This document shows, piece after piece, positions 1 to 64,000 of a stretch of 64,000 nt of DNA. The stretch is from Haloglomus salinum (lineage in GTDB: Archaea; Halobacteriota; Halobacteria; Halobacteriales; Haloarculaceae): positions 186,001 to 250,000 of the forward strand of contig NZ_CP101153.1 of assembly GCF_024298825.1 (NCBI RefSeq). Direction: 5' to 3'. How positions within the stretch are numbered: position 1 is the stretch's first letter; every line of letters starts with the position of its first letter. The translations under genes were made by a program, and so were the position numbers. The notes beneath the pieces are model-generated. The model made no database searches. It was not told the DNA's origin and saw only the letters and a program-made list of their open reading frames with translations.

Positions 1-1267
1 CCGTCGTAATTCGCTGGGCGGCGATTTGACCTGTTTCAATGTCGACAATCCGGACGCCTCGACTGCGGTATTTACCGGATTTCGATCTGCCGCTCATCTT
101 CACGACAGCATACTCACCATTCTGAGTCAGGAACTGGAAGTCGCTGAAATCACCACCGATACGCTCCCCATCGAGTTCTGTGAGATGAAAGCTAGTTGCT
201 GACTCATTGTAGAGGGACATCGTGGCTCCTGTCCGCAGGTTAATCGCCCCGTTATGCCCATAGAGGGTGTTGTTGTGTCGTACGGCTGTCTCGATGGCCG
301 TCTGGTTCAGTCGCCACTCTGCCTTGCCAGTAGTGACGTTGTACGCGACGAGATCGCTCCCGGCGATAATGACTGTCCCGGAGCCAACCCCGTCGTAGAC
401 GCTCGTCGGGCCGAAATCAGGGGGAGCAAAGGGAACGACATCGCTGTTTGCTGGGTTCCAGACGGGACGGCCCGTCTCTGCAGGCTGGTCGGTGAGCCCA
501 ACGACAGACTGGAAGATGATTGGATACCCCGTCTTCGAAACGCGGGGTTCATACGCCGCGACCCGGGCTTCAGTAGAGACATACTCCTCGCCCCTGACGG
601 CCGAGATATTCTCAGGAGGCTCGACGACGTGATTCGTCCAGTCCGGGATGGCGAAATAGAGGTTCTGATTCGCCGTCATAACGTAGTACCCGCCTGCCGT
701 TACGACCGCACTCGGGTCCGTCGTAATCGTCGGGTAGCCGCCAATAGTGGCATTCGCACGGCTGTGCCACGTATCCGTCTCGAGGTCGTAGGCGAAGGGA
801 CCGAACGTCGTCCCGACCGCTAGCGTCCCGCGGTCGGTGTATCGGACATGCTCGCTTCCTGGTTGAACGAAGTCACTAATATCCGATTCAGCCGTCGCCG
901 CATATTGACCGACTAACAACTCTCGATTCAGAAACCGCTGGCCGTTCGGCCGAGAAACTGTATGGGCGGTACGCGTTGTTGCGTCGTAATAATAGAGGTG
1001 TGTCCCGTCGATCTGGTAGAACGCCGCGCGGTCGTCGGACGACTGCTTCAACCCGGTTTCGGTAGCAAACCCCCTCGTGGTGGCAGTCGTATGGCTGTCG
1101 TTGAGCGCAACCGTGTCTTCGACGGTCCCATTCACCGCAGCGACTGTGGATGACTGCTGTGTCGCATCAACGACTGCGTGCTGGTTAAGAGCAACAACAC
1201 CTGTGGCCGGCACGATGAGTGCTGTCACGGTCAACAACGCAATCAGCATTCCCCCCCGTCTCCTCAT
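1..1267 (-). CDS. Secreted propeller-like protein, C-terminus off the window
   Basis: An uninterrupted minus-strand reading frame runs from an ATG at 1267 to the left edge (422 codons, no stop). It opens with a signal-like segment: MRRRGGM, then a hydrophobic run ending near residue 27 at VVALNQ. The body has many short beta-strand-like units with Tyr, Gly and Asp-Thr turns (for example LYYYDATTRTAHTV, VAYNVTTGKAEW), which resemble PQQ/WD-type propeller blades seen elsewhere in this window. It is probably exported and extracellular; no catalytic residues were recognised. An IS5 element sits 80 bp upstream of the start and may have displaced part of its promoter. The assignment as a propeller is inference; that it is coding is well supported by codon bias and the signal peptide. 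Confidence 0.75.
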   Translation of the reverse strand, partial: MRRRGGMLIALLTVTALIVPATGVVALNQHAVVDATQQSSTVAAVNGTVEDTVALNDSHTTATTRGFATETGLKQSSDDRAAFYQIDGTHLYYYDATTRTAHTVSRPNGQRFLNRELLVGQYAATAESDISDFVQPGSEHVRYTDRGTLAVGTTFGPFAYDLETDTWHSRANATIGGYPTITTDPSAVVTAGGYYVMTANQNLYFAIPDWTNHVVEPPENISAVRGEEYVSTEARVAAYEPRVSKTGYPIIFQSVVGLTDQPAETGRPVWNPANSDVVPFAPPDFGPTSVYDGVGSGTVIIAGSDLVAYNVTTGKAEWRLNQTAIETAVRHNNTLYGHNGAINLRTGATMSLYNESATSFHLTELDGERIGGDFSDFQFLTQNGEYAVVKMSGRSKSGKYRSRGVRIVDIETGQIAAQRITT

Positions 1268-1346
1268 GTGTGGGTACGTCCTCGGTGTGTCACATCATTC
1301 CATCGGAAGTTGAGATGAGATACGCGACCGACTCGTGCCCTCGGCC

Positions 1347-2271
1347 TTGTTTAGACGCTCGAAATCATCCGATTTAGACGGTGAGAGACTGCACGATGTT
1401 TCTGACGGCGGACTTTAGGACGATCTCTCGAAACTGACCGAACCACGTTCTGGCTTTAACCGTCGAGCCGAATCGCTTGCGAAGCGCGAAAAATATCGAT
1501 TCGACGATAGACCGTCGATGGTACGTTTCATCATCTATCCGAGCATTGTGAGCGGCATCAAGCGAGTAGAACTCTCGATGCTTGATTACTGGTCTGATGC
1601 CTTCTCTACGCAATTTATGACGAAGTTTGTCCCAGTCGAAGCCTTTGTCGGCGACCACAGTACCCAAGCGGTCGAGATTTCTCGTAAGGACTTGCCACGC
1701 GATCTGTGTGTCGTGTGGAAGGTTCATCGAGCAGTGTACGTCGAGGATTGCTCTCGTCGAGCAATCCACGAGAAGCGTCGTTTTCACCGACTCAAACGTA
1801 CCTTTGACACGTTTCGCGTAGTTATGGCTGGACGAGCGATGGGCGAGGCTGGTAGAGTCGATCGCCTGAATCTCTCCAGTATCAAACAGATTCACCGACA
1901 GCCGCAACAGCACTCGCCACACCCGCATCTTCAGTGCCTGCTTCCTGGCACAGACCGTGCTGAAGTCCGGTAGTTCCTCGACCGTCAATCCGAGTTTCTC
2001 CACGATATCAGGCATCTCACGGAGGATATCAAGGAGTCGTCGGTACGGAAGGTCGAGATACTCACGGAGTCCATGAAGGGCGACGATCACCCAATCAGCG
2101 TAGCCACCTTCCCCTTTCTTGACAGGCTGTTCTTCGGCGCTCCCGACAGCTTTTTGAGACAAAGCCACACATCGGTCGGTGAAGCGAGCGAGTTTCGAAG
2201 GCACATCGAACTCTGCTCGCTTCATTTCCTAGTATTCCCGACAATTAGGCAATATTACTAGCGTCTAAACA
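1347..2271 (-). mobile_element. IS5-family insertion sequence
   Basis: One transposase gene is enclosed by 12-bp terminal inverted repeats TGTTTAGACGCT at 1348-1359 and its complement at 2260-2271. The flanks both read CGGCC (1342-1346 and 2272-2276), a probable 4-5 bp target duplication. The element is about 925 bp, a usual size for small IS5-type elements. It lies between the secreted-protein gene on its left and a small gene on its right. Confidence 0.85.
1374..2225 (-). CDS. IS5-family DDE transposase
   Basis: A 283-residue transposase with the DDE triad in context: Asp123 (AIDSTS), Asp193 (VVADKGF) and Glu242 (RRSIVESIFFALRKRFG), the last followed by the basic helix typical of the YREK-like signature of IS5 relatives. 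The N-terminal 90 residues look like a helical DNA-binding region. The frame is intact and fills the element between its inverted repeats, so the copy is probably active or recently active. It cuts and rejoins the element ends; no other gene is carried. Confidence 0.88.
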   Translation of the reverse strand: MKRAEFDVPSKLARFTDRCVALSQKAVGSAEEQPVKKGEGGYADWVIVALHGLREYLDLPYRRLLDILREMPDIVEKLGLTVEELPDFSTVCARKQALKMRVWRVLLRLSVNLFDTGEIQAIDSTSLAHRSSSHNYAKRVKGTFESVKTTLLVDCSTRAILDVHCSMNLPHDTQIAWQVLTRNLDRLGTVVADKGFDWDKLRHKLRREGIRPVIKHREFYSLDAAHNARIDDETYHRRSIVESIFFALRKRFGSTVKARTWFGQFREIVLKSAVRNIVQSLTV

Positions 2272-2406
2272 CGGCCCGTGCCCTCTATTCAGCACGGCTT
2301 CGAAAACGTATCACCGAGTGAGGACGTTAGGAGAGCCCGTCAGTTTCGACGCGCGGCTACACACCCCTGGCGTAGTTCCAAATACCTCCAGTCCCAAGCG
2401 TCACGC

Positions 2407-2616
2407 ATGCTCCGTCGCATCCTGGCCTGGCTGACCGGGCGTGGTGACGACGAGGCCGACGACGAGAGCGGCCGGTTCGTCCCCTCCGAACTCGATATCT
2501 CGGTCCGGGAGGCCCACGGCTCCGGGCGGGCCGAGGCCGAGCGCGAACTGGCCAGCATCGAGGCGCAGGCGCGACTGCTGGAGGAGAACGAGGACCAGCA
2601 CGAGCCCGAGCGCTGA
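2407..2616 (+). CDS. Small acidic hypothetical protein (69 aa)
   Basis: Starts at ATG 2407 (MLRRILAWLTGRGDDEADDE), giving a short basic amphipathic N-terminus followed by a very acidic, helical tail (REAHGSGRAEAERELASIEAQ). An in-frame upstream extension from 2278 crosses the IS5 flank and is not convincing. No family was recognised; the heptad-like Ala/Leu/Glu spacing in residues 40-62 could be a short coiled coil. It stands alone, separated from cspA by about 170 bp. Codon usage is typical of the host. Confidence 0.6.
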   Translation: MLRRILAWLTGRGDDEADDESGRFVPSELDISVREAHGSGRAEAERELASIEAQARLLEENEDQHEPER

Positions 2617-2783
2617 GGTCACTCGGTCGGTCGACCGCAGCACCGCCTGTGGCCGTGGCTCCGGAGCCGGTGGAGCCCGAGCGAGGAGTCGCGTCGCTCG
2701 GGAGTGTGAAAGAACGGAAACTGCGAACGGTCACGCCCATCGCGCGCTGCGGCGGGGAGCCGTCGGTACTGTCTGCGAAGGAG

Positions 2784-2993
2784 TTACTCGACGCGAACGA
2801 GGTTCGCCGCGCGCGGGCCCTTCGGGGACGACTCGATGTCGAACTCGACCTCCTGGCCCTCCTGCAGGTCCTCGCCGCCGACGTCGTCCATGTGGAAGAA
2901 GACGTCCTCGTCGTCGTCCAGGTCGCCGTCGTCAGTAGAGATGAAGCCGTAACCGCCAGTGTCGTTGAAGAAGTCAACTTTTCCGGTTGCCAT
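2784..2993 (-). CDS. cspA: Cold shock protein CspA family
   Basis: A 69-residue cold-shock OB-fold protein starting MATGKVDFFNDTGGYGFIST, with both RNA-binding motifs: RNP1-like GGYGFI (residues 13-18) and RNP2-like VFFHM (31-35). It binds single-stranded RNA/DNA and acts as an RNA chaperone. The start at 2993 is chosen because it matches the usual haloarchaeal MAxGxVDFFNDTGGYGF beginning; the longer frame upstream has no such support. Compared with the more common 64-residue haloarchaeal form, there is a small acidic insertion (DDGDLDDDED, residues 21-30) in the loop between the two RNP strands. Confidence 0.93.
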   Translation of the reverse strand: MATGKVDFFNDTGGYGFISTDDGDLDDDEDVFFHMDDVGGEDLQEGQEVEFDIESSPKGPRAANLVRVE

Positions 2994-3157
2994 TGCGAAT
3001 AGATGTAACGTGGTCGCGGGGATAACCCTTCCGAGGGTCGAGTTACCACGACCCCCGACGACGCTGGGGGTGGACGAGGTCACGGGGAATCGCCTGCACA
3101 CTTCGCCGCGGGGGGCAAGGCTTTGTGTGACCATCACATGGGGAGAGACGCATCGCC

Positions 3158-3427
3158 ATGAAACCGTGTCAGAACTGTCAGGCGGTCATCGACGAGTACA
3201 TCCTCGACAAACAACTCGAACCCCTGCGCGACCTCACGGTCGACGATTTCAACGTCTGCGCGGACTGCACGACGGTCGTTGCTGATGCGTGCGTGGAGTG
3301 TGGCGGCGCGGTGTACGTCCCCCGGAACATGGGCGGGACGCCGGACTACTGCCCGGCGTGCCGGTCCGACCTCATCGCTCGGACGGGTGAGGACCCCGGC
3401 TGGCATTGCGAACCCATGTCCTCCTGA
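3158..3427 (+). CDS. Small zinc-finger protein with four CxxC pairs
   Basis: An 89-residue protein with cysteine pairs at residues 4/7, 33/36, 45/48 and 65/68, so it can bind two zinc ions as a double zinc ribbon. A helical stretch (residues 9-28) separates the first pair from the rest. Haloarchaea encode many such small zinc-finger proteins, several with regulatory phenotypes, but the role of this one is unknown. It is transcribed divergently from cspA, about 160 bp away. Confidence 0.8.
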   Translation: MKPCQNCQAVIDEYILDKQLEPLRDLTVDDFNVCADCTTVVADACVECGGAVYVPRNMGGTPDYCPACRSDLIARTGEDPGWHCEPMSS

Positions 3428-3576
3428 ACGGCGGCCCGGACCAGATATTCTTTCCCGAGGTCTCACCCGACAGAGCCGGGAGCAGGAACCTGCCGGTCAT
3501 CCGTGGGTAGCCGTCGCGTTCATCCGGGACGTGAACACACCGCAAAGTGAACTCGCTGTTTGTTCCTCCGCCGGAT

Positions 3577-3590
3577 TGAATATATATTCA
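3577..3590 (+). promoter_or_regulatory. AT-rich 14-bp perfect palindrome upstream of 3647 gene
   Basis: TGAATATATATTCA is a perfect palindrome in an otherwise GC-rich gap, 57-70 bp before the ATG at 3647. It could serve as the TATA element of the next gene (giving a roughly 30-nt leader), or as a regulator site, or both. Confidence 0.45.
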
Positions 3591-3646
3591 GCCATCGGGG
3601 CGAGTGACGGTTCCATCGGCCCTCCAGGCCAGGGTACCCGCTACCA

Positions 3647-4912
3647 ATGAAACTACGGAACCTCCTCACGGTCGCGCTGGTGGCGCTCCTTGTCGCGCCA
3701 GCGGCGACGGCCTACGTACCGACGGACAGTACGCCCGCACAGCAGGGCGAACCAGCAGCGGTCGCGACGGACGGCGCGTCGAACGGTGACGCCGCGGCGA
3801 CCGCCCAGGAGCGCAACTACACGCGCCTCTACATCGAAGAGGGCTACCGCAGCAGCGAGGTCAGGCCCGGCGAGTCGACGACGTTCAACGTCACAGTCGG
3901 TAACAGCGAGGACGAGTCGGTCGAACTCGACCCGCACGTGGTCCTCCCGCAGGTCAGAGGCCGCCCGCTCGCGAAGAGCTGGGTCAGCATCGAGAGCGCG
4001 GACACGACGCTCGCGGCCGGCGAGGAGCGCACGTTCACGGTGACCGTCTCGGTCCCGTCGGACGCCGAACTCGGCGAGTACCGCGCGCTGGTCGCGTTCA
4101 CGAACGAGACCGTCACCTACCGCCCGGGGCAGCCGGCGCGGCCGGTCCACGCGGCGACCATCAACGTCGAGGTGTTCGAAGAGCCGACGGTCAGAATCAG
4201 TAGCGACCGGTACTACCGCACCCAGGTCCAGGCCGGCGACGACTACACCTACCAGATCGAGGTCGAGAACACCGGCGAGCAGGCGGTGCCGCTGAACCCG
4301 ACGCTGGAGACCCAGGAGACCCGGCGTCGCTATCCCGGCTCCGAGCAGACCGTCGAGCGCTCGTGGTTCGAGATCGACGCACCCAGCGAGGTCGCGCCCG
4401 GTGAGACCGCGACCGTGAACGTGACCGTGAGCCCGCCCGAATCCGCGAGCGTCGGTGACTACAATGCCGAGATCGACCTCGGGTTGCAGGACCCGGCCCG
4501 CCCGGACCGGGGCGACTACTGGCAGCAGGTCGACCTGCACTTCCAGGTCTGGACACAGCCCGACGAGCCCTTCGAGACGACCTTCGGCGTCAGCGACGAC
4601 ACCGAGAGCGCGTCGGTGACGCTGTCGACGGGGAGCCCGGCCAACGACCGGTCGGCCAGCTTCGACGTGACCTTCGTCGCGCCGAACGGCACGACGGTCG
4701 AGGCCGAACGGGTCCGCGTCACGAACGACGGCCACGTCTCCCTCGGCGGTGAGGGCCCGCGCGGCGAGAGCCAGGGACCCTACACCAGCCACGGGAGTCA
4801 GAAGGAGTTCGTCTACCGCATCGACGACCCGACCGAGGGGCAGTGGACCGCCCGGATCATGCCCCGGAACGCGGTGGACTTCCAGTACGAGATTACTCGC
4901 GACGAGAACTGA
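3647..4912 (+). CDS. Exported protein with NEW3/CARDB-like repeats
   Basis: A 421-residue protein with a clear Sec signal peptide ([22 protein letters not shown]). The mature part has three beta-sandwich repeats of about 120 residues, each with the pattern of archaeal cell-surface NEW3/CARDB domains: [53 protein letters not shown] and [16 protein letters not shown]. It has no C-terminal membrane segment or archaeosortase PGF motif, so it is probably released or held by other surface parts. No enzyme motif was seen. A role in envelope structure or ligand presentation is inference. Confidence 0.8.
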
Positions 4913-5111
4913 ACGCCCCTCCCGGGGTGCCTGTCAGATTTTTTGCCGCGACTACCGTGGCCGACAGCCGGTACGAGAGAGCGGCGTCGCAACACCGAGA
5001 GGTGAGGCCGGCGGTCGCGAACCGACCGGAAAGACCGAGGCCCGTCGCCGGCCACGTCCGGTATGCACCCGACACACCGACCCGCGCTCCGTGACCGAGG
5101 TGGCGGTGCCG

Positions 5112-6503
5112 ATGCGTGAGGCCGACCCTCGCGAGCGGGAGATGGGGATGGAGTGGTACGTCAGCGACGCCGACGGGACCGGTGGGGAGTTGCGCTTCGC
5201 CGAGGAGGATTTCGTCGTCCGTGAGCGCGAGCGGTTCGACGTGGACCTGCATCCCGCCGACGCCGACACAGGCGCCTATCCCCACCTCGTGTTCCGCGCG
5301 ACGCTGCGTGGCTGGGACACCAACGACTTCGCGAGCGCGCTCTCGCGGAAGCTGGGGATGAGCCGCGAGCGCGTCTCCTGGGCCGGCACGAAGGACAAGC
5401 GGGCGGTGACGACGCAGCTGTTCTCCGTGCGGTACGAGGAGCGCGAGTTGCCCGAGCTGGGTGACGCCGATATCGAGGTCCTGGGCCGGGCGGGGCGGCC
5501 GGTCCTGTTCGGCGACCTCGCGGGCAACGCCTTCGAGATTCGCGTGCGGAGTGCCGACCACCCAGAGAACGCGGCTGCCATCACGGAGTCGCTCCGGGCG
5601 TTCGCGGCCGGGGTCGACACCGACGCGGGGGATGTCTCCGCGGACGACCCCGCGGGCGTGCCGAACTACTTCGGCCACCAGCGGTTCGGCTCGTATCGCC
5701 CGGTCACGCACCGCTGCGGACTCGCGGTCGTCCGGCAGGACTGGGCGGACGCGGTGATGACCTACGTCACGCAGACCGCCCCCGAGGAGCCCGCGGACAC
5801 GCGCGAGGCCCGCGAGTTCGTCGCGGAGACGCGCGACTGGAACGCGGCACTCGACCGGCTGCCCGGCAAACTCCGCTACGAGCGCGCGATGCTCCACACG
5901 CTGGCCGAGCGTGTCGGCGAGGGCGAGCCGACCGACGAGGACTGGCGGGCCGCGCTGGAGTCGCTCCCGTCGAACCTGCAGACGATGCTCGTCAACGCCG
6001 CGCAGTCGTACGCGTTCAACCTGATGCTCTCGGAGCGACTGGAACGTGGCCTCCCGTTCACGGAAGCCGTGGCGGGCGACGTGGTCTGCTTCGCCGACCG
6101 AAGCCCCGAGATTCCGGACGACGTGGCGCTCCCGGACACGGACCGCCTCCAGCGTGTCGATGCGGGCCGCGTCGACACCGTCAATCGCCACTGTGCCCGC
6201 GGCCGGGCGTTCGTCACCGCGCCGCTGGTCGGCACCGAGACGGAACTCGCCGACGGCGAGCAGGGCGACATCGAGCGCGAGGTGCTGGACGAACTGGGCC
6301 TCGAACCGGGTGACTTCGACCTGCCGGGTGCGTTCGAGTCGACCGGAACGCGGCGAGCGATACTGCTACGGACGGACCTGGACGTCGAGCGCGTCGAGGA
6401 GGCCCCCGAGTCGCTGTGGTTCCGGTTCGCGCTTCCGAAGGGGTCGTACGCGACGGTGGTGTTGCGGGAGTACCTGAAAGACGACCCACTGGCGTTGACC
6501 TAG
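5112..6503 (+). CDS. truD: tRNA pseudouridine(13) synthase TruD
   Basis: A 463-residue protein that converts U13 of tRNAs to pseudouridine. Family signatures are present: [12 protein letters not shown] near residues 91-102, containing the catalytic Asp in KDK, and [10 protein letters not shown] near 185-194, the Phe/Gly-rich active-site loop; the TruD insertion domain lies between that loop and the C-terminal catalytic half. The start at ATG 5112 ([19 protein letters not shown]) matches the usual haloarchaeal beginning MREA-PxE..xGMxxYVSD. The open frame continues upstream to 4749 but that extension overlaps the preceding gene and reads as low-complexity Arg/Pro sequence. Likely cytoplasmic housekeeping enzyme. 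Confidence 0.96.
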
Positions 6504-6520
6504 TCGGAGATGAGATCGCG

Positions 6521-6976
6521 TTAACGGCTGTCTGGATTCTCTCCGGTATCCGCCGGGACGCGGGTCATGCCGAGTGTCTCGAAATCCTCCTCGAACGCGA
6601 AGATGTGCTTGATATCGTATTCGGCGGAGAGGACAGCATTCATGTGGTCGACGAATGAGATTTGCTGGTCGTCGTACTGCTCGAACCGACGGGCAGTCCG
6701 CTCGAACAGCGGTTCGGTGACTTCCAGTATATTCATCGACGGGGATTCACGGATGTTCTGGAGTGCCCGGACCGCATCACGGTGGTTGCTTCCGTACAGC
6801 AGCACCGTGGCCGTTTCGGAGAGCACGTGGCGACTGGTGAACAGCGGTCCATAGGGATGGCTTCGGTCCTCGATTCCATCGATGACGGCGTTGGCGCGTT
6901 CGTGGTGGTCGTCGCTTTCGTCGTAGATCGCGACGAACGCGTTCGTGTCCACGAACAGCGGTCGCGGCTCTGTCAC
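6521..6976 (-). CDS. PIN-domain toxin, VapC-like
   Basis: A 151-residue PIN-domain ribonuclease. The acidic metal-binding residues are visible: Asp10 (LFVDTNAF), Glu54 (SETATVLL), Asp110 (SFVDHMNAV) and Asp131 (AFEEDFETLG). VapC toxins cut tRNA or rRNA and are held inactive by a partner antitoxin. The start overlaps the upstream HTH gene by 4 bp (ATGA), so the two are cotranscribed and probably translationally coupled, antitoxin first. All four acidic residues are kept, so it is probably active. Confidence 0.88.
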   Translation of the reverse strand: MTEPRPLFVDTNAFVAIYDESDDHHERANAVIDGIEDRSHPYGPLFTSRHVLSETATVLLYGSNHRDAVRALQNIRESPSMNILEVTEPLFERTARRFEQYDDQQISFVDHMNAVLSAEYDIKHIFAFEEDFETLGMTRVPADTGENPDSR

Positions 6977-7323
6977 GTTCCCTCTCCGTACAGTAGTTCG
7001 TCCACCCGCTCGGAGAGGTTCTCATCACCCGAACGGAACGTGGGACGGTCGGTGAAAATCGGGTCGTCGGGATTCACCGGTGTCGGGTCCGCGGCGTCGA
7101 GGCGCCAGTAGACCATCCGGCCGGCCGTCTTGCGTCGCCCGAGCCGGCCCTGGTCGTATAGCCGGCCGAGCTTCCGCCGCGCCGAGTCGCTCGAGCAGCC
7201 CGTGGCCTCGGCTACGTCGCCCGTCGTCACCACGGGCCCTTCCACCTCGTCGAAGACCCCGAGCACGTCAGCGAGGCTGACCTCCTGAGTGAACCGTCCC
7301 GCATCGTTGCGATTTCGGCTCAT
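6973..7323 (-). CDS. Winged-HTH partner of the PIN toxin, likely antitoxin
   Basis: A 116-residue protein starting MSRNRNDAGRFT at ATG 7323. Residues about 15-75 form a winged helix: EGPVVTTGDVAEATGCSSDSARRKLGRLYDQGRLGRRK then MVYWRL as the wing. The last 35 residues are acidic and extended (PVNPDDPIFTDRP), as expected for the toxin-neutralising tail of an antitoxin. The HTH fold differs from the AbrB/RHH antitoxins usual for VapC, but this HTH-PIN order is known in haloarchaea. A perfect palindrome 40-54 bp upstream is a candidate autorepression site. Confidence 0.8.
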   Translation of the reverse strand: MSRNRNDAGRFTQEVSLADVLGVFDEVEGPVVTTGDVAEATGCSSDSARRKLGRLYDQGRLGRRKTAGRMVYWRLDAADPTPVNPDDPIFTDRPTFRSGDENLSERVDELLYGEGT

Positions 7324-7362
7324 ACGTGGGGATTCATGCCAGGTAACTAAGGCCTTGCGCCG

Positions 7363-7377
7363 TTCCCAGTATGGGAA
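7363..7377. promoter_or_regulatory. Palindromic operator candidate for the HTH-PIN pair
   Basis: TTCCCAgtaTGGGAA is a perfect 6-bp inverted repeat with a 3-nt spacer, 40-54 bp before the minus-strand start at 7323, just upstream of where a BRE/TATA element would lie. It sits between this operon and the divergent gene at 7509. Confidence 0.5.
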
Positions 7378-7508
7378 TATCGCATGGATGCGTGCCGATT
7401 CAGATTCCCGCAGTGGTGCTGTCGCGGCTCGGGGGTCGTCCAGGGTGGGACCGGGGTACCGACGGCTCGAACCGCCCGGCTTATGCGCGCCCACGGCCAC
7501 CACCCAGT

Positions 7509-8240
7509 ATGGAGTGTCGCCAGTGTGCCACGCCACTGGAGCGCCCTGGCGACTTCTGTCTCACCTGTCGGACGGAGAACGCGGACCGGGTGGTCGTCGC
7601 CTGCGAGCGCGACCGCGCCACCGTGACGGTCCTGCTGGACGAGGACGTGGTCGCCGAGCGCACGGTCACCACGCGCCCCGAGAGCGACGGGGAGCGCGAG
7701 CCGGTCGAGTTGCGCAACTTCGCAGGCCGCATCGCCGACGAGATCCACCGCAAGCGCCCCGAAGAGGTGTACGCGGCCGGCAACCGGGACGTGCTGGAGG
7801 CCGTTCGCGAGCAACTGCACTACCCCCTCCGGCGTGTCGAGCCCCGGGGCGACCAGTCGGTCGTCGATGCCGTCCGGGAGCGGGCGGGCGAGCGGTCCCT
7901 GGAGGTGGTGGAGACGCCGCCCGACGAGAAACTCGGCGGCTCGCACACGACGCTGGTCGGCGGTCGCGACGGGATGACGGCGGTCCGGACCGTGGCCGCA
8001 CACCCGCACGTGAAGAAGGTGATTCCCGGTCCCATCTCCGCCGGCGGCTCTGGTTCGCGCACCGGGCTCCGGGCGAAGGCGACCCGCGCCGACGAGAACG
8101 GCAACGTCAGACTGCTGATTCGAGACGGGTCGTCGGTGCAGGAGAACCGCGTCGTGACGACGGCGGGGAGCCGCGAGATGGGCGAGCGGGTCCGGGACGA
8201 CCTCGACGAGTCGCTGCGGGAGGCCGGGCTACAGAGGTAG
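7509..8240 (+). CDS. DUF2103-type predicted metal-binding protein
   Basis: A 243-residue protein starting MECRQCATPLERPGDFCLTCR, a four-cysteine zinc ribbon (C3/C6, C17/C20). The rest matches what I recall of the archaeal DUF2103 family (COG4031): a central alpha/beta region and a conserved H-K-rich segment HPHVKKVIPGPI followed by GGSGSRTGLRAKATRADENGNVRLLI. Function is not established; basic and Gly-rich segments suggest nucleic-acid binding. The start at 7509 is preferred to the upstream ATG at 7371 because the latter would overlap the divergent promoter and adds low-quality sequence. Confidence 0.75.
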   Translation: MECRQCATPLERPGDFCLTCRTENADRVVVACERDRATVTVLLDEDVVAERTVTTRPESDGEREPVELRNFAGRIADEIHRKRPEEVYAAGNRDVLEAVREQLHYPLRRVEPRGDQSVVDAVRERAGERSLEVVETPPDEKLGGSHTTLVGGRDGMTAVRTVAAHPHVKKVIPGPISAGGSGSRTGLRAKATRADENGNVRLLIRDGSSVQENRVVTTAGSREMGERVRDDLDESLREAGLQR

Positions 8241-8360
8241 TCGGCCGTCTCGCCGCGCCAGCGAGCCCACGTGAAAACGTCGGCCCTTCTACCGGGGGGC
8301 GCAGTGGGGACTCACGGACCTGCACGGCGGCGTACCGACGCCGGGATACCCGGCCACGCC

Positions 8361-10274
8361 TCAGTCCGCCTGCGCCCCGGAAACGGTGTCCCCCTCGGTG
8401 CTCGGCTCGGCACCGTCGGCGCCGAGACGCTGCTCGGCCGCGTGGCGGCGACGTTCCGTCTCGGGGTCGAGTGCGGCGCGGGCGGCCGCCGAGAGCTTGT
8501 TCTCGACGGCGCGCCCGTTGCGTTCGCGGACGACGATGTCGTCGTCCTCGAGTTTCTGGAGGTGATGCGTCACGGTGGCTGGGGAACGGTCGACCGCCTC
8601 GGCCAGGCCGCTGACCGACGCCGGCTCCAGACGGACGAGCGCATCGAGGATATCCGCGGTACTCTCGTCGGCCATCGCCGCCGCCAGTTCGAGGTCGTCC
8701 GTGCCGGCGGGGTAGAACCGCTCGCAGTTGCGGATTCGGGCGGTCGCGACCAGCCCCTCGCGCTCGAGCACCTTCACGTGGTGGCGGGCAGTCGAGAGGT
8801 TCACGTCCGCCCGGTCGCTGACCGCCGTAATCGGCTCGCCGGGCTGGTCGCTGATGGCCTCGTAGACGTGCCGCCGCGCGTCGAGCTCCAGCGGGTCCGA
8901 GTCATCGTACCGGGAGTACCGGAACAGCGACAGCATCCGGGCGAGCCGGCCGTCGCCGGTCGCGAGTGCTGTCGAGGCGGCTCGTGCGGCCGCCGTCCCC
9001 GTCCCGGTCCCACCGACCATCGAGGTCTGCCTGGCCGCGATTCCCGCCGCACCGAGCAGTGCCGCCGTCGCCGCGCCGCCGGCCGCGGCGCCCTCGGGGG
9101 AAACCGGGAGCTCGCCGTCGAATCCGGACGGCACTGCACCAGCGGCCCTGTCGGTCGTGGCCGTGGACGTCTCGGTCCCGGACTGCTCCGTGGCCGGGGT
9201 GGCGGTGTCGAGCCGGCCCGTCCGCGCTCCCGTCGTGTCCGGCCGGTCTGCAGGGGCAGGACCGACGGGGTCCAGCTCGCCGTTCTCCCCGGCAACCGGT
9301 GTGGCCGTCACCGGGCTGGCGGTCGACGGGTCCATCGACCCCGAGTCGATGTCCGTGCTGTCGACGGCCTCCAGATCGTATCCCAGGTCCCCGACGCCGC
9401 TGCTGCTCGCCGAGAGCCGGAGCCCGTCGTCGCCGCCGATACGGAGGCCGTCGGTGAGTCCCACGGTGATGCCCTCGTCACCGCCGACCCGAATCCCCTC
9501 GCCGACCTCCGCGGTGACGCCGTCGTCGCCACCGACACTCACGCCCTCGCCGACCTCCGCGTGGATGCCGCTCTCACCGCCGACACTCACTCCCTCACTC
9601 ACCCCGACGGCGACACCGTCGTCCCCACCGACGGCGATACCGTCGCGGCCCAGGGAGATGCCCTCGCTCCCGCCGAGTGCGAGCGACCCGTTCCCGGTGC
9701 TGACCGGTGACTCGCCGACCGTCAGGCCGGAGTCCGCCTCGTACCCCTGCTCCAGAACCGTCACGCCGTCACGCCCCGCCGACAGCACGCTTCCGTTCGC
9801 GACACTCACGCCCTCACCGACCTCTGCGTGGATGCCGCTCTCACCGCCCACACTCACGCCCTCGCCGACCTCTGCGTGGATGCCGCTCTCACCGCCCACA
9901 CTCACACCCTCACCGACCTCCGCGTGGATGCCGCTCTCACCACCCACACTCACACCCTCACCGACCTCCGCGTGGATGCCGCTCTCACCGCCCACACTCA
10001 CACCCTCACCGACCTCCGCGTGGATGCCGCTCTCACCACCCACACTCACTCCGTCACCGGGTTCGAGGGCGATTCCCGAGTCGCCGCCGAGGCTCACGCC
10101 ATCCATCCCGAGGTTGATGCCCTTCGGCCCGCCGAGTTCCAGATTGGTCCCGTTCGTCGCGACGACGGTGTCGTCATCGTCGTCGGCTGCTGCGAGCGGG
10201 GCCCCCGACACGACCCCGACCAGCAGTGCGGTGGCGAGGAGGAAGTGGACTGCGGGCCGGACGGTTCGGCTCAT
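8361..10274 (-). CDS. Membrane-anchored regulator: repeat ectodomain plus two winged helices
   Basis: A 637-residue protein. It has a signal peptide (residues 1-30, ending PLAAADDDDD), then about 250 residues of Gly-rich 16-residue repeats of the form GEGVSVGGESGIHAEV, a Ser/Thr/Pro-rich linker (about 300-385), one Ala/Gly-rich membrane segment (about 388-412) and two C-terminal winged-helix domains (about 463-520, with STARHHVKVLEREGLVATAR; and 528-585, with SPATVTHHLQKLEDDDIVVRERNGR). The architecture predicts an outside sensor or structural domain and an inside DNA-binding part. The repeats have the period of a beta-roll or beta-solenoid. The target genes and the signal are unknown. No neighbour is clearly in the same operon. 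Confidence 0.8.
   Translation of the reverse strand: MSRTVRPAVHFLLATALLVGVVSGAPLAAADDDDDTVVATNGTNLELGGPKGINLGMDGVSLGGDSGIALEPGDGVSVGGESGIHAEVGEGVSVGGESGIHAEVGEGVSVGGESGIHAEVGEGVSVGGESGIHAEVGEGVSVGGESGIHAEVGEGVSVANGSVLSAGRDGVTVLEQGYEADSGLTVGESPVSTGNGSLALGGSEGISLGRDGIAVGGDDGVAVGVSEGVSVGGESGIHAEVGEGVSVGGDDGVTAEVGEGIRVGGDEGITVGLTDGLRIGGDDGLRLSASSSGVGDLGYDLEAVDSTDIDSGSMDPSTASPVTATPVAGENGELDPVGPAPADRPDTTGARTGRLDTATPATEQSGTETSTATTDRAAGAVPSGFDGELPVSPEGAAAGGAATAALLGAAGIAARQTSMVGGTGTGTAAARAASTALATGDGRLARMLSLFRYSRYDDSDPLELDARRHVYEAISDQPGEPITAVSDRADVNLSTARHHVKVLEREGLVATARIRNCERFYPAGTDDLELAAAMADESTADILDALVRLEPASVSGLAEAVDRSPATVTHHLQKLEDDDIVVRERNGRAVENKLSAAARAALDPETERRRHAAEQRLGADGAEPSTEGDTVSGAQAD
9805..10044 (-). 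repeat. Five tandem 48-bp in-frame repeats
   Basis: Five consecutive 48-bp units, nearly identical, each encoding GEGVSVGGESGIHAEV of the membrane regulator. A further near-identical unit lies at about 9541-9588, and more diverged ones fill 9420-9660. The near-identity at DNA level in one block shows recent expansion or homogenisation by recombination or slippage. Confidence 0.92.
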
Positions 10275-10422
10275 CGCTGCTGGTGATGTACTGAACGCTC
10301 ATTCACTTGAAACCCCGGCTCACATCGGCTCTGGTAGCCGGCTGCCCACGCACCGTCACGAGGGACGGTCCGAGGAGGAAGTAGCCGTCATTGATACGTC
10401 CGGGCCGAGAACCCGTCGACCA

Positions 10423-12627
10423 ATGCCACCAACGGAGTTCGACGACGTGTCGGCGTGTGTCGACCGCATCGTCGACCGGCTCGGCCACGATATCACGGTC
10501 GCGACGCCGCTCGGGCTCGGGAAGCCGAACCACCTGCTCAACGAACTCGTCGAGCGGGCGCTTGCGGACCCCTCGCTCGACCTCACCATCTGGACGGCGC
10601 TGACGCTCTCGGAGCCCGGCTGGGAGTCCGACCTCGAACGCCGGCTGGTCGAACCGCTCGGCGAGCGGCTCTTCGACGGCTATCCCGCCATCAGGTACGA
10701 CGAGCTGCTGCGTGAGGGCGACCTCCCGGAGAACATCGATGTCCACCAGTTCTACTTCCCGCCCGGTGACTTCCTGGGGAACCCCGACGCCCAGCAGCAC
10801 CATCACAGTGTCAACTACACCCACGCCGCCCGGGCCGTCGCGACCGCGGACGTGAACCTGCTCGTCCAGCTCGTCGGGGTCGGCGAACGGGACGGCGAGC
10901 GGTGGTTCAACCTGGGGTCGAACCCCGACCTGAGCCACGAGGTGATCGAGATGCTCCGCGAGCAGCACGCGGGCGGCGACGAGGCGATGGTCGTCGGGCA
11001 GGTCAACCGGAACATGCCGTTCATGTACGGGGAGGCGCCTATCGACCCGGGCGAGTTCGACGCGGTGCTCGACGACCCGGCGTACGACTTCCCGCTGGTC
11101 GGCCCACCGCACCTTCCCGTCTCGACGGACGAGCACGCCATCGCACTGCGGGTCAGTGCCCTGGTCCGCGATGGCGGCACGCTCCAGATCGGCATCGGCT
11201 CGCTGGGCGACGCCATCGGCGCGGCCATCGAACTCCGCGACCAGCACAACGATGTCTACACCGACGCCATCGAGGCGCTGGGCGTCCCCGAGGACTGCCC
11301 GGACCTGCTGGCCGACTGGGGCGGTCGCGACCCGTTCGACGAGGGGCTGTACGCCGCCTCCGAGATGGTCGTCGAGACCTTCCTCCATCTCCACGAGGCG
11401 GGCATCCTCTCCCGGGAGGTCTACGACGATATCCACATCCAGCGGCTGGTCGACGAGGGTATCGTCGCGGACGGAATCGACCTGTCGGCACTCGACGCGC
11501 TGGTCGAGATGGGGGCCATCGACGAGGCGCTCGCTCCGGCGGACGTGGCCTACCTCCGGGAGTGGGGTGTCTTCCGGGACGCCGTCGCGTACGACGCGGG
11601 CGAGTTGCGGGTCGACGGCGAGACCTGCCCGGCCGACCTCTCCGACGAGGAGGCCCGGTCGGTCATCGCCAGCCACGCGCTCGGAGACGGACTGGCGAAC
11701 GGGAGGGTGTGCCACGGCGGCTTCTTCCTCGGGTCCCAGGACCTCTACGAGCAGTTCCGGGAGATGGACGAGACCGAGCGCCGACGGTTCAGCATGCGGA
11801 GCGTGCAGTTCACGAACCAGCTCCGGCGAGGTGGAGACCTCGCTCGCCTGCAGCGCCGGGATGCGCGCTTCATCAACACGGGGATGAAGGCGACCGTGAC
11901 GGGCGCCGTCGTCTCGGACGGGCTCGCCGACAACCGGGTCATCAGCGGCGTCGGCGGCCAGTTCGACTTCGTGAACATGGCCCAGGAACTCGACGACGGC
12001 CGGTCGGTCATCCTCGTCCGGGCCACCCGCGAGACGAGCGACGGGGGCGTCGAGTCGAACATCGTCTGGAACTACGGCCACATCACCATCCCGCGCCACC
12101 TCCGCGATATCGTGGTCACGGAGTACGGTGTCGCCGACCTCCGGGACCGCTCCGATGCCGCGGTCATCAAGGAGATGGTGAAGGTCGCGGATTCGCGCTT
12201 CCAGGCCGACCTCGTCGAGCAGGCGAAGGCCGCCGGGAAGCTCCCGGAGGACTGGTCCATCCCGCCCGCCTATCGCGACAACTACCCGGAGACCATCGAG
12301 TCCGCGCTGGAACCGTACGACGACCACCTGCCACGGTTCCCGCTCGGGACGGCGCTGACCGAGGAGGAGCAGGCCCTCGCCCGGGGGCTCCGGACGCTCC
12401 AGCGACAGGTCAGCAGGTTGCCCTCCTCGGTCGGGGCGGTGCCGTCGGCCGTGGAGTCACTGCCCTCGGCTGTCGGCTCGCTGGGGTCGGTCGGGAAGGG
12501 CCTGCTCGTTCCCGAGGCCGCGCGGCCGTATCTCGAACGGATGGAGCTCGACGAGCCGACCACTCGCCAGGAGCGGGTGTATCGCCACCTCGTCGCCTAC
12601 GCGCTGGCGGAGGCCGACGCGATCTGA
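10423..12627 (+). CDS. Acetyl-CoA hydrolase/transferase family protein
   Basis: A 734-residue protein of the CoA-transferase family I type (COG0427, ACH1/cat-like). Recognisable features are the N-terminal PLGLGKPNHLLNEL, the middle DGGTLQIGIGSLGDAIGAAI, and the C-terminal domain with FINTGMKATVTGAV, SGVGGQFDFVNMAQ and HITIPRHLRDIVVTEYGVADLRDRSD. These enzymes move CoA between acyl-CoA and a carboxylate through a glutamyl-CoA intermediate. It is longer than bacterial relatives (about 500-640), mainly through an insertion in the middle and a Ser-rich stretch near residue 665-690. The start ATG 10423 gives MPPTEFDDVSACVDRIV; the frame is open far upstream only because it is antisense to the repeat gene. 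Confidence 0.85.
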   Translation: MPPTEFDDVSACVDRIVDRLGHDITVATPLGLGKPNHLLNELVERALADPSLDLTIWTALTLSEPGWESDLERRLVEPLGERLFDGYPAIRYDELLREGDLPENIDVHQFYFPPGDFLGNPDAQQHHHSVNYTHAARAVATADVNLLVQLVGVGERDGERWFNLGSNPDLSHEVIEMLREQHAGGDEAMVVGQVNRNMPFMYGEAPIDPGEFDAVLDDPAYDFPLVGPPHLPVSTDEHAIALRVSALVRDGGTLQIGIGSLGDAIGAAIELRDQHNDVYTDAIEALGVPEDCPDLLADWGGRDPFDEGLYAASEMVVETFLHLHEAGILSREVYDDIHIQRLVDEGIVADGIDLSALDALVEMGAIDEALAPADVAYLREWGVFRDAVAYDAGELRVDGETCPADLSDEEARSVIASHALGDGLANGRVCHGGFFLGSQDLYEQFREMDETERRRFSMRSVQFTNQLRRGGDLARLQRRDARFINTGMKATVTGAVVSDGLADNRVISGVGGQFDFVNMAQELDDGRSVILVRATRETSDGGVESNIVWNYGHITIPRHLRDIVVTEYGVADLRDRSDAAVIKEMVKVADSRFQADLVEQAKAAGKLPEDWSIPPAYRDNYPETIESALEPYDDHLPRFPLGTALTEEEQALARGLRTLQRQVSRLPSSVGAVPSAVESLPSAVGSLGSVGKGLLVPEAARPYLERMELDEPTTRQERVYRHLVAYALAEADAI

Positions 12628-12834
12628 CCGGCCCGCAGAAACGTGGGACCGCGACGCGGTGAGTGCCTGGAGGGCCACCCGAACGGGCACGCGCCGGCAG
12701 CATTACTCTGTATTCCCGTTCCGAGCGGCTGCCTCGCTCCGTGCGAATTACGACTACCCCTGGTCGAACGTCGCACGGGGGTGGGCGCGGGCACGCCGTG
12801 CCGCCGGCGCGTCGCTCGCCCAGCCACCGAGGCC

Positions 12835-13617
12835 TCAGGATTCGACGCTCGCGAGCGTAATCGGCTCGGCCTCGGCGCTCGCTCGCCGGTATCTCTCGGT
12901 GGCCCACTCGACGGCGGCGTCGGTGTCGTTCACCATGATGCCCCGGATGCCCCCGCCGCCGTAGATAACCACGCCGGCGTGGGCCTCGTCGGCAACCCAC
13001 AGCCCGTAGGGGTGTGGGAGAGGCGTCCGGTAGAACTCGATTCGGTCCGTCTCGAGTGCCCGGGTCATCTCCGCCGCGTACACGTCGAACAACTGGTCGA
13101 AAACGGCCGGCTCGAAGACGAGTTCGACCTCCATCGACTGGTCGGCAGTCACCTCTTCGTGAACCGACGGGACATGACCGGCCAGCGCCTGGGGGACGAG
13201 CCCGTGGAGTTCGTCGGCGGCGCGGACCTGCTCGACGAAGGTCGTCACGGCCCGGTCCGGCAGAATATTGCCAGGCTCGTGAACCGTACAGCCATCGAGC
13301 ATCGCCCGGCCGATGTCGATATCCGGGACGGCCCCGAGTACCGAGGCCGCGTCGGCGACGCCACTGACCCGTTCGGTGTAGTCGGCGTGGATCGCCTGTG
13401 CCGTTCGGCCGACGGATGTCGGTCGCCAGCGGCCGTCGTCGTAGCTGACGAGGCCGGCCTCGGCGAGTTCGCGCATCACGTCGTCGAGCGTCGACCGGGG
13501 TATCTCGAGTCGCTCGACGAGGTCGCGCTTGTCGTCGACCCCGTCGACGACCGCCCGCAGCACGGCCCGGCGTCTGAGCAACAGTCGCTGGAACTCGTCG
13601 TCCGGCGTGCCGGTCAT
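12835..13617 (-). CDS. HTH transcriptional regulator with C-terminal sensor domain
   Basis: A 260-residue protein. Residues about 10-65 are a winged helix (AVVDGVDDKRDLVERLEIPRSTLDDVMRELAEAGLV). The remaining 190 residues form an alpha/beta domain ending GLWVADEAHAGVVIYGGGGIRGIMVNDTDAAVEWATERYRR, like the DUF1724-type regulators common in archaea, whose C-terminal part resembles a phospholipase-D-like or ligand-binding fold. The start at 13617 (MTGTPDDEFQRLLLRRR) is chosen for the HTH spacing. It converges on the CoA-transferase gene. A second protein of this general type is at 52861-53940. Confidence 0.8.
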   Translation of the reverse strand: MTGTPDDEFQRLLLRRRAVLRAVVDGVDDKRDLVERLEIPRSTLDDVMRELAEAGLVSYDDGRWRPTSVGRTAQAIHADYTERVSGVADAASVLGAVPDIDIGRAMLDGCTVHEPGNILPDRAVTTFVEQVRAADELHGLVPQALAGHVPSVHEEVTADQSMEVELVFEPAVFDQLFDVYAAEMTRALETDRIEFYRTPLPHPYGLWVADEAHAGVVIYGGGGIRGIMVNDTDAAVEWATERYRRASAEAEPITLASVES

Positions 13618-13847
13618 ACCCGTCTCTCCGGGGCGGGCCGGCATAGTGGTGGGTGATATCCGGCCCACACCGTCCTGCGGCCTACCTCCTCGCTCCCCCT
13701 GTCCGCGGGTGAGGCGTGGTGGCTTCTCACCGGCGCCGGTTCCGCGCCGGGATTTATGCCACTGGGCGAGTGAACGTGTCCCACATCGCGCCCGGTCGCG
13801 TCCGTCGTGGCTGGGAACCGTTGGCCGGTACCTTGCCCGAACACGAT

Positions 13848-14717
13848 ATGTGTCCGACCCCCCGCGAATCGACCGACGTAGCGCCGACGGATGGTGAGCC
13901 CCCGGCTTCCGAGCCGCCACCTGCCGAGGCGGACGCAGAGCCGACCAGTTCACGCGCCACCGACGCGGGGTCCGCTGGCGTCGCTGCCACGGCCGTGGCT
14001 GACCGGCGCCGGTTCCTGCAGGCGCTCTCGGCCTCTGCAGTCTCGACCTCGGTCGCCGGGTGCGGGCAACTCGACCTGGGCGAGGGGGCACCACTCGACG
14101 ACCTGTCCCCCGGCGACAGAACCGACTACTCCGGCGCCTTCCGCTTCGGCGACGCGTACCGGATGCGGGTGACCCGACCGGGCGACGGAGCGCCGCTCAC
14201 GGTCGCGCGGTTCGACGGCGACGACCGCTACCTCCGGCTCCCGGAGAACGGCGCCGAGCCGGCTGTCGAGTCCTACATCGTCGACGGGGACGGGTACGTG
14301 GTCGTCGACGGGGATTGTACCAGATATCCGGACGTGGATTCCGGGACGGAAGCCCTGGTCTCGGTCGCCGAGCAGCCCGGGGGCGACACCGGGACGCCCG
14401 AGCTGGAGGTGACGGAGACCACATCGCTCGACGGCCGGGAGATGCTCGTCCTCACCGTTCCCGCCGCCGACGTTGCGGCAGGGACTCCCTCCGGACCCGC
14501 CGACGGGCCCGGCTCGGGGCAGAACCGGACGCGGACCCGCGACGGGAACGAGGACGAGGCAAGCATGGGAACACACGGCCGGATGACGTACTACGTGGAC
14601 GCCGAGACGCGGTACCCGCGCCGACTGGAGACGGGGGCGACCGTCGTCGACTACCGCTCGTGGGGGGATGTCGAGCCCATCACCGTCCCGGACCTGGACT
14701 GTACCACCGTCGAGTGA
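13848..14717 (+). CDS. Tat-exported lipoprotein, function unknown
   Basis: A 289-residue protein. After about 55 acidic and Pro/Ala-rich residues comes a twin-arginine signal with a lipobox: ADRRRFLQALSASAVSTSVAGCGQ. The mature domain is beta-rich with YRMRVTRPGDGAPLTVARFDGDDRYLRL and a C-terminal THGRMTYYVDAETRYPRRLE, reminiscent of outer-surface lipoproteins of the LolA/LppX-type fold in haloarchaea, but this is only a resemblance. ATG 13848 gives MCPTPREST; the long acidic leader before the RR is unusual. Next on the same strand, 100 bp on, is the spike-like gene. Confidence 0.7.
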   Translation: MCPTPRESTDVAPTDGEPPASEPPPAEADAEPTSSRATDAGSAGVAATAVADRRRFLQALSASAVSTSVAGCGQLDLGEGAPLDDLSPGDRTDYSGAFRFGDAYRMRVTRPGDGAPLTVARFDGDDRYLRLPENGAEPAVESYIVDGDGYVVVDGDCTRYPDVDSGTEALVSVAEQPGGDTGTPELEVTETTSLDGREMLVLTVPAADVAAGTPSGPADGPGSGQNRTRTRDGNEDEASMGTHGRMTYYVDAETRYPRRLETGATVVDYRSWGDVEPITVPDLDCTTVE

Positions 14718-14818
14718 GCGCCTCTCGGCAGCGACCTGGGGGTTGTCCTGGGGTGACGTGGCTGGCGGCCCCGAACGGCACCATGAGTTTCTTGATACCA
14801 CCTACCAAACACCCACGC

Positions 14819-15247
14819 ATGTCAGTAGATGGGGGGAGCCCCGAAGATATCGGGTGGCAGATCGATATCGACGACGAGGCCGAGGAGTTACGGCTGGAGC
14901 ATCCGGCGTCGGGGTCCGTGTACCGGCTCGACGCCGAGGGCGGACTGCGGGTCTCCGGTGAGGGCCCCGAAGACATCGAGGGCGCGGGCGAGGCGCTACA
15001 GGACCTACAGTCGACGCTTGCATCGGCGCTCGAGGCGGAACAGCAGCGCAGCGACGCCAGCGCCGCATCGGAGTCGGCGCAGTCGTCGTGCCGGGTCGAG
15101 TGCAACCAGCAGGGGGAGGTCGTCATCGAGAGTCCGACGAGGATATCGCTGGACGCGCCGACCATCGACATCTCGGCGGACGCCCAGCTCACGACCACCT
15201 CGGCGGGAATCCTCACCCTGCAGGGCTCGCTCGTCAAGATCAACTGA
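14819..15247 (+). CDS. Spike-like beta-helix protein (VgrG C-terminal/gp5-like)
   Basis: A 142-residue protein. The N-terminal half (IGWQIDIDDEAEELRLEHPASGSVYRLDAEGGLRVS) and the C-terminal repeats (GEVVIESPTRISLDAPTIDISADAQLTTTSAGILTLQGSLVKIN) have the short alternating beta-strand pattern of the trimeric beta-helix at the tip of gp5/VgrG spikes; a helical stretch (about 45-95) divides them. It ends 2 bp before the PAAR-protein gene, so the two are surely cotranscribed and probably form a complex, the PAAR cone sitting on the beta-helix. The similarity is structural reasoning from sequence pattern, not a database match. Confidence 0.6.
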   Translation: MSVDGGSPEDIGWQIDIDDEAEELRLEHPASGSVYRLDAEGGLRVSGEGPEDIEGAGEALQDLQSTLASALEAEQQRSDASAASESAQSSCRVECNQQGEVVIESPTRISLDAPTIDISADAQLTTTSAGILTLQGSLVKIN

Positions 15248-15249
15248 CC

Positions 15250-16092
15250 ATGCCACCGGGAGTCAGAGTCAGCGACATGACCGCCCACGGGACACCGCTG
15301 AACGGCGTCGGGAGTCCGAACGTGCTCATCGGTGGCCTCCCGGCGTGGCGGGCCGGGGCCGATGTCCACAGCTGTCCGCTGTCGACCGGCCCGGTCCCCC
15401 ACGTCGGTGGCTCGGTCGTGACCGGCAGTACCACGGTCCTGATAAACGGCTATCCCGCGGTGCGTGTCGGCGACACCATCGCGGAGAATGGCCCTCCGAA
15501 CACCATCGTCTCCGGAGCGTCGACGGTGCTCATCGACAGCGGGGGGTCGGCGACCACGACCGACGAGTCGGCCTCCGAGAGCGGGGAGTCGTCGTCGGAT
15601 TCGGCCGACGCCACCTCCGACGGTGAGGCGTCGTCGGTCGCCCCGCCCGACCTGCCGCCCACGGGGGCCATGGCTCCGGTCGAGCCGGTGTGGGTGCTGG
15701 AGCTGTACGAGCGACTCGCCTCGTACATCGAGCGATACAACGGCGCCATCGCCGGGGCCGAGCTCGGCGCCGCGCAGGAGCAACTGGCGAGCGAGCAGGT
15801 GAACCTGCGCGTGACCGCCGCGGAGGGGGTGGCAGAGTTCTCGTTCGTGACCGACGGACAGACCCGGATCGGGTCGTTCCAGCGGGGCCCCCGCGACGAC
15901 GCGACCATCCGCATGGAGACCGACCGCGAGACCGTCGAGCGTATCGAGGCCGCCGACCGCCCCGCCCGGGCGTTCCGGGACGCGCTGGTCGATGACGACA
16001 TCTCCATCGAGGGCATCGGGACGGTCAACCAGGTCAAGTGGACGATCGCCGAGTTCGCCGAGGAGGTCGCAGACCTGCTCGGGTTCGTCTGA
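15250..16092 (+). CDS. PAAR-domain protein fused to an SCP2-like domain
   Basis: A 280-residue protein. Residues 1-98 look like a PAAR domain: GVRVSDMTAHGTPL, SPNVLIGGLPAWRAGADVHSC, TTVLINGYPAVRVGDTI and ASTVLIDSG, the repeated VLI-G-PA-R-GD pattern of PAAR tips. A Ser/Glu-rich linker (about 99-140) follows. The C-terminal 140 residues have the layout of an SCP2 sterol/lipid carrier domain (VAEFSFVTDGQTRIGSF, DDATIRMETDRETVERI, DDISIEGIGTVNQVKW). PAAR proteins cap contractile-injection spikes and often carry cargo domains. No sheath, tube or baseplate gene is seen in the window, so its role here is open. Confidence 0.65.
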   Translation: MPPGVRVSDMTAHGTPLNGVGSPNVLIGGLPAWRAGADVHSCPLSTGPVPHVGGSVVTGSTTVLINGYPAVRVGDTIAENGPPNTIVSGASTVLIDSGGSATTTDESASESGESSSDSADATSDGEASSVAPPDLPPTGAMAPVEPVWVLELYERLASYIERYNGAIAGAELGAAQEQLASEQVNLRVTAAEGVAEFSFVTDGQTRIGSFQRGPRDDATIRMETDRETVERIEAADRPARAFRDALVDDDISIEGIGTVNQVKWTIAEFAEEVADLLGFV

Positions 16093-16326
16093 AAATAGTG
16101 GTCCCTGTTCTGGTGCTGGACCGGCCTGTAGCCCGTCGTTTGGAGGTCTACCGGCCACACCCGCACCACCTGGCGAGCGTCTCGTCACCGGGTCGCAGGG
16201 GTTCAGCTGCGACTCCCTACGGCGGGACGGGTCGCCGGAGGCTCGCCGCCTCCGTGTATCCGTATCGCGTCCCGGTAGTGGCCAGTTGGGGCGAAAGGGT
16301 ATCCCGGCAGGGCCCGTAGAAGAGCC

Positions 16327-16563
16327 GTGACGGAAACAGGCGACCAGGCGGCGGCCGGCGGACTCCAGCGGAATCTCGACGAGAGCGGGCTCGGACTCGC
16401 GTCCCTGGCCGCCATCGGCTCCGTCGCCCTGGCGCTGTACTACGTCCGCAGCGACACACAGCGCGGACAGTTCATCGGGCTGTGGCCGGCGACCATCCTC
16501 GGCCTCGCCAGCTACCGCGAGCCGGACGCGCTCCAGCGGCTGGTCCAGCAGGCCGACGACTGA
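16327..16563 (+). CDS. Small membrane protein (78 aa)
   Basis: Starts at GTG 16327 (MTETGDQAAAGGLQRNL). One strong membrane segment (GLASLAAIGSVALALYYV, about residues 22-40) and a second weaker hydrophobic stretch (FIGLWPATILGLASY) follow an acidic N-terminus. No family was recognised. It is the first of three small membrane-protein genes on the same strand after the PAAR gene; the 234-bp gap before it and the 65-bp gap after it leave open whether they are one transcript. Confidence 0.6.
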   Translation: MTETGDQAAAGGLQRNLDESGLGLASLAAIGSVALALYYVRSDTQRGQFIGLWPATILGLASYREPDALQRLVQQADD

Positions 16564-16628
16564 CCCATCGGCCACCGGTTGTACCGCTCCCGACACCCAG
16601 TCGCGAATCCGACGATACCCCCTGTGCC

Positions 16629-16868
16629 ATGAACTCAACACTCACGACGACACTCCAACGACTCGACCTCGAGACCAGAATCCAGTACGGCCTGATGTTC
16701 CTCTTCGGGAGCCTCTGCCTGCTCGCGGCGATCGCGCCCCTCGAGTTGCTGGTCAAGGCCGTAATCGTCTCCACGCTGTTCGGCTTCACGGCCGGCATCT
16801 GGGTCTCCCATCTCGTACAGATCGTCCAGCAGGCCGCCGAGCGACAGCAATCGGGGACCACGCAATGA
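16629..16868 (+). CDS. Small membrane protein (79 aa)
   Basis: Starts at ATG 16629 (MNSTLTTTLQRLDLETRIQYG). Two adjacent membrane segments (about residues 20-36, GLMFLFGSLCLLAAIAP, and 42-62, KAVIVSTLFGFTAGIWVSHL) are followed by a Gln-rich amphipathic tail. No family was recognised. It overlaps the next gene by 4 bp (ATGA), which indicates translational coupling. Confidence 0.65.
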   Translation: MNSTLTTTLQRLDLETRIQYGLMFLFGSLCLLAAIAPLELLVKAVIVSTLFGFTAGIWVSHLVQIVQQAAERQQSGTTQ

Positions 16869-17137
16869 GTGCCGACACCGTCGACGAGGAGTCACAGTCC
16901 TCGACGTTCCTGACGAGCATCGAGTTCCTCACGGGTGAGGACCCGAGTGCGGGGTCGTTCCTGCTGGTCGTCGGCATCGTCACCTGCCTGTTCATCGCGG
17001 TCTTCCAGTTCACGCTCCCGTCGCCGATCTCGATACTGTTGACCGGGCTCGTGCTGGTCGTCGCCGTGATCAGCTTCCTCATCGGGGCGGTGCTGGATGC
17101 GCTCGACTACTTCGACACGCCGCCCGTGAACGACTGA
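16865..17137 (+). CDS. Small membrane protein (90 aa)
   Basis: Starts at ATG 16865, overlapping the stop of the preceding gene. An acidic 28-residue N-terminus is followed by two membrane segments (SFLLVVGIVTCLFIAVFQF and SILLTGLVLVVAVISFLIGAVL) joined by a short loop. With the previous gene it probably makes a small membrane complex. No family was recognised. Confidence 0.65.
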   Translation: MSADTVDEESQSSTFLTSIEFLTGEDPSAGSFLLVVGIVTCLFIAVFQFTLPSPISILLTGLVLVVAVISFLIGAVLDALDYFDTPPVND

Positions 17138-17194
17138 TTCGTCCGCTGCCGACGCGCGGTCGCGGCACTGTCGAACCGGCCGTCGTAAACAATT

Positions 17195-17235
17195 CCAGAA
17201 TAGGCTATTCTGGATTAGGCTATCTGAGATTAGTT
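17195..17235. promoter_or_regulatory. Operator-like repeats upstream of the ATPase remnant
   Basis: CCAGAATAggcTATTCTGG (17195-17213) is a perfect 8-bp inverted repeat. It overlaps two 15-bp imperfect direct repeats, GGCTATTCTGGATTA (17203-17217) and GGCTATCTGAGATTA (17218-17232). The gene start follows 41 bp on, so this is a likely promoter-operator. Related units occur at 52174-52203. Confidence 0.55.
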
Positions 17236-17275
17236 TAGCTGGAAGCATTACGACCTCTCGATTCGACGGTCGGGT

Positions 17276-17749
17276 ATGGACGGCTTCGTGGACCGTGAGG
17301 TGGAACTCTCCCGGTTGCGAGACTGCTACGATTCGGATGTGGCGGCGCTGGCGGTCATCTATGGCCGGCGTCGGCTCGGAAAGACACAGCTCGTCCGGCA
17401 CTGGCTCAGCGAGCGTGACGACGCCGTCGTCTACCCGGAGGAACCCTTCCTCGATATCGGACGCTGGTGGTACCAGGAACACGAAGTGGATGTCGTCGGG
17501 TTCACCGATGCGGGCACGATGGTCGTCGGGGAGTGCAAGTTCACGAACGCGCCGCTGGACTACTCGGCACTCGCTTCGCTGGAGGACCACGCTGCGGAGA
17601 TCCGGTGGACGCCACTCGGGGGCGGGGACCCGGATATCGAGTACGCGTTGTTCGCTCGAAGCGGCGCAACCCGGTCCGTGCGGGAGGCCGTCGCCGAACG
17701 TGGGGACCTCCAGTTGTTCGGCCTCGAGGACGTGACGGAGAACGCGTAA
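17276..17749 (+). pseudogene. Archaeal AAA ATPase/DUF234 gene with internal deletion
   Basis: The N-terminus is that of the haloarchaeal ATPase family (MDGFVDREVELSRLRDCY, then Walker A GRRRLGKTQLVRHWL at about residues 37-51). The C-terminus is that of its DUF234 nuclease-like domain (IGRWWYQEHEVDVVGFTDAGTMVVGECKFTNAPLDYSAL). The whole middle (Walker B, sensor motifs and the HTH, some 300 residues in full-length relatives) is missing; the join is near residue 60 (VVYPEEPFLDIGRWW). The frame is kept, so a 157-residue product could be made, but it cannot be a working ATPase. The operator-like repeats before it look intact. Confidence 0.75.
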
Positions 17750-17779
17750 TCACCGTTCACGTTCGCAGCACCAGTAGGC

Positions 17780-17803
17780 GATAGCATGGGGCAGGGTGCT
17801 ATC
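17780..17803. repeat. Inverted repeat GATAGCA/TGCTATC with a third half-site
   Basis: GATAGCA at 17780-17786 and TGCTATC at 17797-17803 form a perfect 7-bp stem with a 10-nt loop; another GATAGCA lies at 17820-17826. It could be a terminator hairpin for the preceding ORF or an operator for the reductase gene starting at 17891. Confidence 0.4.
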
Positions 17804-17890
17804 CTGCTCGTGCAGCTACGATAGCATCTCGCAGATGTACCGGACTCGTTCGGGGCTAGTCCTTTGGACATCTGGGAGCTACTCAAGTGT

Positions 17891-18673
17891 ATGAGCCAAC
17901 CGCACCGGACGCTGGTGACCGGGGGCACGGGAACGCTCGGGCAGACGTTGGTGCCCCGACTGCAAGAGGCGGGGCACACGGTTCGGGCCACGAGTCGCTC
18001 CGCTCGGTCCGGAGATGACGTGGAGTGGGCGCAGATGGACCTGGCGGATGGGACCGGGATTCGCGACGCCGTCGCTGGTGTCGATGTGATCATCCACACG
18101 GCGAGTGACCCACTCGGAGACACCGAGGCGGTGGATATCGAGGGGACGAAGCGCCTCCTCGACGCCGCCGCCGAGGCGGGTGTCTCGAACTTCGTCTACA
18201 TCTCGATCGTCGGCATCGAGAACATCCCGTACTCGTACTACGAGGCCGAACTGGAGGCCGAACGCGCAATCGAATCGAGCGACGTGCCTTCGACGATCCT
18301 CCGGGCGACCCAGTTCCACCCGTTCGTCGACGAGATGCTCGGGATGGTCACGCGGCTACCGGTCTGGTTGTTGCCGACCGAGATGCGGATCCAGCCGGTC
18401 GATACCGGCGTCGTCGCCGACCGGCTGGTCGAACTCGCGACGACCGAGGCGAGCGGGCGGCCGGACCCGGTCGGTGGCCCTGAGGTCCGGACCGTCGGCG
18501 ACCTGGCGACGGCCTATCGCGAGGCACGCGGCAGTTGGCGACCGGTCGTTCGGCTACCGATTCCGACCGCGACGTTCGCCCGATTCCGCGAGGGGGCTGC
18601 GACATGTCCCGACCACGCTGTCGGGTCGGTAACCTGGGAGGAGTGGCTGGAAACCGAATACGGAGCGCGCTGA
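17891..18673 (+). CDS. NmrA-like atypical short-chain dehydrogenase/reductase
   Basis: A 260-residue Rossmann-fold protein with the NAD(P)-binding motif TLVTGGTGTLGQTLV (residues 7-21) and strand-end motifs DVIIHTASDP and FVYISIVGIENIPYSYYEAELEAE, where the YSYYEAE stretch takes the place of the classic YxxxK (the Lys is absent, typical of atypical SDRs). These proteins often act as NAD(P)H-binding sensors or quinone/ether reductases. ATG 17891 (MSQPHRTLVTGG) is chosen over a TTG start 27 bp upstream because it places the Rossmann strand at the N-terminus. It stands alone. Confidence 0.85.
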   Translation: MSQPHRTLVTGGTGTLGQTLVPRLQEAGHTVRATSRSARSGDDVEWAQMDLADGTGIRDAVAGVDVIIHTASDPLGDTEAVDIEGTKRLLDAAAEAGVSNFVYISIVGIENIPYSYYEAELEAERAIESSDVPSTILRATQFHPFVDEMLGMVTRLPVWLLPTEMRIQPVDTGVVADRLVELATTEASGRPDPVGGPEVRTVGDLATAYREARGSWRPVVRLPIPTATFARFREGAATCPDHAVGSVTWEEWLETEYGAR

Positions 18674-19017
18674 CCAGTGGCGTTCGACCACGGACGCCCC
18701 GCACAGGTGGACAAACCCTAACGAGGAGGGCACAGACCGGAGTACCGGCGACGGGAAACGTGCCTCCGTGGGCCGACAGAGCCACCACCCCCAGCCGAGG
18801 AATCCCACGGCTTCAGCCCGGGGGATGGCAAGAAGCAGGCGAGCGTACGATGCTCGCCGAGTTCGCACCGGTCCTCAACCGGCTCGTAGGCGTCGATCTC
18901 GTCGATAACCTGCAACGACTTCTCGCGTTCGACCCCCCGGCAGCAGCAATTCGGTTCAGTCGAAATTCCATGCACCCAACCACTAGATTAAACCAGGAGG
19001 AAGATACTCGATTTCTC
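18674..19017 (+). other. Intergenic gap with a probable TnpB-element remnant
   Basis: A 344-bp stretch between the reductase and the peptidase gene. Around 18795-18825 it holds GAATCCCACGGCTTCAGCC followed by GGGGGATGG, resembling the right end (hairpin plus GGATG) of haloarchaeal IS200/IS605-type elements, and 18715-18790 reads like the low-complexity tail of a TnpB gene. No intact element remains. The rest holds nothing I can name; the promoter of the next gene must lie near 18975-19000 (ATTAAACC at 18986). Confidence 0.4.
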
Positions 19018-21444
19018 ATGGGGGTTGATACCAATGCGGTTGGAGGCGGGGACCCGGCCGACGAAGGGCGTCGACGACTTCTCCAACTCGTCGGCGCGGC
19101 GACGGTTGCGGGACTGGCAGGCTGTTCGGCCACCGAGCGGCGGTCGGCAGGGCCGGTCGCACTCGACGGGGAGGGTGAGGCTGCAGCCTATCGGCTGGAG
19201 GAGGCAACCAAACCCACGCGGACGCTCTCCCCGGACGCGGTCGATTTCGAGCTGACGATCGAGAGTCAGGTCGCAAGTTATCACCGCAGCGGTACTGCGT
19301 TCCTCTCGGATGTGGGCGTCGGCCTGCTGGCGACGCCGCCAGCCAAGGAGGCGGGGCAGACGCTGAACCCGCTCGCGGCCCGTTCGCTCGGCGACCTGAT
19401 CACCAGCGATATCGGGCGACCGCTCGTCGAGAAGCTCGGCGTCGAGACCGACTGGGCGGATTCGCCGACGAAGCTGGGCGAGCGGTCCGGGACCCTGCTC
19501 GGGATCGGAACCACCATCCAGACGTTCGCCGGGCGGACCACGGGTGGCGACCTGGTGTTGCTGAATCTGACCAGAGTCGAGCACGACGGGGACGCGGTCC
19601 TCGTCGGTGACGGTCGCAGCCGAGCGCTGGAGGAGGGGGAGCAGTCCCAGTCGGCAGCTGCGCTCGTCTCCGGGAACGAGCAGCGTGAAGCCGCACAGTC
19701 ACTGGCCGACCTCCTTCCGCACGTCGTCCGGGAGTCGCCCAGCACCCCGGAATCACCGACCCCGACCCCGACGCCCACACCGACACCCACCCCGGGCGAC
19801 GAGCAGCCGCCGGCACGCGTGCCGATTACATCGGTCCCGGACACGCTTCGCCGGCGGGTGGCCAGGTTCGTCGAGCGAGCCGCTGGCCAGCGGGAGACGT
19901 GGCCCGATGGTGCCACACTCGGGGAATCCGCCCACCGCGTCACCCGGCCGGATGTCGAGGGCGTCGCCTACTACGAGATCGAGATCGAGCCGCAAGGGTT
20001 CGTCCTGGCCGCGACTGACGAGCACGACGCACCGATCCCCCACTGGAACGCCGACAGCCGACCCATCGGGCGCGTGCTCGAGGAGCAGGCCGAGGGCGGG
20101 CCGCTGGCGTGGGTCGTCTGGATCGACCGGCTCCGATACGTCGGCGAGGATCCGGACGGGAACCGCATCGCGACACGTGGCCGGGCCGTGCCCCGGATCG
20201 AGAACGTCGAGGCACTCACCGATGTCCCGGACGCAGTCACGGCAGTTCGGTACGGTCCGGAGGACGAGATGGCGAATGACGACCAGGTCACGGAGGACTA
20301 CGAGGGGACCCAGCTCATGGCGGAGAACGAGGTGGACCCGCCTGATATCTCGTTCAGCGAGTGGGAGTCCCACAAGCAGCTGCAGGAGAACTACGAGGAC
20401 GCGTACGGGCCGTTGCTCGCTGATCTCCGCGAGCGAGCGGCGGAGGCGTGGGCCACCTACCGGGAACGAGGCGGCGAGAACAGGGACATCGGGGTCGACA
20501 GGGAGGTTCGGGAGCCGCTGCTGTCCGGGCAGCGGGTGGCCGCGATAGAGGAGCCGACGCGAGAGGCGTTCCGTATCGAGCGCGAGCTCGACGACTTCGG
20601 CCACGACACGCTCGTGATCACACCGACCGAGGCCGCGACCGCGGGCGACGCGGTGCGATTCGTCCTGGAGGACGATTTCGGTGGTCGCGAGCGAGTCGCG
20701 TATTCCGCAGTCGACCCGGCCGACGACCCCGTCGAGTCGGTCGACCTGTCCGTCGTCGAGGATGCCGTGCCGACGACCACCGAGGGGATGTCGGCCGTGA
20801 CTCCGTCCTGGGCCGGCGGTTCGCGGCTCCAGCCGTGGTTCTACCAGTTCGATTACCAGGGCTGCCCGGTCGGCTGTGGCCCGGTCGCGTGGGCGATCCT
20901 GTTCGCCTGGTGCGACCGGCAGGCCGACGGCGGCAAGTTCAACAGTACCTGGTGGCCGCGGTGGGGTCTCTATCGCCGTAATGGGGGCTACGGTGCGGAT
21001 GCCGTCGCCCCGAAGAACCACGATTCGAACCCGCGGATCGGCTCCACCGGCCTCCGGAACATGATCAAGGAGCTGAACGGGCACCTGAACGTCTTCTGTC
21101 TCGGGGACAACGGCGCGACGGCCCCGTGGGATATGGACAACGCACGCGAGTACCTCTGGGGCCGGACCGGGACGGACCTGGAAGTTCGCTACCACGCCGG
21201 GGGCTTCCCGAAACAGCGGTGCAAGGTGGAGACTGCAGAGTCGATCAGTGGGGCCGCGAACGGCAAGGAGGCGACGCCGGTCGTGGTGGGGAAGGGCTGG
21301 CTGAGCCACTATCCCGTCGCGTACGCCTACCGGAACGACTGGATCGACGACGTGAAAGTCAACAACGGCTGGGGCCCGAACCACGACGAGCGGACGGAGT
21401 GGATCTGGGCCCAGTCCTGGTTCAGCGGCGAGACGTACCCCTGA
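19018..21444 (+). CDS. Tat-exported lipoprotein with C-terminal papain/C39-like peptidase domain
   Basis: An 808-residue protein. The N-terminus carries a twin-arginine lipoprotein signal (EGRRRLLQLVGAATVAGLAGC). Two regions of unknown fold follow, split by a Pro-Thr repeat linker (TPTPTPTPTPTPG, about residues 245-260). The C-terminal 200 residues have cysteine-peptidase features: GCPVGCGPVAWAILFAWCD near 616-634 (catalytic Cys), SHYPVAYAYR near 762-771 (His) and VNNGWGPNHDE (Asn/Gly), as in C10/C39-type papain folds. It probably sits on the outer face of the membrane. ATG 19018 is chosen because it places the RR motif near residue 18; the frame is open upstream into IS-remnant sequence. Confidence 0.75.
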   Translation: MGVDTNAVGGGDPADEGRRRLLQLVGAATVAGLAGCSATERRSAGPVALDGEGEAAAYRLEEATKPTRTLSPDAVDFELTIESQVASYHRSGTAFLSDVGVGLLATPPAKEAGQTLNPLAARSLGDLITSDIGRPLVEKLGVETDWADSPTKLGERSGTLLGIGTTIQTFAGRTTGGDLVLLNLTRVEHDGDAVLVGDGRSRALEEGEQSQSAAALVSGNEQREAAQSLADLLPHVVRESPSTPESPTPTPTPTPTPTPGDEQPPARVPITSVPDTLRRRVARFVERAAGQRETWPDGATLGESAHRVTRPDVEGVAYYEIEIEPQGFVLAATDEHDAPIPHWNADSRPIGRVLEEQAEGGPLAWVVWIDRLRYVGEDPDGNRIATRGRAVPRIENVEALTDVPDAVTAVRYGPEDEMANDDQVTEDYEGTQLMAENEVDPPDISFSEWESHKQLQENYEDAYGPLLADLRERAAEAWATYRERGGENRDIGVDREVREPLLSGQRVAAIEEPTREAFRIERELDDFGHDTLVITPTEAATAGDAVRFVLEDDFGGRERVAYSAVDPADDPVESVDLSVVEDAVPTTTEGMSAVTPSWAGGSRLQPWFYQFDYQGCPVGCGPVAWAILFAWCDRQADGGKFNSTWWPRWGLYRRNGGYGADAVAPKNHDSNPRIGSTGLRNMIKELNGHLNVFCLGDNGATAPWDMDNAREYLWGRTGTDLEVRYHAGGFPKQRCKVETAESISGAANGKEATPVVVGKGWLSHYPVAYAYRNDWIDDVKVNNGWGPNHDERTEWIWAQSWFSGETYP

Positions 21445-21683
21445 TCCGGTCGGGTCGGGACCGGTTTTCGCATCGATGTCGGGCGTGCGCCCCGCGAGAC
21501 CGACTGTTGAGGACGCGTTACCAGCGTGTGCCCGATATCGAGGCACGAGCTGCCCCCCGTCGAATCGGGTGTCCGAGACTCGGCGCCCACGAATCAGATG
21601 GCCTCGTTCGCCCTTCGAGGACGGCATAAACGGACCCCGATAGACGGCAGAACCGTTTTTGACGACTCCAGCGAGGCCGTGGT

Positions 21684-23582
21684 GTGACATCCGATAGCAT
21701 CTCTCGCCGGGGCGTCCTCTCGGCACTGACCGCGACCGGGGCGGCTGCCGCTGGCTTGCCTGGTGCGATGGCGACCGACCCGGTCGCCGACGATAACTTC
21801 GAGGAACGCGAGTGGGGCTACGTCCACCAGGAGTTCGAACCACCGCCGCGCACCGCTGCGATACTCGAGAAGGACGGCTATACGGGTGCGAGCACACAGC
21901 GCCCGCCGACACATTACCTCCGGATGCGTGATGGCGTGCTGCTCGCCGTGGCCGTCCATCCGCCCGAACGGAACTCGAAGAACGACCACATCCTGGTCCG
22001 GGCCAGCATCCGAGGCACCGGGTGTTCGGGCGGCCAGTTCAACCTGTTCGACCGCACGCATGCCAAGGACGGCCGCGAGGTGATCGAGTGGATCGCCGAC
22101 CGGCCCTGGGCGCTCGACCGGGTGGGGCTGTTCGGGTCGTCCTACGGCGCCATCACGGCGCTTCTGGTCGCGACAGCACAGCCGCCCTCCCTGGCGGCCC
22201 TCATGGCCATCAAGGGCCTCGGCGATGTCTACCGCGATATCGCGTATCCCGGCGGCATCGGGAACGCCGGTTTCCCGGTTGCGTGGTCGGCGGCCCTCCG
22301 GCCGGCGATGGCGGCCCAGGGGTCGGCCGAGGGCATCCGGAGCGGGGACCGCATCTGTGCCGAGAACACCGCGACTCGGCCACCACAGGACCCCCGCGAC
22401 GCCGCCGCGACCTGGGCGACGTACCCGATGGACGGGCCACGGTACCGGGTCCGGTCGGCCATCGAGTACGCCGACCGCATCGACGTGCCGACGTACCTCG
22501 CCTATGGGATGCAGGACGAACAGACGGGGCCCCGCGGGAACCCGAACCTGTTCCACGAACTGAGCCCCGAGCCCGCATCGCCGCCGGGGACACCGCCCGG
22601 CCTGGATCCGTTGCACGAGGAGCCGAAGCTGCTGCGTGTGGTCAACGGCTATCACGCGACGGTCGCCTCCGATCCCCGCGGCTGGTTCGACTACTGGCTG
22701 CGCGGCGAGGAGACCGGTATCATGGACGAGCCGCCGGTTCGGGTCCGAACCGGGGTCAACACCGACGACGCCGAGGTGGCCTGGGAGATGGACTCGTTCC
22801 TCCAGCCCGATGTCGACTGGACGCGGTTCTATCTCGGGGAGGCGGGATCGCTGTCGCGGACTGCGCCCGATTCAGAAGGGACCGACCGGTACGTCACCGG
22901 GAGTCCACGCCAGTCGTGGGTGTTCAGCGGCGGCAACACGGGCAGCGAGGTGCTGCTCGCCGACGGACCCGACGTGCTGACCTACCGGTCGCCGGCGTTC
23001 GAGACGCCGACCCGGATTGCCGGCCCGATCACCGCGACGCTGCACGCCAGCACCACGACGCCCGGGACCGATGCCCCGCTCCGCGGGACGAGCACGGACT
23101 TCTTCGTCCGGGTCGCCGACGAGTTCCCGGACGGGAGCGTTGTCCCATTACAACGGGGCGTCCTTCGGGCGACCCACCGCCAGCTCGACGAGGAGCGCAC
23201 GCTGTACAACGACGACGGCGAGATCGTCCGTCCGTACCACCCCCATACGAATCGCGAGACGATTCTCCCGGGCAAGGTGTATCGCTACGATATCGAGGTG
23301 TGGCCGCTCGCGCATCTGCTTCGTGAGGGCCACCGTCTCGTCGTGCGGATCCACTCGCCACCAGCGACCGACGGCATCTGGTCGTACGAGCCCCTCGACA
23401 CCCCTGGCGTGAACACGGTCCATCGGTCGTCCGAGTACCCGTCCAGCGTGTTGTTCCCGCTCCAGGAGTGGCCGGAGAACGAGCCCCTCCCTCCGAAGCA
23501 GGACTGCGGCCAGCCCGAGGGGTATCGCTGCGTCAGTGGATACGACTCGGGAGTGGGTGTCGAGATGAGCGACCCGGTCTGA
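21684..23582 (+). CDS. Tat-exported CocE/NonD-type serine hydrolase
   Basis: A 632-residue protein starting at GTG 21684 (MTSDSISRRGVLSALTATGAAAAG), a Tat signal. The body is an X-Pro dipeptidyl-peptidase/CocE-type hydrolase: LRMRDGVLLAVAVHPPE, the nucleophile elbow GLFGSSYGA (Ser near residue 157), a likely catalytic His in VNGYHATV, and the C-terminal jelly-roll domain (ITATLHASTTTPGTDAPLRGTSTDFFVRVADEFPDG). The stretch between VHPPE and the RGTGCSGG motif is about 30 residues shorter than in usual relatives, so a core strand may be lost. It lies 240 bp after the peptidase lipoprotein on the same strand; both may act outside the cell on peptides or esters. Confidence 0.85.
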   Translation: MTSDSISRRGVLSALTATGAAAAGLPGAMATDPVADDNFEEREWGYVHQEFEPPPRTAAILEKDGYTGASTQRPPTHYLRMRDGVLLAVAVHPPERNSKNDHILVRASIRGTGCSGGQFNLFDRTHAKDGREVIEWIADRPWALDRVGLFGSSYGAITALLVATAQPPSLAALMAIKGLGDVYRDIAYPGGIGNAGFPVAWSAALRPAMAAQGSAEGIRSGDRICAENTATRPPQDPRDAAATWATYPMDGPRYRVRSAIEYADRIDVPTYLAYGMQDEQTGPRGNPNLFHELSPEPASPPGTPPGLDPLHEEPKLLRVVNGYHATVASDPRGWFDYWLRGEETGIMDEPPVRVRTGVNTDDAEVAWEMDSFLQPDVDWTRFYLGEAGSLSRTAPDSEGTDRYVTGSPRQSWVFSGGNTGSEVLLADGPDVLTYRSPAFETPTRIAGPITATLHASTTTPGTDAPLRGTSTDFFVRVADEFPDGSVVPLQRGVLRATHRQLDEERTLYNDDGEIVRPYHPHTNRETILPGKVYRYDIEVWPLAHLLREGHRLVVRIHSPPATDGIWSYEPLDTPGVNTVHRSSEYPSSVLFPLQEWPENEPLPPKQDCGQPEGYRCVSGYDSGVGVEMSDPV

Positions 23583-23854
23583 TCTCACGCAGTGACGCTC
23601 CCCTCTGCATTGCAACGGTCTCGTGGTTCGGGTCCTCGATTAGCTCCCGGTGGTCGGGCTGTATCCGGCGGCCCAGAGTGAACGATCGGCGTAGTCCAGC
23701 CAGCGGGTTCGCTCGAGCCAGCCGTTGTTCCTGCTAGGACATCGTCGTCAGCCGATGCAACGGATTGCGTGAGTGGTTCGATTACCCCCGTGGTGGCTGC
23801 GCAGTCGAGTCATCCACAGGTGTTTTTGGGCTGGTTCGGGTTCCTCCGGCACGG

Positions 23855-25108
23855 ATGAGCGGAGGAACCGATTCGGGGGTGGAGCGGTGGCGTTTCGAGG
23901 CCGATGATTACCTGCGGTCCTCGCCAGCGGCAGTCGATGGCACCGTCTACGTCGGCGTCATCGGTGGCAGCCTCTACGCGGTCGACGCGACAACGGGAAG
24001 CCAGCAGTGGTCGTTCTCGTCCAGGCATGGAGTGACCGCCACGTCCGCGCCGGTGGTGGCTGACGGCACTGTCTACGTCGGGACCCGGGACCGGCACCTG
24101 TTCGCGGTCGATGCCGCCAGCGGGACCGAAGAGTGGCGGTTCGAGACCGATAACTGGGCCACCAGCACGCCGGCGGTGGCCGGTGACACGGTCTACATCG
24201 GGACGCGGAGTGGAACCCTGTACGCCGTGGACGCGGACCGGGGTACCGAGCGGTGGCGGTTCACCTCGGACCGGCGCAAGTACTCCTGGCCAACAGTGGC
24301 TGGCGATACCGTCTACTACGGCGGTGACGGAATCCTGTGGGCGCTCGACGCGACCACAGGAACCGAGCGATGGCGTTTCACGCACGAGACGGCCGTCAGG
24401 AGTCCGACCGCTGCCGTCACGAACGGGGAGGCAGTCTACACCGGCGGCAACGGGGGAGTGCCGCTGTGTGAGCTAGACCCGGTCACTGGGGATGAACGAC
24501 GGCGGCTCGTTCCGGAGCCGTTTTCGATGGACACCTGGGCGAGTGCGCCGCCGACGGTCACCGACGACACGCTCTACGTCGGCGGCGGCCGCCGGTTGTA
24601 CGCACTGGATACGGCGACTGATGAGGTTCGGTGGGCCTGCGAGCTCGATCGGAACAAGATTATCGCACCACCAACGGTTGCTGACGGCGTCGTCTACGTT
24701 AGCGCGGTCCACTCGTCGAGCACGGCCGGCAGCGTGTACGCGGTGGATGCAGCGGACGGAACCGAGTACTGGCAGTTCAAGGCCAGAGACGAGATCGCGG
24801 CTGCGCCGACGGTGGCCGACGGCACCGTCTACGTCGGGGGCGACGAGGGCACCCTGTACGCGATCCAGGCCGAGAGGGGGGCCGCGACGGGTGATGCCAC
24901 ACAGGCCGGCGGCGGTGACGCAGGGGCCGACACGCAGGTGGACGCCGATGCCGGCTGCCCGAGCTGTGGGGCCGCCCTCTCGGGCTATGACGACCCGTCG
25001 TTCTGTCCGGAGTGTGGTGGCGACCTCGGCGGCTGTCCGGAGTGCGGTGCCGACCTGTCGGACCGTGGGGAGGCCCCCTTCTGTCCGGACTGCGGTACCC
25101 GAATCTGA
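23855..25108 (+). CDS. PQQ-repeat beta-propeller protein with C-terminal double zinc ribbon
   Basis: A 417-residue protein starting MSGGTDSGVERWRFEADD with no signal peptide. It holds about eight propeller blades of the PQQ type, each with (A/S)PTVADGTVYVG...LYAVDAxxGTExWRF. A Gly/Ala-rich linker leads to a C-terminal double zinc ribbon with four CxxC pairs (CPSCG, CPECG, CPECG, CPDCG). Without a signal the propeller should be cytoplasmic, which is unusual for PQQ-like repeats; it may be a protein-binding scaffold. A longer start at 23765 has no support. Confidence 0.82.
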   Translation: MSGGTDSGVERWRFEADDYLRSSPAAVDGTVYVGVIGGSLYAVDATTGSQQWSFSSRHGVTATSAPVVADGTVYVGTRDRHLFAVDAASGTEEWRFETDNWATSTPAVAGDTVYIGTRSGTLYAVDADRGTERWRFTSDRRKYSWPTVAGDTVYYGGDGILWALDATTGTERWRFTHETAVRSPTAAVTNGEAVYTGGNGGVPLCELDPVTGDERRRLVPEPFSMDTWASAPPTVTDDTLYVGGGRRLYALDTATDEVRWACELDRNKIIAPPTVADGVVYVSAVHSSSTAGSVYAVDAADGTEYWQFKARDEIAAAPTVADGTVYVGGDEGTLYAIQAERGAATGDATQAGGGDAGADTQVDADAGCPSCGAALSGYDDPSFCPECGGDLGGCPECGADLSDRGEAPFCPDCGTRI

Positions 25109-25202
25109 CTCTAGGCGCGAACACCCCGGGGTCGTCGGAAGGCTCCGTCCTCAGGAGGCAGTCACAGAAACGGACTCGACACCGTCACGGACCTATCCGA
25201 CA

Positions 25203-25370
25203 CACAGCCACACAGCCGGAGTTCTACGCGGACCTCGTGGCGGCGGTGCCCGACCGTCTCGAGGCGACCCACGCCAGTGATGTCGCTGCCCTCGACTGGC
25301 GGGAGGAGCTGGCGTGAGACTTCGAGGACGCGCTGTTCGCTCGAAGCGGTGCCAACCGCGAGCGAGCGTT
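25203..25370 (+). pseudogene. Scrap of an ATPase/DUF234-like C-terminus
   Basis: The frame EFYADLVAAVPDRLEATHASDVAALDWREELA, a TGA stop at 25315, then DFEDALFARSGANRERA resembles the end of the DUF234 part of archaeal ATPases (compare EYALFARSGATRSVREA in the 17276 ORF). It is too short and broken to act and it runs directly into the GH31 fragment, so the two scraps were joined by a deletion. Confidence 0.4.
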
Positions 25371-26161
25371 CGTATCACGGCGACCGGCTGCCGTGGGAGT
25401 ACTCGCCGCCCGCCGAGGCAGCCGCGAAGAAGTTCCTCCGACTGCGGAACCGGCTGGTGCCGTACCTGTACGCGCTGGCTCGTGAGGCCCACGACGAGGG
25501 GCTCCCGATGGCGCGGGCGATGTGGCTCGCCTACCCTGACGCGGAGCCGGCCGCCACGTTCGACCGCCAGTACCTGCTCGGCGACGACCTGCTGGTGGCG
25601 CCCATCGCGACGCCCGGGCCGGTCGCGACGAAGGAGGTCTGGTTCCCGCCGGGCGAGGACGCATGGGTGGACATCTTCACCGGCGAGCGCTACGAGGCGG
25701 GCCAGGTCGCGACCGTCGAGGCACCGCTCGACCGGATGCCGGTCTTCGCCCGGACCGGGACGGTCCTGCCGCTCAAGCCGCTCGGCGACCGTGCTGGTGA
25801 TTCCGAGGCCCGTCGTGAGATTCGTGTCTACGCGGGCGACGAGGGCGCGTTCGAACTGTACGACGACGCGGGTGAAGGCCTCGGGTATCGGGCGGACGAG
25901 TTCGGGCGGACGCCACTCCGATACGAAACGACGCCCAACGGGCATCGCTTCGTCATCGAGGGGATGGAGGGCGACTACCCGGGCCGCCCAGACGAGCGGG
26001 CGTACGACGTGACGTTCGTCGGCGTCGAGGCGCCCGAGCGGGTCGTCGTCTCGGGCGCCGGGCGGACGGCGGACTGGACATACGACGCGGATGCACGGGA
26101 GGTGACCGTCTCCGTGGACCCGCGGCCCGTCTCCGCTCGCGTCGTGGTGACCGTGGCGTAG
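25371..26161 (+). pseudogene. Glycoside hydrolase family 31, C-terminal fragment
   Basis: About 263 codons match the C-terminal third of GH31 alpha-glucosidases/alpha-xylosidases: LPWEYSPPAEAAAKKFLRLR, LVPYLYALAREAHDEGLPMAR, YLLGDDLLVAPIATPG, WVDIFTGERYEAG and FARTGTVLPL. The (beta/alpha)8 catalytic part with its two Asp residues is absent; the sequence before 25371 is unrelated. The remaining frame is open and clean, so the truncation seems fairly recent. Alone it cannot have hydrolase activity. Confidence 0.82.
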
Positions 26162-27191
26162 TCGGTGGCAGGTGGCGTGTCGCTGCAGGTCCGGCGTCCG
26201 GCGAGTGACGCCCCCGGGTGGCCGCTATCGGAGTGTGCCGACGTAGACCGTATCTCCGTCGAGCACCACTCCCGGTTGCCGCCCGGTCTCCGTCTCGAAC
26301 GTCCACGCCTCGCTCCCATCGCGTTTCTCGAACGCATGTACCATCCCTTCCTCCGTCCCGGCGAAGACGGTACTCTCTCCGATGACCGGGGGGTGTTCCA
26401 GGTCCTCCGTGAACGTCTCCGACCAGCGCTCGCGTCCATCTCGCTGACGGAATGCCTGTAGCGCTCCGTACGACGCGGCCCCCGAATTTCCGCCCCCCGT
26501 GTCACTGAGTCCGTCACCGGTGACGAAGATGGTGTCACCCGACTGCTGGAGCACCATCGATGTCAGCTCCGTGACGGTTCGCCACTGTTCGGTCCCGTCG
26601 CTCGTCGAGAGTGCGAACAGACGGCCGGCATACGCGGCGTACAGTGATTGGCCCAGACCCATGGTCGAGGGCCAGCTCGCACCGAGCGGCATAATCTCGC
26701 CTCCGGCTGGTGCCTTCCACTGCCACCGTTCGGTTCCGTCCCCGGTCGTGAGCGCATAGACCCGGTTCCCGGTCGTACTCGGGTAGACGTGGCCGCTGTG
26801 GACCGCCATGCCACCGCGAACCGGCTTCTCGGTGTCGAACGTCCAGCGCTCGCTCCCATCCGTCACGTCGATCGCAATCACCCGACCGTCGCGCGAGCCG
26901 ACGAACGCGGTGGTGTCGGCGACCGTCGCCGCATTCCTATCCAGCGCCCCACCCTCGTATGTCCAGCGCTCGGACCCATCCTCGAGGGAGAGCCCACGGA
27001 GGCGTTCCTTTCCACCCCCCACGACGACGGTCCCATCGACGGGGCGTGGTACCAGCCACATCTCGGCGTCGCCGGCAACCGTCCACTGCTCGCTCCCATC
27101 GGCCGCGGAGAGCGCGTAGAGTTCCTTGCCGGCGGGGACCAGGAGCGTCTCGTCCACCAGTACGGGGTCCTTGATAAAGATACGAGCGCAT

Positions 27192-27213
27192 ACCCCCGTA
27201 TTCAGGCGGGGGT
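27192..27213 (+). other. Left-end hairpin of the IS200/IS605 element
   Basis: Perfect 7-bp stem ACCCCCG/CGGGGGT with an 8-nt loop TATTCAGG, 13 bp inside the left boundary. Such hairpins are recognised by TnpA. Confidence 0.75.
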
Positions 27214-27317
27214 CAATCGGACAATAGCGTACACCACACCCAACGACGCTATAACTGGGTTTCCACCCGTTTTATCGGTAGTATTAATACGCCGACGATA
27301 CATAGTATGCGACACGG

Positions 27318-27707
27318 ATGAAGACCACACGGCACGCGACCTACAACCTCAACTACCACATAGTGTGGGTGCCGAAGTACCGGAACTCGGTACTCATTAA
27401 CGAGGTCGCAGACCGTGTGCGAACCATCCTCCACGAAATTGCCGACGACAAGGGTCTCGAAATCCTCGACCTGACCGTACAACCCGATTACATCCACCTG
27501 TTCGTCAGTAGCCCGCCGAAACATGCCCCATCCCTTCTCGCCAACTGGTTCAAAGGCATCAGTTCGCGGAAGTACAACCACCGCTACGCCGACCACGACG
27601 GCGAGAAGATCGGGTGGGCGAGGGGCTACTACGCGGGAACTGCCGGAGAGGTCTCCAACGAGACGGTCTCGAACTACATCCAGCGTCACGAGGAGAGCGA
27701 GTCGTGA
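27318..27707 (+). CDS. tnpA: IS200/IS605 TnpA (Y1 HUH transposase), first metal His replaced
   Basis: A 129-residue Y1 transposase: TRHATYNLNYHIVWVPKYR at the N-terminus, LANWFKGISSRKY, and a C-terminal helix with the nucleophile Tyr in VSNYIQRHEE. It catalyses single-stranded excision and insertion at element ends. The HUH metal site usually reads PDH(V/I)HLF; here it is PDYIHLFVSSPP, so the first His is a Tyr (codon TAC, one C-to-T step from CAC). This may make the protein inactive in trans or in cis. It overlaps tnpB by 4 bp (GTGA). Confidence 0.9.
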   Translation: MKTTRHATYNLNYHIVWVPKYRNSVLINEVADRVRTILHEIADDKGLEILDLTVQPDYIHLFVSSPPKHAPSLLANWFKGISSRKYNHRYADHDGEKIGWARGYYAGTAGEVSNETVSNYIQRHEESES

Positions 27708-28942
27708 CCGAACTCACGAAGACGCTGGAACTGAAACTGGTCGAGCCGAACGCGCACAAGCGGCGAAAACTCCGTGAGACGAGAGCCGCGTATCAGCAGG
27801 CGCTTCAGGATGCCTTCGGCCAGCATTGCACCACGCAGTCCGAAGCGAACGACGTGGTGGTCGACTACGACCTGAGTGGGTACGCAAAGAACGCACTCAA
27901 GAAGTACGTGCCGCAGTTGACGACAACGTACAATGCGGGTGAACTTCACGACGACCACCCCGTCCGCTTCACAAACGAGGGGCTCCGGCTCGACCACAAG
28001 CCCGAGAACGCCATCGAGTGGTACGTCAAGATTCCACATCATGAGGATTACCACCTCTGGCTCCCCGCACAGCCGAACCCAGAACAGCGGGACTGGCTCG
28101 AAGCCTTGAACGCTGGCGATGCGGAGCTGGGAGAGAGTCGGCTGTTCGAGCGGGATGGGACGTGGTTTCTCCACGTCACCGCGACCCGCGACGTGGCGGA
28201 CGGTTCCGAGGTGTCCGCCGAAGAGTGGACGCCCATCGGTGTCGATATCGGGGAAGCGTCACTCGTCACGGTGTGTCACCGCGACGGAGACGGGACTCCA
28301 ACCGCTCCCGAACTGTGGGCCGACGAGGGCAAGACCGTTCGTCGGCTCCGCAAGACCTACTTCACGGCCACCCAGCGACTGCAGGAGCGTGAAAGCGAGC
28401 GTATCGCAGAATCGTTCGGCGACGACCTGTGGGACCAGATCGACGACGTGTTCCACCGTGTCACACGCGAAGTTGTGGCGTACGCCGAGTCCGTCGAGAA
28501 TCCGGTTCTCGTGCTGGAAGACCTGACGTACATCCGGGAGTCGATGGACTACGGCGCGTACATGAACCGCCGGCTTCACGGCTGGGGATTCGCGAAACTC
28601 CACGCGCAGATCCGCTACAAGGCCGTCGAGAAGGGCATCCCCGTCGAGACGGTGAACCCACGCAACACCTCGAAGGAGTGCCACGCGTGCGGTGAGGTGG
28701 GATACCGCCCTCAACAGGCGACGTTCAAGTGTACGAACGATGCGTGCTGGATGGGGGAGTATCAAGCGGACGTGAACGGAGCGGTGAATATTGCGGATCG
28801 CTACCTCAGTGGAGAGAGTCGTTCCAGAGAACACGAGAACGACGATGACTCGGCTGAGGATGGGGGGCGTTTGACCGCCCCACAAGACAGCCAAGCCGAT
28901 GCTGAGACCCAGCAGGCGACGCTTGGAACGTATGCGTCTTGA
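27704..28942 (+). CDS. tnpB: TnpB RNA-guided nuclease of the IS200/IS605 element
   Basis: A 412-residue TnpB starting at GTG 27704 (MTELTKTLELKLVEPNAHKRR), overlapping the tnpA stop. RuvC residues are visible: Asp in GVDIGEASL (about residue 181), Glu in LVLEDLTYI (about 272) and Asp in YQADVNGAVNIAD (about 356). The target-nucleic-acid zinc ribbon is CHACGEVGY...FKCTNDACW. TnpB uses a right-end RNA to cut target DNA and so retain the element. All three acidic residues are kept, so nuclease activity is possible even if TnpA is dead. Confidence 0.92.
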   Translation: MTELTKTLELKLVEPNAHKRRKLRETRAAYQQALQDAFGQHCTTQSEANDVVVDYDLSGYAKNALKKYVPQLTTTYNAGELHDDHPVRFTNEGLRLDHKPENAIEWYVKIPHHEDYHLWLPAQPNPEQRDWLEALNAGDAELGESRLFERDGTWFLHVTATRDVADGSEVSAEEWTPIGVDIGEASLVTVCHRDGDGTPTAPELWADEGKTVRRLRKTYFTATQRLQERESERIAESFGDDLWDQIDDVFHRVTREVVAYAESVENPVLVLEDLTYIRESMDYGAYMNRRLHGWGFAKLHAQIRYKAVEKGIPVETVNPRNTSKECHACGEVGYRPQQATFKCTNDACWMGEYQADVNGAVNIADRYLSGESRSREHENDDDSAEDGGRLTAPQDSQADAETQQATLGTYAS

Positions 28943-29014
28943 AACCGTAGGGCCAGGCTCAGCCTGAAATCCCGTGGTGGGATTCCCGCGTCTTCAGGCG
29001 CGGGAGGAGGTCAA
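28850..29014 (+). ncRNA. Candidate TnpB guide RNA (omegaRNA) at the right end
   Basis: In this family the guide RNA comes from the end of tnpB through the right end and carries a guide copied from the flank. Here that would cover the tnpB 3' end, the AAATCCCGTGGTGGGATT and TCCCGCG/CGCGGGA hairpins, and then the flanking sequence starting ATCGTTCGTG at 29015. This is placed by analogy only. Confidence 0.35.
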
Positions 29015-29380
29015 ATCGTTCGTGTACTCGAACTCGACATCGTAGCTCCAGCGCTCTTCGCCATCCGTGGTCGCGAGCGCAGAGACCGTCGTTCCTGACC
29101 CGACGACGATGGTGTCGTCGAAGAGGGTGGGGCCACCATCAACGGCCCCCAGGGTGGTCACCCAGCGCTTGCTGCCATCGGTGCGTGAAAGTGCGTACAC
29201 GCCGTCCTTCTCCGGGCCGAAGCATCCCGCGCAGGCGGTCACGATGCCAGCGGCTCCCGCTCGAAGGAGGTCACGACGCCCCATCCAGCCCCCAGCCATG
29301 CTAGATACTGGCTGACGTATGTGTGATATAGCTACTGCTTCGGCTGGTTCAGGTGAGTGCGTCGCTCCGATTGTGGAAGC

Positions 29381-29902
29381 TCACGGCTGGGCCCGGTCTC
29401 TCTCCCGATAGGCGACATCGAGGTCGAGGTCATCGTACATTCGGTCCAGCATCGCCAACGCCGATTGGAACTGGGCGTAGTGTTCGCGCATATACGCGAT
29501 TGTCTCCTCCTGAGGAATCACCGGGTAGCCTTCGACGTGCTCGATGTCGAGCGATCGACGCGGGTCAAGGACGAACTGCAGTGGCCCTGCCACCTCATCA
29601 GGGAGCTGGCGTTCGGATGCGGTCGGAAGGCCGAACGACTCGAAGAACGACTCCCAGGCGTCGACATCTCGCTCGCGAACTGCGAGGAACAGCGGGTAGT
29701 CTTCGGGGCTCCGACCGACCTGGTAGCCTCCCTGTGTCCACACGTAGACGGCATCGATTCGCGTGAATGCGAACGGCCAATTCCCGAACTGCGGGAGCAC
29801 GTAGGCCTCCTCGATAGTAGGTGGACTGACGCCGGCGCTCGCAGCGACGAGTTCGCGTGCAGCAACCCTCACACGGTCGTCGACTATCGAGAGGCCATCG
29901 GC
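29381..29902 (-). pseudogene. Truncated HTH-antitoxin-like gene cut by an IS1341 element
   Basis: The frame reads GLSIVDDRVRVAARELVAASAG...EEAYVLPQFGNWPFAFTRIDAVYVWTQGGYQVGRSPEDYPLFLAV to a stop at 29381. It matches the C-terminal two thirds of the intact protein at 49503-50186 (AYVIPHLAGIEFAYTEIDAAYVWTEGGYQVARSHDDYPVFIVV). The N-terminal HTH part is missing: the insertion-sequence end begins at 29903, and no HTH half is found beyond the element's other end. Its nucleotidyltransferase partner is also absent. An internal ATG at 29872 could still start a fragment. Confidence 0.75.
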
Positions 29903-31345
29903 TTGACATCCTCCTCCGGTTAAAGCCGGAGGAATCCCGAGCGTTGGGATATTAGGGTTTGCAGTCTCCCTGCTCTCTCGTGTTGAACGACCCGCTCTCG
30001 CGGTCGAACAGGAAGACTCCGGGCTGTGCCAAACAGCCGTTACTCATATCCCCCGTCGGGGGACTCTGAGTTATCTTTCGGCGGATGTTCACCGCACCGT
30101 TCACGTCCGCGTTCATCGTCGCCCCGCACGACTCACAGACGTACAGACCGCGCTCCACCCGATTCGAGTCACGAATCTGCCCACAACACGAACACGTCTT
30201 GCTCGTGTTTTCCTCATCCACTTGATCAACGAGGATACCGTGTTCCTCGGCCTTGTATTCGAGCAGATTCGTGAAGCGGTCAAACTCCCATCCGTGGAGT
30301 TTCTTGTTCCCCGACACGCCCCAGTTCCGCGAGTCGCCGTGCCCATCCTCGCGTATGTCACCGAGGTCGCCAACTGCTATCTTCTCCACACCTTCTTCGA
30401 CACACCGCTGAACGATGTGTTTCGAGAGCGTGTGGAGGAAGTGGGCTTTGCGTCGGGAGAGTTTCTGTCGAGCTTTCCGCGCACGCTTCGACGGGCCGTT
30501 CTCGCCTTCGGTCTGGTACTCCTCGCAGGTGAAGTAGTGCTTGTCCTCTTTCAGCACGTTCCCCGGATATAGTTCACTCGCGCCATCTTCGTAGTCGATA
30601 GCGAGGTAGTTGCTGATGCCAAGATCGATACCCGCCGTGTTGTTACCCGATGCGTTTTCGACTGGAATCTCTTTCTTGCAGACGAGGTGGAGTTCCCACT
30701 CGTCGCCGTTCCAGACAGCACGCACCTGTTGGATGTTTTCGACTTCTACGTCGGGGCGAGTTTCGTACTCTGCGAGGATGAAGTCAGACCGGCTCTCTTT
30801 CAGGTTGAAGCCTTTCGAGAGGCGGAGTTGGCCGTGCTTGTCGTCGTGCTTGATGGCTCGCTTCTTCCACGTGACGGTGGAGCGCGCGTGGTCGTTGCCA
30901 CGTTTTCGGTAGCCCGGTGGGTTGTTGCCGCCGTCGGAGTTATACCAGCCGGTGAACGCTTCAGCAAGTTCTTCGAGAACTCGCTGACTTGACTGAGAAT
31001 GCAGGTCACTGTAGCGTTCGTGATCTTTCAACTCCGATTTCAGCTCGGCTTCGTCGGGTATCTCACCGGTTTCGTCCCACCGTTCTTGGATGTAGTAGCG
31101 TCCGACGTTCCACAGTTTGGATGCAGAGAACCCGCACTGGTCAAGGTCGTCACGAACCTGTTGGTGGTTCGTGATGCGTGCGACGTAGGTGCGAGTTGTC
31201 TCCAGCATCGTACTGTCTTCATAATATGTTATGGAAGAATATGTATTAAAATCAACGACCAAGAGAGGAGAATATCCGGCTATGGCATCGACCGGCAGAA
31301 GTCACGCACCATGTCGGCTGTATCCCCCGCCTAAAGGCGGAGGTA
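29903..31345 (-). mobile_element. IS1341-type (tnpB-only) element
   Basis: A tnpB gene without tnpA lies between the right-end hairpin CCTCCGG/CCGGAGG (29913-29932, followed outward by GGATGTCAA) and a left-end hairpin CCGCCT/AGGCGG (31327-31340). The exact left boundary near 31345 is not fixed by a reading frame. It depends on a TnpA in trans for movement. Confidence 0.8.
29952..31208 (-). CDS. tnpB: TnpB of an IS1341-type element
   Basis: A 418-residue TnpB from ATG 31208 (MLETTRTYVARITNHQQVRDDL). RuvC-I Asp is in AGIDLGISNYLAI (about residue 196), the zinc ribbon is CSCCGQIRDSN...YVCESCG, and RuvC-III is MNADVNGAVNIRRK. At the RuvC-II place it reads KIAVGDLGDIRED rather than the usual xxEDL; this GDL form is common in the haloarchaeal group I recall, so the acidic role may be taken by a nearby residue. 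The tail (GCLAQPGVFLFDRESGSFNTREQGDCKP) is typical of haloarchaeal TnpB. A longer frame upstream to 31262 includes AT-rich leader and is not used. Confidence 0.92.
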   Translation of the reverse strand: MLETTRTYVARITNHQQVRDDLDQCGFSASKLWNVGRYYIQERWDETGEIPDEAELKSELKDHERYSDLHSQSSQRVLEELAEAFTGWYNSDGGNNPPGYRKRGNDHARSTVTWKKRAIKHDDKHGQLRLSKGFNLKESRSDFILAEYETRPDVEVENIQQVRAVWNGDEWELHLVCKKEIPVENASGNNTAGIDLGISNYLAIDYEDGASELYPGNVLKEDKHYFTCEEYQTEGENGPSKRARKARQKLSRRKAHFLHTLSKHIVQRCVEEGVEKIAVGDLGDIREDGHGDSRNWGVSGNKKLHGWEFDRFTNLLEYKAEEHGILVDQVDEENTSKTCSCCGQIRDSNRVERGLYVCESCGATMNADVNGAVNIRRKITQSPPTGDMSNGCLAQPGVFLFDRESGSFNTREQGDCKP

Positions 31346-32123
31346 TTAGCCTTGTAGTCTCTATAAACAAATATCATACTACAGTATCCGGGGGGCTGTC
31401 TGATTCCTGGAGACCGAGCCACGACGCATCGATAGCGACCATATGTACTGTGGAACCGGATAGGGGCCACAAACCACCCGATACCCGATTTGGGTGCTGC
31501 TGAGGCGCCCTAACCTTTGTCTCGGTCTCCGCTAGAGTGGGTTGTGTGACCGAAATCAGTGGTAGAATCGAGTAGAGAGGGAGAAACGGGGGCGATGTCT
31601 CGCGGCGCGCTCCGAGGACCGAGGAATCGGGGAATAGAGTGGGCTCCATATCGATGAGGAGCGAACGTTCCAGAATCCTGTACTGACGTAAGGATGCATC
31701 GAATCGCAAGACTGCACCAACCTTACGCTATCCGTGCGCGAGATATCATTCCCATCTGAGATGAATATTGAATCCTCCCTTCGCGTAATACTCCCCGGAA
31801 CCGCTTCGCCAGGCCTGCTCGGCGAGCCGTCGCCCTCTGGTTGCTCTCCGAGCGAAGCGGTCCCTCACAGTTCACTAGTCGATTTTCAACACCTCCATCA
31901 CACTCTAGCGGAGAACGCAGCTAACCTTCGGCCGCCTGAGCGACGACTAGCCGGCTTGGAATGCAACGAGAGCCAGTAACCCCACTCCGAGGTAACCTTA
32001 CGGAAAATCAAGAAGAAAGCCTCGCCGTGAAGGGCGGGGCGGATGTCAAGTCGGCTCCGTCGACAATCTGCATCGGTGCAGCCGCTGCGGTTCGTGTATC
32101 CACGTTCTCGCAGGGTGTTGGGG
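31346..32123. other. Non-coding stretch with a solitary insertion-sequence end
   Basis: About 780 bp without a convincing gene. Near 32020-32046 it contains CTCGCCGTGAAGGGCGGGGCGGATGTCAAG, here given in part: the CGCC/GGCG hairpin and the GGATGTCAA end match the right end of the 29903 element, so a TnpB-type element or a MITE-like derivative once ended here. A 111-codon minus-strand frame (31374-31709) has no coding character. The remainder is relatively AT-rich and unrecognised. Confidence 0.45.
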
Positions 32124-32936
32124 TCAATCCGTCTCCATCTGCTCCCGAAGCGCGGTCGCGGCGTGATCGAACCGCTCATGGAGGAAATCGGTTCCCGATA
32201 CCGCGCGCTCCTCGAGGAACTGGGCGTGGTCGGAGCGTTCGTCAGCATCGATTTCGGCCGCCCCCACGCACTCGACGTACCCGTCCAGCGCCCGCTGGAA
32301 CGCTCGGGCGAAGTGGTCGTACGACCCGTCGACCAGCTCCATGTTGTCGTCGAGACCTTCGATGAGTGCCCGGTAGACCGTAGCCGCTGACTCGTAGGCT
32401 CCTCGGGATTGAAACGTCGACGCCAGGTCGAACAGGTCCGAGAAGTCGATCGGTTCGAAGACCACGGCGTACTCCGGATTCGTCTCCTCGAACCGTCCAT
32501 CGATATCCGTACGGAGATCGTCGACGGATCGCGGGGTAGACTCGCCGAATCGAGCGACAAAACGGTCACGCAACGAGGGGTCCGTGGCCAACTCGTCACG
32601 GAGGAACGCACGGAGTTCGTCGGCCTCGGCCCGGTCGAGCGTGGTCTCGACGTGGTGGCCTTCGTCCTTGGGTGGGTCGTCGACGAGCGAGAGCAAGACG
32701 GCCACCGCGTGCTTGCAGATACCGGGCCCATCGTACGGGCAGCTGCACTGGCACTCGATATCTGCTGTCGAGTGGTCGAGTGTCAGGTCGTAGTCGCGAC
32801 TGCCGCTGACGACGGCCGTAACCGTCTCACCGAACCTGGACCGTCGCTTGATTCGGCCCTCCGCCAGGTACCTCTCTCCTCGCTCGTAGACGGCTTCCGT
32901 ACAACGATCTCGAACGTCGCTCTCGGTGAGATCCAT
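32124..32936 (-). CDS. SWIM zinc-finger protein
   Basis: A 270-residue protein from ATG 32936 (MDLTESDVRDRCTEAVYERGERYLAEGRI). The SWIM motif CxCx(n)CxH is Cys64, Cys66, Cys74 and His76 (CQCSCPYDGPGICKHAVAV), preceded by the usual small beta domain with AVVSGSRDYDLTL. The C-terminal 180 residues are helical (TPR-like, FQSRGAYESAATVYRALIEGLDDN). SWIM fingers bind DNA or proteins; full-length bacterial relatives sit next to SNF2 helicases, none of which is seen here. Function unknown. Confidence 0.85.
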   Translation of the reverse strand: MDLTESDVRDRCTEAVYERGERYLAEGRIKRRSRFGETVTAVVSGSRDYDLTLDHSTADIECQCSCPYDGPGICKHAVAVLLSLVDDPPKDEGHHVETTLDRAEADELRAFLRDELATDPSLRDRFVARFGESTPRSVDDLRTDIDGRFEETNPEYAVVFEPIDFSDLFDLASTFQSRGAYESAATVYRALIEGLDDNMELVDGSYDHFARAFQRALDGYVECVGAAEIDADERSDHAQFLEERAVSGTDFLHERFDHAATALREQMETD

Positions 32937-33076
32937 CCTCTAGCTGCAGATGCAATGATACAGGGATACATGAGCCTTGGAGATAGACGGCTGTCAGCTA
33001 CATCCTCTCCCGAATTCTGAATACATAGCGGATATCCAGACGCTCAGGCCCCACCTCGAGTGTTCGAATAGGTGGA

Positions 33077-33760
33077 CTACGGGATCTCATCAACCGCCGC
33101 CCGAAGGTCAGATACCGTCGCCCAGGTGAAGACTCGCTCTCGGGAGAGGTGTTCGAGATGGGCGGCCGCCATCCCGTTCTCGTAGTGCTCGCGCTGGGTC
33201 CGGTCGTCGTCATATACACGCTGGAGTACCCACGCCTTCGCCCGATAGGACGGTGCGTACAGCAGGCCCAGTTCCCACACGTAGCCGCCGTCGAAGTCCT
33301 CCAGCACCGCAACTACGTGGGTCGCCATCCCACACAGCACGTCGAACAGGCGGGCCCACAGGGCCATCTCCTCACGGGTCAGACCGAAATCCTCCAGCCG
33401 GACGGCGACCGCTGGTGGGTCACGACGGTCGTCAAGTCGGCCACAGACCAGTCCCCGGCGGTCGGCTGCCTCACCGTCTCCACCCGCGCCCGCCACGAGA
33501 TACCGACGTGAGTGGCCCTTGATCTGCTCGAGCCGGTCACCGTTCACGAGGTCCTTGAGTCGCTGGTATTCAGTGGGTGTCAACGAGGTCGCACCAGCAT
33601 CCACGAGTCGGTCTTCTACATTCGCGGCCGCATCCACGTCTGCGGGCGCTGGCGATGATTGCTCCCCTTTACCCGAACCGTCCGTGTGGTCGTCACCGTC
33701 GGCAGGGTCCATGCTGGTCGTCGCTCCGGAGCACACATCAATTATGTGTTCGGATACCAT
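33077..33760 (-). CDS. Possible nucleoside deoxyribosyltransferase/TIR-like protein
   Basis: About 227 residues from ATG 33760 (MVSEHIIDVCSG); an internal ATG at 33712 (MDPADGDD) is equally possible. The N-terminal half is acidic and likely disordered, then a helical block (LTPTEYQRLKDLVNGDRLEQIKGHSRRYLV). The C-terminal half has HVVAVLEDFDGGYVWELGLLYAPSYRAKAWVLQRVYDDD, the strand-DxDGG-xxxELG-helix pattern of nucleoside 2-deoxyribosyltransferase/TIR-like folds, where the Glu is catalytic. It is divergent from an HTH gene 78 bp away, with a shared palindrome. If the fold is right, it could be an NAD- or nucleotide-consuming effector; this is inference. Confidence 0.6.
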   Translation of the reverse strand: MVSEHIIDVCSGATTSMDPADGDDHTDGSGKGEQSSPAPADVDAAANVEDRLVDAGATSLTPTEYQRLKDLVNGDRLEQIKGHSRRYLVAGAGGDGEAADRRGLVCGRLDDRRDPPAVAVRLEDFGLTREEMALWARLFDVLCGMATHVVAVLEDFDGGYVWELGLLYAPSYRAKAWVLQRVYDDDRTQREHYENGMAAAHLEHLSRERVFTWATVSDLRAAVDEIP

Positions 33761-33789
33761 ATCACTTTGTAGACTATCTGTGGAATCAA

Positions 33790-33801
33790 ACTCATTTGAG
33801 T
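33790..33801. promoter_or_regulatory. Palindrome in a divergent promoter
   Basis: ACTCAttTGAGT is a perfect 5-bp inverted repeat in the 78-bp gap between the divergent genes at 33760 and 33839, a likely site for the HTH protein encoded at 33839. A TATA-like GTTTAT lies at 33808-33813, about 28 bp before the ATG at 33839. Confidence 0.45.
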
Positions 33802-33838
33802 GAAAGTGTTTATGGCGCCGCGTGGTGTACGGGGCGAT

Positions 33839-34261
33839 ATGGAACCGCAGACGAGAGAGCCCGACCACGGCGACGAGGGGTTCGATACGTGGCGGGCGCT
33901 CCAGGAGGCGACGGACACGCCCCGGGCGGACCTGCTGTCGGACATCGCCGGTCATCCGAAGGGTGCACCGAGCGTCGAGGAGTTGGCGTACGTGAACCCC
34001 GACAAGAGCGAGGACGCCATCCGCCGGCACCTCCGGCGCCTCGTCGACGCCAAGGTCGTCCGGGTGCTGGAGGTCGTGCCCGGCAATCGGCGCCGGGACT
34101 TCCCGAACAAGTTCTACACGATCACCGACGAGGCGCGGGCGCTGTTCGACCGGAACGGGCTGTTCCCACGCGAGGCGTGGCAGCGCCAGTACGAGGCCGT
34201 CGAGAAGACGGCCCGGATTCGGGATGTCGAGCAGATGCCCCGACCGGCGGGGAAGGACTGA
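33839..34261 (+). CDS. Winged-HTH (ArsR/MarR-like) regulator
   Basis: A 140-residue protein from ATG 33839 (MEPQTREPDHGDEGFDTW). The HTH core is RADLLSDIAGHPKGAPSVEELAYVNPDKSEDAIRRHLRRLVDAKVVRVLEVV with a wing NRRRDFPNKFYTITDEAR. The core layout (helix, LAYVNPD.S...I..HL..L...G(K)V) resembles the regulator at 43939 (MYELEELNPSVSDATVYKHIQKLIDAGIV), so both belong to one haloarchaeal family. It probably controls its divergent neighbour and itself through the palindrome between them. An upstream ATG at 33812 overlaps the TATA-like box. Confidence 0.8.
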   Translation: MEPQTREPDHGDEGFDTWRALQEATDTPRADLLSDIAGHPKGAPSVEELAYVNPDKSEDAIRRHLRRLVDAKVVRVLEVVPGNRRRDFPNKFYTITDEARALFDRNGLFPREAWQRQYEAVEKTARIRDVEQMPRPAGKD

Positions 34262-34388
34262 CTGATTTCGGCCCCACGTATTCGCCGAAATCGTTCACCG
34301 ACAGAGTTGCCCAACAGGCGGCGACGTACATCGATACGGGCTGACCCTCGATAGCACTCATTGTCGCTACCGCACTTCCTTCTCGCAG

Positions 34389-35462
34389 TCAGCTCAGGTG
34401 CTGCCAGATGGTCGTCGGGTCGGCACTATTGAGTTCTGCATTCGTCTCCATCTGTCGGAGTTCTCTCACACAGCGCTTCGCGACGAGCGGGTAGACATCG
34501 GCAGGGACGAGCTCTCTCTCGAGTCGCATGATCTCCTTCCAGTTCTCGGCCCACATGTCCTCGACGACGCGGGGGTACAGGTCGTCGGTCAGATGGACGC
34601 CGAACTCCCGGCCCTCCTCGACGACCATCGAGCGGACCTCCTTGCGGATGCGCGCCGACGTGCAGTATGCCGCGACGAGATACGCCGCACCGGAGTCGGC
34701 GTCGTCGGGGTTGCGGCCGAACTGCTCGCGGTTGAGCTCCTCGAATGCCTCGCGGACGACTTTCACACGGCGCTCCTGAGCGTCACTCCGGATGACGACA
34801 CCCTCGGCGCGAACGTCCGGTGCGAGCGAGGACGGTGGAACCTCGAAGGACTCCGGGTCGACCCCCGACGATTCCTCGAGGATGGTTGCTGGGACGAACG
34901 CGTGTGCTGTCGGCGCTGTCTCGTCGCGAATGCGCTCCAGAACGTCCCAGGCTTCAGCCGTCGAGAGGAAGCCCTCGAACGTCTCGGCGTAGGGGTCGCC
35001 CGCCGGTGTCATCGTCTCGATAGCCGTGTACGGAAGCACGTCGAAGCCGACCAGCGCAGGGAGGTCACGGTCGGTGTAACCGTAGTCCAGCGTCGAGTAG
35101 ACGAGGTTCTCCGCGTAGACGATGAGCGGGCTGTCGTACGCATCGTGTAGTTCGCGGAGGGCCGCCGACTCGATACCCTCGCGGAGGCAACGGACGGCCC
35201 GGTGGAGGGCACCGTCGATATCGTCGAGGTTCTCGCGGTGGTTACCCCGAATCGACCGCCGGGTGCCGAAGACCAGACTCCCATCCCTATCCGCTGCACT
35301 GACGACTGACTCGGGATACACCTCGGAGTACCGCTTGTCGAAGCACGTGAATCGGAAGCTGCTCCCGTCGTACTTCTCGACCACCGTCAGATCATCGGCG
35401 GCGAAGAACGCCTCCGGGACGACGGGATGGTCGTAGCGTGGGACTTTGGGGTAGACTTTCAT
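34389..35462 (-). CDS. RNA ligase family protein (Rnl2-like nucleotidyltransferase)
   Basis: A 357-residue protein from ATG 35462 (MKVYPKVPRYDHPVVPEAFF). The adenylation motif I is VVEKYDGSSFRF, with Lys30 as the predicted AMP-accepting residue. Further nucleotidyltransferase motifs follow: SLVFGTRRSIRG, IVYAENLVYSTLDY (motif IIIa-like), RAEGVVIRSD (motif IV) and RRVKVVREAF (motif V). The C-terminal 110 residues are helical and may give RNA specificity. Such ligases seal nicked RNA after damage by toxins. The neighbours on both sides are HTH/toxin-like modules, so a defence or repair role is plausible but unproven. Confidence 0.82.
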   Translation of the reverse strand: MKVYPKVPRYDHPVVPEAFFAADDLTVVEKYDGSSFRFTCFDKRYSEVYPESVVSAADRDGSLVFGTRRSIRGNHRENLDDIDGALHRAVRCLREGIESAALRELHDAYDSPLIVYAENLVYSTLDYGYTDRDLPALVGFDVLPYTAIETMTPAGDPYAETFEGFLSTAEAWDVLERIRDETAPTAHAFVPATILEESSGVDPESFEVPPSSLAPDVRAEGVVIRSDAQERRVKVVREAFEELNREQFGRNPDDADSGAAYLVAAYCTSARIRKEVRSMVVEEGREFGVHLTDDLYPRVVEDMWAENWKEIMRLERELVPADVYPLVAKRCVRELRQMETNAELNSADPTTIWQHLS

Positions 35463-35847
35463 CGTATCGGGGCGACCGAGTCGCTGTCCTATCGTTCCGT
35501 CCCGTCGGATTAAGCGATGCGCCGCATCGTGAAGCAATCACACGGGGTCGAACGGTCTCCCCTGCTGGAGCCTTTTATCACTCAGATGGCATCGGGTATA
35601 TTCCGCTCCCAAGCATCCGTTCTCTCCGTTCGTGGGAATCCCACTGCCACTCGTCATCCTATGGACGCCGTGAGCATCACTACGATCACGAGTACCGTCC
35701 AGTCTCGTAGCGGGGCGACACGACACGTCGCCGGAGACCATTGAAACCTGATTGTATTCTGTTGCTGCGGGGCTGGCCTTCGACGTAGAGACACTCTTCG
35801 GTAGCCTCTCGAAACAGGTCGAGATCCCCCTCTCGCAGGAGGAGGTC
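35463..35847. other. 385-bp intergenic gap, no gene seen
   Basis: Between the RNA ligase start and the TumE-like gene. Short frames on both strands have no coding character. It must hold the ligase promoter (minus strand, near 35490). Nothing else was recognised. Confidence 0.4.
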
Positions 35848-36330
35848 TTACGGAGGATTTCGTCCTGCGTTCAACGGATCGTATGACCGGCCATGATAGG
35901 CGACGCGCCACAGCTTGAGCACGGCACGGGTGACCAGTGCCTCCGGTGACTGCTTGATGCAGGAATCTTCGACTTCGTTTGGATCCGCACTCGCATCCGG
36001 TGGAGGATGATAATGTTCGAGGCCGAGTGCGTGGATATAGTCACCATCGTGTGGGTGCTTTCCCCACCGGAAGTTCACGCCCTCTGAGTCCGTATAGTGG
36101 AACTTGTAGTTTCCACGGGTCGTCCACTGAACGTCAATCCGCCCATGTTCGGCATCACAAAAACCATCCTCGAGTGTGACCTCCAGCACGGATGGGTCGA
36201 GATAGTCGTCGAGCGCGGGGGTCGCGAGCGGCTCCAACTCGTCGATGATGTCGCGGATCGTCATGAGTGCCGGCCGATCGAGCGGGCCACGGAGCGAGTG
36301 GCCCTCCTCCGTCACAGATGGGTCCGACAT
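35848..36330 (-). CDS. TumE-like (DUF6516-type) toxin candidate
   Basis: A 160-residue protein. The central part RIDVQWTTRGNYKFHYTDSEGVNFRWGKHPHDGDYIHALGLEHYHPP matches the TumE/DUF6516 layout as I recall it: a beta-hairpin with YxFHY, then Arg/Trp, PHxx(D/N) and a final HHxP histidine cluster. TumE proteins are toxins in TumE/TumA pairs. It follows the HTH gene by 3 bp, so they are one operon with HTH first. A similar but diverged pair lies at 41218-42257. The toxin role is inferred from layout and context. Confidence 0.6.
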   Translation of the reverse strand: MSDPSVTEEGHSLRGPLDRPALMTIRDIIDELEPLATPALDDYLDPSVLEVTLEDGFCDAEHGRIDVQWTTRGNYKFHYTDSEGVNFRWGKHPHDGDYIHALGLEHYHPPPDASADPNEVEDSCIKQSPEALVTRAVLKLWRVAYHGRSYDPLNAGRNPP

Positions 36331-36333
36331 CGG

Positions 36334-36921
36334 CTACGCCGAAATGCTGCTGTCAGTCGGGCGACTACCACCATCGACGAACCGTTCGGCATTCGCGATC
36401 GAGAGGGCGGCGTTCGCGAACGCGAGGTTGCGGCGGAGTGTCTGCCAGTCCTGAATCGTCTCGGAATCGATATCCTGCTGTTCCGAGGTGGCTTCGCCGA
36501 GCGTCTGGTTCGTCTGCTCGACGGCTAGCTCTTCGGGCGAATCAACGCCGTATTCAGCGCGATACTCAGTGAGTTGGTCGCGCATCTCACCAATACGCGT
36601 GACGAGTTCATCCGTCGAGACATGCTCGAGGATATCTGCCGCTTGCTCGACGACAAGCGACTCGGGCGAACGACGATAGGTGGTCCCGCCGTGTTCGCCA
36701 GTGGACGTGACGACGAAGCCTTCATCGGCGAGTGCGTTGAGGTGTTTTCGAGCCGTCTTCGGCGAGGTAAGCGCATCCTCGGCGACAGTGTCGGCCGACA
36801 CGGCCGTATACGTGTGTGCGATAACGCGGCGGACACGCTCGTAGGGGGTTGTCTCGGCCTTCCAATCATCTTGGACCGACTCATTGATGTCCGCGAACTC
36901 ATCTGGAGTACGATCACTCAT
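36334..36921 (-). CDS. HTH protein, antitoxin-like partner (DUF7342-like)
   Basis: A 195-residue protein from ATG 36921. Residues about 25-75 are a winged helix (ERVRRVIAHTYTAVSADTVAEDALTSPKTARKHLNALADEGFVVTSTGEHGGTTYRRSP). A long helical region follows (VEQAADILEHVSTDELVTRIGEMRDQLTEYRAEYGVDSPEELAVE...DWQTLRRNLAFANAALSI). The same order and the motif EMRxQLxEYRxEYxVxSxEEL occur in the 41218 protein. It probably represses its operon through the 9-bp inverted repeat just upstream and neutralises the TumE-like product. Confidence 0.75.
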   Translation of the reverse strand: MSDRTPDEFADINESVQDDWKAETTPYERVRRVIAHTYTAVSADTVAEDALTSPKTARKHLNALADEGFVVTSTGEHGGTTYRRSPESLVVEQAADILEHVSTDELVTRIGEMRDQLTEYRAEYGVDSPEELAVEQTNQTLGEATSEQQDIDSETIQDWQTLRRNLAFANAALSIANAERFVDGGSRPTDSSISA

Positions 36922-36941
36922 ATGAATCTCTTCGAGTTGGA

Positions 36942-36974
36942 GTAATATAGTAGTTTGCTCCGTGCCTATATTAC
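36942..36974. promoter_or_regulatory. 9-bp inverted repeat upstream of an HTH/TumE-like operon
   Basis: GTAATATAG (36942-36950) and CTATATTAC (36966-36974) are perfect complements with a 15-nt spacer, 21-53 bp before the start at 36921. Their AT-rich cores could overlap the TATA element, so binding by the HTH protein would block transcription. Confidence 0.5.
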
Positions 36975-37079
36975 CGATGGGCGCATCCTGCTAGCCCGCC
37001 AGCAGCCCCCAACCAGTAACGGAGACTGGTTTCCCGATTGAACACCACCCCGCTATCAGGAGACAGACTTGGCCAGACC

Positions 37080-40000
37080 CTACGCTGCTGGGCCCTTCCC
37101 ACCGAGTGCCTCTCTGACCTGCTCTAAGGTGTACATCGCGGTCAATCCTGCCTCGCTGATCTTGAACGAACTGACGGGTGAGGTCTTCGCGTACGTCTTC
37201 TCGACGCGAACATCGCCTTCGAGCGGGTCATTGAGCGCGGCGAGTACCTCGTGGCCCTCGGTGTGCGACATGACGATCCAGATTGCCTCATCCGGGTCGC
37301 ACGCGGCCATCTTATCGAAGTCCTCAGGGACCGCCCGCTTGATATCGTGGTTCACCCGCTCGACCTCGATTGCGACCACCACATCGCCCTCACTGTCGAC
37401 ACCGGCGATGTCGAGACGCTGGTTCTCCCCGAGGTCGTAGTACGGAATCACCTCGACCACATCGGACGCCGGGTCATCCCGATACTTGCCCTCCAGATAC
37501 CGACGGCCGATCTCCACACCGAGGACGTGCTCGCTCGATTCTTCGAGGTCGCCCTGGCCGTGGCCGTAATCCACGCCCTGCCGATAGCTCTCGCCGATCA
37601 CGTTCCGTCCCTCCGGCGAGACCGTGTACAGTCGGTGTGGGCGATCCGTATCGTGGCGCAACAGGTCGGCATCGATGAGGTCCTGCACGGCGTCGCTCTC
37701 GATGCCGACGTACTCCTGCAGCCGGAGCATCGAGTCCCAGAGTAGGTCGTACTCGAGCGGGTCGAACCGGAGCTGCTGGGCGTTGTAGACTGCCTGGAGG
37801 AACATGAGCTGTGCATCCGACCACTCCGAGTCGAGCCGCTCGGCCTCGGTGAGTTTGAGGTTGAGTTCGCAGATGGGGATGTCGTCACCATCGACCGCGT
37901 CGATTGACGAGCAGCACTCGATGGCGCGTTCCATCCCGTCGATGGAGGGGTCGTAACGCGTATCGCATCGTGTACATCGAAGGGCGTGAATCGAGTCGTC
38001 GTACTCGACGGTCGGGGGAAGCCGCTTCGTGTGTGGGAGGGCGCTATCGACCCGAACTGCGGAGGATGCGCCGTCGGATGCCTCGGAATCGGCCGGGGCA
38101 TCGAGGTCGCTCGGTGTCTCCTCCCGGACGACACTCGGCGACGATAGGCCGAGGCCGTACTCCGCCCGTGTCCGGGCCTGCATCTCGATTGCTGCTGCGG
38201 CGAGCGTGGACTGCTCGTCGAACGAGAGTCCTCGCTCCCCATCCGGGTGGCCGGGCGGGAGCGGCGCCGACTGGACGAGGAACGGCCGCGGCTCCGGCTG
38301 GTCGAACGCGGCGGGGAGGCTGACGAGCCACTGCCCGCGTCGGAGGGCACGGAGCCGATTCCCGACCTGCTGTGGGCCCATGTCATCCGTCGCGAGGCGC
38401 TGAGCGAAACGCGCGTCTGACGGGACGTTCCCCGTGAGGACGGTCGAGACGTTGTTGAGAATCTCGTCGTAGACGTCCTGGTCGTAGCCCCGGAGCTGTG
38501 CGGGGAACTGCATCGCGAGCGTGACCGAGCAGTCGAAGCTGCGTGACTGGGAGAGGAGTTCCTGCAACAAATCGGAGACGGCGATGCTCGCGGCTTCCTC
38601 GATGTAGAGGTTGACCAGGGGAAGGTTCTCCCTGACCGCGCGCTTTCGCCGGCGTTTGAGCGCCGTCCACAGCTCCGAGAGGATGAGGAGTGCGAGAACA
38701 CGCTGTGCCTCTGTCCGGAGGCCACCCGTATCGAAGACGATGACGACGTTCTCGTCGAGGAAGTCGACCAGATCGAAGTGGGAGCCATCACCGTCCTCGT
38801 CTTCGTCGGCGTGCACGTGGTTGAACAGGCGGGCGAGCCGGCGGTCGACCGGGACCTTCTCGATGCGGTTCGCCACTCCCTGCATGATCTCGTCGAACGT
38901 CTGCGCACGGTTGGCGACGACGCCCCCGAGCATCCGTTCGAGGTCGTCGTCAGCGACGGCGGGCGCGGACTGGCGCTCGTGCATCCGACGGGTGGCCTCG
39001 TGGAGTTGCCGGTGCGAGAAGTAATCCGAGCCGTGGACCGGGTCGAACAGCGCCTTCACCAGATATCGGATGATGTCGGGCGAGCGGACGGCCTGGTCGA
39101 ATCGGTCGCGGCCCATAATCGCCCGGAGAATCTCGATGTAGTGGTCGACCGCATCCGCGACGGCCGTCTCGCGGGGGATGCCTGCGTCGAGTTCGCCACG
39201 GATATCGAAGAACGAGATCGCGGGGAGGACCGCCGCACAGTCGAAGTACAGGACATCGTCGAGCGAGCCGTACGCGGCGAAGTGCGCCCGGAGGTAGTCC
39301 TTCCCCATACCGTCGCCTTTCGGGTCGATGAGGATGCTTGCGCCCTCCGTGGCCTGGTGATTCGCGAGCATCGCGTTCACGAGGGCTGTGGACTTGCCAG
39401 CACCTGTCCGTCCGAACCAGCCGACGTGGAGGGGCTGTAGCGACGGTGGGAGGACGAGTGGCTCGTCCGTGGCCTGGTCGTCGTCCGTGAGTGGGTAGCC
39501 GAGCGTCATCCCGGCGCCCGAGTAGGGTGCGAGCTGGTCGGCTGGTGGAAGCGAGAGGCCGGTTCGTTCACTCGGGGTAACGCCCACGCCTCGGACACCC
39601 GCGCTCGTCAGGGCGTCGCCCGGGAGCGCACAGAACGAGCCGAGTTCCCGAGCGTCGACGACGAGGCCCGGACTGGTTCGGCGACCGGGGCTGGTGAATG
39701 AGCGGCCGTACGTCGGTGAGTGGAACGTTCGCCCGTGGAACTCGTCGACGAGTTGCTGGGCTTCCGTGCCGGTCGAAACGGTCCCCTTGACGCGGTAGAA
39801 CGGGCCGCCGACTGGCTCGAACGCGAGCGCGAGGTCACGCAGGACGCGTTCTGCGTCTACCGGGTCCGTGGTCGAGTCGACGATTGCCCGGGCGTTCACC
39901 TCGAACGAACGGTGCGTGTCTCGCTCTCGGAGATGGACGACCCGCTCCTCGTCGGCGCCGAGCATGACGAGTTCGTCCTCTGGGGGCGGGCCGACGAGCG

Positions 40001-40628
40001 CGTTCATCAGTTTGCCACCGAGCGTGTCCGAGCCCCGTTCGAGGTCGAGGCGGCGCTCGTCGGCCTCGACGGACCAGTCGGGCTTCGGGCGGACGAGCAC
40101 CTGATAGCAGGCTGGGACCGGACTGTCGGCGAGCGTCTCCGCGACGGCCGCGAGCGGTGCGCGGACGTGTGTTCGGTCGCGCTCTGATTCGTGGAAGACG
40201 CTGAAGGGTGTGAGACAGGTCTGCCAGTCCTTGCGGAGTTTCGGGTCGCCTTCGAAGGCGAGTGCAACGGTGTCAGCGTCTTCGGAGAGGGTGAGCGGTT
40301 CGAGGAGCGTCTCGCGGTCGGTTTCGGCGATAGCGTAGCTGTCAGGGAACAGCCCGCGGATGGCGTGTTCGAGTGAGGAGTGAGCGGCCTCGTCGTCGAC
40401 GCCGACGGCATAGGTGAGACCGTGTTCGTCGCCGGAACTGGTCAGTAGCCATTCGACGGTCGGTGGTGACGCTCTCGTGAGGAAGCCACCCTTTTCGAGA
40501 CCGGTCAGTCCGTGGAGACGCCGGAGATGAGTCTCGACGGTCGCAGGGTCGAGCGGGGAGTCCGCAGGTCGAATCGTGAAGTAGGGTGGCGAGGCGGGAG
40601 TTGAAAGTGAATCGTCAACGGCAGCCAC
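37080..40628 (-). CDS. Large VirD4/TraG-like coupling ATPase with nuclease-like C-terminus
   Basis: A 1182-residue protein. The N-terminal 350 residues are specific to this haloarchaeal group. The motor domain has Walker A GWFGRTGAGKSTALV (about residue 400-414), ASILIDPKGDGMGKDY after it, Walker B NVVIVFDTGGLR (about 628) and the sensor-like QSRSFDCSVTLAMQFPAQLRGYD. After about 850 comes a winged-helix-like part, and near 1070-1100 RLDIAGVDSEGDVVVAIEVERVNHD, which has the D...ExE core of PD-(D/E)XK nucleases. Coupling proteins bring DNA to conjugation channels. The T4SS-like genes are at 54-62 kb on the other strand. Confidence 0.8.
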   Translation of the reverse strand: MAAVDDSLSTPASPPYFTIRPADSPLDPATVETHLRRLHGLTGLEKGGFLTRASPPTVEWLLTSSGDEHGLTYAVGVDDEAAHSSLEHAIRGLFPDSYAIAETDRETLLEPLTLSEDADTVALAFEGDPKLRKDWQTCLTPFSVFHESERDRTHVRAPLAAVAETLADSPVPACYQVLVRPKPDWSVEADERRLDLERGSDTLGGKLMNALVGPPPEDELVMLGADEERVVHLRERDTHRSFEVNARAIVDSTTDPVDAERVLRDLALAFEPVGGPFYRVKGTVSTGTEAQQLVDEFHGRTFHSPTYGRSFTSPGRRTSPGLVVDARELGSFCALPGDALTSAGVRGVGVTPSERTGLSLPPADQLAPYSGAGMTLGYPLTDDDQATDEPLVLPPSLQPLHVGWFGRTGAGKSTALVNAMLANHQATEGASILIDPKGDGMGKDYLRAHFAAYGSLDDVLYFDCAAVLPAISFFDIRGELDAGIPRETAVADAVDHYIEILRAIMGRDRFDQAVRSPDIIRYLVKALFDPVHGSDYFSHRQLHEATRRMHERQSAPAVADDDLERMLGGVVANRAQTFDEIMQGVANRIEKVPVDRRLARLFNHVHADEDEDGDGSHFDLVDFLDENVVIVFDTGGLRTEAQRVLALLILSELWTALKRRRKRAVRENLPLVNLYIEEAASIAVSDLLQELLSQSRSFDCSVTLAMQFPAQLRGYDQDVYDEILNNVSTVLTGNVPSDARFAQRLATDDMGPQQVGNRLRALRRGQWLVSLPAAFDQPEPRPFLVQSAPLPPGHPDGERGLSFDEQSTLAAAAIEMQARTRAEYGLGLSSPSVVREETPSDLDAPADSEASDGASSAVRVDSALPHTKRLPPTVEYDDSIHALRCTRCDTRYDPSIDGMERAIECCSSIDAVDGDDIPICELNLKLTEAERLDSEWSDAQLMFLQAVYNAQQLRFDPLEYDLLWDSMLRLQEYVGIESDAVQDLIDADLLRHDTDRPHRLYTVSPEGRNVIGESYRQGVDYGHGQGDLEESSEHVLGVEIGRRYLEGKYRDDPASDVVEVIPYYDLGENQRLDIAGVDSEGDVVVAIEVERVNHDIKRAVPEDFDKMAACDPDEAIWIVMSHTEGHEVLAALNDPLEGDVRVEKTYAKTSPVSSFKISEAGLTAMYTLEQVREALGGKGPAA

Positions 40629-41217
40629 GGGTAATCGCTCCTCTCAGGGTGTGCAGCCAGCATAACTGTTGTCGATGGAGGGGGTAGCTGGGCTGAACAG
40701 GAGGATTCGAGGCCCTCCGAAAGCCCCCGGGCGCTCGACCCTCCGGGACCGACTCGCTCCGCTCGCCTCGCCTTCGGCGACGGCTGCGTGCCTCGGCCTC
40801 ACTTCGTTCGGCCTGCGGTGCTTGCCGGGTCCGGGAGGAATCGACCGCCCGGCCCCTTTCAGCCCCACCCCGTTGTGTTTCGGGGCCGCGCTGCGGCGGG
40901 AGTAGCATTTCCCTGGTGGCTGAGCAGGCTTCCCCTCGGTGTCCCCACGATGGGCGCTGACGCATTCGTTGCGCTAAACGGAGTTACACTCTCTACACGG
41001 AGCTCCGATTGCATGGTGGACTCGACAGGGCTTCTCTGGCGGTTTGGAGGCGTAGACCGTCCTCCGGAGCGAACGACGCCCCCACCGACTCCCGTGGAAG
41101 ATAGATCGGGGCCTACAGGCCTGGCCTCTGGAAACGACTCCTCGCTGTTGCTCGTTGGGACTTGGATATTTGAGTGCAGCCAAATTATTTACGCCATCCG
41201 GCACAAACATCGGGCTG
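40629..41217. other. GC-rich intergenic region with short palindromes
   Basis: About 590 bp. It starts a shared repeat at 40717 (TCCGAAAGCCCCCGG) and ends it at 40849-40867 (GGCCCCTTTCAGCCCC); in between are many small palindromes such as CTCGCTCCGCTCG and CGGCCTCACTTCGTTCGGCCT. No convincing gene is present. A TATA-like AAATTATTT at 41182-41190 precedes the ATG at 41218 by about 28 bp. Confidence 0.45.
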
Positions 41218-41757
41218 ATGGGTGAATCGAGTCAGGAATCGTGGACGGAGAGCATGAGTGGGCGCGAGCGCGTCCGGCACGTCGTAGAGCTGCTGGACGA
41301 GCCGGTGCCGGTGCAGGAGATCGCAGACCGAGCAGATGTCTCTCGTGCAACGGCGGACGACGAGCTTCAGCGACTGCAGAGCGACGACTGGGTTACCGAG
41401 ACGACCGTCGACGGGGCAAAGGCCTACGATCTGAACCCCGTGCGGATGCTCTTCGACGAGGTAACTGACCTGATCGACGCGCATTCGCGTGACGAACTGG
41501 AGCGCCAGCTCGTCGAGCTGAAAGAGGAACAGGAGGCGCTGACTGCGGAGTACGATGTCAGCTCACTCGAGGAGTTCCGCGAGCAACTCGCTGAGGAAGA
41601 TCTCTCGGCGGCAGACGTTCGGGAACGCCGCAACGTGATTTCTACGTGGGAGGCAATCAATACGGAACTCGGCCTCGTCAAGCACGCCCTTCACCTGTAT
41701 GGCGATGTCGTCGAACTCTCCTCACCGCGAACGGATTCGTCCTCGACACTCGCCTGA
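41218..41757 (+). CDS. HTH protein, antitoxin-like partner (second DUF7342-like module)
   Basis: A 179-residue protein from ATG 41218 (MGESSQESWTESMSGRERVRHVV). It has a winged helix (VVELLDEPVPVQEIADRADVSRATADDELQRLQSDDWVTE) and a helical C-terminal part (RDELERQLVELKEEQEALTAEYDVSSLEEFREQLAEEDLSAADVRERRNVISTWEAINTELGLVKHAL), parallel to the 36334-36921 protein. The stop overlaps the start of the next gene (TGATG), so the two are coupled. Likely represses its own promoter and binds its partner. Confidence 0.75.
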   Translation: MGESSQESWTESMSGRERVRHVVELLDEPVPVQEIADRADVSRATADDELQRLQSDDWVTETTVDGAKAYDLNPVRMLFDEVTDLIDAHSRDELERQLVELKEEQEALTAEYDVSSLEEFREQLAEEDLSAADVRERRNVISTWEAINTELGLVKHALHLYGDVVELSSPRTDSSSTLA

Positions 41758-42257
41758 TGGTCGTCTTCCTAGCGAACCGGGCGAACTTACAGAGCAAACG
41801 GCTCCATGACCGCATCTGCAATCGGCTCGACGGAGTGCTCGACAACGTCCGACGAAGGCGTGCCGAACCGCGCGAAGCCGGGCCATATCGCGTGGTTGGG
41901 GAACTGAACCCGCGGCAATTCCTGGATGACGATGCGTATCCGGTAACGACGGCGCGAGTCGAGATCGGGTTTCAATTGCAGACTGACGAGCCGTACGAGT
42001 ACTACTGGTTCAACTGGGTCGAGCCAGAGCGGAGTCTCCTGGTCGGTTGGCATCAGGACGATACGCATGACGATCTCGGCCCGGTCCATCTCCAGGTCAA
42101 CGATGGCGCGACGGCCGTCGTCCACCAGCGCGCCCGGTTCATCGATACGCATCCGCTGGATGTCGTCGAGCGCAGACTCGACGCGTTTCCAGGCTTCGTC
42201 CTCGCTGTCGAGTGGGAGCAGGGACGACCCGTCGGACTCGATTCGGCTGCCACTTGA
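41757..42257 (+). CDS. TumE-like toxin candidate, second module
   Basis: A 166-residue protein from ATG 41757 (MVVFLANRANLQSKRLHDRICNR), coupled to the HTH gene. The core ARVEIGFQLQTDEPYEYYWFNWVEPERSLLVGWHQDDTHDDLGPVHLQV parallels the TumE-like hairpin of the 35848 protein: Tyr-rich strand, W-x-W, then GWHxDxxHxxLGxxHxQ. Overall identity between the two is low, so they are old paralogues or were acquired separately. A toxin role is inferred from pairing and layout. Confidence 0.55.
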   Translation: MVVFLANRANLQSKRLHDRICNRLDGVLDNVRRRRAEPREAGPYRVVGELNPRQFLDDDAYPVTTARVEIGFQLQTDEPYEYYWFNWVEPERSLLVGWHQDDTHDDLGPVHLQVNDGATAVVHQRARFIDTHPLDVVERRLDAFPGFVLAVEWEQGRPVGLDSAAT

Positions 42258-42805
42258 GTGACCAAGCATTCCGAAAGCCCCCGGACGGTCGGCCCCTTTC
42301 AGCCCTGCCTGGTTACTATCCCGGACTCATCGTACTCAGGTGTCGGCACTCGTTACTGGCAGAAGGCGGGCCCGTCGGTGGCGTCTTCCCCGTGAGCGAA
42401 CCAGCTCGGGTATCGGTCGCCGCGCGCGGCGCCCGCTCGCTCGGGGCCGTTCGCGTCTCCCCGACGCGCCAGCATCAAGTGCAGTTTCGGTTGCGCCCCG
42501 GCGAGCTTTCGCGTTCCAGCCTCGGGGCCCCCTGCGCGTCCGCGCCACTACGCGGCGCGAGTGCTCGGCGACCCTCTCATCTGGACACGACTCGCTGCGG
42601 GCCGGACCAAGAACTGACTTGAAGCTGGCCTCGCCCCCGTCGCGGGGGCGCCACTACGCGGCTTGCGTGTGTACGCACTCTCAGCGATGTTTCGCTCGCG
42701 CCCGGCAAGCCGGGCGAGGGCGCGAGCGAGAAACGTAGCTGGGTGGGACTGATTCATCCAGGAAGAAGACGCGGTCGAGAGCGCCTTCAGGAGCTGTAGA
42801 CTCCA
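42258..42805. other. GC-rich intergenic region with repeats
   Basis: About 550 bp. It opens with a second copy of TCCGAAAGCCCCCGG (42270-42284) closely followed by GGCCCCTTTCAGCCC (42291-42305). Two copies of GCCACTACGCGGC occur near 42545 and 42650, with local hairpins such as CGCCCCCGTCGCGGGGGCG. Reading frames here are Arg/Ala-rich shadows. It could hold a non-coding RNA or a replication/transfer site, but nothing specific can be shown. Confidence 0.4.
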
Positions 42806-43717
42806 ATGAGTACGAGAGACATCTTCGGTAATGACGTTTCGGGTCGGACAGACAACGAACAGTGGGCGACGTGGGCGGCTGAGGAAGGGCTGGAGGCTGA
42901 GGCGGTCGACGAGGACGAGGCGTACATCGTCGACGAACGGCCGGAGCTGCACGCGACGGTGGCAATGGAGATCCGTGCGAAGGTCGACACCAATCACCCC
43001 GACACCCGGAGAGCGGGGCTGACACTCGCAGCGGAGGAGCGAATCGAAGCCCGCGAGTGGGAGATCGAGCGAACGCGGACGCGGATGGACCGGTCACCGA
43101 AGTCCGACCGGGAGGCCCGGACGGCGCAGGTGGTCGAGCGGGAGAGCCGCGAGCGGCGCGTGAGCTTCGAGCGACGGGCGGCGAGCGTAGACGAGCGACG
43201 TAATCCGGATGCACCCGACCCGCGCGAGCGGCTCAACGGCGAGGAGCTGGCGGCGGTCAATCAGGAAGCGAAGCGTATCCAGGGTGGAATCCCCGGAGCG
43301 GGGTCGACGGCGGCCATCTCTCGTGAACTCGCAGAGCAGGTCCTGCGAACGGGCAACCTGCTGAGCGCGACCGTGGCGGTGGCTGATCGAATCAAAACGG
43401 AGCCGGGAACGGTGACGCCGATCTCACGGCTGGGCGACGTGCCGCACGGTGAGGTCGACTTCGGGGGCGAAGTCGTGGTGCTCTGGGAACCAGCGCACCC
43501 ATCGATCCAGCAGGTGGGCCTCGTCGGGGATGAGACGGGTCAGGTGAAGATGACCGTCTGGGACGCGAGCGACCAGCCGTGGATGGACGAGGGCGAGCGA
43601 GTCCGAATCCACGGTGCGGCGAAGAGCTGGTATCAGGGGCGCGTCTCGGTGGCGCTGACATCGCGGAGTCGGGTCGTCTTCCCCGAGCGTGAGTCGTGGC
43701 AGGAACAGCTTTCGTAG
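42806..43717 (+). CDS. OB-fold protein, single-strand DNA-binding candidate
   Basis: A 303-residue protein. The first 190 residues are highly charged and helical (EERIEAREWEIERTRTRMDRSPKSDREARTAQVVERESRERRVSFERR). The C-terminal 110 residues form an OB fold like archaeal RPA: TPISRLGDVPHGEVDFGGEVVVLWEP, QQVGLVGDETGQVKMTVWDAS and MDEGERVRIHGAAKSWYQGRVSVAL. Such proteins are common on haloarchaeal plasmids and integrated elements. A role in replication or transfer of element DNA is inferred. Confidence 0.7.
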   Translation: MSTRDIFGNDVSGRTDNEQWATWAAEEGLEAEAVDEDEAYIVDERPELHATVAMEIRAKVDTNHPDTRRAGLTLAAEERIEAREWEIERTRTRMDRSPKSDREARTAQVVERESRERRVSFERRAASVDERRNPDAPDPRERLNGEELAAVNQEAKRIQGGIPGAGSTAAISRELAEQVLRTGNLLSATVAVADRIKTEPGTVTPISRLGDVPHGEVDFGGEVVVLWEPAHPSIQQVGLVGDETGQVKMTVWDASDQPWMDEGERVRIHGAAKSWYQGRVSVALTSRSRVVFPERESWQEQLS

Positions 43718-43938
43718 CCGCGCTCGCCCCCCTTTTGCTGGGAGGCGACGGTAGGCTGCCGCCCTCGCGATGCGCTCTTCGCCACCCTCCCCAGCCGTCG
43801 GTCCTCCGCTTCGCTCCGGCCCCGCCCCTCGCGCGTTCTCGGCGCACAGGGCGCCGATTCATCGCGCGCCGTGCTCCGCATCAAAGGAACTAGCGCGCCG
43901 TGACTGGAGTCGTGGGTCGATGACGCGGAAGGGGGATG

Positions 43939-44352
43939 TCAAACGTCGTCCGGACGGGGTGCGTTCTCGTACTTGACCATCTTCTCGGGCTTGTCGGAGA
44001 TGGTCTTATAGATCTGCTGGAGCGTCTCCTCCGCAGCGAGCAGGTTGTGCTTCTCAAGGAAGTCGCGGCCGTCCTCGGTGAGGCCATAGAACTTCCAGGG
44101 GTACCCCTGCCGGCGCTGGTCATCGTCTAGAGCAACCTCCTTGACGATGCCGGCGTCGATGAGCTTCTGGATATGCTTGTAGACGGTGGCATCACTCACG
44201 CTGGGGTTGAGCTCCTCGAGCTCGTACATCGAGGGCAGCTGATCAGGGTGCTGGAGGATGTTGTTGACCAGCGCGAACCGCGTCTGTTGAGTGACGAAGT
44301 GGACGAGTTCCCGGGATTCCATCCCCGCAGCAGTCCCCAGGTCGGTGCTCAT
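43939..44352 (-). CDS. PadR-like winged-HTH regulator
   Basis: A 137-residue protein from ATG 44352 (MSTDLGTAAGMESRELVHFV). HTH core: LVNNILQHPDQLPSMYELEELNPSVSDATVYKHIQKLIDAGIVKEV; wing: GYPWKFYGLTEDGRDFLEKH; C-terminal dimerisation helix: LLAAEETLQQIYKTISDKP. The DxTVYKHIxKLxxAGIV layout is that of PadR/ArsR-type haloarchaeal element regulators, related to the 33839 protein. Two inverted repeats directly upstream suggest strong autoregulation and perhaps control of the divergent gene at 44603. Confidence 0.82.
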   Translation of the reverse strand: MSTDLGTAAGMESRELVHFVTQQTRFALVNNILQHPDQLPSMYELEELNPSVSDATVYKHIQKLIDAGIVKEVALDDDQRRQGYPWKFYGLTEDGRDFLEKHNLLAAEETLQQIYKTISDKPEKMVKYENAPRPDDV

Positions 44353-44380
44353 ACGACATGTTACACGGCCTGACGGCAAG

Positions 44381-44439
44381 TAGTTTACTCTTGAGTAAAC
44401 TACACGGGAGTAAATCAGATTCGAGTAATTTGGTTACTC
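44381..44439. promoter_or_regulatory. Two-palindrome operator region between divergent regulators
   Basis: A perfect 10-bp inverted repeat, TAGTTTACTC and GAGTAAACTA split by TT (44381-44402), lies 29-50 bp before the start at 44352. A second, GAGTAA/TTACTC with a 5-nt spacer, is at 44423-44439, and a lone half-site GGAGTAAA is at 44408. The shared half-site is GAGTAA(A). Cooperative binding is likely. Confidence 0.65.
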
Positions 44440-44602
44440 TGCGTTCCCCCGCTGGGTGGCCCGACCAACGGGGTCTTCAAGCGTGCGAGCTGGCAGTTCG
44501 ACCCATCGCCAGTGAACGTGCTCGCTGCTCCCGTCGCCGAACAATTAAGTCAACTAAAATCCAAAAACGTACTTATACGAATAGGACTTAGAGTAGACAC
44601 AG

Positions 44603-45553
44603 ATGCTCAGCAAGGCCGGACTCGCTGTCATCGATGCGTTGAGTACCGGCCGGGAGGCGACGGCAGCTGACCTCGCGACGGACACCGAGTATTCGCAGAC
44701 ACACCTCTACGAAATCCTCGATGAATTGGTCGAAGCGGGGCTGCTCGACGAACACCGTGGCCTCAACAACCAGCGGCGGGTCCACCTCGCCGACCACCCG
44801 GTCGTCGAAGCGTACCGGACCCTGCAGTCGGAACTCAGTCACGTCGAGTGGCCCGACCTCCTCTCGGCAGCTACACTCCGGGTGTGCTGGTATCTTGAAA
44901 AGCCGCGCCGTGTGGCCGAGATCGCCGAGCGACTCGACATTACGCGGCAGGGCGTCCACAAGGCGCTGTCACCGCTCAAGCATCGAGCGATGCTGTCCCC
45001 ATCAGGCCCGGAGTACGCATTGAGTGCGGATCTCGCGCCGCTGCTGGCGTTCGCCCGTGCCGTCGTGCAACACGAGCACCGGTCGCGAGTGCGGACACTC
45101 GCGCCGAGTGCGACCGTCGAGTGGTGTGACCCGAAGCGGGCACTCGTCCGCGTCCAGACAGCCGCGGATACAGAGGCACTCGAGGCTGCCCCCGACTGGC
45201 GACTGACCGGACTCGCCCGGTTTGCGGAGTACGGCCTGCAGTTCTTCCTCGCGGGCGAACCTGCGTTCTGGTCTGCACCGGAGGCAGAACTCACGCCTGC
45301 CGACATAGTGTGCCACACGCTCGTCCTCGATAGCGGCTCTCGCCGCGTCAGCTATGCGATGCTCCTAATCGAGGAGCTGGATATCGACCAGGAGACGCTA
45401 ATGGAGACGGCAGAATGGTACGAGTTAGAACCCGCAGTCGCTGCGATATATCGGTCACTCCAGGGAGAGTTCGACGCCTCGGCGGAGTCCCCTGTCAGCA
45501 TCCCGAGTGAACCAGAGTTCATTGCGCTCAAAGAGCAATATGGGGTCTCATGA
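44603..45553 (+). CDS. HTH regulator paired with a nucleotidyltransferase (antitoxin-like)
   Basis: A 316-residue protein starting MLSKAGLAVIDALSTGREATAADL. Two winged helices are seen, about 10-65 (ADLATDTEYSQTHLYEILDELVEAGLLDEHRGLNNQRRVHL) and 90-150 (LRVCWYLEKPRRVAEIAERLDITRQGVHKALSPLKHRAML). The C-terminal half is alpha/beta, unknown. A TATA-like TTATAC (44573-44578) sits about 27 bp before the ATG, flanked by TAAGTC (44546) and GACTTA (44585). It overlaps the nucleotidyltransferase gene by 4 bp (ATGA); HTH/NTase pairs of this kind act as toxin-antitoxin or abortive-infection modules. Confidence 0.78.
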   Translation: MLSKAGLAVIDALSTGREATAADLATDTEYSQTHLYEILDELVEAGLLDEHRGLNNQRRVHLADHPVVEAYRTLQSELSHVEWPDLLSAATLRVCWYLEKPRRVAEIAERLDITRQGVHKALSPLKHRAMLSPSGPEYALSADLAPLLAFARAVVQHEHRSRVRTLAPSATVEWCDPKRALVRVQTAADTEALEAAPDWRLTGLARFAEYGLQFFLAGEPAFWSAPEAELTPADIVCHTLVLDSGSRRVSYAMLLIEELDIDQETLMETAEWYELEPAVAAIYRSLQGEFDASAESPVSIPSEPEFIALKEQYGVS

Positions 45554-46422
45554 CGGTGTTCAAAGGCGGCGACGCGATTGAGGACTTTCTCGAGGAGGTC
45601 GATAGCTGGCTGTCGGAGTCGGTGACGGTATATCTCCTCGGTGGGTCTGCGATGACAGTCCAGGGGCTGAAAGACCAGACCGAGGATATCGACCTCGCGC
45701 TGGGTGTGGTCTCCGAATTCGAGCACGTCTACCAGACCCTAACGGCACAGGGATTCACGATTGTTGACGAGCCGACGGAGTCGTTCGAGGGCGTCGGAAC
45801 GACTGTCGAGTTGCAGCACGACGCGCGGGGGCTTCAGATCGATCTCTTCGAGCGGCAAGTCGTCGGAAAAGTGTGGATTACCGACCGGATGCACGACCGG
45901 GCAGCGGAGTTCTGGGCCGGAAGCCGGGCGACAGCATTTGTCCTCTCCGACGAGGATATGTTCTTGCTCAAAGCGGTCTCCGGCGGTGACCTGGCGAGTG
46001 GCCGGCGACGTGACATCGAAGATATGCGGACGTACGCCCAGCGGGGGTTAGACTACGAGGTGATCCTAACCGAAATCGACGAACAGCGACCGTTCAATAC
46101 CGGCGCAACTGAAGCACGACAGATCCGTGACCGCTCCCATCCGCTGTTCGCAATCGAAATGGCGGTAAACTCGCTCTCGGGGCTTCCGAATACATTCACG
46201 TCCCGGATCACAGAATTCGCCACGGAGTTCGAGGTCGAATACACCGTTCTGGGAGCAATCGACGATGGCGTCGACAACGTCGACGCAATCCGAGAGCGAG
46301 TCCTCGCGAATGTGCGGGCACTTTCGGACGACAGAAAAGACGCCGTCGACGACGCGATCGACCGACTGGTCACAAAGCAGATTCTCGAGCACGACGGCGA
46401 AACGGTTCGACTCCGACAATGA
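45550..46422 (+). CDS. Nucleotidyltransferase (DUF6036/AbiEii-like) with C-terminal HTH-like part
   Basis: A 290-residue protein. The nucleotidyltransferase core has YLLGGSAMTVQGLKDQTEDIDLAL: the GGS motif at residues 31-33 and the DxD pair Asp46/Asp48, followed by a third acidic strand (LQIDLFERQVVG, Asp about 98). Then a helical domain with SDEDMFLLKAVSGGDLASGRRRDIEDM, typical of AbiEii/MNT-type toxins that modify tRNA. The last 90 residues look winged-helix-like (DAVDDAIDRLVTKQILEHDGETVRL). All catalytic residues are intact, in contrast to the broken paralogue at 50199. Confidence 0.8.
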   Translation: MTVFKGGDAIEDFLEEVDSWLSESVTVYLLGGSAMTVQGLKDQTEDIDLALGVVSEFEHVYQTLTAQGFTIVDEPTESFEGVGTTVELQHDARGLQIDLFERQVVGKVWITDRMHDRAAEFWAGSRATAFVLSDEDMFLLKAVSGGDLASGRRRDIEDMRTYAQRGLDYEVILTEIDEQRPFNTGATEARQIRDRSHPLFAIEMAVNSLSGLPNTFTSRITEFATEFEVEYTVLGAIDDGVDNVDAIRERVLANVRALSDDRKDAVDDAIDRLVTKQILEHDGETVRLRQ

Positions 46423-46658
46423 TACTTTGGATAATCGAAATTAAGAGTAACACACTTGACAGCTCTATCATCTGAGCAATAGAATCCGAATCGGGGAAGA
46501 CACGTGATGACGTTTTCGAAGAGAGATGCGCACCATCTGTCGTAACATTAGTCTTCAGGTCCTATATCCAACCTTACGAGAGTAGTCTCCGAGTTAGATC
46601 CCTATATGGTGCCTCGCGAGAGCAGAGCGTTGGCTGTTCGTCTCCGCTTTACGCCACA

Positions 46659-46709
46659 TTTTGTGGCCCCTGTGGGGTGCGGGGCCGTCGGAGGTCTCGC
46701 GGATTCGAG
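46659..46709 (+). promoter_or_regulatory. GC hairpin leader before the TFB gene (copy 1)
   Basis: TTTTGTGGCCCC, TG, then TGGGGTGCGGGGCCGTCGGAGG and CTCGCGGA lead up to the ATG at 46710. The same series of blocks (TTTTGTAGCCCC...GAGGGGTGCGGGG...CGTAGGAG...CTCGCGGA) precedes the gene at 48234. GGCCCC and GGGGCC can pair. Confidence 0.55.
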
Positions 46710-47636
46710 ATGGGAATTACACAACCCTACGAGCGAAGCTTCGACGAAGACGTAACGCACACGACCAACACCTGCCCCGAGTGCGAGGGGCGCGTGACGA
46801 CGAATACACATGAGACAGTCTGCGACGACTGTGGACTCGTGCTCACGGACGCACACATCGATAGAGGGCCGGAGCGAACTCGGTTCGAGGATGAAGAGAC
46901 GAACCCATCCCGAACAGGTGCCCCTTGGACTCCGACACGACACGATGGCGGACTCTCGACGGAGATCGGCTGGCGGCAGAATGGCCCCGGGCAGCCGTCC
47001 GGGAAGCGGCGGCGGCAACTCTCTCGTCTCCGACACCTCCACCGTCGAAGTCAGTTCGACTCGAAGCAGGACTGGTATCGGATGGAGGGCCTCTATGAGG
47101 TCCGACGGCTCACGAGTGCGCTCGAGTTGGGTCGGGGACTCCGAAATCAGGCATGCTCGCTGTTCACGACCCTCCACAAGGCGGGGCTGGCACAGGGGCG
47201 CTCGCTCTCCGTGGTCGCGGCCGTGGCCGTCTACGTGGCCTGCCGGGTGAACGGACTCCCGTGGACACAGACGGACGTGCTGGAGGAGACCGACTGCGAC
47301 CAGAGTCTGTTCCGAACGACACTACAGGCCGCACGACAGGAGGTGAGCCTCAAACTCCCACCTCGTCAGCCCGCGGCGTTCATCCCGAGGCTGGTGTCCG
47401 CGGTCGATGCATCCGATAGCGTTCGAACGCGAGCTATCGAAATCGTGCAGTCGCTTCCCGTCGACGCGTACACCGGAGCCAGGCCGACAGGCGTGGCTGC
47501 GGCATGTGTCTACGCGGCCGCTCAGGAACAAGCGGTGTCCATCACGCAGGCCCAACTGGCGCAGGAAGCTGATGTGACAACGGTGACACTCCGGTCGCGT
47601 CTGAACGTGATCGAGGGCGTGTTAGAGGAACAATGA
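46710..47636 (+). CDS. tfb: Transcription initiation factor IIB paralogue (TFB)
   Basis: A 308-residue TFB. The N-terminal zinc ribbon has Cys22, Cys25, Cys38 and Cys41 (TCPECEGRV...TVCDDCGLVL). The B-finger/linker follows, with GAPWTPTRHDGGLSTEIGW. Two cyclin-like repeats then recruit TBP-DNA: ELGRGLRNQACSLFTTLHKAGLAQGRSLSVVAAVAVYVACRVNGLPWTQTDVLEET and SVRTRAIEIVQSLPVDAYTGARPTGVAAACVYAAAQEQ. Haloarchaea use several TFBs to switch promoters; one on an accessory element could direct polymerase to element genes. ATG 46710 (MGITQPYERS) is preferred to GTG 46677, which lies in the leader hairpin. Confidence 0.93.
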   Translation: MGITQPYERSFDEDVTHTTNTCPECEGRVTTNTHETVCDDCGLVLTDAHIDRGPERTRFEDEETNPSRTGAPWTPTRHDGGLSTEIGWRQNGPGQPSGKRRRQLSRLRHLHRRSQFDSKQDWYRMEGLYEVRRLTSALELGRGLRNQACSLFTTLHKAGLAQGRSLSVVAAVAVYVACRVNGLPWTQTDVLEETDCDQSLFRTTLQAARQEVSLKLPPRQPAAFIPRLVSAVDASDSVRTRAIEIVQSLPVDAYTGARPTGVAAACVYAAAQEQAVSITQAQLAQEADVTTVTLRSRLNVIEGVLEEQ

Positions 47637-47776
47637 GGCCGAGTGAGTGGTTCCGGGACCTCTTCCGCGAGGGTGAGCGCTACTTTGAGTGTCGCGAGTG
47701 CGGGCAGACGGCTCGGCCAGGGGCTGTTCGGTGCTCGAACTGTGGCCGAGAAGAGATTGCCGAGTACGATATTTGA
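47633..47776 (+). CDS. Small zinc-ribbon protein (47 aa) coupled to TFB
   Basis: A 47-residue protein, MRPSEWFRDLFREGERYFEC then RECGQ...RCSNCGREEIAEYDI, with four cysteines (CxxC at 20/23 and 34/37) forming one zinc ribbon. Its ATG overlaps the TFB stop (ATGA), so it is translated with TFB. No family is known to me; it might modulate the TFB or polymerase. Confidence 0.7.
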   Translation: MRPSEWFRDLFREGERYFECRECGQTARPGAVRCSNCGREEIAEYDI

Positions 47777-47837
47777 TAATTGGCCAGCCGCCCCGAGGTA
47801 CTCGGGTTCATAACTGATTCCGCAGGAACGGTGACCG

Positions 47838-48164
47838 ATGAATCCCTGTTGCCCGGATTGCGATGGGCCCGTAGCGCGAGTAAATCAGGACCGCGACCTG
47901 ATTCCGGCCTATCGCTGCCGAGAGATCGGTTGCAGAACCCTGACGACTGACCCGAGCTGGGAGGCCAGCCCATTCGGTGAGGAAACCGGAGACGGAGCGC
48001 CAGGTGGAGGATTGACTGTCCCCTACAGCGGCCCTCATGCTGGCATCCTTGATGATGGGCGCGACAGTCAGTTCGTAAACGGGGGCGGCGTGGCGCTCGT
48101 GTGTACCCGCTGTGACGAACGTATCCTGCCGACGTGTACTGACCTCCATGACTGCCCGGGATAG
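47838..48164 (+). CDS. Small cysteine-rich protein (108 aa)
   Basis: Starts MNPCCPDCDGPVARVNQDRDL. Cysteine clusters at residues 4/5/8 and 27/32 near the N-terminus and 89/92, 99 and 106 near the C-terminus (VCTRCDERILPTC) suggest two zinc sites, linked by a Gly-rich loop (GDGAPGGGLTVPYSG). It follows the TFB/zinc-ribbon pair by 61 bp on the same strand. A reading frame on the opposite strand is longer but has poor composition. No family was recognised. Confidence 0.6.
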   Translation: MNPCCPDCDGPVARVNQDRDLIPAYRCREIGCRTLTTDPSWEASPFGEETGDGAPGGGLTVPYSGPHAGILDDGRDSQFVNGGGVALVCTRCDERILPTCTDLHDCPG

Positions 48165-48175
48165 CGTACCGCGGC

Positions 48176-48220
48176 TTTTGTAGCCCCCTGAGGGGTGCGG
48201 GGGACGTAGGAGCGTGCCTC
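48176..48220 (+). promoter_or_regulatory. GC hairpin leader before the DUF932-like gene (copy 2)
   Basis: CTTTTGTAGCCCCC, TGA, GGGGTGCGGGGG, then CGTAGGAG and CTCGCGGA, ending 14 bp before the ATG at 48234. Matches the leader at 46659-46709 block by block, with one extra C and a few changes. Confidence 0.55.
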
Positions 48221-48233
48221 GCGGAGTACATCG

Positions 48234-49373
48234 ATGAAAGACGCAGAGCAGACGACGGTCTTCGCGGGACTGGACGGACGAACAGACGGGCAGCTTCCAA
48301 CGTGGTATCAGCGACAGATGGACGAGCAGAATCCGGTGCCGTTCGCGGCGGCAGTCAGACAACTTCCCCGGGCGACCAGAACACGCGTCGCCTACCAGAA
48401 TCCCTACTCTGAAGAGTGGGTCGAGACCGACCGCTTCAACGCGATCATCGAGCCCGCGCGAGCGATGGACCAGGTCAGAGACGAGAGCGTGGACTCACTC
48501 TTCCACGTCCCCACCGACAGCTACTCCATCATCAACCCGACCGATGTCTACACTCCTCTGGAGACGGTTCTCCGGGAGACCGAAGTCGATGGCCGGTCGC
48601 TCGGTGAGGTGATGTTCGGCGAGATACGCCAGTACCGCGGCGGCGGTGAGGTCCACATGGACATCATGTTCGACGGGCTGGAGGTGCAGCTCCCCGGAGC
48701 ACGCGAGCCCATCACAATGGGCGTGACGTCGGGCTACGACTACTTCGGCGGCCACGCGGTCTACGTCGAAGGTTTCGCCCGTGACAACGCCTGTGCGAAC
48801 TCGATTCGGGCGCTGACGGACAGGCAGATAGTCAAGCACGTCGGCGACATCGGTGACTTCGGAGAGTGGTGGGAGGGCATCCTCGATGGGCTCGCGCTGG
48901 TGAGCAACGACCTGTACGCCTTCATCGAGGACGCCCAGGAGATTGACATCGACTTCGCCGAGACGCCGTTCGACGTGGCCGAGTTTTACGAACTCATCGG
49001 CTTCCCCGAGTACCTCGCCGAGCGGGCAGCCGATGACGCACTCGCCGCGAGCGATGGCTTCGTCGTCGATCTGTGGGTGCTCCACTCCGGAGCGACCCAT
49101 GCGCTCACCCACTTCTTCCGGGGGAGAGAGGGCGGGTCGCTCGACCGATACGTCCGGTCGGCGAACGACCTGCTGTTCAACCCCGAGCGGACGCTCTCGG
49201 TGGTCGAGCGAACCTACCGCGAGCAGGCGGAAGCCGAGACGAACGGCAATGGGCAGACGGGCATCGAGAGTCAGGTCGCGCTGGCGCAACTGGAGCGTGT
49301 GGAGACGGACATCCGAGAGAAGGCAGAGCAGTTCGAGGAGCGGGAGTCGGAATTACGTGAACGGTTCGCCTGA
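48234..49373 (+). CDS. DUF932-like plasmid protein
   Basis: A 379-residue protein. The region FHVPTDSYSIINPTDVYTPLETVLRETEVDGRSLGEVMFGEIRQYRGGGEVHMDIMFDG has the layout of the phage/plasmid DUF932 family (YxIVNxxDxFxxL...GxLxxGRRxW). A later part, VTSGYDYFGGHAVYVEGFARDNACANSIRAL, is also typical of that family. The C-terminal 60 residues form a coiled coil (LERVETDIREKAEQFEERESELRERF). Function unknown; DUF932 proteins are spread on mobile elements. It shares its leader motif with the TFB gene. Confidence 0.6.
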   Translation: MKDAEQTTVFAGLDGRTDGQLPTWYQRQMDEQNPVPFAAAVRQLPRATRTRVAYQNPYSEEWVETDRFNAIIEPARAMDQVRDESVDSLFHVPTDSYSIINPTDVYTPLETVLRETEVDGRSLGEVMFGEIRQYRGGGEVHMDIMFDGLEVQLPGAREPITMGVTSGYDYFGGHAVYVEGFARDNACANSIRALTDRQIVKHVGDIGDFGEWWEGILDGLALVSNDLYAFIEDAQEIDIDFAETPFDVAEFYELIGFPEYLAERAADDALAASDGFVVDLWVLHSGATHALTHFFRGREGGSLDRYVRSANDLLFNPERTLSVVERTYREQAEAETNGNGQTGIESQVALAQLERVETDIREKAEQFEERESELRERFA

Positions 49374-49459
49374 GGGTCTGCCTGCTCGGTGAGGAGGGCA
49401 TCAACAGACGACTCTGGACACCCTTCGAGTCTCTGATGGGCCTCCGCTTCTGGAAAAGC

Positions 49460-49487
49460 TTTTAATAGATTATCTCATTAGAGATAA
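49460..49487 (+). promoter_or_regulatory. TATA box and 7-bp palindrome of the HTH/NTase operon
   Basis: TTTTAATAG (49460-49468) is a TATA-like element 35 bp before the ATG. TTATCTC/GAGATAA with an ATTA spacer (49470-49487) is a perfect inverted repeat immediately after it, well placed for the HTH protein to repress its own gene. Confidence 0.6.
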
Positions 49488-49502
49488 CTAGTAGAGCGCC
49501 CG

Positions 49503-50186
49503 ATGTCGATGACGGAATTCATGGATCCCACCGCTGCGAAAATTGTCTTAGCGGCTAGACGCGGCGATTCAGTCAATAAAATCGCCAATAAGGTGGACGT
49601 GTCGTACTCGTGGGTGTACGACTGGGTGGAGCGATTAGAAGCCGAAAATATTATCTCTAATACCGATAACGGAGTCCGGATTCTCGACCACGAATTACGC
49701 CAGCAGTACGCCGAGATGATGGCTTCGTTGTATAGTCGCGACACCATCTCGCAAGAGGACGCGTACGTGATTCCGCACCTTGCCGGGATAGAGTTCGCCT
49801 ACACGGAGATCGACGCAGCGTACGTCTGGACGGAAGGTGGGTACCAGGTCGCTCGGAGTCACGATGATTACCCAGTGTTCATCGTGGTCCACGACCGAGA
49901 CATCGAGCGGTGGATTGCCTTCTTTCAACAGTTCGGCATTCCGGCCACAATCGACGAGCGCCCCGACGCGAGCGATGTCTCGGGCAACGTGCATTACGTC
50001 ATAATCCCCCGAACGGAGGGCATCGATGTCGAGTGGGTCGGAGGAAATCCGGTCATCCCGTTGGAGGAGGCGGTCGAACTGATGACAGAGAACCGACCGG
50101 CCTACGAGCCCGCCTTAGAGATGATATCCGAGATGTACGACATGGATATTGACGCCAATCACCATCAGCCACGGACGGCCGATTAA
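49503..50186 (+). CDS. HTH antitoxin-like protein, partner of a nucleotidyltransferase
   Basis: A 227-residue protein. The N-terminal HTH is of the homeodomain-like type: AAKIVLAARRGDSVNKIANKVDVSYSWVYDWVERLEAENII. The rest (AYVIPHLAGIEFAYTEIDAAYVWTEGGYQVARSHDDYPVFIVVHDRDIERWIAFFQQFGI) is a mixed alpha/beta domain which also occurs, without its HTH, in the fragment at 29381-29902. It lies 12 bp before a nucleotidyltransferase gene that is now broken. Palindromic operator directly upstream. Start at the first of two near ATGs (MSMTEFMDP) fits the TATA spacing. Confidence 0.75.
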   Translation: MSMTEFMDPTAAKIVLAARRGDSVNKIANKVDVSYSWVYDWVERLEAENIISNTDNGVRILDHELRQQYAEMMASLYSRDTISQEDAYVIPHLAGIEFAYTEIDAAYVWTEGGYQVARSHDDYPVFIVVHDRDIERWIAFFQQFGIPATIDERPDASDVSGNVHYVIIPRTEGIDVEWVGGNPVIPLEEAVELMTENRPAYEPALEMISEMYDMDIDANHHQPRTAD

Positions 50187-50198
50187 CCGGTCAAAACT

Positions 50199-50885
50199 AT
50201 GAGTCTTCAAGAAAGACAAGACGAACTTGTCAGCACCCACCTAGCGATTCAACAGGCCAGCCTCCCCCACATCCTGGTCGGTGGATGGGCTGTTTCTGCA
50301 TTCCAGACTCGGTTCACCACCGATGTGGATATGGTCCTTCCAGAATCTCTGTAATCGGACTACGACGAGCTGCTTCGGAATCGCGGATACGAGAAAGAAT
50401 TCGATAACGACGTGTCGAATGTCTACGAGGGTAGAATCGTCCGGTACGAGAAGCCAGTCGGTGATAATGCGGTGCAGTTCGACGCGCTTGTTGGCGCGAT
50501 GAGGTGTCGGCAAACTGATGCGTAGTGGTCGTATCGATATCTCCACGAACACAGTGTCGTCGAACCGTTAGACGTTGCTCCTGAATTAGAAGGTCGAATC
50601 CCCGAACCTGCACTCCTCTTCGCCCTCAAACTACACAGTGGCCGATTGGCGGATACCCGCGATTTAGTGGTCAGCAGCCTACAGGCTGATTACAATCGTA
50701 TCAGGGACCATCTCTACCGGGGCGATCAGGAGAAGCTCGGCGAACAAATCGAAGGGGTCCTCGAACGGCTTGCGGATGAAGGCTTCGAGGATTCGTTCAA
50801 GGGTGTCTTTCAACAGCAGGAACTTCCCGAGAGTGCGCTCGCTGAGCTACGCGAATTTCTGGATGAGCGGTTGGACCGGCTTTGA
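50199..50885 (+). pseudogene. Nucleotidyltransferase gene with two in-frame stops
   Basis: The frame starts MSLQERQDELVSTHLAIQQ and carries the nucleotidyltransferase core HILVGGWAVSAFQTRFTTDVDMV (GG at 28-29, Asp42/Asp44). It is broken by TAA at 50352-50354 and TAG at 50523-50525, yet the same frame goes on with good coding sequence to TGA at 50883 (ALLFALKLHSGRLADTRDLVVSSLQADYNRIRDHLYRGDQEKLG, typical of AbiEii/MNT-type helical domains). Two different stop codons make readthrough unlikely. The antitoxin-like gene before it is intact. Confidence 0.85.
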
Positions 50886-50976
50886 GAACTGCACGCCGAC
50901 GGTCGCGTACGCGTTCTATCTCTCGGTTGGCACCTGGGAGGTGACGGCGTTTTGTGTGGGGCAGTCCTCCGTATAC

Positions 50977-51000
50977 TTGGTATAAAAAACACTATACCAA
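50977..51000. promoter_or_regulatory. 8-bp palindrome at the Fic promoter
   Basis: TTGGTATA and TATACCAA (perfect complements, 8-nt spacer AAAAACAC) lie 28-51 bp before the ATG at 51028. The TATA-like core is inside the repeat, so binding would exclude TFB/TBP. The C-terminal winged helix of the Fic protein is a candidate binder. Confidence 0.6.
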
Positions 51001-51027
51001 TTGGGTCCCGAAGTATGCGTTAGTGAA

Positions 51028-52173
51028 ATGCCCGCGGGAAAACTACCGGATCGCGCCCCAGGGACATACGTCGAATACCATCCGAATCCGTACTACTTGC
51101 CGGACTCGCTCCCGGTAGAGCCCGCGCTCACGATTTCCGACGAAGTGCACGATCAGAAAGCAGATGCCGCCTATCGAATCGGCCGCGTCGATGGAATCAG
51201 CTCGACTGTCGACTTCTCGGCAGTACTCTACACGTCGCTCATTCGGATTGAAGCGGTCGAATCCGCGAGAATCGAGGGCGCAGATGTCGAGTTTCAAGAT
51301 CTCGAGGCATACCACACACAGCACCCGACCGAGGAACCGGACGCGCCAATCGAGAGAGATCTGAAGGAGGCGCTCAACTACGAAACGGCGCTCACCTATG
51401 GGCTCAACCACATCGAGAAGGGCGAGACGATTACGCTCTCGTTCATCAAGGAACTACATTCGATGCTGCTTGCCGACGTTCGGAACGAGGGCGATATCGT
51501 CGGTGACTTCCGTGACCATATGGTCCATCTCCCGAGTCCGCAGTCAGGACAGCGTCCATTCGTCCCACCATCGCCGGAGCAACTGGACGGGCTTATGAAA
51601 TCGCTCGAGTCGTATCTCCAGATGGGCGGTCAGTATCATCCACTTGTCGACGCTGCGGTCATCCACTACTTCTTCGAGACGGTGCATCCGTTTTCGGACG
51701 GGAACGGTCGGCTGGGGCGGCTGCTCATCATTCTGTATCTGACGGGTGAGGGCTATCTCGAGAGCCCCTACATCTACCCGAGTGCGTACTTCAACCGCCG
51801 CAAGATCGAATACGTCGAGCGGATGCGTGCAGTGAGTGAGGAGGGGGCGTGGGAGGCCTGGTTCGAGTTCTTCTTGGAGGGGCTTCGGAGTCAAGCCGAG
51901 CAGTCGTACAGTCGGACTCATCAACTCCGGAAACTTCAACAGCGATACGAGAGCCAGTATCCAGGGAACACGGCTACGGACCGGTTCGCTCGTCAGTTGC
52001 TCCAGTATCCGTATTTCAGTGCTCCTGACCTCGTCAACTATCTCGATGTCTCCCGTCGAACTGCCTACAAGGTCGTCGACGCGCTCGAGTCGGACGGGCT
52101 CATCGAGGAGGTAACCGGAAAGGAACGCGGGAAGGAGTACAAAGCGGTCGACGTGTTCGATATTCTCCAATAG
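51028..52173 (+). CDS. Fic-family AMP-transferase with self-inhibitory helix and C-terminal HTH
   Basis: A 381-residue protein from ATG 51028 (MPAGKLPDRAPGTYVEYHPN). The Fic active site is TVHPFSDGNGRLGRLL (about residues 214-229), with all of HxFx(D/E)GNGRxxR. The N-terminal inhibitory motif is Ser79-Ala-Arg-Ile-Glu83-Gly84, the (S/T)xxxE(G/N) helix of class II Fic proteins, which blocks ATP gamma-phosphate binding. The C-terminus holds a winged helix (FSAPDLVNYLDVSRRTAYKVVDALESDGLIEEV). It transfers AMP (or similar) to target proteins. An in-frame TTG at 51001 lies inside the promoter palindrome flank and is not used. Confidence 0.93.
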   Translation: MPAGKLPDRAPGTYVEYHPNPYYLPDSLPVEPALTISDEVHDQKADAAYRIGRVDGISSTVDFSAVLYTSLIRIEAVESARIEGADVEFQDLEAYHTQHPTEEPDAPIERDLKEALNYETALTYGLNHIEKGETITLSFIKELHSMLLADVRNEGDIVGDFRDHMVHLPSPQSGQRPFVPPSPEQLDGLMKSLESYLQMGGQYHPLVDAAVIHYFFETVHPFSDGNGRLGRLLIILYLTGEGYLESPYIYPSAYFNRRKIEYVERMRAVSEEGAWEAWFEFFLEGLRSQAEQSYSRTHQLRKLQQRYESQYPGNTATDRFARQLLQYPYFSAPDLVNYLDVSRRTAYKVVDALESDGLIEEVTGKERGKEYKAVDVFDILQ

Positions 52174-52203
52174 TCTATCTCAGATTAGCCTATTCTGGAT
52201 TTC
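52174..52203. promoter_or_regulatory. Operator-like 15-bp repeats matching those at 17203
   Basis: GTCTATCTCAGATTA followed by GCCTATTCTGGATTT: the same two 15-bp units as at 17203-17232, in reverse order. They start at the Fic stop codon and end about 40 bp before the next gene's GTG start at 52243; a TATA-like GGATAATG follows at 52213. Confidence 0.5.
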
Positions 52204-52242
52204 TCTAATTGGGATAATGACTCTAGCCCGGGCTGACCAGAG

Positions 52243-52833
52243 GTGAGACCTTCTCCGACCGAGATTTTCGCGCCCCTCGATGGGCGAGGGGCGCCAGCAG
52301 ATGTGCTCCGACTCAAGATGAACGAACACACCCAGCACTCAGCCCTACGTCGCCAGTCCGACTCCGGAGCCGGTGCCCGACTCCGTCGAGCGAGAACCGA
52401 AGATATGGATGTCTCCCTCCTCCGAGTCGGCGTCTACACCGTCTACAGCGAATCCGGGCAGACCTATCACGTCGATGTCTTCGAGCGGAGTTGCACCTGC
52501 CCGGACTGGTCGAAGAACGAACCGGAGGGCGGCTGCAAGCACATGCGTCGTGTCGACCTCGATATCGACGCTGGCGTCGTCCCCCGTCCGGATGGCCGGC
52601 TGGTCGCCCCGAAGCCACGAATCGTTGTCCACGACGGCGGGACGACAAGGCCGACGCCCGCTAGCGAACAGCCGGTTCCATCGCGAAGCCACGAGTTCGA
52701 TGGGCCGTTCCCGGAGTTCGACCGCTACGGCCGATATACGGGCAGCCGATACTTCCGCTGCAGACATTGCGGACGCGAGGTGGTTCGCAGGGAGGACCTC
52801 GACCGTGTGGACTGCGTACCCCCGCGGTCCTGA
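52243..52833 (+). CDS. SWIM zinc-finger protein with extra zinc knuckle
   Basis: A 196-residue protein. GTG 52243 is chosen because GAPADVLRLKMNEHTQHSALR matches the usual N-terminal part of haloarchaeal SWIM proteins and the TATA-like element fits; ATG 52318 is the alternative. SWIM motif: Cys84, Cys86, Cys98, His100 (SCTCPDWSKNEPEGGCKHM). A second zinc site near the C-terminus is FRCRHCGREVVRREDLDRVDC. Such small SWIM proteins are common on haloarchaeal plasmids; function unknown. Confidence 0.78.
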   Translation: MRPSPTEIFAPLDGRGAPADVLRLKMNEHTQHSALRRQSDSGAGARLRRARTEDMDVSLLRVGVYTVYSESGQTYHVDVFERSCTCPDWSKNEPEGGCKHMRRVDLDIDAGVVPRPDGRLVAPKPRIVVHDGGTTRPTPASEQPVPSRSHEFDGPFPEFDRYGRYTGSRYFRCRHCGREVVRREDLDRVDCVPPRS

Positions 52834-52860
52834 ACGCTACGGGAAATCGCCGATGCAGCG

Positions 52861-53940
52861 CTATTTCGACTCGACCCGATGGCCTCCATCGTCGGCCTCG
52901 AACGACAGCGGTTCCGCCTTCTCCCAGTAGCACGCGTGAAGGTCCATCGCCCAGTTGACCAGCATCCTATTCGCCGAGACGAGTCCAGCGGGGTACTCGG
53001 TGGGGCTCCCGTGCGCCCCAATGACGATTCGTTCTGCGTCAGTCGTGAACCCGAAGGGCAAGGGCTCATGATGGACCCGGATGTCGACGCCCGGACGCTG
53101 CGATGCCGTCCTGACGATATGGCGATACGTCGAGGTACGGAGTCGCTGGGCCGTTTCCGCGTCGAGCAGATACCGGCATTCGAGCCCGGTTTCGAAAATC
53201 GGAGCGAAGCGCTGGAGCAGCACCGGACTGTAGACCGGAACGATGCCGACGACCGAGGCCGAATCAGCCCTGGTCTCTGTGAGTTGCAGGACAGCGTCGG
53301 CCAGCGCATCGGCATCGTACTGAGATTCCTCGATAGGTGTCGCATCGGTCAACGCCGCGACCGGAATGGTCAGGCTCCGCTCACCGAGTCGCCGGAGGAA
53401 CGGCGTCGTTGCGAGAACGGTCTCTGTCGCGTCGAGGAACTCCTCATAGGCGACCATCGCCGTTCGCCCAGTATCGGCTAAGCTGAGTTCGCCGGATACC
53501 TCCTCGTTGACCCATCCACGAACCCCGAATTCCGTGACTGCCGTCTCGATTGTCGTTCGAGACGGGAGGCCATCCCGATGGTGGAGGTCGCTCTTCCGGC
53601 CGGGCGTCTCGGCAATCGACCTGAGGATGGGCAGGCGGTGCTCGGATACCGAGAGCGCCGCAATCTCGCTCGTCGTCAGCGTCTCGGTCACGTCCTCGAA
53701 GCAGTCGAAGAACAACAGCCCCGCACCCGTGAACTCGTACTCGCCGTCGTGCGTGAGGAACTCGGCCTCGACGAACGGCTTGCAATTGGTTGCGACAGTC
53801 GACGGGGAGATCGAGCAGGCCCGAGCCAATTCGGAGGCGTTGGCTGGGCCCTCCTGAAGAGCCCCAAGCACGGCGACCGGCCCCCCGGAGGGTCGCTGCG
53901 AGTCATCGCACAGGTGATGGATTAACCCCCTCGCATGCAT
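52861..53940 (-). CDS. HTH transcriptional regulator with sensor domain
   Basis: A 359-residue protein from ATG 53940. An N-terminal winged helix (VAVLGALQEGPANASELARACSISPSTVATNCKPFVEAEFLTHDGEYEFTGAG) is followed by a second HTH-like part (LPILRSIAETPGRKSDLHHRDGLPSRTTIETAVTEFGVRGW) and a C-terminal alpha/beta domain (ASVVGIVPVYSPVLLQRFAPIFETGLECRYLLDAETA...FTTDAERIVIGAHGS) of the phospholipase-D-like/DUF1724 kind. It is divergent from the conjugation-like operon at 54061, which it may control. Related in build to 12835-13617. Confidence 0.78.
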   Translation of the reverse strand: MHARGLIHHLCDDSQRPSGGPVAVLGALQEGPANASELARACSISPSTVATNCKPFVEAEFLTHDGEYEFTGAGLLFFDCFEDVTETLTTSEIAALSVSEHRLPILRSIAETPGRKSDLHHRDGLPSRTTIETAVTEFGVRGWVNEEVSGELSLADTGRTAMVAYEEFLDATETVLATTPFLRRLGERSLTIPVAALTDATPIEESQYDADALADAVLQLTETRADSASVVGIVPVYSPVLLQRFAPIFETGLECRYLLDAETAQRLRTSTYRHIVRTASQRPGVDIRVHHEPLPFGFTTDAERIVIGAHGSPTEYPAGLVSANRMLVNWAMDLHACYWEKAEPLSFEADDGGHRVESK

Positions 53941-54060
53941 GAACTCAGGAGGCTACACCTGGATATATCTGTAGCGGTCCGTGCAAGGTCGCCTGTCGGG
54001 CACTCCGAAACCCTCCCGAGAGGCGTGTTCTTACCGTCTATGGTCCAACGAGGGCCATCG

Positions 54061-54519
54061 ATGCCAGCAATCGACCCCACGGAGAACGGCATTGGATCAA
54101 CCGACGACGCGTCCGAAGCAGCTGAATCGGACGCAGGGAAACCGACGGAACGGGTGGACCAGCTCTCACCGCTGACGCGCCTCGGCCTCGTGGCCGGGCT
54201 CTCGGTCACCCTACTCGCCCTCGCGACCCAGCCTGCGGCCGCGCAGGTTGGGCCCGCCTTCTGCGAATCCGACATGGCGGCGACGCTCAGAAACGTCTTC
54301 ACTCTCATCCAGTTCGGCGGCCCCCTCGTGGGCGGCGTCATCGCCCTCGGCGCCATGGTCGCGACGCCGATGGTCCGACGGGCGGACATGAAGCGCGAAC
54401 TGAAGGAGATCCGCAATCAGGCGATCATCTGGGGAATCATCGTCGCGTCGCTTGGGGCCACGATCGTCGCGTTCATCCTCAACAACGTCGTGGCGGGTGG
54501 CATGAGTTGCGGGTTCTGA
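54061..54519 (+). CDS. Small two-TM protein, VirB2/pilin-like candidate
   Basis: A 152-residue protein from ATG 54061 (MPAIDPTENGIG); ATG 54040 and 53935 are alternatives. After 40 acidic residues comes a signal-like helix (LGLVAGLSVTLLALATQPAAAQ) with an AxA cleavage-like site, then two membrane helices (FTLIQFGGPLVGGVIALGAMVA and IWGIIVASLGATIVAFILNNVVAGG) with a short basic loop between them (MVRRADMKRELKEIRNQ). This layout is that of VirB2/TraA-type pilins. It starts the conjugation-like operon and overlaps the next gene by 13 bp. The pilin role is inferred from layout and context. Confidence 0.65.
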   Translation: MPAIDPTENGIGSTDDASEAAESDAGKPTERVDQLSPLTRLGLVAGLSVTLLALATQPAAAQVGPAFCESDMAATLRNVFTLIQFGGPLVGGVIALGAMVATPMVRRADMKRELKEIRNQAIIWGIIVASLGATIVAFILNNVVAGGMSCGF

Positions 54520-56240
54520 CTCTCATCGCGAGCCTGCTCATCATGACCACCCTCACCGCGTCGAATGCCGTCGGGCATCCGGAGACGGAGCCCGACAACG
54601 GCCTCGATAACGAGACGTTCGCCACGCTCTGGTCGGGCGATGTCGATATCACCGACACCGAGACGTATCGGAACCTGATGGACGGCGAGTCAGCGCTGGT
54701 CGCGCTCGCTGCAGGCACGGATATCCCCCTCGACGAGCCACCCGAGGCTGTCGAGCAGTGGAACCGTGCCGATATCGAGTCGTTCCCACGGACCGACCAC
54801 ACCCGCTCGGTCTTCCCCGTGGGTGCTCCGCGAGAGAACGGGACCTACCTGACGGACGTGACCGTCTCGGTCTTCGCCGTCCAGCCGTCGACACGAGCAC
54901 TGACCAATCCGAACGCGACAACGTTGCTCGTCCCACCCGGGGGTGTCGTCCTCGGGACCACGGACTACCGCGTCCTCGTACCGGTGGACGACCGAGTGGG
55001 CTCCCAACGGGAGACCTGGACGCTGGTGTCGTCACACGTCGTGGAGACACGGCTCCTCGCGGACGGCGACCTCCAGTCGCGCTCTGCCGGCGAGAAGACG
55101 CCCGTGCTCTCGTACGCCGGTCTCGATACCGACGACTCGCGCGTGAGGCTCACGCTCGAAACGGAGGTCGCTGTCGAGCTGTCAGTGCTTCGTGAGGAGC
55201 GGTTCGAGCGTTGTCGACAGATCGTGATCAACGAGACGACGGGCGAGACCGAGCGTCGGTGCCGGATGTTTTGGCAGTCCGAGCGCGAGACGATTCGGGA
55301 GTCCGTCACCGTCCGGGACTCCACCCAGGTCCGCCCCTACACTCTCTCGGTCACGGGGCAGCGCACGCGCTACCCCGACGACGACATCGGGCTCTCGCTT
55401 CGGTACGACGACCTCTGGCTCGGCTACGAGACCGCCTCCGGAGAGGTGAACGGCGTCTGGCGGTTCTACGTCGCCCGTGACCCCGCGTGGGATACGCTCG
55501 TGTCGGCGGAGGAGAGTGGGCGGACACGAGCGCACTCGCCGCTCCACCCGTTGCAGGTCCATGCCTACCCGTTCGAACCCGGCCCGACCACGGATGGGGC
55601 CGGTGTCCGTCTGCTGGGTACCGACGGCGTTCGACTCGCTTCTCCCGAACTCCCGGAGCAAGTCCACCTCGATACGCCTCCGGAGGTGTACGAGACGAGT
55701 TTCGAGGTGACGACCCGGGTCGTAGGAGAGCCGGGGCGTGGCGACTGGCCCCGCGTTCGGCCGCGTGGACTCGTCCGCGGAGTCGGTGTCTCCCCGGACG
55801 ATATCGCATATCCCGAGGTCGTGCTCCATCGGAGCAACCTCTCGCTCTCGGTCCTGAACGTGACCCACGAGACTGCGACGATTCGCGTCTCGCTCCGGGA
55901 TGCGGAGTCGGGTGCGCCGATTGACACGAGTCGGCGCACCGAACCGGTCTATCTCGGGTCGCGGGTCATCACGACCGATTCCGATGGGCTCGCGACGGTT
56001 ACGATTCCACGACCTGCCGGTGGGGTGACGGCTCGCTACGAGCCACGCGAGTGGTGGCGCGTTCAGGGCGAGCAGGCGTATCTCCCGGATTCCGAGACGG
56101 TCTATGTCCGGGGGGCGGTCGTCGACGGGCTGTCCGTGCTCTATACGGGTGGCGTACCGGTCGCGTTGTTCCTGTTCGCAGTGTTCCTCATCGACCGTAT
56201 CACGCACTGGGGCGTGTGGCCACCGTGGAGGGGGCTGTGA
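54507..56240 (+). CDS. Exported beta-rich protein with C-terminal membrane anchor
   Basis: A 577-residue protein. The TTG at 54507 is taken as start because it gives a proper signal peptide (MRVLTLIASLLIMTTLTASNA); the next ATG (54543) would remove most of it. The ectodomain is beta-rich with a Cys pair in RCRQIVINETTGETERRCRMFW. One C-terminal membrane helix (GLSVLYTGGVPVALFLFAVFLIDRI) anchors it. Overlaps with both neighbours place it in the operon. It may line or cap the transfer channel on the outside; unrecognised family. Confidence 0.7.
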   Translation: MRVLTLIASLLIMTTLTASNAVGHPETEPDNGLDNETFATLWSGDVDITDTETYRNLMDGESALVALAAGTDIPLDEPPEAVEQWNRADIESFPRTDHTRSVFPVGAPRENGTYLTDVTVSVFAVQPSTRALTNPNATTLLVPPGGVVLGTTDYRVLVPVDDRVGSQRETWTLVSSHVVETRLLADGDLQSRSAGEKTPVLSYAGLDTDDSRVRLTLETEVAVELSVLREERFERCRQIVINETTGETERRCRMFWQSERETIRESVTVRDSTQVRPYTLSVTGQRTRYPDDDIGLSLRYDDLWLGYETASGEVNGVWRFYVARDPAWDTLVSAEESGRTRAHSPLHPLQVHAYPFEPGPTTDGAGVRLLGTDGVRLASPELPEQVHLDTPPEVYETSFEVTTRVVGEPGRGDWPRVRPRGLVRGVGVSPDDIAYPEVVLHRSNLSLSVLNVTHETATIRVSLRDAESGAPIDTSRRTEPVYLGSRVITTDSDGLATVTIPRPAGGVTARYEPREWWRVQGEQAYLPDSETVYVRGAVVDGLSVLYTGGVPVALFLFAVFLIDRITHWGVWPPWRGL

Positions 56241-57085
56241 TGGCCCAAGTGTCGCGTCGAGCGGTACTCCGGGCGATCGGCGGTGGAGCGATGGTTGGGC
56301 TGGCCGGCTGCTCGCGCTCGCAGGCCGACCCGGCTTCGCCGACCGATATCGGCGGTGGGGAACCGGGGAGTGTCTTCCAGTCGCTCTCGTTCGACCTCGG
56401 CGATCTGGTCATCGGATTGCCCGAAGACCACGGTGTCTCGCAGATTTCGCTGGTTGAGCCGGACGGGACCGTTTTTAAGACGGTGCGGCCGGACTTCGCC
56501 GCGACGACTGTCCGGATCGCAGTCGCTGACCCGGAGATAGGGGATTCGGACTATGTCCACTACACGCCGGGCGTTCACGAGTTAGTCGCCAAGGCGGGTA
56601 ATCAGACCGAGCGTCGGTCTATTGACCTACATCCGGAGGTCGCGATTACCGGTATCCGACTCAACGAAGGCGGAGACAGACTGCTTGATTCCGGCAAAGT
56701 GGTAGTGCGGATAGAGAATACCGGCACTGCCCCGACATGGGCACACGACATTGCGTTCGAAGGGGCCCCTGACTGGACGGCAGATACCCCACTCAGTGAC
56801 TTCCCGGGGATCCCCTTCATGGGCGGGGTTTCGGCTGACTCAGCAGTAATCTCTCCCGGAGGTAGGCAAGAGTACGTATCGAATGCCGCTCCTGCAGTAT
56901 TCGATAAGGAAGCTTCCGTCGAATGCGCAGGAGAGAAATTCGAATTCAAAATCAATGTCGGAATAGCGACGGGAGAAATACTCTCCACCTCGGTCCGGCT
57001 CACCGCAGAGGGGAATCCGGGACCAGAAACCACGGGTGGACGGTTTGTCTGCGATAGCTCCCGAATCGAGGTTTTGGATGGCTGA
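56240..57085 (+). CDS. Tat lipoprotein of the conjugation-like operon
   Basis: A 281-residue protein starting MAQVSRRAVLRAIGGGAMVGLAGCSRS, a Tat signal with lipobox (Cys24). The mature part has two Ig-like beta domains (LVIGLPEDHGVSQISLVEPDGTVFKTVRPDF; VAITGIRLNEGGDRLLDSGKVVVRIENTGTAPTWAHDIAF). Its start overlaps the preceding stop by one base (TGATG). From about 56.85 to 57.3 kb the DNA is visibly less GC-rich than its surroundings, which may mark a recombined segment. Probably an envelope part of the transfer apparatus. Confidence 0.72.
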   Translation: MAQVSRRAVLRAIGGGAMVGLAGCSRSQADPASPTDIGGGEPGSVFQSLSFDLGDLVIGLPEDHGVSQISLVEPDGTVFKTVRPDFAATTVRIAVADPEIGDSDYVHYTPGVHELVAKAGNQTERRSIDLHPEVAITGIRLNEGGDRLLDSGKVVVRIENTGTAPTWAHDIAFEGAPDWTADTPLSDFPGIPFMGGVSADSAVISPGGRQEYVSNAAPAVFDKEASVECAGEKFEFKINVGIATGEILSTSVRLTAEGNPGPETTGGRFVCDSSRIEVLDG

Positions 57086-58655
57086 TAGAGTAGATCGTGG
57101 GTTTGGAACTTTCAGCCATGATGAAAAGGGAGTCACCACCCTCTCGATTGGCTTCCCTTTTCTCCCGCTATCCGCGCTCGGGGACGTGATAGTTGATGCG
57201 TTGAAACAGCTGCTTAATGGGCTCTTCTCCCCGATATCTGGATTAATCGAAAAGTATGCGGGAGATCTAATCAAGCTGGTCGTAAAGACACCACATCCGA
57301 ATGCAGTCTATACAGCCCCGACAAATAGTGCATGGCCACAAATCTACGAGTACTACTGGGATTCCATCCTCCCGCTCGCGCTGCTCCTCTACGGTTTGAG
57401 CATCGGCATCGTCATCTTCCTCGAATCGACGAGCTACCTGTTCAGCACGTACCACCGCTCGAAACTCAAGAAGCGGGCGTTCACCGGGCTCCTCGGCATC
57501 CTCGCATGGTGGTGGATTGCAGCACTCTCGCTGCAGTTCGCCGACGCACTCACGGGCTACATCGTGCCCGACCTCTCGGAGCTGACGCTCTTCGAGACGC
57601 TCTCGTTCACCGGGCTCAGCGTCCTCGGAGTCGTCCTCACCCTGTTCATCGACCTCGTGCTGTTCCTCCTCCTCGCACTGGTCTACCTGCTCCGCGAGGT
57701 GCTGCTGTACTTCTTCGTCCTCATCATGCCCATCCTCATCGCCCTCTGGGTGCCGGGAGTCGGCCCGTTCGCCCTCGTCGCGCGATTCGCCGCACGTATC
57801 GGCGGGTTCTTCGTCCCGTTCCTGTTCATGACGCTCCCGGTCGCGGTCCTGTTCCGCCTGGAGATCCTCCTCTTCGAGAGTCTTGAACTCTCGATGGACA
57901 GCCTCGGAACGTGGCTGCTCGCACTGATCGTCCCACTGGCGGCCCTCCTCAGTCCATTCGTCCTCATCTGGCAGGCCGGTGCCGTGTTCCTCGTGGCCGA
58001 CCGCGTGGGCAGGCGGGCGTCCGTCCAGACGGCCCGGAACCGGGTGGCTGGTGCAGTCGGGGCGAAGCGGCAGGCGGTCCACCAGACGCAGAACTTCGCC
58101 GGCGGATTACAGGGACGCGGGGCGACGGTCTATCAGCCACCTCAACCACGCCCGGCCGGCTTCCGCGCGAACGCCGCAGGGACGCGATTGAACGAACTCG
58201 GCTCCCGATTTGCGAGTGAACTCCGGGAGCGGCGCCGCGGTCCCGGAGGCCCGGGACCGGGGAACAGCGGCAGCGGTGGCGGTGGGAGACACGGCGATGG
58301 GCCACCCCGCGGCGATGGGGGGACACCTCCCGACACGGCTGGACGGTCCGCTCGGGAGTCATCCACGGACGCCGATTCGACGCACATCCCAGTCCCACCA
58401 GGGGACGGGCCTCCTGGGTCGGACGGGGGCGGCTCGTCTCCGGATTCAAGTCCCAGCGAGTCCGCGTCGGGAACTCCCGGAGCCGACCGCGAACACATCC
58501 CCGTCCCTCCCGACCGCTACAAGCTCGACTCGGACGCCTCGACACACGTCCCGGTCCCGCCCTCGAAGGCACCCCCCTGGGAGGAGTCGAGAGAGTTCGA
58601 GTCCCTGCGTAGTGACCGCAATCGAACACGGCGTTCGGATTCCCGACGCCGATAG
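57078..58655 (+). CDS. Polytopic membrane protein, VirB6/TrbL-like, with repeated PVPP tail
   Basis: A 525-residue protein from ATG 57078 (MADRVDRGFGTFSHDEKG), overlapping the upstream gene by 8 bp. About six to seven membrane helices lie between residues 100 and 320 (SILPLALLLYGLSIGIVIFL; GLLGILAWWWIAALSL; VVLTLFIDLVLFLLLALVYLL; YFFVLIMPILIALWVPGVG; LALIVPLAALLSPFVLIWQ). The layout is that of VirB6/TrbL channel proteins. The 200-residue tail is Gly/Pro/Ser-rich and carries three copies of H(I/V)PVPP: STHIPVPPGDG, REHIPVPPDRY and STHVPVPPSKA. It likely reaches into the cytoplasm and docks partners. Confidence 0.75.
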   Translation: MADRVDRGFGTFSHDEKGVTTLSIGFPFLPLSALGDVIVDALKQLLNGLFSPISGLIEKYAGDLIKLVVKTPHPNAVYTAPTNSAWPQIYEYYWDSILPLALLLYGLSIGIVIFLESTSYLFSTYHRSKLKKRAFTGLLGILAWWWIAALSLQFADALTGYIVPDLSELTLFETLSFTGLSVLGVVLTLFIDLVLFLLLALVYLLREVLLYFFVLIMPILIALWVPGVGPFALVARFAARIGGFFVPFLFMTLPVAVLFRLEILLFESLELSMDSLGTWLLALIVPLAALLSPFVLIWQAGAVFLVADRVGRRASVQTARNRVAGAVGAKRQAVHQTQNFAGGLQGRGATVYQPPQPRPAGFRANAAGTRLNELGSRFASELRERRRGPGGPGPGNSGSGGGGRHGDGPPRGDGGTPPDTAGRSARESSTDADSTHIPVPPGDGPPGSDGGGSSPDSSPSESASGTPGADREHIPVPPDRYKLDSDASTHVPVPPSKAPPWEESREFESLRSDRNRTRRSDSRRR

Positions 58656-58666
58656 TAATCTTCGAA

Positions 58667-59692
58667 ATGATTCAGATGTCAGTCCACGACCCAACCAAAC
58701 GGATTCCGAACGGCCTGAAGGCCGAGACCAAACTGTTCGGTCGCTACAGCCTCACCGACCTCGCGGTCGGCCTGTTCCCGGGCGTCTTCGTCGTCCTGGC
58801 GACGCAACTCCTCGTGCCGGACGCCGTCATCGGAGGTATCAACATCCAGTCGCTAGCGCTCCCGCTCGCGGGCGCCGCTGTGTTCGTCGGAGCGCTCTTC
58901 GTCTATCTCACACCGAGCTACACGGGCAGTCTCGACTGGTTCGGGACGCTCGTCGGCTACCGGCTGCGAGCGCATGACCACGACCACGAGGCGGCGAAGG
59001 AGTTCACGCTCGTCGAGCGTGTGGATGTCGAGACCGATACCATCGAGCGAACGGACGGCGCCCTCCTCGGGATGGTGCAGGTCGACCCCGCGTCGATGGC
59101 CCTCGCGACGGCCGAGGAGTGGCAGGCACAGGCCGGAGCGTTCGAGGACTTCCTCAACACGGTCGTCGAGTTCCCCATACAGCTCTACGCGACCACGCAG
59201 GCGTTCCCGGTCGAGGAGTACCTCGACCACTACGAGGAGCGACTCGGCGACCCGGACGTGAAACAGAACCCGCAGTTGGCCGCGCTCGTCGAGAGTTACA
59301 TCGACTGGTACGCCGCCGAACTCGAAGCCAGGCGGATGACCATCCGCGACCACTACGTCGTGGTCCAGGTCACGCCCGAGGAGGTGAGCTTCGAGCGCGA
59401 GAGCATGGGCGAGCGGCTCTCGTGGATTCCCGTCCTCGGCGTGTTCATCCGTGCAATCCTCTCCGGAAGCGATGCCGAACGGCATGCTGCGATGGTCGAA
59501 ACGCTCAGCGATCGCCTCGACCGCATCGAACGCGGGATTCGAGATATCGACGGGTGTGGCGCACGGCGCGTGCCTGCGGCGGACGCTGCGTTACTCATCG
59601 CGAAGTTCTGGACTGGAGAGGAGCGCGACTACGGCGCTACTCCCAAGTCGGTGTTCGGCCGGATGCCCATCGTCGGACGGGTGGGCCGATGA
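58667..59692 (+). CDS. VirB3-like membrane protein with cytoplasmic domain
   Basis: A 341-residue protein (MIQMSVHDPTKRIPNGLKAETKLFGRYSLTDLAVGLFPGVF). Two membrane helices near the N-terminus (residues about 29-52 and 60-84) follow a short conserved lead, the arrangement of VirB3/TraL/PrgI-like proteins, then a cytoplasmic alpha/beta domain with LLGMVQVDPASMALATAEEWQAQAGAFEDFLNTVVEFPIQLYAT, resembling the N-terminal domain of VirB4/TraC. It overlaps the VirB4-like gene by 4 bp (ATGA), so this looks like a VirB3-VirB4 pair with part of the VirB4 N-terminal domain carried here. Confidence 0.72.
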   Translation: MIQMSVHDPTKRIPNGLKAETKLFGRYSLTDLAVGLFPGVFVVLATQLLVPDAVIGGINIQSLALPLAGAAVFVGALFVYLTPSYTGSLDWFGTLVGYRLRAHDHDHEAAKEFTLVERVDVETDTIERTDGALLGMVQVDPASMALATAEEWQAQAGAFEDFLNTVVEFPIQLYATTQAFPVEEYLDHYEERLGDPDVKQNPQLAALVESYIDWYAAELEARRMTIRDHYVVVQVTPEEVSFERESMGERLSWIPVLGVFIRAILSGSDAERHAAMVETLSDRLDRIERGIRDIDGCGARRVPAADAALLIAKFWTGEERDYGATPKSVFGRMPIVGRVGR

Positions 59693-61740
59693 TTCGGCGG
59701 CTCATCGGTCGCTGGCGACACACCGACCAGAGGGACGATACCGAGCCGGCGTCGGATGCCGAGGCAGAGAGCGCTGGGGTCGACCCGGAAGAGGCGGACC
59801 CACGTCAAGGGTCGGCACCACTCGACCTCTCACTGCCGGGTGCTGCACACCAGTCGGTGCTTGCACCGTCGACGATCACCGAGCGAGCCAACGGTGTCGA
59901 GACGGGCCGCGCGTGGACGCAGTCGCTCTGGGTCGCGGGCTATCCGGACGGGCCCAGTGACGGCTGCCTCGAAGGGCTGTACGCGACGAGCGATACGCGC
60001 CGCACGGACATCTCCATCCATCTCGACCCTCGGGAGACGCACTCGACGCTCGACTCGCTGGAGAACCGTATCGAGGACCTCCAGGCAGACCTCGATTACC
60101 TCACCGACAAGCAGCGAGCGGGTGCGCGAGGCGTTCAGAAAGATCTGGAGGATTACCAGGCGCTGTACGATGTACTCCGGAACACGCCCACGCGGGCGTT
60201 CGACGCCTCGATGTTCCTGACGGTCCGCGGCGAGGACCGCGAGGCCGTCGAGCACGACGTTGACTCGGTTCGGAAGGCCGCGCGTCGGGCGCCCGCGAAC
60301 CTGACACCCGTGACGCCGCGCTGGGCCCAGCCCGCGACGCTCACCTCGTGCAGTCCGGTCGCAGTCGACCAGCTCGCCGAGTCGATGGAGACGACTACCC
60401 CGATGCTTGCTGGTGCGGCGGGTGCGCTGTTCCCGTTCGTCGCAGGTGCGCTTGCCGAGCCGGGTATCGAGTACGGGACGTATGCGCTCAACGAGAGCCC
60501 GCTCATCCTCGACCGGTTCGAGCGGTCGACGGGCTACTGCATGATGACCATCGGAAAGCTCGGAGCGGGCAAGTCGTTCGGGACGAAACTCCAACTCGTC
60601 CGTCGCGCGATGTACGACGAGGATACAGTCATCGTGATGCTCGACCCGATGGGCGGCTTCGCGGGCGTGAGTCAGGCACTCGGTGGTGAGCGAATCACGG
60701 TCGGCGGGCGGCGCGGGCTGAACCCACTCGAACTGAAGCCCACACCAGACGACGTCCTTCGGAGCGTTCCCGACCTCGACCCGTGGGCCCAGCAGATCGC
60801 CTGGGTGATGACCTTCTTCGGGACATTCTTCGAGCACGTCGCGAACAACCCGCTCGGCGAGCGCAAGCAGACGCTTCGCCGCGCGGTGCAGGAGGCATAC
60901 GAGCGCCGGGGTATCACCCGCGACCCGAGCACGCACGACCGCGAGTCGCCTACCATCACGGATGTCATCGCCGTGCTGGAGACGCTGCTTGAGGACCCGC
61001 GAGCGTTCGGCTACGAGACCGGAGGCGAGCAGGATAGCGTCCGCGCGGATGCCCAGTCGCTGCTGAAGGACCTCCGACCCTCGTTCCGGGCCGATGGCGA
61101 CCTCGCCCATCTCGCCCAGCCGACGGCGTTCGACCTCGATTCGAAGGTCGTCTATCTCGATCTACGGCAGGAGGAGGGCAGCCGTGGCCGCTCGGAGACG
61201 AGCCTGATGATGCAGGTACTGTTCAACGCGGTCTACGAGCGGGCGAAGGCGACCGAGAAGCGCGTGCTGTTCGTCATCGACGAGGCGCACTACCTCATGT
61301 CAGATGCGACCTCGCTCGGCTTTCTGGAGACCGCGGTGCGCCACAGCCGACACTACGATCTCTCGTTGCACTTCGTCACGCAAACGGGGGGCGAGTTCAC
61401 GCTCACGCCGGAAGCCCGGACCATCGCGAACCTCTGCTCGATGACCGTGATACATCGGGTGAACGAGGAGGCCGAGCAACTCGCCGAGTGGTTCGGGTTG
61501 AGCGAGCGGGAGGTCGCATGGGTTCGGACCGCGAAGGCGGGCAACGACGAGGACGGCTACTCGGAGGCGTTGCTGGGAGTGGACGAGGAGGGCTGGTTCC
61601 CGATTCGCGTCCGGGCGAGTCCGTACGAGGCGCAGGTCATCGACGGGTACGTCGCGGAATCACGTTCCGAGGTCGATGCGGACTCCGAGGCGATAGCCGA
61701 GAGCGGTCTGTCCATCGGCGAGGAGGTGGCCGATGACTGA
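59689..61740 (+). CDS. VirB4-like conjugation ATPase
   Basis: A 683-residue protein. The N-terminal 260 residues are the VirB4-type domain (ENRIEDLQADLDYLTDKQRAGARGVQKDLEDYQALYDVLR...RAFDASMFLTVRGEDREAVEHDV). Walker A is MTIGKLGAGKSFGTKLQLV (about residues 285-303) with TVIVMLDPMGGFAGVSQAL after it; Walker B is KRVLFVIDEAHYLM (about 524-537); a sensor-like Gln is in LSLHFVTQTGGEFTL. VirB4 ATPases power pilus assembly and DNA transfer. It is the last energy part of the run and overlaps the primase-like gene by 8 bp. Together with the 37080 coupling ATPase it argues for a working transfer system. Confidence 0.88.
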   Translation: MIRRLIGRWRHTDQRDDTEPASDAEAESAGVDPEEADPRQGSAPLDLSLPGAAHQSVLAPSTITERANGVETGRAWTQSLWVAGYPDGPSDGCLEGLYATSDTRRTDISIHLDPRETHSTLDSLENRIEDLQADLDYLTDKQRAGARGVQKDLEDYQALYDVLRNTPTRAFDASMFLTVRGEDREAVEHDVDSVRKAARRAPANLTPVTPRWAQPATLTSCSPVAVDQLAESMETTTPMLAGAAGALFPFVAGALAEPGIEYGTYALNESPLILDRFERSTGYCMMTIGKLGAGKSFGTKLQLVRRAMYDEDTVIVMLDPMGGFAGVSQALGGERITVGGRRGLNPLELKPTPDDVLRSVPDLDPWAQQIAWVMTFFGTFFEHVANNPLGERKQTLRRAVQEAYERRGITRDPSTHDRESPTITDVIAVLETLLEDPRAFGYETGGEQDSVRADAQSLLKDLRPSFRADGDLAHLAQPTAFDLDSKVVYLDLRQEEGSRGRSETSLMMQVLFNAVYERAKATEKRVLFVIDEAHYLMSDATSLGFLETAVRHSRHYDLSLHFVTQTGGEFTLTPEARTIANLCSMTVIHRVNEEAEQLAEWFGLSEREVAWVRTAKAGNDEDGYSEALLGVDEEGWFPIRVRASPYEAQVIDGYVAESRSEVDADSEAIAESGLSIGEEVADD

Positions 61741-62911
61741 GACTGGCTACCCACAGCCGACGGCGGACGAGATACCGGATACCATGACCTCCCGTGAGCA
61801 GTGGCTCTGCTGGCGGGAAGAAGAGCGGGACGGCAAGCCGACGAAGGTGCCGATCAATCCTGCGGATGGAAAGTGGGCGTCGACGACGGACCCGGAGACA
61901 TGGAGCACGTTCGACATCGCGTACGAGTTCGCGACCGAGTGGGACTACGGGCTCGGGTTCGTCTTCACCGAGATCGACCCACTCGTCGGTATCGATCTGG
62001 ACGACTGCCGTGATGCCGACAATGGGCGGCCAACCCCGGTCGCGAAAGAGATCGTCGGTGCGCTCGATTCGTACACCGAGGTCTCACCCAGCGGAACGGG
62101 GTATCACGTCATCCTGCAGGGGCGGCTTCCGAGCGACCGGAACCGTCGTGGGAAGGTCGAGATGTACGAGAAGAAGCGCTTCTTCACCGTGACCGGCGAC
62201 CACGTCGAGGGGACGCCCAGGTCGGCGAAAGAGCGGCACGAGGAACTCGACGAGGTATACGATGAACACATCGGCGTGGAGACGACGGCAGGCGGGAACG
62301 AGCACGCCTCTGGACAGTCGTCACAGTCTGCACTCTCGGATTCGGAACTCATCCGACGGGCGGGCGCCGCGAAGAACGGCGAGAAGTTCCAGCGACTCTG
62401 GCAAGGACAGACGACTGGCTACGCGAGTCAGTCGGAGGCCGATATGGCGCTCTGCTGTCTGCTTGCCTTCTGGACCGGTGGCGATACGAAACGGATGGAC
62501 TCGCTGTTTCGGGGCTCGGGGCTGATGCGAGACAAATGGGACGAACAGCACTACGCTGATGGCTCGACGTACGGTGAGGTGACCGTCAAGCGGGCTGTGG
62601 ATGTGACGGACGAGTTCTACGAACCCGCGAGTGGGGACGGAGCTGCGTCTGCTGGTTCGCGACCGTCATCCCGTCCGGCCCAACAGCGCGGGCAGCGAGC
62701 CTACGATGCGGAGCGGATTCGATTACTGGAACAGCGAGTGCAGGAACTGGAGGCGCTGCTCGGGCTGAAAGAGGAACGGATCCAGATGCTCGAAGCAGAG
62801 ATGGAAGATGGTGAGCCCGCGATCTCGGAGCCGGCTGGCGATCAGGTGGTGGGGGAGTCCGATTCGGTCTCCCAGGACTCGAATTCGTTCCTGCGGCGGC
62901 TCTTCGGATGA
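61733..62911 (+). CDS. NrS-1-type primase-polymerase-like replication protein
   Basis: A 392-residue protein. The N-terminal domain resembles phage NrS-1-type archaeo-eukaryotic primase-polymerases: REQWLCWREEERDGKPTKVPINPADG, YGLGFVFTEIDPLVGIDLDDC (metal-binding DxD) and SPSGTGYHVILQGRLP (Ser/His pair). The helix-bundle part is ELIRRAGAAKNGEKFQRLWQG...SEADMALCCLLAFWTGGDTKRMDSLFRGSGLMRDKWDEQHYADGSTYG. A C-terminal coiled coil (ERIRLLEQRVQELEALLGLKEERIQMLEAEME) ends it. It lacks a helicase domain. It may start or prime element replication after transfer. Confidence 0.8.
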   Translation: MTETGYPQPTADEIPDTMTSREQWLCWREEERDGKPTKVPINPADGKWASTTDPETWSTFDIAYEFATEWDYGLGFVFTEIDPLVGIDLDDCRDADNGRPTPVAKEIVGALDSYTEVSPSGTGYHVILQGRLPSDRNRRGKVEMYEKKRFFTVTGDHVEGTPRSAKERHEELDEVYDEHIGVETTAGGNEHASGQSSQSALSDSELIRRAGAAKNGEKFQRLWQGQTTGYASQSEADMALCCLLAFWTGGDTKRMDSLFRGSGLMRDKWDEQHYADGSTYGEVTVKRAVDVTDEFYEPASGDGAASAGSRPSSRPAQQRGQRAYDAERIRLLEQRVQELEALLGLKEERIQMLEAEMEDGEPAISEPAGDQVVGESDSVSQDSNSFLRRLFG

Positions 62912-62955
62912 CCAGCTCGGAGGTTGGCCTGAACGATATCGTCGGCGGTGATGGG

Positions 62956-63060
62956 CTAGTCGTTCGCCTGGTTGACTCGATCTTGGGCGTATTCGTCGAG
63001 GCCGTCGAACTGTCGGTCGGCTGTGTCGGTGAACTCCCAGTCCCACTCGTTACAGAGATT
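62956..63060 (-). pseudogene. RelE/ParE-type toxin, N-terminal remnant
   Basis: The minus-strand frame reads NLCNEWDWEFTDTADRQFDG then LDEYAQDRVNQAND before a TAG. EWDWEFTDTADRQFDxLDxxxQDRV is the N-terminal pattern of haloarchaeal RelE-type toxins (strand EWxxxFTxxAxRQFxxLD, helix). The rest of the roughly 85-residue toxin is absent, and insertion-sequence-like sequence lies directly upstream. No partner antitoxin is seen. Confidence 0.6.
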
Positions 63061-63071
63061 TGAGGAGAACG

Positions 63072-63091
63072 CCCACGACTTCAGTCGTGGG
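63072..63091. repeat. Hairpin of an insertion-sequence end remnant
   Basis: CCCACGACTtcAGTCGTGGG is a perfect 9-bp stem with a 2-nt loop, followed by GATGAATCTGGCAA. This is the form of a right-end hairpin of haloarchaeal TnpB elements; no transposase gene adjoins it. Confidence 0.55.
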
Positions 63092-63116
63092 ATGAATCTG
63101 GCAACTCCTCCACAAT

Positions 63117-63361
63117 TCACCGACCAGAAGATTCCGAGTATTCGCGACCGGCTCGCTCTACGCGTCTGCGATGTTCGACGTCGATGTCGGACTGACGAGC
63201 AGATTCGAGTTGTGAGTTGATGAGGCGGTTCTGTTGGTCACCCACTCGTCTGCATCGTGCGTTTTGATGAATTCGACCCACCGTTTGATACTGCTGATGC
63301 GCTGCTGACGATTCCGTTCGTGCTTCGCCTCGAGGTCCTCACGCCTGTTCGAGTCGCTCAT
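63117..63361 (-). pseudogene. Small helical protein gene with a one-base frameshift
   Basis: From ATG 63361 the frame reads MSDSNRREDLEAKHERNRQQ, RISSIKRWVEFIKTHDADEW, then needs a shift: one base is missing in the GGG run near 63243. In the next frame the protein continues GDQQNRLINSQLESARQSD, then IDVEHRRRVERAGREYSESSGR to TGA at 63117. With the base restored it is 81 residues, highly charged and helical. It overlaps the upstream gene by 23 bp, so they were an operon, perhaps a two-gene nucleotidyltransferase module. Confidence 0.65.
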
Positions 63362-63698
63362 AGTCTCCCTCGACGCCGAGGTTCGTAACCCAACGTTCGA
63401 GCGCGGGGGTGCTAAGACTTCCCTCGAACAGCGAATAGAGGTGGAGGGCGTCCTCGAAGTCCTTCGGAGTACCCAGATACAGTTTGTAGGCAATCTGAAG
63501 TTCGAGGGGACCGATGGGGAGTTCCTCGTTGACGCTAGTGAGTTTCGCGGTGATTCGATTCTCGAGAGAGGCCCGGTCGTACTCGTCGCTGACGAATTTG
63601 GCTTCGAGATGCGGAACCATCTCTCCGTCGCGGGCGACCCAGATATTGTCTTCGAGCATCTCCGCCATGGAGTCGAGGGGCATGGCTGGCCCCCACAA
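63339..63698 (-). pseudogene. Nucleotidyltransferase-like gene, C-terminal part, cut by an IS end
   Basis: The frame GPAMPLDSMAEMLEDNIWVARDG...EAKFVSDEYDRASLENRITAKLTSVNEELPIGPLELQIAYKLYLGTPKDFEDALHLYSLF looks like the C-terminal half of an AbiEii/DUF6036-type nucleotidyltransferase (helical LxIAYKLYLGTPKDxEDALHLYxLF). The N-terminal half with GGS and DxD is missing: the insertion-sequence left end begins near 63700. The family assignment rests on this helical signature and on its small downstream partner. Confidence 0.55.
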
Positions 63699-63765
63699 TC
63701 TTAATTCAAGCAGGGAATCCCGCCCTTTAGGGCGGCAGGGAATGCGACACGATACTGGCCAACCA

Positions 63766-63903
63766 CTACTCGGTGGCCGGGTCGGAATCCAACTCCCGTT
63801 GCGCGTGGAGTAGCATTCCCTTCCACGTTAGCCCGTGGTGCTTCTTCGTCTCTTTAAGCGACTCGTACTGCTCCTCGTCTATCTCGAAGTTGATGTGTGG
63901 CAT
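63766..63903 (-). CDS. Small RHH-like protein (45 aa) inside the tnpB element
   Basis: A 45-residue protein: MPHINFEIDEEQYESLKETK then KHHGLTWKGMLLHAQRELDSDPATE. The pattern strand (HINFEID), helix (EEQYESLKETKKHHG), helix (TWKGMLLHAQREL) is that of a ribbon-helix-helix DNA-binding protein. It is divergent from tnpB with a 54-bp gap, so it could control tnpB transcription. I know no characterised member. Too short for ordinary gene callers, but composition is coding. Confidence 0.65.
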   Translation of the reverse strand: MPHINFEIDEEQYESLKETKKHHGLTWKGMLLHAQRELDSDPATE

Positions 63904-63957
63904 ACTGCATTCTTACCTTCCGCCACACTTAACTTTGTCTACGCTCTATCTACGGGT

Positions 63958-64000
63958 GTGTCCGAGACGGTGACGAAGACGCTACAGGCCACGCTCGCAA
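63958..64000 (+). CDS. tnpB: TnpB, first 14 residues only
   Basis: GTG 63958 begins MSETVTKTLQATLA, the typical opening of haloarchaeal TnpB proteins (compare MTELTKTLELKL of the copy at 27704). The rest lies beyond the right edge. Confidence 0.7.
   Translation, partial: MSETVTKTLQATLA

Follow-up and report, generated by a model that had tools for sequence, protein, structure and literature searches.

Transmembrane transcription regulators (TTRs) are an established class of proteins in both archaea and bacteria (PMC10269533). In ToxR, CadC and ArnR/ArnR1 (ArnR is described in PMC13286277), a single polypeptide combines DNA binding with membrane insertion through a helix. The DNA-binding domain of ToxR, CadC and ArnR is N-terminal, and in the ToxR/CadC type it is a winged helix followed by a C-terminal periplasmic domain. 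The protein considered here is encoded within a 64,000-nucleotide stretch of the Haloglomus salinum genome (hereafter the window). It resembles the TTRs in having a predicted DNA-binding domain and at least one predicted transmembrane region in the same chain, the latter recognized by hydropathy and charge pattern in spite of a weak helix. It departs from ToxR, CadC and ArnR in that the DNA-binding part is C-terminal and doubled, a winged-helix (wHTH) pair at aa 464-602, and in that it is preceded by an extended ectodomain of repeats and, at the N-terminus, a signal peptide.

A second point of comparison is provided by the haloarchaeal HVO_0163-type double-HTH proteins (PF24266): here the first winged helix resembles that family, with scores on either side of the curated cut-off, and a second follows. 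A close soluble member of this type in the same genome (G000:C1:1472385, 203 aa) has neither ectodomain nor membrane helix. The literature on HVO_0163 yielded a single passing mention, and a search of open-access papers found no description of the present architecture. CsmR of Haloferax was considered as a relative and set aside, the consulted part of its description containing no signal-peptide or transmembrane feature. With its C-terminal tandem winged helices, signal peptide and swapped repeat ectodomain, the window protein would be a variant within the known TTR class. With a probability of roughly 0.55, we consider it to be a type I transcription regulator that crosses the membrane once, extends a fibrous antenna at the surface, carries C-terminal tandem winged helices, and was born by gene fusion within Haloglomus. 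It offers a recent case that can be reconstructed, in which a one-component membrane sensor would have gained its extracellular half by fusion and both parental families are still found in the same genome. The features of the gene are as follows (aa, residue of the predicted protein).

8361 to 10274, minus strand: whole gene, a chimeric transmembrane winged-helix regulator of 637 aa (open reading frame, ATG start, translation)
10185 to 10274, minus strand: signal peptide, aa 1-30 (MSRTVRPAVHFLLATALLVGVVSGAPLAAA), predicted by reading the sequence
9408 to 10133, minus strand: repeat ectodomain, aa 48-289, octads forming 16-residue units (repeat pattern and the secreted paralogue L004)
9819 to 10058, minus strand: array 1, five near-identical 48-bp units, aa 73-152 (four units in the sister species)
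9456 to 9599, minus strand: array 2, three diverged units, aa 226-273 (DNA identical in the sister species)
9093 to 9407, minus strand: linker rich in Ser, Thr and Asp, aa 290-394, which holds the fusion junction
9033 to 9089, minus strand: Ala/Gly-rich predicted membrane helix, aa 396-414 (AAAGGAATAALLGAAGIAA; hydropathy, homologues)
8919 to 9032, minus strand: basic juxtamembrane segment, aa 415-452 (5 Lys/Arg against 1 Asp/Glu)
8886 to 8918, minus strand: signature YSRYDDSDPLE, aa 453-463, near-invariant in alignments A2 and A3
8682 to 8885, minus strand: winged helix 1, aa 464-531 (PF24266, structure model)
8469 to 8681, minus strand: winged helix 2, aa 532-602, ArsR/MarR-like (PF12840 at 1.9e-17, structural neighbours)
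10275 to 10422, no strand: divergent intergenic region, common to a CoA-transferase-like gene, a candidate operator

Pfam places the two winged-helix domains at aa 465-531 and 534-582, and residues 461-600, which cover both, were modeled at pLDDT 93-98. Searches with the full-length model (Foldseek and VIA) led to winged-helix proteins, and the structural neighbours of the second winged helix reached Z scores of up to 12.8. The match to PF24266 (HTH_HVO_0163_N) scored 38.4 bits for the window protein and 29.5 bits in the genome scan, against a curated cut-off of 31. A score of 59.8 bits for NF033788 (ArsR/SmtB metalloregulators; cut-off 55) is a sum over two stretches and implies no claim of metal sensing. 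Signal-peptide-like N-termini comparable to that of the window protein occur in nearly all homologues. An initial sequence-only reading had described a signal peptide, repeats, a linker, one membrane helix and two HTH domains in a single chain, and the open reading frame, the Pfam matches, the structure model and the homologues all agree with that description.

The membrane segment itself is marginal, with a mean Kyte-Doolittle value of 1.56 over the 19 residues of aa 396-414, and the structure model has a helix at residues 402-415. The segment recurs in 25 long homologues. The mean number of Lys/Arg in these is 0.72 over the 25 residues that lead up to the helix and 4.8 in the segment after it, and the share of Lys and Arg is 1.9% in the ectodomains against 10.2% between helix and motif. 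In haloarchaeal proteins, which as a rule are strongly acidic, this asymmetry reads as a clear positive-inside signature, by which the winged helices are assigned to the cytoplasm. The orientation proposed by the sequence-only reading, with an exported ectodomain and internal winged helices, is thus supported by the charge pattern across homologues. GxxxG motifs in the helix numbered 15 against 16.6 expected, which is no enrichment.

A marginal helix would also suit a protein whose weak segment does not span the membrane at all, so that the winged helices end up outside or secreted and the product is an exported DNA-binding surface protein. Certain short members of the family (L057, L059, L064, L068, L074, L075, L080, L081, L083 and L086; 240-301 aa, with the match near position 6001 of the locus in most) have a puzzling topology that lends itself to this reading: they combine signal-peptide-like N-termini and two winged helices with no clear second hydrophobic segment, and their linkers are of mixed charge (4.7% Lys/Arg and 13.4% Asp/Glu). 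The long forms, however, have the strong positive-inside pattern just described, and glycosylation sequons fall mostly within ectodomains. Furthermore, the relative L088 has neither signal peptide nor helix and keeps the same wHTH pair, which speaks for an intracellular role. An extracellular location of the winged helices is accordingly judged highly improbable.

The window protein is a chimera, with a membrane and winged-helix half from a duplicated regulator and a repeat half from a secreted family, and relatives of both halves are encoded elsewhere in the same genome. On the regulator side, the paralogue L002 is 84% identical over aa 377-626 and has an unrelated Thr/Asp-rich ectodomain, while a third regulator, L003, has one that is rich in Ser and Asp. 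On the other side, the unlinked, secreted proteins L004 and L009 share with the window protein a signal peptide and the repeat domain (56-60% identity to the window ectodomain in L004), whereas their C-terminal part, also secreted, lacks both HTH and membrane helix. That C-terminal domain is common to the two (L004 61-2283, L009 1-1803) and has no Pfam match. At the DNA level, the main matches to the L004 locus (L012) end near aa 300 and similarity to the L002 locus (L010), at 85.7% identity, begins at aa 382; the fusion junction would accordingly lie between about aa 300 and 380.

The chimera is also recent. In the phylogenetic tree its regulator module is nested among Haloglomus regulators of the L002 type (support 100/99), and the fusion is found only in the two closest species, Haloglomus salinum and Haloglomus halophilum. 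In genome G001 the flanking DUF2103 and CoA-transferase genes lie 4.8 kb apart, with other genes and no regulator between them. Matches to the repeat ectodomain were found in 3 of 391 genomes sampled at the class level, namely the present genome and, weakly, two others. We reconstruct these events as follows: within Haloglomus, a regulator gene was duplicated, its 3' part was fused to the 5' part of a gene for a secreted repeat protein, and an existing signaling module would thereby have gained a new antenna.

A tandem array with a 48-bp period was detected by TRF at 9802-10059 (5.4 copies, 95% match), and the five units of array 1 differ from one another at 1-5 of 48 bases. The only full-length orthologue found, in Haloglomus halophilum (G002), has 621 aa, is 96% identical, and is shorter by exactly one 16-residue unit: its array 1 has four units rather than five. 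For some of these units the difference between species exceeds that between neighbours within one species, as expected from repeat turnover. Two statements made earlier from the window DNA are borne out here, namely that five 48-bp units are almost identical and that ectodomain length varies, the latter at the level of sister species rather than of strains.

Low-complexity repeats that expand and contract, in a fusion known from two sister species and missing at the corresponding site of G001, could also mean that the fusion is recent and possibly dispensable, with DNA binding kept and the ectodomain reduced to a passive spacer with no sensory role. Yet the reading frame has stayed open in both species at the identity given above, and array 2 is unchanged between them. 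The 130 bp adjoining the gene are likewise identical in the sister species, against about 94% over the 5.7 kb around the gene. A passive spacer is, in our estimate, quite improbable. The protein may plausibly have the role first suggested for it, that of a one-component cell-surface sensor.

Within the repeats, octads of the form xxG(VIL)x(VLA)xx pair as 16-residue units, and nine of these units match all six positions of the triple beta-spiral consensus (hydrophobic residues at c, e, g, k and m, and Gly or Pro at j; positions from PMC3150272). The nine perfect matches fall into two runs, of five and four units, at a spacing of 16. In 5,000 shuffled sequences the pattern matched 0.26 times on average and at most 4 times, and shifted versions of the six-position pattern gave 0 or 1 match. 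The six-position pattern is thus not a product of chance.

Triple beta-spiral shafts, such as those of the adenovirus fibre and reovirus sigma-1, have the same tandem arrangement of hydrophobic c, e, g, k and m with Gly at j, and the best PDB sequence match of the repeats is an adenoviral fibre, at a weak E value of 0.075. These shafts, however, are viral trimers with a 15-residue repeat, whereas the window repeat is cellular, has 16 residues, and would be trimeric only by hypothesis. Because of this difference in repeat length, the ectodomain is not classed with the triple beta-spiral proteins, and a rod of that kind is kept as a hypothesis suggested by the repeat pattern. No Pfam fibre-shaft family was found in the ectodomain, nor any Pfam domain there or in L004 and L009 up to an E value of 10. 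The ectodomain modeled alone as a single chain reached pLDDT 48 (about 80 only within array 1), and a fold search with this model gave no significant match; with a model of this quality and that outcome, we make no statement on the novelty of the fold. A viral origin of the repeats was considered and rejected, no relative having turned up among 2.9 million viral contigs scanned. The triple beta-spiral is known mainly from viral fibres; should the repeats adopt it, this fold would serve as the stalk of a cellular regulator.

These features can be combined into a working model of the preferred reading, a type I single-pass regulator. The signal peptide would send the fibrous repeat ectodomain outside, the Ala/Gly-rich helix would cross the membrane, and the two C-terminal tandem winged helices would bind DNA from the membrane. 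The repeats may fold into a stiff beta-spiral rod, probably a trimer, extending into the S-layer or beyond it. A surface event, whether binding, tension or proteolytic clipping, would alter the association of the chains, and this in turn would change DNA binding by the winged helices. Counting against the model is that a trimeric rod would not fit the usual dimeric state of winged-helix proteins.

A possible first target of the regulator is its own divergent promoter region. The intergenic region at 10275-10422 contains an inverted repeat (10346-10375; 12 nt, 83% complementarity) and may be a reasonable place for the predicted binding. An operator shared with the paralogue was tried as a candidate and rejected, since only one common 8-mer was found, present in a single genome, where it lies on the opposite strand. 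Elsewhere in the window, a 283-aa open reading frame at 1374-2225 resembles a transposase by eye.

Homologues that share the motif and the wHTH pair occur across the haloarchaea, and their ectodomains are very different. The half consisting of helix, motif and winged helices is retained even where the ectodomain is of quite another kind. Ectodomains are freely swapped in this haloarchaeal regulator family. The range of ectodomain size is illustrated by a 1,532-aa member (L063 1939-6540), whose ectodomain exceeds 1,200 residues.

The family is also found next to genes for secreted subtilases far more often than expected by chance. Such genes adjoin related regulators in G000, G001, G002, G011 and G018 (twice), in the same direction or divergently, the Haloglomus salinum case being G000:C1:2617339-2621195. 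In all, 6 of the 13 regulators in five genomes, counted by six-frame protein searches, have a subtilase neighbour. For a genome assumed to have 4,200 genes, about ten of them for subtilases, the chance of adjacency is about 1% per regulator, and the observed count then has a rough P near 1e-9, a figure that depends on the assumed gene numbers and ignores kinship. Counted by lineage (five independent lineages of 25), P is about 4e-6, again a rough value with assumed lineage counts. Further regulators adjoining one or two subtilase genes are found at loci L053, L061, L077, L084 and L088. According to a 2018 study, the proteins that regulate the expression of halolysins had yet to be determined (PMC6085418), and the family-wide link to subtilases offers candidates for this role.

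The subtilase neighbours also bear on how a signal might reach the DNA. In regulated proteolysis, an extracellular protease would shed the ectodomain, an intramembrane protease of the rhomboid, S2P or SPP type would cut the helix, and the winged helices would be released as a soluble factor. Richness in Ala and Gly is a property associated with intramembrane cleavage, and the weak helix is unusually rich in both (Ala 35%, Gly 22%). Proteases of all three types are present in haloarchaea (PMC9263693), and the soluble relative L088 adjoins two subtilases. Against this, the window gene is not itself beside a subtilase and Ala/Gly-rich helices are common in haloarchaea; release by proteolysis is considered possible, if somewhat unlikely.

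A bolder extension of the preferred reading, a membrane-anchored regulator born by fusion, would hold that a haloarchaeal family of inverted TTRs, with C-terminal tandem winged helices, exchanges ectodomains by fusion, that its ancestral role is to control secreted subtilases or to respond to switching by them, and that the antenna of one member is a triple beta-spiral rod like that of viral fibres, the first in a cellular signaling protein. As a whole, this is a rather unlikely conjunction. Among the neighbours of the family, a divergent TetR-family gene lies upstream of the L002-type regulator (L010 4161-4817) and of a Halorarius homologue (L056 4316-5002).
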